In this document: positions 1 through 37,994 of the stretch, in pieces | Numbering within the stretch: the first letter of the stretch is position 1 | Layout of the letters: the number at the start of each line of letters is the position of its first letter | Source of the DNA: an uncultured Ilumatobacter sp. | GTDB taxonomy: Bacteria > Actinomycetota > Acidimicrobiia > Acidimicrobiales > Ilumatobacteraceae | Length of the DNA stretch: 37,994 bases | Assembly (NCBI GenBank): GCA_938044705.1 | Contig: CALIOL010000158.1 | Span: 1 to 37,994 of the forward strand | Direction of reading: 5' to 3' | Notes under the pieces: generated by a model | What the model was told of the DNA's origin: nothing | The model's database searches: none | What the model saw: only the letters and a program-made list of their open reading frames with translations | Position numbers and translations under genes: made by a program

Positions 1-813
1 CTCGTCAACGGCCGGGGATTCGCACGAATCGGGACGCTCGATGTGGCTCGTCTGGGTCCCGAGGATGCTGCGTGGATCTATTGGGGTATCGGCATGCATC
101 TCGGTGACCCGTGGCCGCAGAACGCGAAGGGACATCTCCTCGGCGATGTGCGCGACCAGGGCAAAGCTCCCGATGACCCGACCGCTCGCGGCAACGAGAT
201 CGGCGGGCACCCACTGACGTTCCACAGCGATGGGTCCGACCTCGTCGGGCTGCTGTGCCTCGACTCCGGCGTGAGCGGCGGGGAGAGCCTGATCGCCAAC
301 GCACTTGCCGCACACAACGCGCTGGTTCGCAGCGAGCCCACCCTTGCAGCGGCGCTGTACGAACCACTCCCCTACGACTTCCGCGGCGAGCAGGCAGCTG
401 GGTCCAAGCCGTGGTATCACGTCCCCACGTTCACGCGGCACCGAGACGCTGCGGGCAACGACCGGCTGTTCATCCGATACATCCGGCCGTTCATCGAGGC
501 ATCGCAGCGCCACGCCGAAGCTCCCCGGCTCACCGACACCCAAGTCGCCGCAATGGACGCCTACGACGCGTTGATCTTCGACCAGGAGAACCAGGTGGAG
601 ATGCTGCTACAGCCCGGCGAGATGCAGTTCATCAACAACTACCACGTGCTCCATGGTCGCCGCCGGTACGTCGACGACCCGGCGAGCGGCCGGGTCCGAT
701 GGCTCAAACGGCTGTGGCTGGCGACCGACTCGTTGGGGCCCGAGGATCGACCCGAGCGCTATCAGCGAGCTGGCTCCATGCAGCATTGGGGTGAGCGACG
801 CACGCGAGCGTGA
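1..813 (+). CDS. TauD/TfdA-family Fe(II)/2-oxoglutarate dioxygenase, 5' end cut by window
   Basis: The frame is open from base 1 and reads LVNGRGFARIGTLD before the first possible start (GTG 43), so the N-terminus lies outside the window. The family couples 2-oxoglutarate decarboxylation to substrate hydroxylation. The first two iron ligands are visible as HSD at 223-231, and the distal histidine is in the NNYHVLHGRR stretch (His codon 652-654). Tryptophan and glycine patterns around them fit the gamma-butyrobetaine/TauD fold. The substrate cannot be read from sequence; taurine is only one of many possibilities. A TSUP exporter begins 44 bp downstream with its own promoter-like array, so the two genes are neighbours but not clearly one operon. 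Confidence 0.85.
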   Translation, partial: LVNGRGFARIGTLDVARLGPEDAAWIYWGIGMHLGDPWPQNAKGHLLGDVRDQGKAPDDPTARGNEIGGHPLTFHSDGSDLVGLLCLDSGVSGGESLIANALAAHNALVRSEPTLAAALYEPLPYDFRGEQAAGSKPWYHVPTFTRHRDAAGNDRLFIRYIRPFIEASQRHAEAPRLTDTQVAAMDAYDALIFDQENQVEMLLQPGEMQFINNYHVLHGRRRYVDDPASGRVRWLKRLWLATDSLGPEDRPERYQRAGSMQHWGERRTRA

Positions 814-819
814 TCGTCC

Positions 820-859
820 ACTTGTATCGCACTTGTATCTACATGTAGGGTACTTGTAT
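820..859 (+). promoter_or_regulatory. Four phased ACTTGTAT-type repeats over the TSUP promoter
   Basis: ACTTGTAT occurs exactly at 820-827, 831-838 and 852-859, with a 6/8 match (ACATGTAG) at 841-848. Start-to-start distances are 11, 10 and 11 bp, about one helical turn each. The palindrome CTACATGTAG lies at 839-848. The array covers the candidate -10 (846-851) and runs into the ATG of the exporter gene. This looks like a repressor or activator site. Direct repeats at about 11 bp recall OmpR/PhoP or SARP winged-helix operators, but the binding protein is unknown. Confidence 0.6.
846..851 (+). promoter_or_regulatory. Candidate -10 (TAGGGT) for leaderless TSUP mRNA
   Basis: TAGGGT matches the actinobacterial TANNNT -10 and is separated from ATG 858 by exactly six bases, which puts the likely transcription start on the start codon. 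AGGG could alternatively be read as a weak ribosome-binding site. Confidence 0.5.
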
Positions 860-1595
860 GGTCGAGTTGGTCGTCGTCGGGGTCGCTGCATTCCTGACTT
901 CGATCCTGAGTGCTGTCGCTGGCCTCGGAGGCGGCGTGATCCTGCTGCTCGTGATCGCGCAGTTCGTCGCTCCGACGACGGCGATTCCGATCCAAGGCGC
1001 GATCCAACTCGTCTCCAACGGCTCACGTGCGGCGATCTTGCGGCGCTCCATCACGTGGCCAGTGGTCGGGTGGAGTTCGGTGCTCCTCTTGCCTGGCAGC
1101 CTGCTCGGCGTCGCGCTCGCCACGAGCATCCCCGAAGACGCCGTGCGAGTTGCGCTCGCCGGTTTCGTTCTCGTCTTGGCATGGCGTCCGCAGTGGCTGA
1201 AGCTCACGCCAGGCACCCGCGTCGCTGAGCACTCCGGGCCGATGCTGCTCGGTCTCGGAGCGGCGACCGGACTGCTCAACAGCACCGTCGGAGCCAGCGG
1301 TCCGGTGACATCGCCGTTCTTCAAGGCGGTCACCGCCACCCACGTTGCATTCGTGGCCACCGCGGCAGCCACTCAGGTTGCTGCGCACACCGCGAAGTTG
1401 GTCGCGTTCACCACCGGCGGGTGGAACATCGCCGACCATCTCAGCATCATCGGTGTCGGGATTGCCGGCGTCGTGGTCGGCAGCTGGGTCGGCACCCGAC
1501 TCATGGGACGGTTGTCCACGAAACACCTCGACGCCGTGTTCAAGCTCGTCTTGACCTCACTCGCGATCCGCTTGCTCATCACCGCAGCGCTCTGA
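858..1595 (+). CDS. TSUP (TauE/SafE) family membrane exporter
   Basis: This is a 245-residue polytopic inner-membrane protein of the TSUP family, which moves sulfite, sulfonates or other small organic anions. The N-terminal half carries the family's AGLGGG motif (residues about 21-26) in the first helix, followed by alternating hydrophobic stretches; a second related half begins near residue 130 (LLGLGAATGLLNSTVGASGP). Length is usual for the family. ATG 858 is preceded by the phased repeats and a -10 six bases upstream. The dioxygenase next door suggests sulfonate or carboxylate handling, but this is only context; the substrate is unknown. Confidence 0.85.
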   Translation: MVELVVVGVAAFLTSILSAVAGLGGGVILLLVIAQFVAPTTAIPIQGAIQLVSNGSRAAILRRSITWPVVGWSSVLLLPGSLLGVALATSIPEDAVRVALAGFVLVLAWRPQWLKLTPGTRVAEHSGPMLLGLGAATGLLNSTVGASGPVTSPFFKAVTATHVAFVATAAATQVAAHTAKLVAFTTGGWNIADHLSIIGVGIAGVVVGSWVGTRLMGRLSTKHLDAVFKLVLTSLAIRLLITAAL

Positions 1596-1613
1596 CCGCC
1601 GCCTCGGTGTTGC

Positions 1614-2195
1614 TCAGCGCAACCAGTTGTTCGGGATCGCCTTCTCGCACCAGCGACCGAAACGCTTCCAGAAGACGCCCATCAGCTTGTGCCATGCACC
1701 GAGCGCTCGCTCGCGCACGAAGGTGTCCAGCTGCAATCGCAGCTCGGTCGTGCCCGCGGCGGTCTCTTCGAGCCAGAACTGCAGCCGCACCGGGCGGAAG
1801 AGTGCATGGCTGATCGCGTAGCTCCCGTAGAAGTACTGCAGGTCGCGGTACTTCTCGTCGTCGATCTCACCGAGTACTCCAGAAAATGACATCAGCGGCC
1901 CGACGTGCGCGTTGTACACGCCTTCGTGGAACCCGCTCTGGCCTGTCGCATTCGAGAGGAACTCGACTCTGAACGGTGGGATCTGACCGTCGGTGAACGT
2001 GGCCGGATCACACAACCATGCCCAGACGCTGGCGACCGGCCGATCGATCGTCCACACGTGTTCATAGACGTCGCGCACGAAGCCCGGCGGAGCCTCACTC
2101 GGTGCGGGAGCCACGTGCATCGTCGGTCCGGTGTGACGCGGTCCGGTCACCGCATCGACCTGATCGCTCGTTCGGGAGGTTGTCGAGTCGCTCAT
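1614..2195 (-). CDS. SRPBCC/START-fold protein (polyketide cyclase/dehydrase-like)
   Basis: From the chosen ATG (2195) this is a 193-residue soluble protein. The stretch VWTIDRPVASVWAWLCDPATFTDG is the typical first strand and helix of the START/Bet v1 (SRPBCC) fold, and the C-terminal part (GTTELRLQLDTFVRERALGAWHKLMGVFWKRFGRW) gives the closing strand and long amphipathic helix. The family binds hydrophobic ligands in a cavity; the ligand is not predictable here. An alternative ATG lies at 2213 and a longer frame opens at 2249; none has a clear ribosome-binding site. The gene converges with the TSUP exporter (18 bp between stops) and its partner genes are unknown. Confidence 0.7.
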   Translation of the reverse strand: MSDSTTSRTSDQVDAVTGPRHTGPTMHVAPAPSEAPPGFVRDVYEHVWTIDRPVASVWAWLCDPATFTDGQIPPFRVEFLSNATGQSGFHEGVYNAHVGPLMSFSGVLGEIDDEKYRDLQYFYGSYAISHALFRPVRLQFWLEETAAGTTELRLQLDTFVRERALGAWHKLMGVFWKRFGRWCEKAIPNNWLR

Positions 2196-2271
2196 CCCAA
2201 GACTCTTACCCATTCCGGCCGAACCGACACTTCGTGCGCGCAGTTCCACGTCCGCGTCACACGGCGCCGGC

Positions 2272-3726
2272 TCAGGACGGGGCGACAGCGGGCTCGGGAT
2301 CCGGCTCGACGAGTGCTTCGAGGATCGCGTTCTCCACGACTTCGGTGAGCGCGGGATGGATGTAGAACACGCTTCGTGCGACGGTCGCGGCCGGCGTGTC
2401 GAGCTCCATTGCCTGGATGATCGGCTGAATCAGCGTCGCCGCCTGCGGGCCGAGGATGTGAGCACCCACGAACAGGCCGGTCTCGGTGTTGACGATGACC
2501 TTCGCGAAGCTGGTCTCGTCGACGATCGCCCACCCGTACGCGGTGCCTGCGTAGTCGCGTGTGCCGACGCTGATCGGCAGACCTTGCGCTCGAGCGTCCT
2601 GTTCGGTGAGGCCGACGCTGGCGACCTGCGGGTTCGAGAACACGGCGCCGGGGATTGCCTTGTAGCTCTGTCGGCGTTCCTCGCCGGGGTGCGACAGGTT
2701 CCAGAACGCCACGGTCGCTTCGGCGTTCGCCAGGTGCTTGAGTTGGTAGCTGTTGGCGATGTCGCCGATCGCCCACACGCCCTCGACGTTCGTGGCCATC
2801 GTGTCATCGACCTTGACCGTGCGACGCGACGTGCACTCCAGGCCGCCCTGCTCGACATCGAGAAGATCGCTGTTGGGTTCGCGGCCCGTTGCAACGAGCA
2901 GCTCGTCGACGACGATGCGTTCGCCACCGTTGGTGATGACGATGCCGTCGGCCGTGCGCTCGACGTTCGTCGGCACGTGCCCGAATCGGAGGTCGACGCG
3001 CTTCGCGAAGATCTCGCCGAAGCGTTCCGTGATGTCCTGGTCGAACCCTCGGAGCAAGCCCATCGAGCGGTTGATCAAGGTGACGTCGGATCCGAGACCG
3101 GAAAAGACGTGGCCCATTTCGACGGCGATGAAGCCACCGCCGATGATCCCGAGACGCTTCGGCAGCTCAGGCAACCGCATGATCGTGTCGGAGGTGTGGA
3201 AACCGGTCTCGACGAGACCCGGAATCGGCGGGACGACGGGACGAGCACCAGCAGCGAGCAACACCTTCGGAGCGGTGATGTGGCGTTGCGCACTTTCGTT
3301 GTTCATCTCGACGACGAACTGCTTGTCGCCGACGAAACGAGCCGTGCCTTCGAACAGGGTGATGTTCTCCGAGCCGGTCGCCCGGTAGTCGCGTCCGCCT
3401 TCAGAGATCGAGTCGATGCGTCCGAACACGCGGTCACGGATCGCGCCGAAATCTGCGCCGTTGAACTGAGTGTCGATGTTCAACTTGTCGTTGTTGCGCG
3501 CAGCGAGCGCGGCATCGGCCGGCAGCACGAACATCTTGGACGGGATGCAGCCGACGTTGAGACACGTGCCTCCGTACACACCTCGCTCGACGATCGCGAT
3601 CTTCCAATTCTTGAGGTAGTCGGGAATCGAGTTGCCCGAGCCCGACCCGATGATGATCAGGTCGAACGATTCGAAGTCTGTGTTGTCGTTGTTCTCGCTC
3701 ACGGGAACATGCAACCACGTCTGCAT
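2272..3726 (-). CDS. mtr: Mycothione reductase (NADPH-dependent mycothiol disulfide reductase)
   Basis: This is a flavin disulfide reductase of 484 residues that reduces mycothione (MSSM) to mycothiol, the main low-molecular-weight thiol of actinobacteria. An FAD-binding IIGSGSGN is at about residues 25-32, the redox-active pair GGTCLNVGC (Cys55, Cys60) follows, then an NADPH-binding GIIGGGFIAVEMG, a second FAD motif VWAIGDIANS, and the dimer-interface HPALTEVVENAI with the catalytic His. The frame stays open to 3936, but ATG 3726 has GGGAAG seven bases upstream and gives a near-normal length; GTG 3702 is an alternative. The NUDIX gene starts divergently 90 bp away. Related lipoamide or mercuric reductases are less likely given the GSGSGNS pattern. 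Confidence 0.85.
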   Translation of the reverse strand: MQTWLHVPVSENNDNTDFESFDLIIIGSGSGNSIPDYLKNWKIAIVERGVYGGTCLNVGCIPSKMFVLPADAALAARNNDKLNIDTQFNGADFGAIRDRVFGRIDSISEGGRDYRATGSENITLFEGTARFVGDKQFVVEMNNESAQRHITAPKVLLAAGARPVVPPIPGLVETGFHTSDTIMRLPELPKRLGIIGGGFIAVEMGHVFSGLGSDVTLINRSMGLLRGFDQDITERFGEIFAKRVDLRFGHVPTNVERTADGIVITNGGERIVVDELLVATGREPNSDLLDVEQGGLECTSRRTVKVDDTMATNVEGVWAIGDIANSYQLKHLANAEATVAFWNLSHPGEERRQSYKAIPGAVFSNPQVASVGLTEQDARAQGLPISVGTRDYAGTAYGWAIVDETSFAKVIVNTETGLFVGAHILGPQAATLIQPIIQAMELDTPAATVARSVFYIHPALTEVVENAILEALVEPDPEPAVAPS

Positions 3727-3816
3727 CGGTTTACTTCCCGAGTGATCGCGTTGGTGCTGGCGCGCGTGATCGGCAAGAGTTGGGTCGTGTTGGAACGACG
3801 AACAGGCGACGGCTTC

Positions 3817-4254
3817 ATGCGATGTAGCGATGGCCACGTGCGCTGGGGGATCTTCGGCGCGTCGGGCGTGGTGTTCGTCGTACGCGAGGACGATGGGCCG
3901 CGAGTGATGCTGCAGAAGCGCTCGGCGATGGCCCACGAGGGCGGCACGTGGTCATGTGCTGGCGGTGCACTCGATGAAGGCGAGTCGTCATACGAGGGTG
4001 CGCTGCGCGAAGCGACCGAGGAGGTCGGTGACATCCCGGGTGAGCCAAGGCTGCTCGGCGAATACGTCTTCACCCCGGCCACCGATTGGAAGTACACGAC
4101 CGTGGTCGTCGAAGTCGATGAGCGGTTCGGGCAGTCGATGAACTTCGAGACCGATGCCGTCGGTTGGTTCACCCCCGACGAGGTCGCAGGCCTTCCCGTC
4201 CACGCGGGATTCGCCGCTGCCTGGCCCCACTTGCTCCCGATCATCACCGCCTGA
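3817..4254 (+). CDS. NUDIX hydrolase
   Basis: This protein of about 145 residues belongs to the family that cleaves nucleoside diphosphates linked to another moiety. The Nudix box starts at GALDEGE and ends at REATEEVGD: the glycine, the REATEE core and the metal-binding glutamates are present, while the final hydrophobic position is Asp. The segment HVRWGIFGASGVVFVV before it is the usual first strand. ATG 3817 is the first ATG in frame; GTG 3742 or GTG 3838 are possible and no start has a strong ribosome-binding site. The long open frame further upstream (2356-3740) is antisense to mycothione reductase and not coding. The substrate is unknown. Confidence 0.75.
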   Translation: MRCSDGHVRWGIFGASGVVFVVREDDGPRVMLQKRSAMAHEGGTWSCAGGALDEGESSYEGALREATEEVGDIPGEPRLLGEYVFTPATDWKYTTVVVEVDERFGQSMNFETDAVGWFTPDEVAGLPVHAGFAAAWPHLLPIITA

Positions 4255-4313
4255 CCGCGCCGCCCCGCCGCCTCACCCAACACGCCACCACCACACCCAC
4301 ACCACACCACCGC

Positions 4314-4360
4314 GAATGTGGAGGAATCCAGACGGGTAGCGCAACGATCCCTCCACATTC
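4314..4360. terminator. Inverted repeat between convergent genes; possible bidirectional terminator
   Basis: GAATGTGGAGG at 4314-4324 is perfectly complementary to CCTCCACATTC at 4350-4360, with a 25-base loop. It lies in the 163-bp gap between the convergent NUDIX and histidine-phosphatase genes, after a run of CA/CCA-rich sequence. It has no T-tract and the loop is long for a terminator, so a REP-like or small mobile repeat is also possible. Confidence 0.45.
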
Positions 4361-4417
4361 CGGGCTGGACAGGTGGACAGGGCAGTGGACTGCGGGCGTG
4401 CGGGTTCGACGAGCCGG

Positions 4418-5116
4418 TCAGATGGGGGCGGGAGCTTCGCCGGCGCTGACGCCCACGAGGTGGGTGTGGTCGTTGTAGCGACCCATCTTCCAGTTGTTGT
4501 CGCGGTCGACGGTCCACTCGCTCACCGAGGTGTTCATCGGGCTCATCAGTGGAATGTTCGCCAACGTCGCTGGCCCGCTTCCTGCGGCGCCGGGCCAGCG
4601 GCTGACCGCAGTCGCCATGATCACCCCGCCGTGGCAGACGACCCAGATGGTCTTTCCCCAGCCTTCGGTGACGACGCGGTCGAGGGCTGTTGTCACGCGT
4701 GCGCTGAACTCGGCGCCCGACTCACCACCGGGTGACAGCGGGTTCGACCAATCCGTCCACGGTGCTTTGCCGTACTTCGCGGTGTATTCGGCAATCGTCA
4801 AGCCTTCGGCCTCGCCCGATGTGCGCTCCATCAGGTCGGCGTACTGCTCGACCTCCACCCCAGCAGGTTCGGCGACGATCTCCGCGGTGTGTACGGCGCG
4901 GCGCATCGTCGACACCATCACCCGATCTGGTTGCATCGAGGGATCAGCCGCCAGTCGCGCACGCAGCGCTTCCGCCTGCGCCACGCCGAGGTCGGTGAGT
5001 CCGCCACACGTTTCCTGCCCCGACAGCCATCCTCCGGCGTTGGATGCCGACTCCCCGTGCCGGATCAGCACGATCCGAGCCAGGTCAGCGGATGGGTTCG
5101 TGCCAGCAGCGCTCAT
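4418..5116 (-). CDS. Histidine phosphatase superfamily protein (phosphoglycerate-mutase-like)
   Basis: This is a 232-residue cytosolic protein. The catalytic RHGE motif is at residues 19-22 (IVLIRHGES), a glutamate follows in the middle (TSGEAEGL), and the second catalytic histidine sits in VVCHGGVI near the C-terminus. These fit the branch-1 phosphatase fold (PhoE, CobC and GpmB type); the substrate cannot be assigned. The ATG at 5116 follows GAGGAG directly, too close to act as a normal ribosome-binding site, and CATGAT six bases upstream could be a -10 for a leaderless mRNA. It is transcribed divergently from the molybdopterin oxidoreductase. Confidence 0.78.
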   Translation of the reverse strand: MSAAGTNPSADLARIVLIRHGESASNAGGWLSGQETCGGLTDLGVAQAEALRARLAADPSMQPDRVMVSTMRRAVHTAEIVAEPAGVEVEQYADLMERTSGEAEGLTIAEYTAKYGKAPWTDWSNPLSPGGESGAEFSARVTTALDRVVTEGWGKTIWVVCHGGVIMATAVSRWPGAAGSGPATLANIPLMSPMNTSVSEWTVDRDNNWKMGRYNDHTHLVGVSAGEAPAPI

Positions 5117-5204
5117 CTCCTCATCATGGCCGACCGGTGCTCAAACACTGCGGCCCGATTCCGCCGTGGCAGAAATCCGCCAGACCATGGCAGACCCGCC
5201 GCCG

Positions 5205-5210
5205 TACCCT
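5205..5210 (+). promoter_or_regulatory. Candidate -10 (TACCCT) for the molybdopterin oxidoreductase
   Basis: TACCCT fits TANNNT and is six bases before ATG 5217, which has no ribosome-binding site. This supports a leaderless transcript and selects 5217 over the upstream in-frame ATG 5187. Confidence 0.45.
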
Positions 5211-5216
5211 CGTGAG

Positions 5217-7343
5217 ATGAGCATCGATGAACGCCCGGCCGTGCGCACCGTGCACGGGGCGTGCCACCACGACTGCCCTGACTCGTGCGGCTGGACCGTG
5301 ACCGTCGAAGACCGCGCGACCGACCATGGCATCGAGCCCGTTGCCGTCAAGCTCCGCGGCAACCCGGAGCATCCGTTCTCTCAGGGCGAACTGTGCCCGA
5401 AGGTCAACCGCTTCCTCGACCGGGTCAACAGCCCCGACAGGATCCTGCGCCCGATGCGCCGGGTCGGCCCGAAGGGTTCCGGCGAATTCGAGACCATCAC
5501 GTGGGACGACGCGCTCGACGAGATCGGCCAGCGCTTGAACGACGTCATCGAGACGCACGGAGCCGAAGCACTCCTCCCCTACTCCGACGCCGGCAATCAG
5601 AGCCTGCTGTCGATGTTCGGCGCCGGCGGCCGCTTCTTCAACCACCTCGGCGCGACGCAGTTGACCCGCGCCCTTTGTGGCGTCGTCGTCGGTGCGGGAA
5701 TGTCGATGACCAACGGCACCGGCGCCAGCCTCGAAGCCACCGAGATGGTCCACTCGAACCTGATCGTGCTGTGGGGAACCAACACGAGGCTCACCAACCG
5801 GCACCTCTGGCCCACGATCGAGGAGGCCCGAGCGAATGGGGCACGCATCGTGGTGATCGACCCGATCCGGACACTCACCGCAGACGCCGTCGACGCCGAG
5901 CGCGGTGATCAGTTCATCCAGCCCCTCCCTGGCACCGACATCGCGATGATGCTCGCGATGATGCACGTCATCATCCGCGACGACCTCCACGACACCGACT
6001 GGGTCGCAGAGCACACACTCGGGTTCGACGAACTCCGCGACGGCGTCGCCGACTGGACGCCGCAGCGAGCAGCCGAGATCTGCGGTGTCGACGCTGCGCT
6101 GATCGAAGGCTTTGCACGCGATGTAGCCACCACTCCCGGCACGGCGCTGCGCACGCTCATCGGCCCCGAGCACCACGAGAACGGTGCGATGTTCTTCCGC
6201 ACGCTCGCGTGCCTCCCTGCGCTCACCGGCGCATGGCGTCACCGCGGTGGTGGCATGTCGCGCAGCGTCGGGTTCTGGACCGAAGGCCAGATCGACTTCG
6301 GTGCGCTCAACCGCCCCGACCTGCTCGGTGACGCCGCCCCGCGCACCGTCAACATGAGCCGCCTGGGCGAGGTCCTGACGACGATGGACGACATCGAGCA
6401 CTCGCCGATTCACGCGATGATCGTGTGGAACTGCAATCCGCTCGTCACCGTTCCCAACGCCGAGCTCACTCGACGCGGCCTCGAGCGTGATGACCTCTTC
6501 ACCGTCGTCCACGAACAGTTCCTGACCGACACCGCCCGCTACGCCGACATCGTGCTGCCGGCGACCACCCAGATCGAGGCCGACGACATCGTGTTCCCCT
6601 GGGGCCATCTGTGGGTCGCGTACAACCAGGCCGCGGTCCAACCAATGGGCGAGGCCTGCAACAACACCGAGTTGTTCCGACGGATCAGCGCCGCCATGGG
6701 GCTCGAAGAACCCTCGTTGTTCGACGACGACGAGACACTGATGCGATCTGCTCTTCCCACGATCGACATCGACGAACTTCGCAGCGAACAGTGGATCCGA
6801 GCCCCGTACCCAGAAGACGGACGGCCGTTCGGCGATCCCGACGGCGCAACGCCGGTGCCCACTGCGTCGGGTCGGGTCGAATTCGCATCGGATGCGCTCG
6901 AAGCGCTCGGTCAACCCCGAGTGCCCGCCTTCGTCCAACCGAAAGAAAGCCTCGGCGGTGCCAGCGAGTTGGCGACGCGGTTCCCCATGCAACTGCTCAC
7001 GCCGAAGCACCACGCGCGGTTCCTCAACTCCAGCTATGCGCAGCTCCCCAAACACGGCCCCGCCGAAGGCACGCCGTTCGTCGAACTCTGTGCCGCAGAC
7101 GCAGCGGCGCGCAACTTGTGCGAAGGCGATGTCGCGACCGTGCACAACGACCGAGCTTCCATCGAGGTCCAGGTCAAGGTGACCGACCGGATGCGTCCCG
7201 GCGTCGCTGCCGTTCCCTTCGGTTGGTGGGGCACACATCACCGAGATGGCAAGGTCGCCAACTCCCTGACCAGCGACACGCTCACCGACTGGGGTGGCGG
7301 TGTGGCCTACAGCGACACACTCGTCGAGATCTCCGGTGCCTGA
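5217..7343 (+). CDS. Molybdopterin-dependent oxidoreductase, DMSO-reductase superfamily
   Basis: This is a 708-residue protein with an N-terminal [4Fe-4S] site: CHHDCPDSC at about residues 18-26, with a fourth Cys in GELCPKV. It continues with the bis-MGD domains (WDDALDEIGQRL; NLIVLWGTNTRLTNRHLWP; IVVIDPIRT; WNCNPLVTVPNAEL; VVHEQFLTDTARYADIVLPATTQIE) and ends with the C-terminal MGD-binding barrel (LTPKHHARFLNSSY; CEGDVATVHNDR). There is no Tat signal, so it is probably cytoplasmic. The molybdenum ligand and the substrate cannot be assigned; formate, sulfoxide or polysulfide-type activities are all possible. The frame extends to 4494 but that part is antisense to the phosphatase. AzlC starts three bases after the stop. 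Confidence 0.85.
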   Translation: MSIDERPAVRTVHGACHHDCPDSCGWTVTVEDRATDHGIEPVAVKLRGNPEHPFSQGELCPKVNRFLDRVNSPDRILRPMRRVGPKGSGEFETITWDDALDEIGQRLNDVIETHGAEALLPYSDAGNQSLLSMFGAGGRFFNHLGATQLTRALCGVVVGAGMSMTNGTGASLEATEMVHSNLIVLWGTNTRLTNRHLWPTIEEARANGARIVVIDPIRTLTADAVDAERGDQFIQPLPGTDIAMMLAMMHVIIRDDLHDTDWVAEHTLGFDELRDGVADWTPQRAAEICGVDAALIEGFARDVATTPGTALRTLIGPEHHENGAMFFRTLACLPALTGAWRHRGGGMSRSVGFWTEGQIDFGALNRPDLLGDAAPRTVNMSRLGEVLTTMDDIEHSPIHAMIVWNCNPLVTVPNAELTRRGLERDDLFTVVHEQFLTDTARYADIVLPATTQIEADDIVFPWGHLWVAYNQAAVQPMGEACNNTELFRRISAAMGLEEPSLFDDDETLMRSALPTIDIDELRSEQWIRAPYPEDGRPFGDPDGATPVPTASGRVEFASDALEALGQPRVPAFVQPKESLGGASELATRFPMQLLTPKHHARFLNSSYAQLPKHGPAEGTPFVELCAADAAARNLCEGDVATVHNDRASIEVQVKVTDRMRPGVAAVPFGWWGTHHRDGKVANSLTSDTLTDWGGGVAYSDTLVEISGA

Positions 7344-7345
7344 CC

Positions 7346-8062
7346 GTGACCGTGACCTCTGCTGACGCATCAGATCGGACACCGATCGTCGACCGCCAAG
7401 CGCTCGCCGATCTGCTCCCTGTTGCGGTTCCCGCCGTCCCATTCGGCTTCGTCATCGGTCTCGCCATCACGGAATCCGCCATGCCCGCCTGGGTTGGCTG
7501 GCTCACCGCTCCGCTCGTCTTCGCAGGAGCTGCTCAGCTCGCGATGATCACCCTCGCCGGGTCGGCCTCGGTCTGGGCCATCATCACTGCGGTCCTGGTG
7601 ATCAATACGCGTCACCTGATGTACAGCGCCGCATTGGCCCCGTCATTTCGACAGCAGCCGACGTGGATGCGGTGGTTCGCACCATTTCTGCTGGTCGACC
7701 AGGTCTTTGCGCTCGCGTCCATTCAAAGCCATCGCTCCCCGCTCGAGTTTCGGCGCTACTACCTGACCATGGCGATCGCCCTGTGGCTGGTCTGGAACAC
7801 GGTCGTGCCGCTCGGCATGCTGATCGGTCCGGTCGTACCCGAGGCGTGGCGGCTCGACTACGCCCCACCGATCATGTTCGCCGGCCTCACCCTCTTTGCC
7901 GTCAACAAGGTCCCCGCGGGTGTCGCCGCGATCGTCGGTGGCTTCGTGTCCTTGATGACCGTCGGATTGCGGGATCGTCTCGGCATCGTGGTCGGAGCCG
8001 TCGTCGGTGTGCTGGCGGCGGCACTCGTCGAACAGGCCATGGCGAACCGGGCGACGAGATGA
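7346..8062 (+). CDS. azlC: AzlC-family branched-chain amino acid exporter, large subunit
   Basis: This is a 238-residue membrane protein with the AzlC signature: LLPVAVPAVPFGFVIGLA in helix 1, FAGAAQLAMITL, VLVINTRHLMYSAALAP and FLLVDQVFAL. AzlCD pairs export branched-chain amino acids and toxic analogues. The likely start is GTG 7346 (GTG 7352 is the alternative), two bases after the oxidoreductase stop, so translation is probably coupled. The stop overlaps the azlD start as ATGA, confirming a two-gene unit. The link to the upstream molybdoenzyme may be co-transcription only. Confidence 0.85.
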   Translation: MTVTSADASDRTPIVDRQALADLLPVAVPAVPFGFVIGLAITESAMPAWVGWLTAPLVFAGAAQLAMITLAGSASVWAIITAVLVINTRHLMYSAALAPSFRQQPTWMRWFAPFLLVDQVFALASIQSHRSPLEFRRYYLTMAIALWLVWNTVVPLGMLIGPVVPEAWRLDYAPPIMFAGLTLFAVNKVPAGVAAIVGGFVSLMTVGLRDRLGIVVGAVVGVLAAALVEQAMANRATR

Positions 8063-8376
8063 GCCTGAGTGCTGCGCTGCTCGTTCTCGCCGTTGCCACG
8101 CTGGGTACGTACTTCGCCCGGAGCAGTCTGATCCTGCTCCTCGCGGACCGGACGTTGCCGGTCGGCGTCGAGCGAGCGCTGACCAACGTCGGCCCTGCGG
8201 TGTTGGCAGCACTCACCATCAACCTCGCGGTCGGGAGCGACGGTCTCGGATCGATCGAGCTCGCCGAAGGAGCATCCATCCTGGTGGCGTCGGTCGTCAC
8301 CGTTTGGAAGCGCAGTCTGATCTGGACGTTCGTTGCCGGTATGGCCACGCTCTGGATCCTCTCCGCGCTGACCTGA
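8059..8376 (+). CDS. azlD: AzlD-family branched-chain amino acid transporter, small subunit
   Basis: This is a 105-residue protein with three to four hydrophobic helices and the family pattern TLGTYFARSSLILL followed by LTNVGPAVLAALTINLA. It is the obligate small partner of AzlC. ATG 8059 overlaps the azlC stop by four bases (ATGA), indicating translational coupling and a fixed subunit ratio. Length is usual for the family. Confidence 0.85.
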   Translation: MSLSAALLVLAVATLGTYFARSSLILLLADRTLPVGVERALTNVGPAVLAALTINLAVGSDGLGSIELAEGASILVASVVTVWKRSLIWTFVAGMATLWILSALT

Positions 8377-8382
8377 GTCCCC

Positions 8383-8427
8383 ACCGGTGAGTCTCCGTCG
8401 CACGAACCCGGCCGCAAACTCACCGGT
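8383..8427 (+). terminator. Inverted repeat after azlD, possible weak terminator
   Basis: ACCGGTGAG (8383-8391) pairs with CTCACCGGT (8419-8427) across a 27-base loop, between the azlD stop and the promoter-like element of the next gene. There is no T-tract. Because ACCGGT is self-palindromic, the arms could also be a protein-binding site. Confidence 0.3.
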
Positions 8428-8441
8428 TGGGGTGTACTCGG

Positions 8442-8447
8442 TAGTCT
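8442..8447 (+). promoter_or_regulatory. Candidate -10 (TAGTCT) for the MgtE-N/CBS gene
   Basis: TAGTCT is followed by six bases and ATG 8454, again with no ribosome-binding site, fitting a leaderless mRNA. Confidence 0.45.
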
Positions 8448-8453
8448 CGGCAC

Positions 8454-9722
8454 ATGGCTGCGGAACTGATCTACGCCTTCCGCGTGATGCGTCTCCCGCT
8501 GCTGGACGCAGGAGGATCGCCGATCGGACGGATCGAGGACCTGGTCGCTGTTCCCGGGCGACCAGCACGGCACGGCCAGCCCGCGGCAGCGCCCCGCCTG
8601 GTCGGGTTCGTCGCCGGAAGCCAACGCCGCCGCATCTTCGTCAATGCAAACCGCGTCGCGGAGCTCAATGGAGACGGTGCACGCCTCAAGTCGTGGGACA
8701 TCGACCTCAACCCGTTCAAGCCGCGTCCTGGCGAAGTCTTGATCGGAGCAGATCTGATCGACCGCAAGATCGGTGACGAAGCCGTCAGCGACATCGGCCT
8801 GCTCCCCACCAGCGACGGCAGTTCGACCGGTTGGGACATCGACAAGGTGCGACTCGCCAAGCGCAACAGTCTCGGTCGGCGTTCGACCTATCGGCTCGCC
8901 GACGCCGATGCGGTCCCCGGGCTCTTCGACAATCCGACGGCGATGGAGGCGGAAGCAGCGCGCCTCCGAGACTTCCACCCCGCCGAAGTCGCGGCCGTGG
9001 TCCGCGCACTTCCCGATTCGCAGCGTCGACAACTCGCCGATGCGCTCGATGACGAGCGCCTTGCCGACGTCCTCGAAGAACTTCCCGAAGAAGAACAGAT
9101 CCGCATCATCGAAGGCCTCGATCGCGAACGACTCGAAGGCATCTTCGACGAAATGGAGTTCGACGACGTCGCCGACCTGCTCGGCAAGATGACCGCGGTC
9201 CAACAAGAGCAGATGCTCGAGGCAATGGATGACGACGACGAAGAGGTCGTGCGCCGCCTGCTGTCCTACGAGGAGGGAACCGCCGGTGGCTTGATGACCC
9301 CGGAGGTCATCATCCTCGGGCCGACCGCGACCGTTGCCGAGGCACTCGCGCAGGTCCGCGACCCGGACTGGGTGGTCAGCATCGCGGCGCAGGTCTTCGT
9401 CTGTCAGCCGCCATTCAAGACCCCCACGGGAAGATTCCTGGGCGTCGTCCACATGCAGCGGTTGCTACGCGAACCACCGGCGATGGAGCTTCGCCAGTTG
9501 CTCGATGACGTTCCGACACTGTCACCCGAAGCAAGCGATCGTGAGACCGCCGCCGAACTGGCGAACTACGACCTCCTGGCGGTCCCCGTGTGCGATACCG
9601 CTCAGCGGCTGCTCGGCGCGGTGACCGTCGACGACGTGATCGACCGGATGCTCGGGGACCAGTGGCGTCAATGGCGGCGGCCGACTTCCCGCCCGAAAGC
9701 AACCGGCGTCGGGGGCAACTGA
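8454..9722 (+). CDS. MgtE intracellular N-domain plus CBS-domain protein without a transporter domain
   Basis: This 422-residue cytosolic protein has three parts: an N-terminal beta-rich domain (about 5-110, resembling a PRC-type barrel), a helical MgtE_N superhelix (about 165-275, with acidic repeats such as LADALDDERLADVLEELPEE), and CBS-like motifs (LMTPEVIILGPTATVAEAL and PVCDTAQRLLGAVTVDDVIDRML). In the Mg2+ channel MgtE these domains sense magnesium; here the membrane pore is absent. Homologues in other actinobacteria are typically followed by a DUF1003 protein, as here, where the stop and next start share one base (TGATG). It is probably a Mg2+ or nucleotide-sensing regulator; the partner transporter is not in the window. 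Confidence 0.78.
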   Translation: MAAELIYAFRVMRLPLLDAGGSPIGRIEDLVAVPGRPARHGQPAAAPRLVGFVAGSQRRRIFVNANRVAELNGDGARLKSWDIDLNPFKPRPGEVLIGADLIDRKIGDEAVSDIGLLPTSDGSSTGWDIDKVRLAKRNSLGRRSTYRLADADAVPGLFDNPTAMEAEAARLRDFHPAEVAAVVRALPDSQRRQLADALDDERLADVLEELPEEEQIRIIEGLDRERLEGIFDEMEFDDVADLLGKMTAVQQEQMLEAMDDDDEEVVRRLLSYEEGTAGGLMTPEVIILGPTATVAEALAQVRDPDWVVSIAAQVFVCQPPFKTPTGRFLGVVHMQRLLREPPAMELRQLLDDVPTLSPEASDRETAAELANYDLLAVPVCDTAQRLLGAVTVDDVIDRMLGDQWRQWRRPTSRPKATGVGGN

Positions 9723-10297
9723 TGAAGCGCCAGCAGGATCTCAGCGCGCCCCGCGCCAGTCGCCGTTTCACCGGCGTGCAGGTCGACACCGACGCGTTCG
9801 GCTCCTTCGCCGAGTCGATCGCCAGCTTCATCGGGACCGCACGATTCCTCGTGTACCAGACCGTCTTCATCACGGTCTGGATCCTCCACAACGTCTTCGC
9901 TCCCGATGCCCTGGTGTTCGACCCGTGGTCACGCGGCTTCACCCTGCTCACGCTCGTCCTGTCCATCCAGGCCGCCTATGCCGCCCCGCTGATCCTGCTT
10001 GCGCAATCCCGCCAAGAACGGCGCGACCGAGTGATCGCCGAAATCGACCGTGACGTCGCCGAGCGCACCCAGGACGACACCGGATTCCTCGCACGCGAGA
10101 TCGCGAGTGTCCGGTTGTCGCTGACCGACATGGTCACGGGCGAAGCATTCGACGACCGCCTCGAACTCCTCACCGACGTCGTGGAGAACCTCAGCCGTCA
10201 GTTCGAGTCGATGGCAGAGCGGACCGAGCGAGCCGAGCCTGACCCGAGCGACGCGACGACCGAGGAGACCAACTCCACGGTGGCCGACGAGAACTGA
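9722..10297 (+). CDS. DUF1003 family membrane protein
   Basis: This is a 191-residue protein with two transmembrane helices (about 43-60, FLVYQTVFITVWILHNVF, and about 73-95, FTLLTLVLSIQAAYAAPLILL) and a long charged C-terminal region (RQERRDRVIAEIDRDVAER and onward) likely to be helical. This is the DUF1003 layout; the biochemical function is unknown. ATG 9722 shares its A with the stop of the CBS gene, and GGGGG upstream is a usable ribosome-binding site. The last 100 bp overlap the convergent alpha/beta hydrolase gene. Confidence 0.8.
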   Translation: MKRQQDLSAPRASRRFTGVQVDTDAFGSFAESIASFIGTARFLVYQTVFITVWILHNVFAPDALVFDPWSRGFTLLTLVLSIQAAYAAPLILLAQSRQERRDRVIAEIDRDVAERTQDDTGFLAREIASVRLSLTDMVTGEAFDDRLELLTDVVENLSRQFESMAERTERAEPDPSDATTEETNSTVADEN

Positions 10298-11118
10298 ACC
10301 GGCTGCTCCAGCGCACCCAGGTGGTCCATCTCGACCTCGACCACCGTTGCACCCAGCGCTGCGGCGAGCTGTCGCTGCTTGCGTGGTTTGACCAGACGGT
10401 CCTTCGTCGAGATCAGCATCGCGGCGGGAACGTCGAGGTCACCCGCCCACGGGCGAGCGTCGTAGCGACTCAGCGCTCGCCCCGCTTCGAGCATCACTCG
10501 AGGTTCGTTGCGCATCGTCTCTGCCACGATCCAACGGCGGTGCGGCCAGAGCGACGACGATTCATCGAGCAGGAAGTCGGTGCCCTTGCGAATCACCAGC
10601 GGCTGCGTCCACGACCGGAGCGCGACACCCATGACCGGGAGCAAACGCCACGTGAGACGCTCGCGCAGCGTTCCTCGCCACTCCAACGCAGTCGCCTGCA
10701 CAACCAGACCGGCCACGAGATCGCGATGGCGCCGAGTGAGGTGCAATGCAATCGGCCCGCCCATCGAATATCCGAGTGCGATCACCGAACTCACACCGAG
10801 CTCGCGCACCACTGCGGCAGCGTCGTCGGCAACGTCGGCCAGATCGAAGGGCTGGAGTGTTCGCAGCCCGCGGCCATGACCCCGGTGATCGATGCCGATG
10901 AACGAACAGATCTCTGCGAGCGCCTCGTACGCCGCAAGAAACTGCAGGTCAGACGAGGCAGTCCAACCGTGCAGCAAGAGCACCGTCGGCGCTGCCGGGT
11001 CAGGGTGCACGTGACGTCGAACGAAGAAGTCGCCACGCCCCGCGACCCGCACGATCTCACCGCGCGGCAACCACGGCGGTGGCGCATCGGTCGGCCGGTC
11101 GTGAATCTCGTTGCTCAT
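10198..11118 (-). CDS. Alpha/beta hydrolase
   Basis: This is a 306-residue serine hydrolase. The oxyanion-hole motif HGW is at about residues 50-52, GIDHRGHG at 75-82, and the nucleophile Ser118 in GYSMGG. The acid is probably the Asp of ISTKDRLVKP and the base the His of EMDHLGALEQP. Esterase, haloperoxidase-like and lactonase activities all share this scaffold, so the substrate is open. ATG 11118 is chosen because GAGG lies six bases upstream, inside and just after the stop of the upstream gene; an ATG at 11133 overlaps that stop. The 3' end overlaps the DUF1003 gene on the other strand by 100 bp. Confidence 0.82.
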   Translation of the reverse strand: MSNEIHDRPTDAPPPWLPRGEIVRVAGRGDFFVRRHVHPDPAAPTVLLLHGWTASSDLQFLAAYEALAEICSFIGIDHRGHGRGLRTLQPFDLADVADDAAAVVRELGVSSVIALGYSMGGPIALHLTRRHRDLVAGLVVQATALEWRGTLRERLTWRLLPVMGVALRSWTQPLVIRKGTDFLLDESSSLWPHRRWIVAETMRNEPRVMLEAGRALSRYDARPWAGDLDVPAAMLISTKDRLVKPRKQRQLAAALGATVVEVEMDHLGALEQPVQFSSATVELVSSVVASLGSGSARSVRSAIDSN

Positions 11119-11125
11119 CGGGACC

Positions 11126-12079
11126 TCAGTCATTCGGCACCCCAGTGAACTCTTGGAGCCGGACACCGAACCGTTCGACATCGCGCAGCAGCGACGTGGC
11201 ATCGACCGCGACATCGCCCGGCAAGACGACGCCTTCGGGGAGGTCACCACGCAGCAACGCCTCGACGTAGGCGCACGCCGTCGCCGCCGCAGCGGTGCCG
11301 ACCATCTCCGCGATTCCGCCGATCACGCTCAAGCGAGCACCGGAACGGTCTGCGCCCCGAAGCTCCACGCGGCAGGCACCGACCCCGCCCTCCTGGTGTG
11401 GCGGCGTCAACATCGGAAGACGCGAGGTGAACCTGTCACGACGATTCGCCGACACTCGAGCCGTGATACGGCCGACCTCGGGAAAGGTGCGATGCATGAC
11501 GACCGGAAACGGAAGCTCGGCCCGATAGCAGTCATAGGCACCAACAGGTTCGGGAAACCATGCAAGCTCGCGGCCCGTCCCGGCTCGAACAGTCGTGAAC
11601 GCTCCATCATCGAACGCCACGGCCGCACCCGAAAGAGCTCGGTGATGCTGGCGAGCACACGCCGGCCCGGCGGTGCCGTGCAGCGCGACATGGATCTCAT
11701 CGACCGAGCTGAACGCTCCGGCGAGGTGCCGCGCAATCAGGCCCGCGAGGCCCGGAGCCATGCCTGCGCCGACGACCAACGACACATCGTGATGCTCGGC
11801 CCGTTCGGACTCTTCCAGCATGGCGGCCACGTCGTCGACGTGGTCACCGATCGACACGACATGGATCGCGCGATCGACCAACGCAACGACTGCTGCATGG
11901 TGCGGCCCGGGATGCGCGAGCACCACGGCGTCCACGTCGTCGAGGCGATGTGTCGTGGCCAGGTCGACGACGCGTGGATCGACGAAGATGACACGGCGGT
12001 CGTCGCGGCTGAGCGACAAGCGCTTCTGCACACGACGTCCGACGACGCCAGCTCCGACGATCGCGACCAGGGAGCTCAC
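11126..12079 (-). CDS. Saccharopine-dehydrogenase-like NAD(P)-binding protein
   Basis: This is a 317-residue protein opening with a Rossmann motif (VAIVGAGVVGRRV, about residues 5-17), then RVIFVDPR, the DAVVLAHPGPHHAAVVALVDRAIHVVSIGD strand-helix units and GAGMAPGLAGLIARHLAG, a pattern shared with saccharopine/homospermidine dehydrogenase-like oxidoreductases. The substrate is unknown. The start is GTG 12079, which overlaps the stop of a 44-residue ORF as GTGA. The hydrolase starts eight bases after its stop, so the three genes look like one transcription unit. Confidence 0.75.
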   Translation of the reverse strand: MSSLVAIVGAGVVGRRVQKRLSLSRDDRRVIFVDPRVVDLATTHRLDDVDAVVLAHPGPHHAAVVALVDRAIHVVSIGDHVDDVAAMLEESERAEHHDVSLVVGAGMAPGLAGLIARHLAGAFSSVDEIHVALHGTAGPACARQHHRALSGAAVAFDDGAFTTVRAGTGRELAWFPEPVGAYDCYRAELPFPVVMHRTFPEVGRITARVSANRRDRFTSRLPMLTPPHQEGGVGACRVELRGADRSGARLSVIGGIAEMVGTAAAATACAYVEALLRGDLPEGVVLPGDVAVDATSLLRDVERFGVRLQEFTGVPND

Positions 12080-12210
12080 GGGTCTGGCAACTCGAGCGGT
12101 TGCCAGCCGCCGTGCTGAGGCGGCGTCCCGCCTGAGCCCCGAAGTCGGATGGCACCAGCGGCCAGCACGGTTGCGGTCAGTGCGGCGAGCACTCGTCGAA
12201 CAAACTTCAT
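12076..12210 (-). CDS. Small hydrophobic N-terminus protein, 44 residues
   Basis: An ATG at 12210 opens a 44-codon frame: MKFVRRVLAALTATVLAAGA, then a polar Gly/Pro-rich tail ending PLELPDP. The basic start and following hydrophobic stretch look like a signal peptide or single membrane anchor. Its TGA overlaps the GTG of the dehydrogenase-like gene by four bases, the same coupled geometry as azlC-azlD. I see no ribosome-binding site and recognise no family; it could be a leader peptide that sets translation of the next gene. Confidence 0.45.
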   Translation of the reverse strand: MKFVRRVLAALTATVLAAGAIRLRGSGGTPPQHGGWQPLELPDP

Positions 12211-12293
12211 GAGGGTGAACCGATCTTCACGACACGGGGCCGATCGGCCACGTCACGAGATGGAGGCCACGCTGCGGAGCAGACAGGGTCGGG

Positions 12294-12370
12294 TGGTGGG
12301 GCTACCTGGAATCGAACCAGGGACCTCATCGTTATCAGCGATGCGCTCTAACCGACTGAGCTATAGCCCC
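12294..12370 (-). tRNA. ileT: tRNA-Ile (GAT anticodon), CCA encoded
   Basis: Read on the minus strand, the acceptor stem GGGGCTA (12370-12364) pairs with TAGCCCC (12304-12298), followed by discriminator A and an encoded CCA (12296-12294). The D-arm (GCTCAGTCGGTTAGAGC), the anticodon loop CTGATAA with GAT at 12336-12334, and the T-arm GGTTCGATTCC are all canonical. It starts 15 bases after the DUF3566 stop, the same gyrA-DUF3566-ileT order seen in mycobacteria, so it may be processed from the gyrase-region transcript. Confidence 0.97.
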
Positions 12371-12385
12371 GATCAGGTCGAGACG

Positions 12386-13516
12386 CTATCGGGTCGGTCG
12401 TTGATTGGCACCCGTGTCGTCCACGACGGCTTCGCGGTACATCGCACCCGAAGAATCGTGAAGGAGGGCAGGCACCTCAGGCTCGGGGCGACGAACGACG
12501 AAGCGACGCATCGGCGAGGTGCGCGTCTCGACGACTTCTTCTTCCAACACGGTGAAACGCACGCCACCGACCAGGTCGGTGATGAGGTTGAAGAGCGTGG
12601 CCGCAAGCACGGCCAAGCCGGTCATTCCGATGACGACGAAGAGCCCGGCGATCCAACCGGCGTGGTAGAGCTCGCCTCCGTTGAACTCGAAAGAGGTCCA
12701 CCCGAACGACTCGAAGAACCGTTCGACGTTGTCCACGGTGCCCGTCGAATTCGCGACGTTCCAGAGCAGCACCGACGCGGTGAGCACGATGATGTACAGC
12801 ACCAGGTGGGCGATGATCGCGATCTTGAACACGCTCCACGGGTCCACGTGGCGAACCACACGGGTGACCTTGCGGACGCGCGGCTTGCGTCCGAGAACCC
12901 GCGGCACCTTGGCCGGGATCGGCACCGGCGCAGGGTCGTAATCGGCGGACCGACGAGGTCGCCGGACCGCCGCAGTCGTGTCGTCCTGCGGTGCGTACGG
13001 CACCACGGGACCGTCGATGTCGGCGCGTCGGAGCTCTTCGAGGATGTCCTCTGAGACGTCCTCGGTCTCGAGCTCTTCGTCCGGCGTCAGCTCGGGGTCA
13101 CCAACGGTGCGTCCCTCCGGCTCCGGTGTGGCCGGCACGATCTCAGGCAGGACGTAGTCGTCATCGAGATCGTCGAGATCGTCGAGTTCTGCGTCGACAT
13201 CGTCGGACACGTCCTCTTCGAGCTCGTCGATGGCCATGTCATCGTCATCGGCGGCTTCGTCGACCACATGGCCCTCGGTCACATCGTCGTCGGCCACATC
13301 GTCGTCGGCCTCGTCGAGCAACTCGGCGTCGACCTCGTCAGCGTCGTCTTCGTCTTCGGTCTCGACGTCTTCGGTTTCCGAGTCGATGATGTCCAGGTCG
13401 AGCTCCGCGTGCTCGATGGCGTCGTCGAACGCCGACTCGAACGACGTATCGCCGAACAGCTTGTCGAACGCGTCGACGTGGCTGTCAGAGCTGATATCGC
13501 GCTCGGTCTTGCTCAC
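12386..13516 (-). CDS. DUF3566 membrane protein with a long acidic N-terminal region
   Basis: This is a 376-residue protein. The DUF3566 part is C-terminal: a basic stretch (RKPRVRKVTRVVRHVDPWSVFKIA), two membrane helices (IIAHLVLYIIVLTASVLLWNVA and GWIAGLFVVIGMTGLAVLAATLF), then FNLITDLVGGVRFTVLEEE. Residues about 10-160 are extraordinarily rich in Asp and Glu, with near-tandem DDLDDLDDD runs, and are probably disordered in the cytoplasm. Mycobacterial Rv0007 occupies the same place between gyrA and ileT. The start is GTG 13516, with TACACT seven bases upstream as a leaderless -10. The function is unknown. Confidence 0.85.
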   Translation of the reverse strand: MSKTERDISSDSHVDAFDKLFGDTSFESAFDDAIEHAELDLDIIDSETEDVETEDEDDADEVDAELLDEADDDVADDDVTEGHVVDEAADDDDMAIDELEEDVSDDVDAELDDLDDLDDDYVLPEIVPATPEPEGRTVGDPELTPDEELETEDVSEDILEELRRADIDGPVVPYAPQDDTTAAVRRPRRSADYDPAPVPIPAKVPRVLGRKPRVRKVTRVVRHVDPWSVFKIAIIAHLVLYIIVLTASVLLWNVANSTGTVDNVERFFESFGWTSFEFNGGELYHAGWIAGLFVVIGMTGLAVLAATLFNLITDLVGGVRFTVLEEEVVETRTSPMRRFVVRRPEPEVPALLHDSSGAMYREAVVDDTGANQRPTR

Positions 13517-13523
13517 CGAAGCG

Positions 13524-13529
13524 AGTGTA
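13524..13529 (-). promoter_or_regulatory. Candidate -10 (TACACT) for the DUF3566 gene
   Basis: On the minus strand TACACT lies seven bases before GTG 13516 with no ribosome-binding site between, so this gene may have its own leaderless promoter inside the gyrase cluster. Confidence 0.45.
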
Positions 13530-13606
13530 GGCGCGAGAAGGAGCGCGATCCCGTCACATCTGCCGCGGACGCCACGACGAAGTCACAGCGAGTAGTCCGC
13601 GACCAC

Positions 13607-13978
13607 TCATGGTGCGTTCGACGCGCGAGCGCTCGCCGTCGTTTCGCCCAGTCGAACCGTGACCGACACTTCGAATGCCCCCGGTCCACGGATCCATGAA
13701 ACCAGCACGGCACCATGGCGAGCAGCCAGCGACTCCGCGGCAGGACGCCCTCCGTCGAGTGAGGCCAACGCTGCAGCGTCGGCAGCGGTCTGCGCCCGCG
13801 TGCGATCGAGCGTTGTCCGACCCATGGTGGTGAGTGCGACAAGAAGCGCAACGAGCAGCACCGCCGCGACCGACACCACGAGGACCGCGGCCTGCCCCCG
13901 GTCGCGGTCCCCACGACCTGACGCTCTTGCCGGGGGCTTCGACAACCTTCGGGATGGTGCACTTGGCTGGTTCGACAT
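13607..13978 (-). CDS. TadE/TadG-like pseudopilin-related membrane protein
   Basis: This is a 123-residue protein with a basic N-terminus ending GDRDRGQAAVLVVSVAAVLLVALLVALTTMG, then RTTLDRTRAQTAADAAALASLDGG. The RGQAAV start of the helix and the AQTAADAAALA segment are typical of small TadE-like proteins linked to Flp pilus or secretion loci. GGAGAG lies about 10 bases before ATG 13978. No other tad genes are nearby, so this is an isolated copy sitting between gyrA and DUF3566. Confidence 0.65.
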   Translation of the reverse strand: MSNQPSAPSRRLSKPPARASGRGDRDRGQAAVLVVSVAAVLLVALLVALTTMGRTTLDRTRAQTAADAAALASLDGGRPAAESLAARHGAVLVSWIRGPGAFEVSVTVRLGETTASARASNAP

Positions 13979-14033
13979 GTTCGACTCGCTCTCCTCGGCG
14001 CGACCGGTTGGGGACGCGCAGCTGTTCAGGCGA

Positions 14034-14068
14034 GGCAGCGAACGCTGCCGAGTGAACCGAACTCGGTT
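14034..14068 (-). terminator. Two adjacent hairpins downstream of gyrA
   Basis: GGCAGCG (14034-14040) pairs with CGCTGCC (14043-14049), and AACCGA (14055-14060) pairs with TCGGTT (14063-14068). They lie 33-68 bases after the gyrA stop and before the TadE-like gene. Neither has a T-tract; they could be a terminator or mRNA-stabilising structures. The rest of the gap 13979-14101 shows nothing else. Confidence 0.4.
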
Positions 14069-14101
14069 GAAGAGGGCGCAGTCAGCGCAATCGATCGGCG
14101 A

Positions 14102-16561
<2,460 letters not shown>

Positions 16562-16630
16562 TGGTGAAGTGTCCTATCGATCAGACGATGGGCGAACGAA
16601 GTGAGCGTCGACCTTTGCGCCGACACCCGA

Positions 16631-16653
16631 GCATGAGGAGCTTGCTCCGATGC
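16631..16653 (-). other. Hairpin in the gyrB-gyrA spacer
   Basis: Within the 107-bp gap, GCAT-GA-GGAGC (16631-16641) pairs with GCTCC-G-ATGC (16644-16653), an imperfect stem with a very short loop. It could be an attenuator, processing site or REP-like fragment. I see no promoter consensus in the gap, so gyrA is probably read through from gyrB. Confidence 0.35.
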
Positions 16654-16668
16654 GATGAGTGACGAGGG

Positions 16669-18732
16669 CTAGAAGTCCAGATTCTGCACATCGCGAGCGT
16701 TGGTGGTGATGAAGGCGCGGCGAGTCGCGACGTCATCGCCCATCAAGGTCGACATGATCTCATCGGCTCGAGCTGCCTCGTCGACGTTGACTTGGAGCAG
16801 CGTGCGCGTGGCCGGATCCATCGTGGTCGCGCGCAACTCTTCCCAGTCCATTTCGCCGAGGCCTTTGAGGCGAGCGAAGTTCTTCTTGTGGTTCGGTCGC
16901 TCTTCCAGGAACTTCGCCTTGGCGACGTCGTCCTTGAGGTAGATCTTCTCTTTGCCGACCTCGGTCGAGTACAGCGGGGGTTGCGCGATGTAGCAGTACC
17001 CGGCTTCGACCATCTCGCGCATCTGCCGGAAGAAGAACGTGAGCAGCAGGGTACGAATATGGCTGCCGTCGACATCGGCATCTGCCAGGCAGATCACCTT
17101 GTGATAGCGGGCCTTCTCGACGTCAAACTCATCGCCGACACCCGCACCGATCGCGGTGATCAACGCCTGGATCTCGTTGTTCTTGAGCATCTTGTCGATA
17201 CGGGCTCGCTCGACGTTCAAGATCTTGCCGCGAATCGGCAGGATCGCCTGGCTGTACGGCTGGCGCGCATCCACCGCCGTGCCACCAGCCGAGTCACCCT
17301 CGACGATGAAGATCTCCGACTCATCGGCGTTCTTCGACTGGCAGTCCTTGAGCTTGTCGGGCATGCCCGCACCCGACAGTGCGGTCTTGCGCCGGATCGC
17401 ATTGCGTGCGTTCTTGGCAGCGGCACGCGCCTGCGCGGACGCAATGCCCTTCTTGACCAGCTTGCTTGCTTCGTTCGGGTTCTCCTGGAGCCATTCGGCA
17501 AGCCGCTCGTTCGTTGCCTTCTGCACGAAGGACCGCGTCGGCACGTTGCCCAGCTTGGCCTTGGTCTGGCCTTCGAACTGCGGTTCGGGCAGCTTCACCG
17601 AGATGATCGCGGTCAGGCCCTCGCGCACGTCGTCGCCGGTGAGGTTGTCGTCCTTTTCCTTGAGCAGGTTCTTCTCTTTGGCGTACTTGTTGATCGTGTT
17701 CGTCAGCGCCGAGCGGAAGCCCTCGACGTGCATCCCGCCTTCGATGGTCGAGATGTTGTTCGCATAGCCGTGAACACCTTCGTGGTAGCCGGTGTTCCAC
17801 TGCATCGCGACGTCGAGCATCTGGCCTTGGTCGTCTTCGTCTTCGAACTGACAGACCTTGGAGAACAGGGGCTCCTTGGTGGCGTTGAGATGCTTGACGA
17901 AGTCGACAAGGCCGCCCTTGTACTGATACGTGACTTGCTGTTCACGCTCGGGGCGTTGGTCCTCGAACTCGATGGTGATGCCCTTGTTGAGGAACGCCAT
18001 GGTCTGGAGTCGCTCGAGGACGGTCCGGGCCACGAACTCGACGCCTTCGGCCTGGAAGATCGTCGGGTCGGGGTAGAAGGTGATGGTGGTGCCGGTGGTA
18101 CGGCCGTTCTTCGGTGTGTCGCCGACAACGGTCATCTTGTCCTGAGGTGCACCACCGTCGCCGTAGGTCTGCTCGTGGCGCTTACCGCCGCGGTCGACCT
18201 GGATCAGCAGCTTGGTCGACAGCGCGTTGACGACCGAGACGCCGACGCCATGCAGACCGCCCGACACCTTGTAGCCGCCGCCACCGAACTTGCCGCCGGC
18301 GTGGAGCACCGTGAGCACCACTTCGGCCGCGGACTTGCCTGCGTGTTCGCCGGACTTGAACGGATCGATGGGAATGCCACGGCCGTTGTCACTGACGGCA
18401 CAGCCGCCGTCAGCGGTGAGCGTGACCCCGATCTTGTCGCAATGACCTGCCATGGCCTCGTCGACGGAGTTGTCGACGACTTCCCAGATGAGGTGATGCA
18501 GGCCTTGCAGACCGGTTGAGCCGATGTACATGCCCGGCCGCTTACGGACCGGGTCAAGGCCCTCGAGCACGGTGATCGCGTCAGCGCCGTACGCCGCGTT
18601 GGTCTTGGTTGCGTCACCCGAGATCTTCTTGCGCGGTTCGGGCGCCGCATCCGTTGGACGCTCGATCGGTTTCGTGACATCGTCGTTGTCGGCGGCATCA
18701 CCGGCGGTCGCAGCTGTGGTGTCTGTGGACAC
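16669..18732 (-). CDS. gyrB: DNA gyrase subunit B
   Basis: This 687-residue subunit carries the ATPase. After an acidic, low-complexity start, the GHKL domain begins at ITVLEGLDPVRKRPGMYIGSTG and includes EVVDNSVDEAMAG and DNGRGIPID. The TOPRIM domain carries IVEGDSAGG and the metal-binding DADVDGSHI, with PIRGKILNVE between. The C-terminus ends in TRRAFITTNARDVQNLDF, the usual GyrB ending. GTG 18732 is chosen because AGAAGG lies five bases upstream; the frame is open to 18774. It precedes gyrA by 107 bp in the same orientation. Confidence 0.97.
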   Translation of the reverse strand: MSTDTTAATAGDAADNDDVTKPIERPTDAAPEPRKKISGDATKTNAAYGADAITVLEGLDPVRKRPGMYIGSTGLQGLHHLIWEVVDNSVDEAMAGHCDKIGVTLTADGGCAVSDNGRGIPIDPFKSGEHAGKSAAEVVLTVLHAGGKFGGGGYKVSGGLHGVGVSVVNALSTKLLIQVDRGGKRHEQTYGDGGAPQDKMTVVGDTPKNGRTTGTTITFYPDPTIFQAEGVEFVARTVLERLQTMAFLNKGITIEFEDQRPEREQQVTYQYKGGLVDFVKHLNATKEPLFSKVCQFEDEDDQGQMLDVAMQWNTGYHEGVHGYANNISTIEGGMHVEGFRSALTNTINKYAKEKNLLKEKDDNLTGDDVREGLTAIISVKLPEPQFEGQTKAKLGNVPTRSFVQKATNERLAEWLQENPNEASKLVKKGIASAQARAAAKNARNAIRRKTALSGAGMPDKLKDCQSKNADESEIFIVEGDSAGGTAVDARQPYSQAILPIRGKILNVERARIDKMLKNNEIQALITAIGAGVGDEFDVEKARYHKVICLADADVDGSHIRTLLLTFFFRQMREMVEAGYCYIAQPPLYSTEVGKEKIYLKDDVAKAKFLEERPNHKKNFARLKGLGEMDWEELRATTMDPATRTLLQVNVDEAARADEIMSTLMGDDVATRRAFITTNARDVQNLDF

Positions 18733-18967
18733 TCGTACCTTCTTGCGTCGTTGTCTTGCGCACGAGTGGCGCAAGGGCCTTGGGGGCGGTTCGAACAGGT
18801 GCCGTTGGCGGCACGATCAACGGTGTGGGAGACACGCACCCGAGCCGTTCAGGCTGGAGCAGAAACCCATGTCGTTACTGGTCGACAGTGTACCAGCGCG
18901 ACACCCCTGAGGTGGTGACCATCTCGATGTTCAGACCGACGTTGACGCAAGGAATACGAACATATGA

Positions 18968-19006
18968 TCCCCCCTCCGGATTCAGCCAAAATCCCGATCG
19001 GGGGGA
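18968..19006 (-). terminator. Nested stem-loop after the RDD gene
   Basis: TCCCCCC (18968-18974) pairs with GGGGGGA (19000-19006), and inside it GGATT (18978-18982) pairs with AATCC (18990-18994) around a seven-base loop. It starts 37 bases after the RDD stop on the minus strand. It is GC-rich with no U-tract, as is common in actinobacteria. The rest of the 311-bp gap to gyrB (18733-19043) should hold the gyrB promoter, but I cannot pick one out. Confidence 0.6.
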
Positions 19007-19043
19007 CCTGCGCGTCGCCGCCGGACGAGCCGACGATCTCAAC

Positions 19044-19895
19044 TCAGGCGTCGACGACGACGAGGGTCGCTCCGGCCTTGTCATAGACAGAACGACGCTG
19101 GTCATCGGTGAAGATGAACACGATCGAGACGATCACCAACACGACGCCAGCCAGCAGGGAAATCAGACCGCCGATGATCGGAATGATCGCGATCGCCGCG
19201 ACGACGATCCACGGCACCGAGCGCTTGATGATGAGCGCCTGATCTGCAGCTCCGCCGCTTTCGGTGACGATCTTCATGTTGAAGATCTTCTTGCCCAGCG
19301 TTGCACCCATCTGCGTGGTCAGCACGACCTCATAGGCAAGACCGATCGCAAGCGCGACGACCGCACTGATGAACCCACCGACGATCCCGCCGAGCACGAT
19401 GCCGATGAGGAAGCTCATGATGAAGGTCACGACAGAAACGAGCAGGCCGTCGATCAGTCGAGCGACGAGGCGCTGCCAGCCCTCTGCAAGCGTGCCGGCA
19501 GCTCCAGCCGCACTGGCATCTCCGAACGCCACGTATCCAGGAGGGGTCCCAGCACCAGGGGGCGGTGTGCCGTATGCGGGCGGCTGTTGACCGGCGCCGG
19601 CCGGTGCCGCGTACTGCGGGGGCTGACCACCAGCAGGGGGCGCGCCGTACTGCGGGGGCTGACCAGCGTTCGGGTCCTGTGGAGTCGCTGGAGGCGTGTA
19701 CGCAACCGTGGCGTCCGGCGGCGGCGTCGGGGTCTGCGGCTGCTGAGGGGGCTGCGATGCAACCGGAGCTTGGGGTTGCTGGGGCACGGCCTGTGGGTCA
19801 CCGATCCACTGTGCGCCATCCCAATAGCGTTGTGTTCCCTCCGGATCACCCGGAGCGTGATACCAACCAGCTGGTGTTCCACCGGTATTCGTCAT
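19044..19895 (-). CDS. DUF2510-RDD family membrane protein
   Basis: This 283-residue protein has three parts. Residues about 8-33 (AGWYHAPGDPEGTQRYWDGAQW) form a DUF2510 tryptophan motif. Residues about 38-120 are a Pro/Gln/Gly/Tyr-rich linker with degenerate GGQPPQYAAP-type repeats. Residues about 140-280 form an RDD domain: LVARLIDGLLVSVVTFIMSF, a second helix pair, GATLGKKIFNMKIV and a final helix before RRSVYDKAGATLVV. RDD proteins are poorly understood multi-helix proteins, some acting as ion antiporters. ATG 19895 has AGGAG seven bases upstream. Its place between gyrB and the DUF721 gene is not part of the usual core order. Confidence 0.8.
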   Translation of the reverse strand: MTNTGGTPAGWYHAPGDPEGTQRYWDGAQWIGDPQAVPQQPQAPVASQPPQQPQTPTPPPDATVAYTPPATPQDPNAGQPPQYGAPPAGGQPPQYAAPAGAGQQPPAYGTPPPGAGTPPGYVAFGDASAAGAAGTLAEGWQRLVARLIDGLLVSVVTFIMSFLIGIVLGGIVGGFISAVVALAIGLAYEVVLTTQMGATLGKKIFNMKIVTESGGAADQALIIKRSVPWIVVAAIAIIPIIGGLISLLAGVVLVIVSIVFIFTDDQRRSVYDKAGATLVVVDA

Positions 19896-19973
19896 AAGAG
19901 TCTCCTCATCGCCTGCACCACGCTCATGCGTTGGTGCGTCGACGAATCTAATCGACCGGTGCGCGTCGCCCCG

Positions 19974-20294
19974 TTACTTTCGACGAGCCGACGCCACACG
20001 GACCTCAACGCGATCGATCTCGACGCGTGCTTCGTCGCGCAAGCGGGCGATGATCGTCTCGGCGAGGAACTTGACCTGAGTCGCCCATGTCGCCGTGTCG
20101 GCCTCCACCAGCAACGTTCCTTGATCGAGGCGGATCGGTCGGACGTGACCAGCGATCTGAGCACCGACCGCGTCGTCCCACTTCCCGAAGACCCCACCGA
20201 CCTGAATTCGATCCGTCCCGCGCAACGACTTCATCATCGAGTCGAGCGACCGGGTGATCGGTACTGGTTCGGCCACGACGATCACCGTACTCAC
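19974..20294 (-). CDS. DciA-like DUF721 protein, probable replicative-helicase accessory factor
   Basis: This 106-residue protein consists almost entirely of the DUF721 domain: VGGVFGKWDDAVGAQIAGHVRPIRLDQGTLLV, then TATWATQVKFLAETIIARL. In many bacteria DUF721 proteins (DciA) operate the DnaB helicase at the origin; mycobacterial Rv0004 sits in the same recF-gyrB interval but is longer. Here the extra N-terminal region is absent. The start is GTG 20294, the first possible start after an in-frame TGA, without a clear ribosome-binding site. It follows the recF stop by 42 bases. Confidence 0.75.
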   Translation of the reverse strand: MSTVIVVAEPVPITRSLDSMMKSLRGTDRIQVGGVFGKWDDAVGAQIAGHVRPIRLDQGTLLVEADTATWATQVKFLAETIIARLRDEARVEIDRVEVRVASARRK

Positions 20295-20336
20295 CGAACA
20301 GCGCGCTCACCCCGGCGCGACCATCCCACCAGACCT

Positions 20337-21428
20337 TCAGCCGGGCTCGACCAGCGTCCCGCCATCGATGCGCAGCACTCGGTCAGCGCGGGCCGCTGGC
20401 GGCAATTCACTCGCCGTCGTAATCACGACCTGACCATCTGGAAGATGGCCGAGCAACGATGTCGCGCGTCCATCGTCCAACTCGGACAACACGTCGTCCA
20501 ACACCAGCACCGGAGCGGACCCCGTTCGTTCCGTCACCAATCGGTGGCCTGCGAGGCGCAGCGCGAGCGCCATGGTTCGCTGTTCCCCCTGCGACGCATG
20601 TGTCCGGCTCGGCAGGCCATTGATCGACACTTCGAGTTCGTCGCGGTGTGGGCCGACGGTCGAAACGCCACGTCGAACATCGAGATCCCGAGCAGCCTCG
20701 AGGGCTGCCATCAGGCCGACGCGTCGCCACTCGGGCTCGTAGCGCAATTCGATCGGCGTCGCCACCCCGGCAAGTTGCTCGTAGGCCTCCTGCACCATCG
20801 GCGTGATACGAGACACCAGCGTGGCTCGTGCGTACCCGAATTGATCGGCGATCTCGGTGAACTTGGCGTCCCAGACGTCGAGGGTCACCGAGATCTCATC
20901 GGGGAGCTCACGCGCCTTCTGTGCTTGCTTCAGCAGGGTGTTGCGTTGTTTGACGATGCGATCGATCTCGAGGCGGATCGCGTCGTACTTCGTGGCCAGA
21001 GCGACAAGGGTGTCATCCATGAACCGCCGGCGGTCACCCGGCCCGCCCTTGACCACGATCAGGTCGTCCGGCGAGAACACCGTGACACGAACGGTGCCGA
21101 GCAGATCTCGCACCCGCCCGAGCTTCTGGCGGTTCACCTGCACACGATTCCGGCCGGCAGCGACGAGCTCGGCTTCGATCAACGATTCGCGACCATCGTC
21201 GTGGGCAACGGTCGCACGAATGATGGCCTGGTCGGCGCCGACACGCACCAGTGCATCGCCAGGAGCTCCGCGAAAACTCGACAGCGTGGCGAGGTACGCG
21301 AGCGCTTCGGCGAAGTTCGTCTTGCCTTGGCCGTTGTCCCCGATCACCGCCGTGGTGCCCGCGGTCAGGTCGAACTCTGCGTTCGCGTAGTTGCGAAAGT
21401 CCGTGAGTTCGAGCCGAGAGACGATCAA
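20337..21428 (-). CDS. recF: DNA replication and repair protein RecF
   Basis: This 363-residue SMC-like ATPase helps load RecA at gaps. The typical opening MIVSRLELTDFRNY is followed by Walker A GDNGQGKT (residues 30-37), the signature-like SQGEQRTMALALRLA, and Walker B VLVLDDVLSELD. The start is TTG 21428, fixed by the conserved N-terminus; there is no ribosome-binding site, but TAGTCT lies seven bases upstream as a leaderless -10. That element overlaps the stop of the isochorismatase-like gene, which separates recF from dnaN. Confidence 0.95.
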   Translation of the reverse strand: MIVSRLELTDFRNYANAEFDLTAGTTAVIGDNGQGKTNFAEALAYLATLSSFRGAPGDALVRVGADQAIIRATVAHDDGRESLIEAELVAAGRNRVQVNRQKLGRVRDLLGTVRVTVFSPDDLIVVKGGPGDRRRFMDDTLVALATKYDAIRLEIDRIVKQRNTLLKQAQKARELPDEISVTLDVWDAKFTEIADQFGYARATLVSRITPMVQEAYEQLAGVATPIELRYEPEWRRVGLMAALEAARDLDVRRGVSTVGPHRDELEVSINGLPSRTHASQGEQRTMALALRLAGHRLVTERTGSAPVLVLDDVLSELDDGRATSLLGHLPDGQVVITTASELPPAARADRVLRIDGGTLVEPG

Positions 21429-21435
21429 GAGTCCG

Positions 21436-21441
21436 AGACTA
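21436..21441 (-). promoter_or_regulatory. Candidate -10 (TAGTCT) for recF
   Basis: TAGTCT on the minus strand lies seven bases before the TTG start of recF and spans the last codon of the preceding gene. It suggests recF has its own leaderless promoter. Confidence 0.4.
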
Positions 21442-22032
21442 CGGAGCGAGTACCTCGTCGGTCGTGACCACCGCTGCGAACCGGTCAGCGAGTGCAGCCA
21501 GCGCAGCTACGTGCACCGCCGACGCATCGACGATTCCCGCGCCGGTGGCGTCGGGAAGATCGCGGGTCGCCGTCGCATCGCTGACGACCGTGACGTCGTA
21601 GCCGTGGTCGAGAGCAGACCGAGCGGTCGCGCTCACGCACATGTGCGTCATGAACCCCGCAATCACGAGCGAACCGCGTCCGTGTGTTGCCAGGCGATCC
21701 TCCAGGTCCGTTCCCGCGAACGAGTTCGGCAGACGTTTCTCGACGACCGGCTCGTGGGGTACCGGCTCCACATCAGCAATGATCGCTCCCGGACCCGCAG
21801 GGTCGAACGGTCCACCAGGAGCACCAACGTGTGCGACGTGAATGACCGGAGACTGTGCTCTTCGAGCTGCGGTCAGCAGTCGGACGATGTTTGCTGTAGC
21901 CGGCTCCACCCCCGGTAACGCCAGCGTCCCGTCGATGTACTCCTGCTGCGCATCGATCACCAGCAACACGCTCTGGTCAAGTCGATGCCCCGTCGTATTC
22001 GCACCAGCCAAAGCCCGAAGTGTGAACGCCAT
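21439..22032 (-). CDS. Isochorismatase-family cysteine hydrolase
   Basis: This 197-residue protein has the family's catalytic triad: Asp27 (LLVIDAQQEY), Lys99 (VVEKRLPNSFAGT) and Cys132 (GFMTHMCVSATARSA). Members hydrolyse isochorismate, nicotinamide, carbamoylated amines or related amides; nothing here fixes the substrate. ATG 22032 has TAGTTT exactly six bases upstream, a leaderless -10, so it probably has its own promoter. Its position between dnaN and recF is unusual: in mycobacteria that interval holds gnd or nothing unrelated to replication. The recF start is 10 bases after its stop. Confidence 0.85.
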   Translation of the reverse strand: MAFTLRALAGANTTGHRLDQSVLLVIDAQQEYIDGTLALPGVEPATANIVRLLTAARRAQSPVIHVAHVGAPGGPFDPAGPGAIIADVEPVPHEPVVEKRLPNSFAGTDLEDRLATHGRGSLVIAGFMTHMCVSATARSALDHGYDVTVVSDATATRDLPDATGAGIVDASAVHVAALAALADRFAAVVTTDEVLAP

Positions 22033-22038
22033 ACCCCG

Positions 22039-22044
22039 AAACTA
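22039..22044 (-). promoter_or_regulatory. Candidate -10 (TAGTTT) for the isochorismatase-like gene
   Basis: TAGTTT on the minus strand is followed by six bases (CGGGGT) and then ATG 22032. It fits TANNNT with the transcription start on the start codon. Confidence 0.5.
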
Positions 22045-22119
22045 GAGCCAGACAACAGCCAGCTCGACAGCGATGGCACGAAGACGCTGCTCGCTGTCAC
22101 GAAATGGCTGCGGCTTGGG

Positions 22120-23223
22120 TCAGGGCACCCGAACCGGCATCAGCAGGTAGAGGTAGTCCTCTTGGCCTGCGCCGCGCAACACCGCGGGTTTCATCGGATC
22201 CATCGTCGCGAGCGTGACGTCGTCGGCGTCGATTGCGTCGATACCCGCAGCGAGGTAGTCCGGGTTGAAGGCCACCGTCATCTCCGCGCCGTCGTAGCTG
22301 GCGTCGATTTCTTCTGCCGCGTTGCCGACGTCCTGCGTGATCGCAGTGAGTTGCACCGTGTCACCACCGAGGGTCAAACGGACCGGGGTGGAGTCCTGCG
22401 CGAGGATCTTCACACGACGGATCGCCTCCATCATCGAGGCCTTGCTCACCGTGAGCAGGTTCGGGTAGCTCGACGGCAACAGGTTGCGATAGTTCGGGAA
22501 CTCCCCTTCGATCAGCCGGGTCGTCAGACGAGTGCTTCCCGCTTCGAAGGTGGCCTCACGTTCACCGAAGCGAACGGTCAGTTCCTCGACGTCACCCATC
22601 AACCGCTGCAGTTCGCTCAGCGCACGACCTGGGATCAGCACCTTCTGGCCGGAACCGAGTACCGAAGAATCGGGAAGATCACGCACGGCGAGGCGATACG
22701 AGTCGGTTGCGACCATGCGCACACCGTCGTCCTCGGATGCGAGCAACACTCCGGTCAGGACCGCACGCGCATCGTCGGTCGAAGCCGCACGGACGACCTG
22801 GCGCAACGAGTCCGCCATCGTCTCGGCGGACAGCGTCACGACCTCACCGGACGGCTCCGACTGTGCCGGATAGTCGTCGAGCGACAGCGGACGCACCGAG
22901 AACTGGGAACGTCCAGCGCTGATCGACATCTCTCCGCCATCGTTCGTGTCGAGTGCAATCTCCACGGCGCCGGCAGGAAGCGCCTTCACGATGTCGCCGA
23001 CGAGACGCGCGGGAACCACCGCTGCGCCGTCTTCTTCCCCACCGACTTCGATGGCCAGTCGGATCGTCAGTTCGAGGTCGGTGCCGGTCACGGTCAACGT
23101 GTCACCCTCGACCTGGATTCGAACACCGGAGAGGACCGGCAGTGTGCCGGTTCGATTGGTCGCTGCCCGCCCGGCAGAGTTCAGGGCGTCAGCCAGGACG
23201 TCACGTTCGCAACGAAACTTCAC
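22120..23223 (-). CDS. dnaN: DNA polymerase III beta subunit (sliding clamp)
   Basis: This 367-residue clamp dimerises around DNA and tethers the polymerase. Three clamp domains are visible: MKFRCERDVLADALNSAGRA at the start, SLDDYPAQSEP leading into the second domain, and RLIEGEFPNYRNLLPSSYP into the third. The C-terminus LMPVRVP is the usual clamp ending. The start is GTG 23223, with GGAG about 11 bases upstream. A 304-bp gap with DnaA-box-like motifs separates it from dnaA. Confidence 0.97.
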   Translation of the reverse strand: MKFRCERDVLADALNSAGRAATNRTGTLPVLSGVRIQVEGDTLTVTGTDLELTIRLAIEVGGEEDGAAVVPARLVGDIVKALPAGAVEIALDTNDGGEMSISAGRSQFSVRPLSLDDYPAQSEPSGEVVTLSAETMADSLRQVVRAASTDDARAVLTGVLLASEDDGVRMVATDSYRLAVRDLPDSSVLGSGQKVLIPGRALSELQRLMGDVEELTVRFGEREATFEAGSTRLTTRLIEGEFPNYRNLLPSSYPNLLTVSKASMMEAIRRVKILAQDSTPVRLTLGGDTVQLTAITQDVGNAAEEIDASYDGAEMTVAFNPDYLAAGIDAIDADDVTLATMDPMKPAVLRGAGQEDYLYLLMPVRVP

Positions 23224-23527
23224 GGTCGGGACTTCTCCTCATGGAAGGATGGATGAAAGTTAGAAGTACTAGTAGGTGCTGTGGATTGGGGACAACCCAT
23301 GTCGCGCCAGCGTACGGGCAGTGACCGCGTCCACATGGGATGGCGCGAACTCCACAGGTCGCGACTCCCACCGATGTGATTTGGTGGACGATCGGTCGAT
23401 GTCCACCGAGTTACACACCGAAGTCCGTCGTCGCGTCCACCGCGATGTCCCCCGCGCGTGCGTTCGACCAGGTCACGCGTGTTCGCGTGGGTGATCGCAG
23501 CGACGGAGACAGAGCGCGAGATGTTGG
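23224..23527. other. dnaA-dnaN intergenic region, oriC candidate
   Basis: This 304-bp non-coding gap holds several DnaA-box-like motifs: TGTGGATTG (23280-23288), TGGGGACAA (23287-23295), GTCCACA (23329-23335), TCCACA (23351-23356), GTGGAC (23384-23389), GTCCACC (23401-23407) and GTCCACC (23435-23441). GGTGGAC (23383-23389) and GTCCACC (23401-23407) form an inverted repeat around ATCG-GT-CGAT. The stretch 23248-23276 is locally AT-richer. In mycobacteria and streptomycetes oriC lies between dnaA and dnaN. None of the boxes is a perfect TTGTCCACA, so the exact origin is inferred from position. Confidence 0.6.
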
Positions 23528-24934
23528 TCACGACTTGAGCTGCTGGAGCAGATCGGTGACCTGGTCGTAAACCTGCTTGCGTTCCTTCATCAATCGTTGG
23601 ATCTTCTCGTTTGCGTGGATCACCGTGGTGTGATCGCGCCCGCCGAAGAGCCGAGCAATGGCTGGGTAGCTGAGATCGGTGAGCTCGCGGAAGACGTACA
23701 TCGCTTCTTGACGAGCGGTCACGAGCGGGCGTTGTCGGCTCTTGCCCTTGAGTGCTTCGACGTCGAACTTGAGGATGCCGGCGATCTCGTCGAGCAGTTC
23801 CTCGGGCGTACGGACCTTGGGCCGTGACACGGTGAGCAGGTCGGCGAGCTGCTGTTGGACCAGTTCGACGGTGATGGGCTGGCGGCTCAAGCTGGCGAAG
23901 GCCATCACGCGCACGAGCGCACCTTCGAGTTCACGGATGTTGGTCGAGATGTTCTCGGCGACGAACTCCAACGCATCACCGGGAACCTCGATGTCTTCGC
24001 GTTCAGCCTTGTTCCGCAGGATCGCGAGACGAGTCTCGACGTCCGGAGGCTGAATGTCGGTGATCAGACCCCACTTGAAGCGGCTCCGCAAACGTTCTTC
24101 CAGGGTGGGGATCGCGTCGGGCATCCGGTCGGAGCTGATGACGATCTGCTTGTTCGCGCCGTGCAAGGCATTGAACGTGTGGAAGAACTCCTCTTGGAGA
24201 CCTTCCTTGTTCGCGATGAACTGGATGTCGTCGATGAGGAGCACGTCGATGTCTCGATAGCGCTGGCGCAACATGTTGGTGGTGTTGTTGCGAATCGACT
24301 CCACGTACTCGTTCATGAAGGTCTCGGTGGAGACGTAACGGATCTTGTGGTGCTGGTAGTTCTGGTGGACGTAGTGCCCGATCGCGTACAGCAGGTGGGT
24401 CTTGCCGAGCCCGGCTGAGCCATAGATGAACAGCGGGTTGTAGCTGCGAGCTGGTGTCTCGGCCACCCGAAGCGCCGCAGCGAGCGGGAACTGGTTCGAC
24501 GCGCCTTTGACGAAGGTGTCGAAGGTGTAGTCCGTGCTGAGGCCAGCTTCTTCGAGGAGATGGTTGCGATCCTGACTCGAACTGTCGTGCGGTTGGATCC
24601 GGACGTAGTCGTCGCCCTGGCTGTCGGGGGTCGGTGCGACCTGTGCGTCCTGCTCTTGGGGTTGCTCGACGGCTTCGGTCGAGGGATCGACATCGATGAT
24701 GATGTCGCGATGTCCGAGGCCTGATTCGTCGAGCGCGTCGACGATCATCGGCAAGTAACGCGTCGTGATGCGGTCGCGCACGTATGCCGACGGGGCGAGC
24801 AGCCGGAAGGTGTCGTCGTCGACCTCGACCGGAGTGATCTCTTGGAAGGTGGAGAACCAAACACTTTCGGCGAGTTGGGAGCGAAGTGACAACGTCACCT
24901 GGGTCCACATGTCGTCGGCGTCGGTTATTGGCAT
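23528..24934 (-). CDS. dnaA: Chromosomal replication initiator protein DnaA
   Basis: This AAA+ initiator of about 468 residues melts oriC and recruits the helicase. Domain I is at the N-terminus (DDMWTQVTLSLRSQLAESVWFSTF); a short acidic linker follows; domain III has Walker A GSAGLGKTHLL, Walker B VLLIDDIQFI and sensor SSDRMPDAIPTLEERLRSRFKWG; domain IV ends with the DNA-binding signature GGRDHTTVIHA. ATG 24934 is used; GTG 24946 would add four residues, and neither has a ribosome-binding site. A perfect DnaA box lies 40 bp upstream, consistent with autoregulation. Confidence 0.97.
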   Translation of the reverse strand: MPITDADDMWTQVTLSLRSQLAESVWFSTFQEITPVEVDDDTFRLLAPSAYVRDRITTRYLPMIVDALDESGLGHRDIIIDVDPSTEAVEQPQEQDAQVAPTPDSQGDDYVRIQPHDSSSQDRNHLLEEAGLSTDYTFDTFVKGASNQFPLAAALRVAETPARSYNPLFIYGSAGLGKTHLLYAIGHYVHQNYQHHKIRYVSTETFMNEYVESIRNNTTNMLRQRYRDIDVLLIDDIQFIANKEGLQEEFFHTFNALHGANKQIVISSDRMPDAIPTLEERLRSRFKWGLITDIQPPDVETRLAILRNKAEREDIEVPGDALEFVAENISTNIRELEGALVRVMAFASLSRQPITVELVQQQLADLLTVSRPKVRTPEELLDEIAGILKFDVEALKGKSRQRPLVTARQEAMYVFRELTDLSYPAIARLFGGRDHTTVIHANEKIQRLMKERKQVYDQVTDLLQQLKS

Positions 24935-24946
24935 GGAAAGAGTCAC

Positions 24947-25341
24947 GTTCTACAGTTGAAGTGATCCACAACGTTGTCCACAGATTGTGGAAGAACGCAA
25001 CGGTCGATCGGGAGACGGCACGCTAGCAGCTCGTCGGCGTGTCGAAAACACGCACGAAAATGGCCTATACGCTGGGACGATGCGACCGTCTTGAGCCTGT
25101 GCATAAGTTACATTCACGTAGTTTGTCGCTGCCGTGACATGTCGATGTCGGTGTGGAATTGCTGCGAACGACGACGCTGCGCACACGATGCCATGTCGAG
25201 GTTGGGACGATGCGTCGCGCGGTCGTAGCCTGGCCGGTCACATCCGGAAACGAGCCACCGGCTCGGTCGGTGACTGCTGCACTTTTTGCTCGAGCAGCGT
25301 CCGATTCACTTCGTCCGGCACTGTCAGTCACGGAGTATCAC
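24947..25341. promoter_or_regulatory. dnaA-rpmH divergent intergenic region with DnaA boxes
   Basis: This 395-bp gap separates the minus-strand replication block from the plus-strand rpmH block. It contains a perfect actinobacterial DnaA box TTGTCCACA (24974-24982), a TGATCCACA variant just before it (24962-24970), and TGTGCATAA (25098-25106; TTATGCACA on the other strand). It must hold promoters for both dnaA and rpmH, and it is the alternative location for part of oriC. I cannot identify the individual promoters. Confidence 0.6.
24974..24982 (+). promoter_or_regulatory. DnaA box TTGTCCACA upstream of dnaA
   Basis: This is an exact match to the high-affinity actinobacterial DnaA box, 28 bp before the GTG and 40 bp before the ATG of dnaA. 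Confidence 0.8.
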
Positions 25342-25476
25342 GTGAAGCGTACCTACCAGCCCAATGCCCGCCGCCGCTCGAAGAAGCACGGCTTTCGCGC
25401 TCGGATGAGCACCCGCGCTGGACGCGCTGTGCTCAAGTCACGGCGCGACAAGGGCCGCGCCCGCCTGTCCGCTTGA
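25342..25476 (+). CDS. rpmH: Large ribosomal subunit protein bL34
   Basis: This 44-residue, strongly basic protein ([20 protein letters not shown], ending KGRARLSA) is the textbook bL34 sequence. The start is GTG 25342 with GGAG seven bases upstream. Its stop is read in TTGA, whose TTG is the probable rnpA start, giving the common rpmH-rnpA coupling. Confidence 0.98.
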
Positions 25477-25796
25477 TTGGCCGGGTTCGTACTCGCGCCG
25501 AGTTCGAGCGGCTCCGCCGCGACGGCCGTCGAGTACGAATCGAACCCTTCTGGTGTTCACATCTGGGCGACCAATCGGCGAACCCTCCTCGAGTGGCGTT
25601 CGCGATCAGCCGAGCCGTCGGCAATGCGGTGATCCGCAACCGGCTTCGGCGTCGTCTGCGCGCCGTCATCGTGGAGTTGGAGCTTCCACCGGGGCTCTAC
25701 CTCATCGGGTGTCGTCCGAAAGCGAGCGAACTCACGTTCGATCAGATTGCCGACACGCTGGGCCGCCTTCCCTCCAAGGTGGCGACCACACCGTGA
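25473..25796 (+). CDS. rnpA: Ribonuclease P protein component
   Basis: This 107-residue basic protein assists the catalytic RNA in tRNA 5' maturation. [15 protein letters not shown] at the N-terminus and the signature [19 protein letters not shown] with the RNR motif identify it. The start is TTG 25473, overlapping the rpmH stop by four bases (TTGA); the frame has no ATG or GTG nearby. Its own stop overlaps the yidD start as GTGA, so rpmH, rnpA and yidD are linked by two successive four-base overlaps. Confidence 0.93.
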
Positions 25797-26119
25797 CGGT
25801 GACCCCGGTCTCTGCTCCATCGAGCCGAGCCCAACGCTGGGCGCTCGCGGCGATCGATGGGTATCAGCGTGCGTTTGCTGGGCGTCCGTCGCCCTGCAGA
25901 TTCTTCCCATCGTGCTCGACATATGCACACGAGGCGTACGCAATGCATGGTGCCCGCCGAGGTTCCTGGCTGACGCTGCGCCGGTTGCTGCGCTGTCGAC
26001 CATTCGGTTCGTCGGGATACGACCCGGTGCCCGAGCCCCACGATCACTCCCCCGTCGCTGAAGGCGACTCCATCACCCTCGCTCTCGGCGAGGGTGCCTC
26101 TGCTCACAAGGACTGCTGA
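25793..26119 (+). CDS. yidD: Membrane protein insertion efficiency factor YidD
   Basis: This 108-residue protein has the YidD core [37 protein letters not shown], with the conserved cysteines in CRFFPSCS and the third in LLRCRPFG, and an amphipathic N-terminal helix. It assists YidC-dependent membrane insertion. GTG 25793 overlaps the rnpA stop by four bases. yidC starts two bases after its stop. Confidence 0.93.
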
Positions 26120-26121
26120 CC

Positions 26122-27276
26122 ATGTTCGAGATCCCCGCCGCGCTGCTCTCCTGGTTCTTTGGGTTGACCAACAGCTACATCGTCGCGATTGCGCTGATGT
26201 CCGTGGTGGTCATGGCGATCACCACGCCACTCACGCTCAAGAGCACCAAGGGCATGCTCGAGATGCAGAAGCTGTCGCCGGAGATGCGTCGTTTGCAGAA
26301 CGAGCATCGCAACGACAAGCAGAAGCTCAACGAAGAGATGATGAAGCTCTATCAGGAGCACAAGGTCAACCCGATGTCCTCCTGCCTGCCGATCTTCGCG
26401 CAGATGCCGGTCTTCATCGTGATGTTCCGCCTGCTGCGCGGGTGGACCTACACCCCGAGTGACCACGCCGACGTTGCACCCATCGCAAATGCAACGTTCC
26501 AGGCGACCGGATCTGCGTCCGAGGAGTTCACCGGGTTCATCCCGCGCTACATGTCGGCCGGCTCAGATCTGTTTCAAGCGATCTACCAGCAGACGAAGAT
26601 CAATGAGCTCGGTCTCGACCTCGGCCAGTCCCCCGCCGAAGCAATCAGCTCCGACCCGTTGAAGGGCATCATCTACGCGCTCTTGGTGGTCGCGCTCGGC
26701 GGCCTGTACTTCGGCCAACAACGCATGGTCGCAGCTCGCGCTGCGATGAGCCCGACCATGTCGCCGACCCAGCAAAAAGTGATGCAGTACCTGCCGGTGG
26801 TGTTCGCGGTCTTCCAGATCTTCTTCCTCACGGCATTGGTCATCTACTACATCTTCCAAACGCTGCTGCGCATTCTGCAGCAGTACTACATCACCAAGAA
26901 GTTCTATGGCGAAGACGGCCTCGGCCGTCAGGCTCAACGCGCTGGCGAAGAGGCCCGTGCGCAGTCGAAAGAGAACGGTGAAGACGTCGGCTTCTTTGCC
27001 CAAGCCAAGCGTGATCTCGCTGCAGGCCGGCCCGACAAGGACGAAGACACCAAGGGTTCAGCCAAGGGCGACGGGACGAAGAACGCCAAGAAGCCGCCGG
27101 CGAAGGGCGGGCGGCCAACCGGACAGAGCAAGCGCGTGACGCCGCCCAAGGCCCGTCCGACCGCTGCGAGCAAGAACGGCGACACGGGTGGCAAGGGTCG
27201 CCCGACTCCGTCTCGCAAAGAGGCCCAGGCGGCAAAGAGTCGTCCCAAGCCCACGAGCAAGAAGAAGAAGCGTTGA
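26122..27276 (+). CDS. yidC: Membrane protein insertase YidC/Oxa1
   Basis: This 384-residue insertase has an N-terminal membrane helix (SWFFGLTNSYIVAIALMSVVVMAI), a charged cytoplasmic hairpin (KGMLEMQKLSPEMRRLQNEH), the hydrophobic-groove helices (SCLPIFAQMPVFIVMFRLLRGW), two later helices near 175-190 and 220-250, and IFQTLLRILQQYYITKKF. Residues about 275-384 form a long Lys/Ala/Pro/Gly-rich tail ending KKKKR, which probably contacts the ribosome. ATG 26122 has AAGGA about 10 bases upstream. Confidence 0.96.
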   Translation: MFEIPAALLSWFFGLTNSYIVAIALMSVVVMAITTPLTLKSTKGMLEMQKLSPEMRRLQNEHRNDKQKLNEEMMKLYQEHKVNPMSSCLPIFAQMPVFIVMFRLLRGWTYTPSDHADVAPIANATFQATGSASEEFTGFIPRYMSAGSDLFQAIYQQTKINELGLDLGQSPAEAISSDPLKGIIYALLVVALGGLYFGQQRMVAARAAMSPTMSPTQQKVMQYLPVVFAVFQIFFLTALVIYYIFQTLLRILQQYYITKKFYGEDGLGRQAQRAGEEARAQSKENGEDVGFFAQAKRDLAAGRPDKDEDTKGSAKGDGTKNAKKPPAKGGRPTGQSKRVTPPKARPTAASKNGDTGGKGRPTPSRKEAQAAKSRPKPTSKKKKR

Positions 27277-27335
27277 CGCCAGACCGCTGGCCAGCACTCG
27301 AGATCTCAGAATCAACACTAGGGAAGTAGGCACAC

Positions 27336-28229
27336 ATGGAGTGGGTGGAAACCACCGCGAAGACCGTCGAGGCGGCCAAGGAAGCAGCGCTGGACCGGCT
27401 TGGCGTCGCTGCGGATGAAGCAGAGTTCGAGGTTCTCGATGAACCACGCCCTGGCTTGTTCGGGCGCACGCGAGGCGAAGGCCGAGTTCGTGCACGCGTC
27501 AAGCCAGCTCAGGTGCGTCCCAAGCAGGAGCGGCGTCGTCGCACCTCGAAGGGTTCGAAGTCGAGCGGGGGTTCCTCGCCGGCGAAGTCCAAGGCCAAGC
27601 AGGATGATGCCACGGTCGATGAAGCAGCGCCCGCCGCTGCACCCGAGTCGTCGACCGATGACGCTCCCAAGCCCGCTCGCAACCGTTCGCGAGGCGGACA
27701 ACACAACGATCGATCCAGCAACAGCCAGGAGAAGAAGAAAATGAGCAACGAAGAGCGCGAGCCCTCCCCCGTATCTCCCCAAGAGGTCGGCGACGCCGCC
27801 GTGACTTTCATGGACGGCCTCGTCGAGGCCTTCGGAAGCACCGGAACGAGCGGTCTCGAAGTGGATGGCACCGAGCTGGACGTTCAGGTCGACGGCGAAG
27901 GTCTCGGCCTGCTGGTGGGCCCAGGGGGCCGCACCCTCAACGCGATCCAGGACTTGGCTCGCGTGTCAGCCCAGCGTCGCCTTGGCGATCACGAGACGCG
28001 TTTGCGCATCGATGTCGCCGGTTACCGTGCACGACGCAGCGAGGCATTGCAGCGTTTTGCAGCTGACGTCGCCGGCTCGGTTCGCGAGAGCGGAAGCGCC
28101 CGTGCGCTCGAGCCGATGAACTCGGCCGACCGTAAGGTCATCCACGACGCGCTGAACGACGAAGATGGCGTCGAGAGCCGTTCGGAAGGCGATGATCCGA
28201 ACCGGCGCATCGTCGTGATGCCCGCCTGA
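27336..28229 (+). CDS. jag: Jag/KhpB RNA-binding protein
   Basis: This 297-residue protein has three parts: a Jag_N domain (MEWVETTAKTVEAAKEAALD through PRPGLFG), a low-complexity charged linker (about 55-145, rich in Lys, Arg, Ser and Asp), and KH plus R3H domains. The KH GXXG loop is GPGG in LLVGPGGRTLNAIQDLARV; the R3H motif is RKVIH in MNSADRKVIHDAL. KhpB-type proteins bind RNA and influence cell division and elongation. GGGAAG lies about nine bases before ATG 27336. The linker is longer than usual. Confidence 0.93.
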   Translation: MEWVETTAKTVEAAKEAALDRLGVAADEAEFEVLDEPRPGLFGRTRGEGRVRARVKPAQVRPKQERRRRTSKGSKSSGGSSPAKSKAKQDDATVDEAAPAAAPESSTDDAPKPARNRSRGGQHNDRSSNSQEKKKMSNEEREPSPVSPQEVGDAAVTFMDGLVEAFGSTGTSGLEVDGTELDVQVDGEGLGLLVGPGGRTLNAIQDLARVSAQRRLGDHETRLRIDVAGYRARRSEALQRFAADVAGSVRESGSARALEPMNSADRKVIHDALNDEDGVESRSEGDDPNRRIVVMPA

Positions 28230-28260
28230 TCATTCGACACGTAACGTCGGAACGACACCG

Positions 28261-28274
28261 GGGCGGAAACGCCC
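28261..28274 (+). other. Small GNRA-loop hairpin before the jag terminator
   Basis: GGGCG (28261-28265) pairs with CGCCC (28270-28274) around a GAAA tetraloop, six bases before the main terminator stem. It may help RNA stability or termination. Confidence 0.4.
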
Positions 28275-28279
28275 AGCAC

Positions 28280-28320
28280 CAGCAGCCCGACCGGGAATCG
28301 GTCGGGCTGCTGCCGTTTTC
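28280..28320 (+). terminator. Strong intrinsic terminator after jag
   Basis: The stem 28280-28293 is perfectly complementary over 14 bp to 28299-28312, with a GGAAT loop, followed by CCGTTTTC. It closes the rpmH-jag transcription unit and separates it from rsmG. Confidence 0.9.
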
Positions 28321-28386
28321 AGCAGCTGTCGCGGTGGTGGCCGTTGGAGCACCTCGTCCTCGTGTTCGGCGTGGCACACTGCAGTG

Positions 28387-28935
28387 ATGTTCGATGAGTC
28401 GGTGCACCGCGTGCTCGAGGAAGCCCAACGTCTCGGTTTCCTCGGCGAGCGAGACATCGACGAGGTGATCGATCACGCCCGTTCATTCGTTGACGCGTTG
28501 GACGGTGTCGAGGGAACCGTTGCGGACATCGGGTCGGGCGGCGGTGTGCCCGGCTTCGTGATCGCACACGATCGGCCCGACCTGCGCATGGTGCTGGTGG
28601 ACCGTCGAGCGAAGCGGACGGACTTTCTCGACCGGATGGTCCGGCGGTTGCGTTGGAGTGATCGGGTCTCGGTGATCTGTTCGGACGTCGAGGAGGTCAT
28701 CGGGGCTGATCATGCGATCGACGCCGTGGTCGCTCGAGGGTTTGGACCGCCATCAGTGACCTTGTCGATGGCGTCGCGGTTGGTTCGACCCCGCGGACGG
28801 ATCGTGATCAGCGAACCTCCAGAAGGGGAGCGCTGGCCGGAAGAAATGCTTGCTGAGCTGGGTGTTCGTCGCATTGATGATGGCATGGGATCCGTGTCGA
28901 TCTTCGAGGAATCCTCCGCTGAACGTTTCACGTGA
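28387..28935 (+). CDS. rsmG: 16S rRNA (guanine-N7) methyltransferase RsmG
   Basis: This 182-residue enzyme methylates G527 of 16S rRNA. The SAM-binding motif VADIGSGGGVPGFVIA (about 44-59) and the following MVLVDRRAKRTDFLDRM are diagnostic. It is shorter than most RsmG proteins (about 210), mainly at the N-terminus. ATG 28387 is preceded six bases upstream by CACACT, a near-match to a leaderless -10; GTG 28384 is an alternative start. The stop TGA (28933-28935) lies inside the first parS site. Confidence 0.9.
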   Translation: MFDESVHRVLEEAQRLGFLGERDIDEVIDHARSFVDALDGVEGTVADIGSGGGVPGFVIAHDRPDLRMVLVDRRAKRTDFLDRMVRRLRWSDRVSVICSDVEEVIGADHAIDAVVARGFGPPSVTLSMASRLVRPRGRIVISEPPEGERWPEEMLAELGVRRIDDGMGSVSIFEESSAERFT

Positions 28936-28938
28936 AAC
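28925..28938. promoter_or_regulatory. parS: parS site 1
   Basis: GTTTCACGTGAAAC is a perfect 14-bp palindrome matching the core of the conserved bacterial parS. It overlaps the last codons and stop of rsmG. ParB loads here to build the partition complex next to the origin. Confidence 0.95.
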
Positions 28939-28984
28939 ATCCCGAAGACCGCACGAGCTGACCACGGTGGCGAGGCAGCGCAGG

Positions 28985-28998
28985 GTTTCACGTGAAAC
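28985..28998. promoter_or_regulatory. parS: parS site 2
   Basis: This is a second identical GTTTCACGTGAAAC, 60 bp from the first and 80 bp before the parA start. Both sites are followed by AT. The interval between them is non-coding. Confidence 0.95.
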
Positions 28999-29078
28999 AT
29001 GGCGAGGGTCCTTGTATCCCTGAGTGGGATCAGGCACAGTACGTACCGCTGTTCCCAGCGTCACTGAATGGAGTTGCT

Positions 29079-29933
29079 GTGACTGACGATGCCGCCGCAC
29101 CAACGGGTGCTCCGAATGACCCGGCAGAGAGTTCCCCCAGCATGACGACCGAGTCGGTTCGACGACCGTTGCCTCGTGTGATGGCGGTCGCCAACCAGAA
29201 GGGCGGTGTCGGTAAGACGACGACGACCGTCAACCTGGGTGCGTCGCTCGCCGAGCTGGGTCTGCGTACGCTGCTGATCGATCTCGACCCGCAGGGCAAC
29301 GCCTCGACTGGCCTCGGGATCGAGAACCGAGGCCTCGAGCATTCGATGTATCACGTGATGCTGCACGACGAGCCGCTCGAGAACGTGGTCGAACCGACGG
29401 ACGTCAAGAACCTGTTCGTTGCGCCGGCGTCACTCGACTTGGCCGGAGCAGAGATCGAGTTGGTTCCTGCCTTTTCACGTGAGCAACGGCTCAAGCGGGC
29501 CATCGATGCAGTGATCGATGACTACGACTACGTCCTGATCGACTGTCCGCCATCGCTGGGGCTGTTGACCGTGAACGGGCTCTCGGCTGCAAAGGAAGTG
29601 CTCGTTCCGATCCAGTGCGAGTACTACGCACTGGAAGGACTCGGCCAGTTGCTTCGCAACGTCGATCTCGTCAAGAAGAATCTCAACCCCGAGCTGGAGA
29701 TGAGCACGATTCTCTGCGTGATGTACGACGCTCGAACGAAGCTGTCCGATCAGGTCGTGAGCGAGGTGCGTGAGCACTTCGGGGACAAGGTCCTGCGGTC
29801 GATCATCCCTCGCTCGGTCCGGCTCTCGGAAGCCCCGTCGTTCGGACAGCCGATCACGACATTCGATTCAAAGTCCCGCGGGGCCCTTGCCTACCGGGAT
29901 GCAGCCAAGGAGGTGCATGGTGACGCGTCGTAG
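29079..29933 (+). CDS. parA: Chromosome partitioning ATPase ParA (Soj)
   Basis: This 284-residue deviant-Walker ATPase drives origin segregation with ParB. It has the Walker A KGGVGKT (residues 41-47), LLIDLDPQGNAST, and Walker B YVLIDCPPSLGLLTVNGL. The frame is open back to 28992, but GTG 29079 has GGAG five bases upstream and the residues before it are not conserved-looking. About 35 residues precede the Walker motif. The 3' end overlaps parB, and two parS sites lie just upstream. Confidence 0.95.
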   Translation: MTDDAAAPTGAPNDPAESSPSMTTESVRRPLPRVMAVANQKGGVGKTTTTVNLGASLAELGLRTLLIDLDPQGNASTGLGIENRGLEHSMYHVMLHDEPLENVVEPTDVKNLFVAPASLDLAGAEIELVPAFSREQRLKRAIDAVIDDYDYVLIDCPPSLGLLTVNGLSAAKEVLVPIQCEYYALEGLGQLLRNVDLVKKNLNPELEMSTILCVMYDARTKLSDQVVSEVREHFGDKVLRSIIPRSVRLSEAPSFGQPITTFDSKSRGALAYRDAAKEVHGDAS

Positions 29934-30843
29934 CGGACTCGGAAAGGGGCTCAGCTCGCTGATCCCGATGGAAGGTGGCGCAGCTGGCGACGGTGATGGT
30001 GCCGAGCTGCGGGAGATCCCGACCGCAGCGGTGTCACCGAATCCACACCAACCTCGACAACACTTCGACGAAGAGTCACTCGTCGAACTCGCCGCGTCGA
30101 TTGCTGAAATGGGAGTTCTCCAACCCATTCTGGTTCGTCCGCTCGACGACGACCGGTACGAGCTGGTGGCAGGCGAACGCCGTTGGCGAGCGACGCAACG
30201 AGCTGGACTCGCAACGATTCCCGCGATCGTTCGAACGACCACCGACCTCAGTTCCGTCGAGCAGGCGCTGGTCGAGAACTTGCATCGCAAAGATCTCACG
30301 CCACTGGAAGAGGCTTCGGCGTATCAGCAGTTGATCGAGGACTTCGAGTTCACACATGATGATCTCGCGGGCCGAGTGGGGAAGAGCCGCTCGTCGATCA
30401 CCAATTCGCTTCGGCTGCTCGGACTGCCGCCTTCGGTGCAGTCACTGCTCGGTGACGGCCAGCTCAGCGCCGGTCACGCACGAGCGTTGTTGGGGACCCC
30501 TGACCGTTCGCGCCAAGAGTCGTTGGCTCGCGATGCCGTGAACGAAGGTTGGTCGGTTCGGATGGTCGAGCAGGCAGTGCGTGGGGACCAAGCGGACGAG
30601 TCGACCGATGAAGCCGAACCGCCCGGGAGCGATTCGGGTACGTCGGGTGGAACCATCGACGGTGCCGGACTCACGCCGGCAACGAAGTTGCGCCCGCCGG
30701 GACTTCTCGAGCTCGAGGAGTTGCTCGCGGAGCATCTTGCGACGCGAGTCAACGTGCAACTCGGCGCAAAGCGCGGCAAGGTCACGATCGACTTCGCCGA
30801 TCTCGAAGATCTGGAGCGGATCTATCGTCAGATGACGCAATAG
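29920..30843 (+). CDS. parB: Chromosome partitioning protein ParB (Spo0J)
   Basis: This 307-residue CTP-dependent clamp loads at parS. It starts MTRRSGLGKGLSSLIP, has the NPHQPR segment (ParB box I), the CTP-binding GERRWRATQRAGL, VEQALVENLHRKDLTPLEEA, and an HTH in AGRVGKSRSSITNSLRLLGLP. The C-terminal dimerisation domain ends RVNVQLGAKRGKVTIDFADLEDLERIYRQM. AGGAGG lies six bases before GTG 29920 and three before ATG 29917; GTG has the better spacing. It overlaps parA by 14 bp. Confidence 0.95.
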   Translation: MTRRSGLGKGLSSLIPMEGGAAGDGDGAELREIPTAAVSPNPHQPRQHFDEESLVELAASIAEMGVLQPILVRPLDDDRYELVAGERRWRATQRAGLATIPAIVRTTTDLSSVEQALVENLHRKDLTPLEEASAYQQLIEDFEFTHDDLAGRVGKSRSSITNSLRLLGLPPSVQSLLGDGQLSAGHARALLGTPDRSRQESLARDAVNEGWSVRMVEQAVRGDQADESTDEAEPPGSDSGTSGGTIDGAGLTPATKLRPPGLLELEELLAEHLATRVNVQLGAKRGKVTIDFADLEDLERIYRQMTQ

Positions 30844-30874
30844 CTTCGGTTTCGAGGCTGCGATCCGCGCCCTC

Positions 30875-30913
30875 GACTCGCGCGTGAGTGTCGAGAGCTG
30901 CAACGCGCGAGTC
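30875..30913. terminator. Inverted repeat after parB
   Basis: GACTCGCGCG (30875-30884) pairs perfectly with CGCGCGAGTC (30904-30913) around a 19-base loop, 32 bases after the parB stop. The second arm is continued by a near-direct repeat of the sequence after the first arm. It is a terminator candidate in the convergent parB-cwlM gap, without a T-tract. Confidence 0.5.
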
Positions 30914-31007
30914 GCGCGTGAGGTCGAGGTGAACAGTTGTCAACCTCAAGTGATTCGCGCGCTCCGCGCGTACGACTTGCATCAACCCTGACGTTTCGCG
31001 TTGGTTG

Positions 31008-31026
31008 CCTGAAGATGTCCTTCAGG
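31008..31026. terminator. Hairpin in the parB-cwlM convergent gap
   Basis: CCTGAAG (31008-31014) and CTTCAGG (31020-31026) form a perfect seven-base stem with loop ATGTC. A third stem, CACACAG (31031-31037) with CTGTGTG (31061-31067), follows. Together with 30875-30913 they may act as a bidirectional terminator cluster. No ORF is supported in 30844-31093. Confidence 0.4.
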
Positions 31027-31051
31027 GAAACACACAGACTGGGGAAAGACC

Positions 31052-31060
31052 TGTGGATAA
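31052..31060 (-). promoter_or_regulatory. Perfect DnaA box (TTATCCACA) downstream of parB
   Basis: TGTGGATAA on the plus strand is TTATCCACA on the minus strand, the E. coli consensus box. It is isolated, about 6 kb from dnaA, in the non-coding parB-cwlM gap. Confidence 0.5.
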
Positions 31061-31093
31061 CTGTGTGCCGGGTGGTCTGACCAGGGGAAACAG

Positions 31094-32083
31094 TCAGTCG
31101 ACAGATGGTCGAACCATGGCGCCGGTGGCGTTCATCGGTGCGTGACTCCACGCAGCGACCGCTCGCGTGACGGCCTCGCTCAGCCGATTTGTGCGATCGA
31201 CGACACTTCGCACCGGACCGACCGTGCACAGAACTGCGGGCATCCGGGTTTCACGAAGCACGGGCAGCCGCATGCCGGCGAGCTCTGGTCGAGACTCGAG
31301 GACGCCGTCGAGTTCGTCGACGATGTGAGAAGCGAGGACGCGTCCTCCGATGGACTCGAACGACGGCACGGCAAAGTAGGAGATGATCGAACACTCGGCG
31401 GGATGCGCATCGAAGCCGACGTAGGCATTGGCGCCGAACCGGTTTGCCGCAGCGGCCTGTGCCGGTGCTTCGTATTCGTCGGTGGACATGACCGATGCGC
31501 CTCGTTCACGCAGGGTTCGAGCAACCGTGCGGGTGATCGAGCTCAGACCGCCGAACTGGCCGACCACGAGTCGAAGTCCGTCGATCGACGACGGGCCACT
31601 GCGCGCTTCGGACTCGCGAATCGATGCGACACCCGGACCAGAACCGCTCTTTTCGCTGACGAGGCGCAGGGTGCGAACGGTGTGAGCACCACAAATGCCG
31701 TCCGATGCCAGACCGGAGTTGCGTTGGAAGTCGGCAACCGCACGAGCAGCCAGCGGTCCGAAGATGCCATCTGGTCGGCCGCAATCGAACCCGACGTGAT
31801 TGAGTGAACGCTGCAGCTCGGCAACATCGTCGCCGCGAAGCATCGGGGCGTTGAGCATGAGGAGCCGGTCACCGAGATCCCATCCGGCTTCGATCAGTGC
31901 CAGCCAGGTCGACTCGTCGCAGCTTCCGCTCACGAGCACGCCGCGCTGCTCTTGGAATGACGTCACCAGCTGTGCGGTGACATCACAAAAGACACCGGCC
32001 TCGGCGCCAGCCGGATCGAATCCGGCGGCACCGAGGCGGCGTTGAAGGTCTCGGATGGCCTCGCCGCGTTGGCCGCAGGTCAG
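31094..32083 (-). CDS. cwlM: CwlM-like peptidoglycan-binding pseudo-amidase
   Basis: This protein has two peptidoglycan-binding repeats (CGQRGEAIRDLQRRLGAAGF and LRGDDVAELQRSLNHVGF), then an Amidase_3-like domain from GLRLVVGQFGG. Zinc and catalytic residues look lost: GQFGG stands where active enzymes have PGHGG, and AVLCTVG stands where they have a catalytic Glu. Mycobacterial CwlM, in the same trxA-adjacent place, also looks inactive and regulates MurA. The first normal start, GTG 31966, would remove the first repeat. The conserved frame runs back to CTG 32083, which overlaps the trxA stop as CTGA, so I place the start there (329 residues). Confidence 0.8.
   Translation of the reverse strand: MTCGQRGEAIRDLQRRLGAAGFDPAGAEAGVFCDVTAQLVTSFQEQRGVLVSGSCDESTWLALIEAGWDLGDRLLMLNAPMLRGDDVAELQRSLNHVGFDCGRPDGIFGPLAARAVADFQRNSGLASDGICGAHTVRTLRLVSEKSGSGPGVASIRESEARSGPSSIDGLRLVVGQFGGLSSITRTVARTLRERGASVMSTDEYEAPAQAAAANRFGANAYVGFDAHPAECSIISYFAVPSFESIGGRVLASHIVDELDGVLESRPELAGMRLPVLRETRMPAVLCTVGPVRSVVDRTNRLSEAVTRAVAAWSHAPMNATGAMVRPSVD
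31464..31507 (+). repeat. 44-bp inverted repeat, copy inside cwlM
   Basis: This segment of cwlM (encoding ERGASVMSTDEYEAP on the minus strand) matches the reverse complement of 32507-32550 at 41 of 44 positions, with a 25-bp perfect core. See the partner copy in the trxB-trxA spacer. Confidence 0.9.
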
Positions 32084-32415
32084 TGGGAAGTGGCCAGGAA
32101 TCCGTCGATCTCCTCGAGCAGGGCACCCTTGCTCTTGGCGCCGGTGATGCGCCCGACGACTTCACCCTTGTCGAACACGATGAGTGTCGGGATCGACATG
32201 ACGCTGTACTTCATCGCGATGTCCGGGTTGTCATCCACGTTCAGCTTGGTGATCGCAAGCTCGTCGCGCTCACCTGCGATTTCACCCAGGATCGGAGCGA
32301 TCTTCTTGCAGGGTCCGCACCACTCCGCCCAGAAGTCGACGACGACTGGGCCATCTGCACCAGCCACCGCTTCGTCGAAGGTTGCGGTGGAGAGATCGGT
32401 GATTCCGTTTGCCAT
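32080..32415 (-). CDS. trxA: Thioredoxin
   Basis: This 111-residue disulfide reductase has the active site WCGPCK (Cys33, Cys36) in VVDFWAEWCGPCKKIAP, the structural cis-proline loop MSIPTLIVF and the usual length. ATG 32415 has AGGA about 10 bases upstream; the frame is open to 32667 but that part is spacer. Its stop overlaps the proposed CTG start of cwlM. TrxB, its reductase, lies 197 bp upstream in the same orientation. Confidence 0.96.
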   Translation of the reverse strand: MANGITDLSTATFDEAVAGADGPVVVDFWAEWCGPCKKIAPILGEIAGERDELAITKLNVDDNPDIAMKYSVMSIPTLIVFDKGEVVGRITGAKSKGALLEEIDGFLATSH

Positions 32416-32612
32416 TGTTCTTGGTCCTTTCGAGGGCTTCGACCCAGTACAACCGGACGGTGAGGAGTCGCATTCCCGGAGATCGACTGTACTCAACCAA
32501 ACGATCGAACGACGCGCATCGGTCATGTCCACCGACGAGCACGAAGCACCAGCCGGCAATGATCGAAGACGCAGCTCACTGCCCGTCGCTCGACCAGCCG
32601 GAAAGCGTTGGA
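32416..32612 (-). other. trxB-trxA spacer containing an inverted cwlM fragment
   Basis: This 197-bp gap is unusually long for neighbouring trxB-trxA genes. Apart from the 44-bp inverted cwlM-like segment it contains no ORF with a recognisable product. A trxA promoter may lie here but I cannot point to it. Confidence 0.5.
32507..32550 (-). repeat. 44-bp inverted repeat, copy in the trxB-trxA spacer
   Basis: This is the reverse complement of cwlM 31464-31507 with three mismatches. Its plus strand would encode ERRASVMSTDEHEAP, nearly the same peptide as in cwlM. On a trxB-trxA-cwlM transcript the two copies are complementary and about 1 kb apart. Confidence 0.9.
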
Positions 32613-33584
32613 TTACGCGTCGTGCTGGTCTTCGAGCCAGCGCTCGGCGTCGATCGCAGCCATGCAACCGCTGCCGGCAGCGGTGATTGCCTGGCGGTAG
32701 ACCGAGTCCTTGACGTCACCGCAGGCGAACACGCCGGGGATGTTGGTGTAGGTCGAGTCGGGGCGAGTGATCAGGTAGCCGGTGCTCTCGTCCATGTCGA
32801 GCACGCCGCGGAACAGGTCGGTGTTCGGCTTGTGGCCGATCGCGATGAACAGCCCGGTCACATCGAGCACGCCGGTCTCGCCGGTCACGTTGTTGACGAT
32901 GTCGACGCTCTCGACCTTGTCCGCACCGTTGACTTCGGTGACCGACGTGTTCCACAGGAACTCGATCTTCGGGTTGGCCTTGGCGCGATCCTGCATGATC
33001 GCCGATGCGCGCAGCTCGTCGCGACGCACGATGACGGTGACCTTGTCGGCGAACTTCGTGAGGAAGCTCGCCTCTTCGAGTGCCGAGTCGCCTCCTCCGA
33101 CGACGGCGATCTCGTGGCCGCGGAAGAAGAACCCGTCGCACGTGGCGCAGGTGGACAATCCGTGGCCGATGAGGCGTTCCTCGGCTTCGAGACCCAGCAT
33201 CAGGGACTGGGCGCCGGTCGAGACGATGACCGAGTTGGCCTTGTACGTGGCTTCGCGAGTGGTCACGGTGAACGGCCGCTCGCTGAAGTCGATGGCGCTG
33301 GCCTTCTCGGTCTTGATGATCGTGCCGAACCGCTCGGCCTGTGCACGCATCTCATCCATCAACTCGGGGCCCATGATGCCGTCACGGAAGCCGGGGAAGT
33401 TCTCGACCTCGGTGGTGAGCATCAGCTGACCGCCGGGCTGGTCCGAGGTGGAGGACGGCTCGCCTTCGATCATCAGCGGCGTCAGGTTGGCGCGTGCGGT
33501 GTAGATCGCGGCGGTGAGCCCTGCTGGGCCCGAACCCACGATGACGACGTCGTGAATCGTGTCGGTGCTGCTGGTGTCGGTCAT
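32613..33584 (-). CDS. trxB: Thioredoxin reductase
   Basis: This 323-residue FAD/NADPH enzyme recharges thioredoxin. FAD motif VVIVGSGPAGLTAAIYTAR (about 13-31), redox pair CATC (Cys146, Cys149) in STCATCDGFFF, NADPH motif VVGGGDSALEEA, and the closing FAD motif GVFACGDVKD are all present. ATG 33584 has GGAG about six bases upstream. Followed by trxA and cwlM, it matches the mycobacterial trxB2-trxC-cwlM order. Confidence 0.97.
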   Translation of the reverse strand: MTDTSSTDTIHDVVIVGSGPAGLTAAIYTARANLTPLMIEGEPSSTSDQPGGQLMLTTEVENFPGFRDGIMGPELMDEMRAQAERFGTIIKTEKASAIDFSERPFTVTTREATYKANSVIVSTGAQSLMLGLEAEERLIGHGLSTCATCDGFFFRGHEIAVVGGGDSALEEASFLTKFADKVTVIVRRDELRASAIMQDRAKANPKIEFLWNTSVTEVNGADKVESVDIVNNVTGETGVLDVTGLFIAIGHKPNTDLFRGVLDMDESTGYLITRPDSTYTNIPGVFACGDVKDSVYRQAITAAGSGCMAAIDAERWLEDQHDA

Positions 33585-33719
33585 GTCGGGCTCCGTGTTC
33601 GGCGAGGGTGGGCAGGCAGCAGTGTGCTGCGCTGATCTTGCAGAGAAGTGAACGCTCGCTGTCGCGTCGGCATTCCCGTGTGCCGGGCGGTCACCGGTTG
33701 GCGGGGGTCGTGCGGTCGA

Positions 33720-34049
33720 TCAGACGGCGCCGGACGAGTCGTTGCGCTTCTTGAAGAGCACGAGCCCGACGATGCTCAGAAGGCCACCGACGATGAAGTA
33801 GCTGATGTACACCGCTCGAGCCTGGTCGAGCGCCGGCTCGATCGCTGCTTGCAGACCACGAGTGAGTCCGACGAGCAGCAGCACGAGTGCGAAGAGACCG
33901 AGGAAGATGGCGAGCAGTCCGAACACGAGACCACGCGCTGCCATCACCGCAGGCTTGGTGGTCTTCGCCTTGACATTGTCGACGAGCTTGACGACCTGTT
34001 CGGTCGTACTTTCAGCCCAGTTCGGGTCGGTGAGCGGGTTGCCAGCCAT
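33720..34049 (-). CDS. Small two-helix membrane protein
   Basis: This 109-residue protein has two membrane helices: about 41-63 (ARGLVFGLLAIFLGLFALVLLLVGL) and about 81-98 (YISYFIVGGLLSIVGLVLF), with an acidic, polar N-terminus containing VVKLVDNVKAKTTKPAV. It resembles small phage-holin-like or DUF-type actinobacterial membrane proteins; I do not recognise a precise family. TAACCT lies eight bases before ATG 34049, a possible leaderless -10. It sits between trxB and the anti-sigma gene in the same orientation. Confidence 0.65.
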   Translation of the reverse strand: MAGNPLTDPNWAESTTEQVVKLVDNVKAKTTKPAVMAARGLVFGLLAIFLGLFALVLLLVGLTRGLQAAIEPALDQARAVYISYFIVGGLLSIVGLVLFKKRNDSSGAV

Positions 34050-34099
34050 GGCGCGCGAGGTTAGCCGCGTTGTGGCGTATTGGCCTCAAGGACCTCAGG

Positions 34100-35149
34100 T
34101 CAGGGTTGCGTGGTCGGCGTCGGCGGCAACGGCACGGACTCGACGACCGTGCAGTCGGAGGTGTAGGCGTACACGATGTCGCGGACGAGATCGACGCCGA
34201 CCTCGACGTCCTCACCTTGGTAGCGGGCAGGCTCGAGGCGCTCCTGAATGTCCAACTCGGCTTCGCAGGTGTCGCTGGGAGCTTCGAAGTCGACGTCGAC
34301 AGTGTTCACTGCGCCTTCGTTGATCGCAACGACGATGAGCGACCCGTAGTCGGCCAGGTCGTCCGGTGTCGCCAGGTCGACTCGGGCGATTTCGGCGGCG
34401 GGAGGGGGCTGGGCCGCCGGTCCGGATTCGGCTGCTTCATCCGCGGACTCCTCGGCTTCTTCCATGGCGTCTGCTTCGAAGAGGCCGCCGTCCACCTCGC
34501 CGTCGGGGTCGGCCTGTGCTTCGTCGGCAATCGACTCGGGGTCGTCGACGCTGAGGTCGGTCCCGACGTTCTCGCCGGCGACCTCTGCGGCTTCGTTGGC
34601 CTCGACTTCGCTGAGCTCGGCGCTGTCGTCGGCGGCCTGTTCGATCGCGACATCGTTGTTGTCCGGCTCGGCGTCGAGAATGCCTCGCACCACGGCAGCC
34701 GCGCCAGCGACCACCACGAGGGCCGCTGCTGCACCGAGGAGCCACTGCGACGCACCGAAGGACCCGGTGCGCTTGGACCTGTTCCGACCGCCGCGGGCAC
34801 GGCGACCTTCGGACGTGGAGACCGGCGTGATGACGGCTGCCGCCGCCGCTGCGTCGACGCCGGCAGCGGGCGTTGCTTCGCCCAGGCGCTCGAGATCCGA
34901 CATGCGTTCCCACACGTCGAGCGCTGCTGCCAAGTGGCCTTCGCGTTCGGACAACGATGCGGTCGGGGCCGTGGCAGCGAGCACGGTGCGGACCTGAGAG
35001 AACGATTCGACGTCGCCGAGCACCTCTGGGCTGGTCTCGACGAGGGCGCGCTCGTCGGGCGCTGCCTCGCCATCGAGATACGCGCTGGCCAGCAGCGAGT
35101 TCTCGTGCACCGCTTCGTCGGGTGCCGTGTCGTCGGTGTCGTCACTCAT
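34100..35149 (-). CDS. Membrane-anchored anti-sigma factor-like protein
   Basis: This 349-residue protein starts at an ATG that overlaps the sigma-factor stop (ATGA), the usual sigma/anti-sigma coupling. Residues 18-38 (NSLLASAYLDGEAAPDERALV) resemble the anti-sigma N-domain helix, but no zinc-binding HxxxCxxC is present. One membrane helix is at about 131-152 (WLLGAAAALVVVAGAAAVV). The outer part has an acidic Glu/Ala-rich linker (about 155-245) and a C-terminal region with two cysteines (SDTCEAELD, TSDCTVVES) that could form a disulfide. Mycobacterial RsmA (Rv3912) occupies this place; the sequence itself is divergent. Confidence 0.75.
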   Translation of the reverse strand: MSDDTDDTAPDEAVHENSLLASAYLDGEAAPDERALVETSPEVLGDVESFSQVRTVLAATAPTASLSEREGHLAAALDVWERMSDLERLGEATPAAGVDAAAAAAVITPVSTSEGRRARGGRNRSKRTGSFGASQWLLGAAAALVVVAGAAAVVRGILDAEPDNNDVAIEQAADDSAELSEVEANEAAEVAGENVGTDLSVDDPESIADEAQADPDGEVDGGLFEADAMEEAEESADEAAESGPAAQPPPAAEIARVDLATPDDLADYGSLIVVAINEGAVNTVDVDFEAPSDTCEAELDIQERLEPARYQGEDVEVGVDLVRDIVYAYTSDCTVVESVPLPPTPTTQP

Positions 35150-35799
35150 GTCAGATCTGTTGGACGCTCGAAGTCCCCTGTTCGGTTCCCGATCTCGCGA
35201 GAAGTTTCCGATGTGACCTCCGCCACCAGATCGGGATGCTCATCGAGTCGAAGCTCGTTGGCGAGCATCTTTCGTCCGCGAGCAATCCGCGATTTCACCG
35301 TGCCCACAGGAACGTCGAGCACATCGGCGATCTCTGCGTAGTCCAGGTCGCCGACATCGCGCAGCACGACGGCAGCGCGGAACTCCTCGGGAAGTTCCGC
35401 CAGCGCGCCGTCGATCGCGAGTCGGTCGGCGATTGCTTCGACGCGGCGTCCGGCCAGATCATCGATCGGTTCGAGGGTGATCTCGCCGGAGTCGTCGTCG
35501 CGCACCATGGCCAGCGTCGGGCGACGCTTGCGTTTGCGGAGCTCGTCGAGCGCGGCGTTCGTGGCGATGCGGTACGCCCATGTGCCGAACGACGACCGTC
35601 CGTCGAACCGCGGCAGGTTCCGCACGATCTTGATCAGCGCTTCCTGGGTGGCGTCGTCGGCATCGCGAGTGGTGCCAGCGATGCGCTTCGTCACCGCGTG
35701 GATGCGGTCGTAGTGACGACGCAACAGCTGGTCGAGCGCGAAGCGGTCACCGGCTCGCGCAGCTTCGATCAGCTCGAGGTCATCGGTCTGGACGGCGAT
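35146..35799 (-). CDS. ECF RNA polymerase sigma factor (SigM-like position)
   Basis: Region 2 reads LIEAARAGDRFALDQLLRRHYDRIHAVTKRI through DADDATQEALIKIVRNLPRFDGRSSFGTWAYRIATNAALDELRK; region 4 reads LPEEFRAAVVLRDVGDLDYAEIADVLDVPVGTVKSRIARGRKML. The first normal start (TTG 35724) would cut into region 2.1. The conserved frame continues upstream without ATG, GTG or TTG; an ATC at 35799 would give MAVQTDDLELIEAARAGDR and has TACAGT six bases upstream, so I tentatively start there (217 residues). CTG 35772 is another option. The gene precedes its anti-sigma and follows the kinase by about 70 bp, as sigM follows mviN in mycobacteria. Confidence 0.85.
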   Translation of the reverse strand: MAVQTDDLELIEAARAGDRFALDQLLRRHYDRIHAVTKRIAGTTRDADDATQEALIKIVRNLPRFDGRSSFGTWAYRIATNAALDELRKRKRRPTLAMVRDDDSGEITLEPIDDLAGRRVEAIADRLAIDGALAELPEEFRAAVVLRDVGDLDYAEIADVLDVPVGTVKSRIARGRKMLANELRLDEHPDLVAEVTSETSREIGNRTGDFERPTDLT

Positions 35800-35805
35800 G
35801 CGGTG

Positions 35806-35811
35806 ACTGTA
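35806..35811 (-). promoter_or_regulatory. Candidate -10 (TACAGT) for the ECF sigma gene
   Basis: On the minus strand TACAGT lies six bases before an ATC that would begin a typical ECF N-terminus. This is the same geometry as other leaderless candidates in the window. Confidence 0.35.
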
Positions 35812-35868
35812 ACGAACCGTGTGGAGTCGGCGGGTGCATGCCGCGCGACCGGCGTGATGAGGCCGAGG

Positions 35869-37851
35869 TCAGCCGATCGAGATTTCCGAGATCGCGCCGC
35901 TGAACGGGTTGTCGTCGCTGCACAGGTCGTTCGGCCCGAGCTCCAACAACAGGACCAGGACATGCGTCGCGCCGAGATCAGCAGCGGATGCCGTGACGAT
36001 GTCATCGGCGGGTCCGAACGCACGGTCGAACCGTGTGCCCCAACCCTCGAGCGTCGTCGGGGCCGCAGGTTCTTGCGTTCCGTAGAACTCGACGTTGTAC
36101 GGACCGTTGGCGATCTGCACCGTGAGCTCCTGTTGGAGCGGTGCATCGAAGGAGACAACGAGCCCGACGCCGGGCTTGGCTCCCATGAACTGGTTGGAAT
36201 AGCACTGCGTGCGCCACGTGGTCGCGGTGTCTCCGTCGGTCGCACGTGCGACGAGGTCGTTGTTCTCCTCGCCGTTCCCGCCATCGGAGACCGGGTCGAA
36301 GGCGGAGACCGACACGATCGTCGCCGGACCCGTTGCCACCACCTCGTCCGCTGTCGTAGCGTCCTGCGGGATCGGTTCGGCGTCGGCGACCTCCGCGTCG
36401 ATCGTGCTCGAGTCGTCGGCTGCGTCGTCGGCAGCTTGAGTCGGCGACGGGTTCGTCGGGAGCGACGCATCGGGAGCTGTGGATTCGTCACCGCCTGCGA
36501 CCAACGTGATCCACAAGATCGCCGCAACGACGACAGCGACGGCGATGAGTCCGCCGATCACGGTGGCCGATGGGTTCCACCGTTGGTTCATGCCCTTGGC
36601 GGGTGCGCCGCGCTGCAGCCCGGCCGACGGCGTCTTGTCACGCGTCGCGGGTTCGTTGCCGTGCACGGGCGGTGGAGCATCCGTGCGCGTGACCGCGAGG
36701 CGGGTCGATGGCGTGGTCTGCACCGGATTGCGGCCCGTGATGTGGGGCGGCTCACCAATCACGCCGACAGGACCACTCGCGTTCGGGTCACGCGTCGGCA
36801 GGTCCTCGGGGCCCTTCGGCCGCCGGCGCTTGTCAGGAGCAGCACGCTTGTCGTCGCTGCGTGAGAGTCGGCCGCGAGGAGGGGTCGGCTGGCGCATACC
36901 TCGACTGCGATCGTTGGCACGACCGCGAGCATCGGACGGAGCGCGCACCAACTTCCCCGCCGAGAACGGTGACACCGGCGAGCGCTCTTCGCCCGTTTCG
37001 TCGAACGCAGGTGGGCCCTCTGCCTGCGCGGCTTCGAGTTCGACGATGAGCGCGGCGCCGTCGGCGGGCCGAAGCTCGGGCTTGCGCGCGAGCAGGCCGT
37101 GCACAGCGCCGACGAGACGCGTCGGCAAGGTGGCCCTGAGCCGAGCGAGGTCGGTCGGGTCGCGTTGAAGGCGGGCGAGCGCGGTGTCGGCGTCGGTCTC
37201 GCCGAGGAACGGGACGCGTCCGGCGAGGCATTCGTACATCACCAGACCGAGCGAGTACAGGTCGGCGCGTCCGTCGAGCTTCTTGCCGCGCACCTGCTCG
37301 GGAGCGAGGTACTTGGCCGTCCCCATCATGATGTTGTCGCTCGTGAGGTCGTCGCTGCCGTCGCCGTGCAGACCTTTGGCGATACCGAAGTCCGTGAGGA
37401 GCACTCGACCGTCGGGCGTGATCATGATGTTGCCTGGCTTGACGTCGCGATGAACGAAACCGGACTCGTGAGCGTTGTCGAGCGCCTTGGCCACGGCGAT
37501 GCCGATGTGACAGGTCAGCTCAGGGCTCAGCCGGTTCTGCGTGTCGAGCAGTTGGCGCAGGCTCTTGCCATCGACGAGTTGCATGACCACGGCCTGGCGA
37601 CCGTCCTGTTCGAACACGTCGTGGACGGCGACGATGTTCGGGTGATTGAGGCTGGCTGCTGCAATCGCTTCACGACGAAAGCGCTCGGCGACGATCGGGT
37701 CGGTCGCAAGGGTCGGCTTCAGCCACTTGACGGCGACGCGGCGATCGAGCGTGAGGTCGGTCGCCAGCCACACCTCGGCCATTCCGCCTTGAGCGAGGCG
37801 GCGCTGCAGCTCATACCGGCCGGCAATGGTCGTAGGGGTCGAGGCAGACAT
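35869..37851 (-). CDS. Membrane Ser/Thr protein kinase with an MviN-type extracellular domain
   Basis: This protein has about 660 residues. The Hanks-type kinase domain (about 10-275) keeps Lys in VAVKWLK, the catalytic HRDVKPGN, DFG and APEQ, so it looks active. A Pro/Arg-rich juxtamembrane linker follows, then one membrane helix (about 430-452, VIGGLIAVAVVVAAILWITLVAGG) and an extracellular F5/8-type-C-like domain (SAFDPVSDGGNGEENNDLVARATDGDTATTWRT and onward). The same outer domain ends mycobacterial MviN/MurJ, which is fused to a pseudokinase; here the module is a separate protein in the same genomic place. ATG 37851 is used; GTG 37860 is the alternative. It probably signals cell-wall state. 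Confidence 0.88.
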   Translation of the reverse strand: MSASTPTTIAGRYELQRRLAQGGMAEVWLATDLTLDRRVAVKWLKPTLATDPIVAERFRREAIAAASLNHPNIVAVHDVFEQDGRQAVVMQLVDGKSLRQLLDTQNRLSPELTCHIGIAVAKALDNAHESGFVHRDVKPGNIMITPDGRVLLTDFGIAKGLHGDGSDDLTSDNIMMGTAKYLAPEQVRGKKLDGRADLYSLGLVMYECLAGRVPFLGETDADTALARLQRDPTDLARLRATLPTRLVGAVHGLLARKPELRPADGAALIVELEAAQAEGPPAFDETGEERSPVSPFSAGKLVRAPSDARGRANDRSRGMRQPTPPRGRLSRSDDKRAAPDKRRRPKGPEDLPTRDPNASGPVGVIGEPPHITGRNPVQTTPSTRLAVTRTDAPPPVHGNEPATRDKTPSAGLQRGAPAKGMNQRWNPSATVIGGLIAVAVVVAAILWITLVAGGDESTAPDASLPTNPSPTQAADDAADDSSTIDAEVADAEPIPQDATTADEVVATGPATIVSVSAFDPVSDGGNGEENNDLVARATDGDTATTWRTQCYSNQFMGAKPGVGLVVSFDAPLQQELTVQIANGPYNVEFYGTQEPAAPTTLEGWGTRFDRAFGPADDIVTASAADLGATHVLVLLLELGPNDLCSDDNPFSGAISEISIG

Positions 37852-37894
37852 GGACGTCACGGAACGCTAGTGCGAGCGGACCGCTGTCCGAGGG

Positions 37895-37930
37895 CAATAC
37901 GGGTTTGTGCCAAACACAAACCCCGTATTG
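37895..37930 (-). terminator. Hairpin one base after the DegV-like stop
   Basis: CAATACGGGTTTGTG (37895-37909) pairs with CACAAACCCCGTATTG (37915-37930) with one bulged C and a CCAAA loop. It directly follows the minus-strand stop at 37932 and precedes the kinase start, so it is a likely terminator despite lacking a U-tract on that strand. Confidence 0.7.
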
Positions 37931-37931
37931 G

Positions 37932-37994
37932 CTAGCCCTTTTCGTGGAAGGCGACGCCGATCGTGCCGCGCCCGCCGTGGGTGCCGATGACCGG
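37932..37994 (-). CDS. DegV-like protein, C-terminal 20 residues only
   Basis: The minus strand encodes PVIGTHGGRGTIGVAFHEKG and a TAG stop, with the rest beyond the right edge. The PVIGTHxGxGxxGVA pattern is typical of the C-terminus of DegV fatty-acid-binding proteins. With only 20 residues the call is tentative, but the frame, the stop and the hairpin right after it support a real gene end. Confidence 0.55.
   Translation of the reverse strand, partial: PVIGTHGGRGTIGVAFHEKG

Follow-up and report, generated by a model that had tools for sequence, protein, structure and literature searches.

Template switching creates reverse-complement copies of DNA, and the footprints described for it are short reverse-complement copies of nearby DNA, found in one lineage and able to pair with their source (PMC8794818). 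Control of cwlM at the RNA level, downstream of the thioredoxin genes, is described in mycobacteria, where an IRE-like element of the cwlM transcript is bound by aconitase (PMC7527780). A third point of comparison is given by the promoters of SigR in Streptomyces and of SigH in Mycobacterium and Corynebacterium; the consensus of S. coelicolor SigR reads GGGAAT(G/C)-16 nt-(C/G)GTTG (PMC3489674). Among the matches listed from open-licence papers, none concerned the trxB-trxA spacer described here.

We analyzed a stretch of 37,994 nucleotides of an Ilumatobacter genome, hereafter the window, in which a piece of a cwlM-like gene is found a second time, inverted, in the spacer between trxB and trxA. 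We consider it highly probable that the pair arose in one lineage by inverted micro-duplication of cwlM DNA, most likely through a template switch, and that the copy has no selected function. The pair resembles the described footprints in its shortness, in its presence in one lineage and in its ability to pair, but its arms stand 1 kb apart and its junctions show no clear microhomology. Unlike the mycobacterial IRE-like element, which is a local hairpin at cwlM codons 14-22, the arm in the cwlM-like protein begins near residue 191 of a 327-residue reading and would need its partner from 1 kb away. The element in front of trxA (GGGAATG-16 nt-GGTTG, 32477-32450) fits the S. coelicolor SigR consensus; it differs from the described promoters in standing directly before trxA and downstream of trxB, and its use by a sigma factor of this type is predicted.

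Genomes and Loci Compared

The genome containing the window (G000) is a draft of 3,882,386 bases in 369 contigs, 81.85% complete. The cwlM-like protein was found in 53 of the 60 genomes searched, and 30 loci around it, our own included, were compared. The 13 named loci that matched it belong mostly to Ilumatobacter species and bins, the top one being Ilumatobacter nonamiensis with 77% identity. Nine other genomes were available for the genus, of which G005 was left out because its locus is cut, leaving eight genus relatives (G001-G004, G006-G009). The spacer comparison started from 34 relatives' loci, four of them without a readable trxB, and thus covered 30 readable spacers. In this set L034-L041 stand in for L004-L006 and L008-L012 of the same genomes, and L073-L076, L079 and L081-L083 were omitted since their genomes were judged to be already counted.

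Gene Content of the Locus

On the minus strand, a SigM-like ECF sigma factor, a 349-aa protein, a small protein, trxB, trxA and the cwlM-like gene follow one another in this order (Table 1), and the shared strand of the last three agrees with the original prediction. No family matched the 349-aa protein, and the small protein ahead of trxB gave a sub-threshold holin-X match. Beyond the cwlM-like gene, on the plus strand, lie frames that we take to resemble parA and parB. The name cwlM-like was given because of gene order, namely the place beside trxB-trxA. At E 0.001, PG_binding_1 was the only domain found in this protein and no amidase domain was detected; PDB sequences matched it at E 0.04 or better in 15 cases, each time inside residues 80-145.

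Table 1. Coordinates of the genes, arms and promoter motifs of the locus (positions of the window).
Feature	Position	Strand	Remark
SigM-like ECF sigma factor	35146-35724	-	best NCBIfam match SigM, below its cut-off
Second SigR/SigH-type motif, upstream of trxB	33651..33677	-	
trxB, thioredoxin reductase	32613..33584	-	TIGR01292 over cut-off
Derived arm, inverted copy in trxB-trxA spacer	32507..32553	+	43/47 matching
25-bp perfect core of spacer copy	32514..32538	+	partner 31476-31500
SigR/SigH-type motif GGGAAT-N18-GTT before trxA	32451..32477	-	between copy and trxA
trxA, thioredoxin	32080..32415	-	ATG at 32415-32413; TIGR01068 over cut-off
cwlM-like gene	31094..32077	-	two PG_binding_1 stretches; start codon provisional
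Source arm in cwlM-like coding sequence	31461..31507	-	encodes ERGASVMSTDEYEAP

Extent and Significance of the Inverted Pair

At their best ungapped extent, the two arms match as reverse complements in 43 of 47 bases and are separated by 999 nt. The 44-bp pair with a 25-bp perfect core that had first been noticed is therefore present and slightly longer than reported. Such a match to nearby DNA exceeds chance: 200 mononucleotide-shuffled spacers compared with the cwlM-like gene gave a mean of 25.6 and a maximum of 30/47. When the 25-mer was sought with up to 3 mismatches allowed, the window gave two occurrences and 100 dinucleotide shuffles gave none. The second copy is detected in the draft genome with an E-value of 1.2e-12, and the copies in this 81.85% complete assembly are restricted to these two places.

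Past the arm ends the similarity does not clearly extend. The anchored flank scores were equalled by shuffles in 65 of 500 cases on the left and 365 of 500 on the right. A longer, older gapped duplication was also considered, as a looser alignment reaches further left, yet it was rejected on these same flank scores, which fall within the shuffles.

The inverted pair also differs from a mobile or repeated element. The arm is self-complementary at 20 of 47 positions and present at two genomic places, which sets it apart from palindromic interspersed repeats of the REP/MITE kind, and an exact search of viral contigs with its 25-mer core found nothing. An arm without self-complementarity and a core without exact viral match are unlike a mobile palindromic repeat, and this explanation was rejected.

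Comparison with Relatives

The spacer copy was found in none of the 30 readable relative trxB-trxA spacers when the 47-mer was compared without gaps on either strand. The best 47-base match to the cwlM arm reached 19-26 per relative spacer, against 43 in the window. Also, with inverted pairs of every kind considered, the loci of 29 relatives reach 35.6 bits at most, whereas the pair in the window has 68.0. We searched 221 family genomes, our own included, with a 121-base spacer piece, at most about 3 candidates being scored per genome; among the matches listed, the best one outside the own genome spans 36 bases at 83% identity (E-value 6.7e-4), and two of these weak matches (G004, G006) sit in the cwlM-like genes of those genomes.

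Within the genus, the trxB-trxA spacer measures about 81-476 nt in the 7 readable members. This variation of length and content is as expected of unconstrained DNA upstream of a promoter. By eye, an ArsC-like reading frame lies between trxB and trxA in the spacer (L037) of G007, a genus genome in one contig. In G002, the closest relative by trxA (92.5%), ArsR-like and SRPBCC-like frames were seen by eye before the trxA promoter motif, in the place of trxB; its contig L075 (1-1800) thus appears rearranged at the same spacer that holds the copy in the window.

Direction and Proposed Mode of Copying

The coding segment that served as source is conserved in cwlM in all eight genus relatives. From cwlM to the spacer, the four differences between the arms fall at first codon positions (31501, 31474) and at third codon positions (31475, 31463). 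The first-position differences change GGC to CGC and TAC to CAC, and cwlM of 8/8 genus relatives has a Gly and a Tyr codon at these two places. Since these relatives keep the residues of cwlM at both, it is the spacer copy that has changed, and the cwlM arm is its source. At one third-position difference, GAA in cwlM and GAG in the spacer, five of the eight carry the letter of the spacer, so that cwlM itself may account for some of the divergence; at the other the letter varies among genus relatives. A copy specific to the lineage, with an ancestral source, is thus borne out both by the 30 spacers and by the eight relatives, and the duplication from cwlM that had been proposed is upheld on the same two grounds. 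A hidden gene in the spacer copy was set aside, since the peptide encoded there on the plus strand belongs to a purely mechanical frame that runs opposite trxA.

The most plausible course of events is that about 40-47 bp of cwlM DNA were copied, inverted, into the trxB-trxA spacer about 1 kb away in this Ilumatobacter lineage. This would likely have happened by a replication template switch, in which the nascent strand briefly copies the opposite strand. Template switch during replication would be the simplest route to a reverse-complement copy of nearby DNA, by the mechanism described in PMC8794818. The junctions, where flank scores stay within the shuffles and no clear microhomology signature is seen, lend such a switch no support of their own. 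Its reach of 1 kb would also be long for switches of the quasipalindrome type. Once in the spacer, the copy would have been without selected function and its match to the source would be in the course of being lost. All four changes lie outside the perfect 25-bp core, which could hint at constraint and also fits a recent origin. We see in this pair mainly a clean example of a reverse-complement gene piece seeded in an upstream spacer.

Promoter Motifs

By its sequence, the conserved element of the spacer is a predicted SigR/SigH-type promoter motif before trxA, rather than the inverted copy, from which 29 bases separate it. The strict form GGGAAT-N18-GTT has 9 sites in the 3.88 Mb genome, two of which precede trxB and trxA, and the backward control gave 0. 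The form GGAAT-N17-19-GTT occurs at most 150 bases from trxA in 27 of the 34 relatives' loci, including 8/8 testable genus members, and the seven loci where it is missing are all outside the genus; 200 mononucleotide shuffles gave a mean of 0.105 and a maximum of 1. For trxB, sites were found in six of 10 loci searched. Five of these read, by eye, like the coding end of the upstream small protein, and the trxB motif was therefore not counted as conserved. A sigma factor over the cut-off of TIGR02947 (SigH_actino) is present in the genome. Such a hit was obtained in 3 of 10 genus genomes, and most of the others score just below. The inverted copy also draws attention to the motif directly before trxA, which is the conserved spacer element in this actinobacterial group.

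Pairing in the Transcript and Alternative Explanations

From the predicted promoter, the trxA RNA would start at about 32443. As the motif lies between the copy and trxA, an RNA started there would be without the spacer copy and would carry the cwlM arm only. The trxB-trxA spacer showed no terminator-like site, and read-through from trxB is thus possible. Between the arms, three overlapping terminator-like sites (shuffle mean 1.3) were scored at 31991-32014, a position within the cwlM-like gene. The idea that one RNA holds both copies may therefore apply to trxB read-through and would not extend to RNA from the predicted trxA promoter. The original prediction had also named what would speak against it: a terminator and separate promoters keeping the copies on different RNAs, or absence of the copy in every relative. 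The copy is absent from all readable spacers of the relatives and a separate promoter is predicted, and no terminator-like site was detected in the spacer.

In the minimum-energy fold of the minus-strand RNA 32640-31400, 40 of the 47 arm bases pair with the other arm, with an in-register mean pair probability of 0.89 and an arm-arm duplex of -92.3 kcal/mol in silico. The arms would thus pair in a read-through RNA, as had been anticipated. This fold says nothing on function, because a 25-bp perfect match pairs in silico whatever its origin, and it is no test of the role proposed for the duplex. The case shows that a duplex can be scored as strong by folding programs without any sign of conservation.

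These data bear on the possibility that the arms pair in a trxB-trxA-cwlM read-through RNA and that RNase III cutting, or hindered translation of cwlM, tunes the output of cwlM or trxA in this species. The strong computed duplex and the spacer free of terminator-like sites are consistent with it. However, the pairing is conserved in none of the readable spacers, the trxA promoter motif downstream of the copy would yield RNA lacking the spacer arm, and the perfect core would fold regardless of origin. A known RNA family was rejected as well, as no Rfam match at gathering score was obtained in 31000-33800. The conserved pairing expected of a regulatory RNA did not appear in the readable spacers; the pair is found in one genome, which leaves no compensatory changes to compare, and each of the four arm differences is unmatched by a change in the other arm. 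We therefore consider such tuning quite unlikely, and the regulation of cwlM or trxA suggested at first is disfavoured by an unconserved copy that a predicted promoter separates from trxA. An incidental effect of pairing in the trxB read-through RNA of this one species is possible.

An assembly artefact, in which a chimeric join or a mixture of strains put the cwlM piece in the spacer, would agree with the fragmented and incomplete state of the genome and with the absence of the copy in the relatives tested. However, four of the 47 arm positions differ, and the copy is internal to a contig of 37994 bases, surrounded by trxB, trxA and cwlM-like frames that are all intact. Also, the sequence TACAGTCGAT (trxA sense, 32482-32491), near the copy, is by eye common to the closest relative G002. 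An artefact thus appears quite unlikely.

A bolder version of the duplex is that the inverted copy makes the trxB read-through RNA self-silencing: a 47-bp duplex cut by RNase III would uncouple trxA from cwlM, and the SigR-driven RNA would escape. We regard this as very unlikely; if true, a single mutation would have given rise to a species-specific RNA switch, a regulatory pairing caught at birth. That the arms are recombination sites of an invertible switch flipping the trxA segment, as the inverted orientation of the arms, their spacing of 999 nt and their perfect core might suggest, is extremely improbable, since inversion would, from the map, disrupt the cwlM-like gene and reverse trxA plus its promoter, no recombinase is among the six neighbouring proteins scanned, and the arms are absent in the relatives with readable spacers.

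Other Inverted Pairs in the Genus

A scan for inverted pairs of at least 45 bits within 5 kb gave a single pair in G000 (293,801 bases), 10 pairs in G007 (390,181 bases) and, in the window, the one described here. This non-random sample of 683,982 bases represents at most about 18% of both genomes. Among the 11 pairs outside the window, seven were inspected and the remaining four overlap those. In six of the seven, between two thirds and about three quarters of the letters are self-complementary; in the last one this share is 40%, and it looks like two similar coding stretches. A genome-wide habit of making such copies was rejected, as no inspected pair in this sample resembles that of the window. 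In G007, palindromic interspersed repeats were observed at L126 9586-9658 / 14552-14624 and at L137 2047-2120 / 5419-5492. Their related sequence, GTTTCC...GGTCC...GGAAACA, suggests that they may form a REP-like family.
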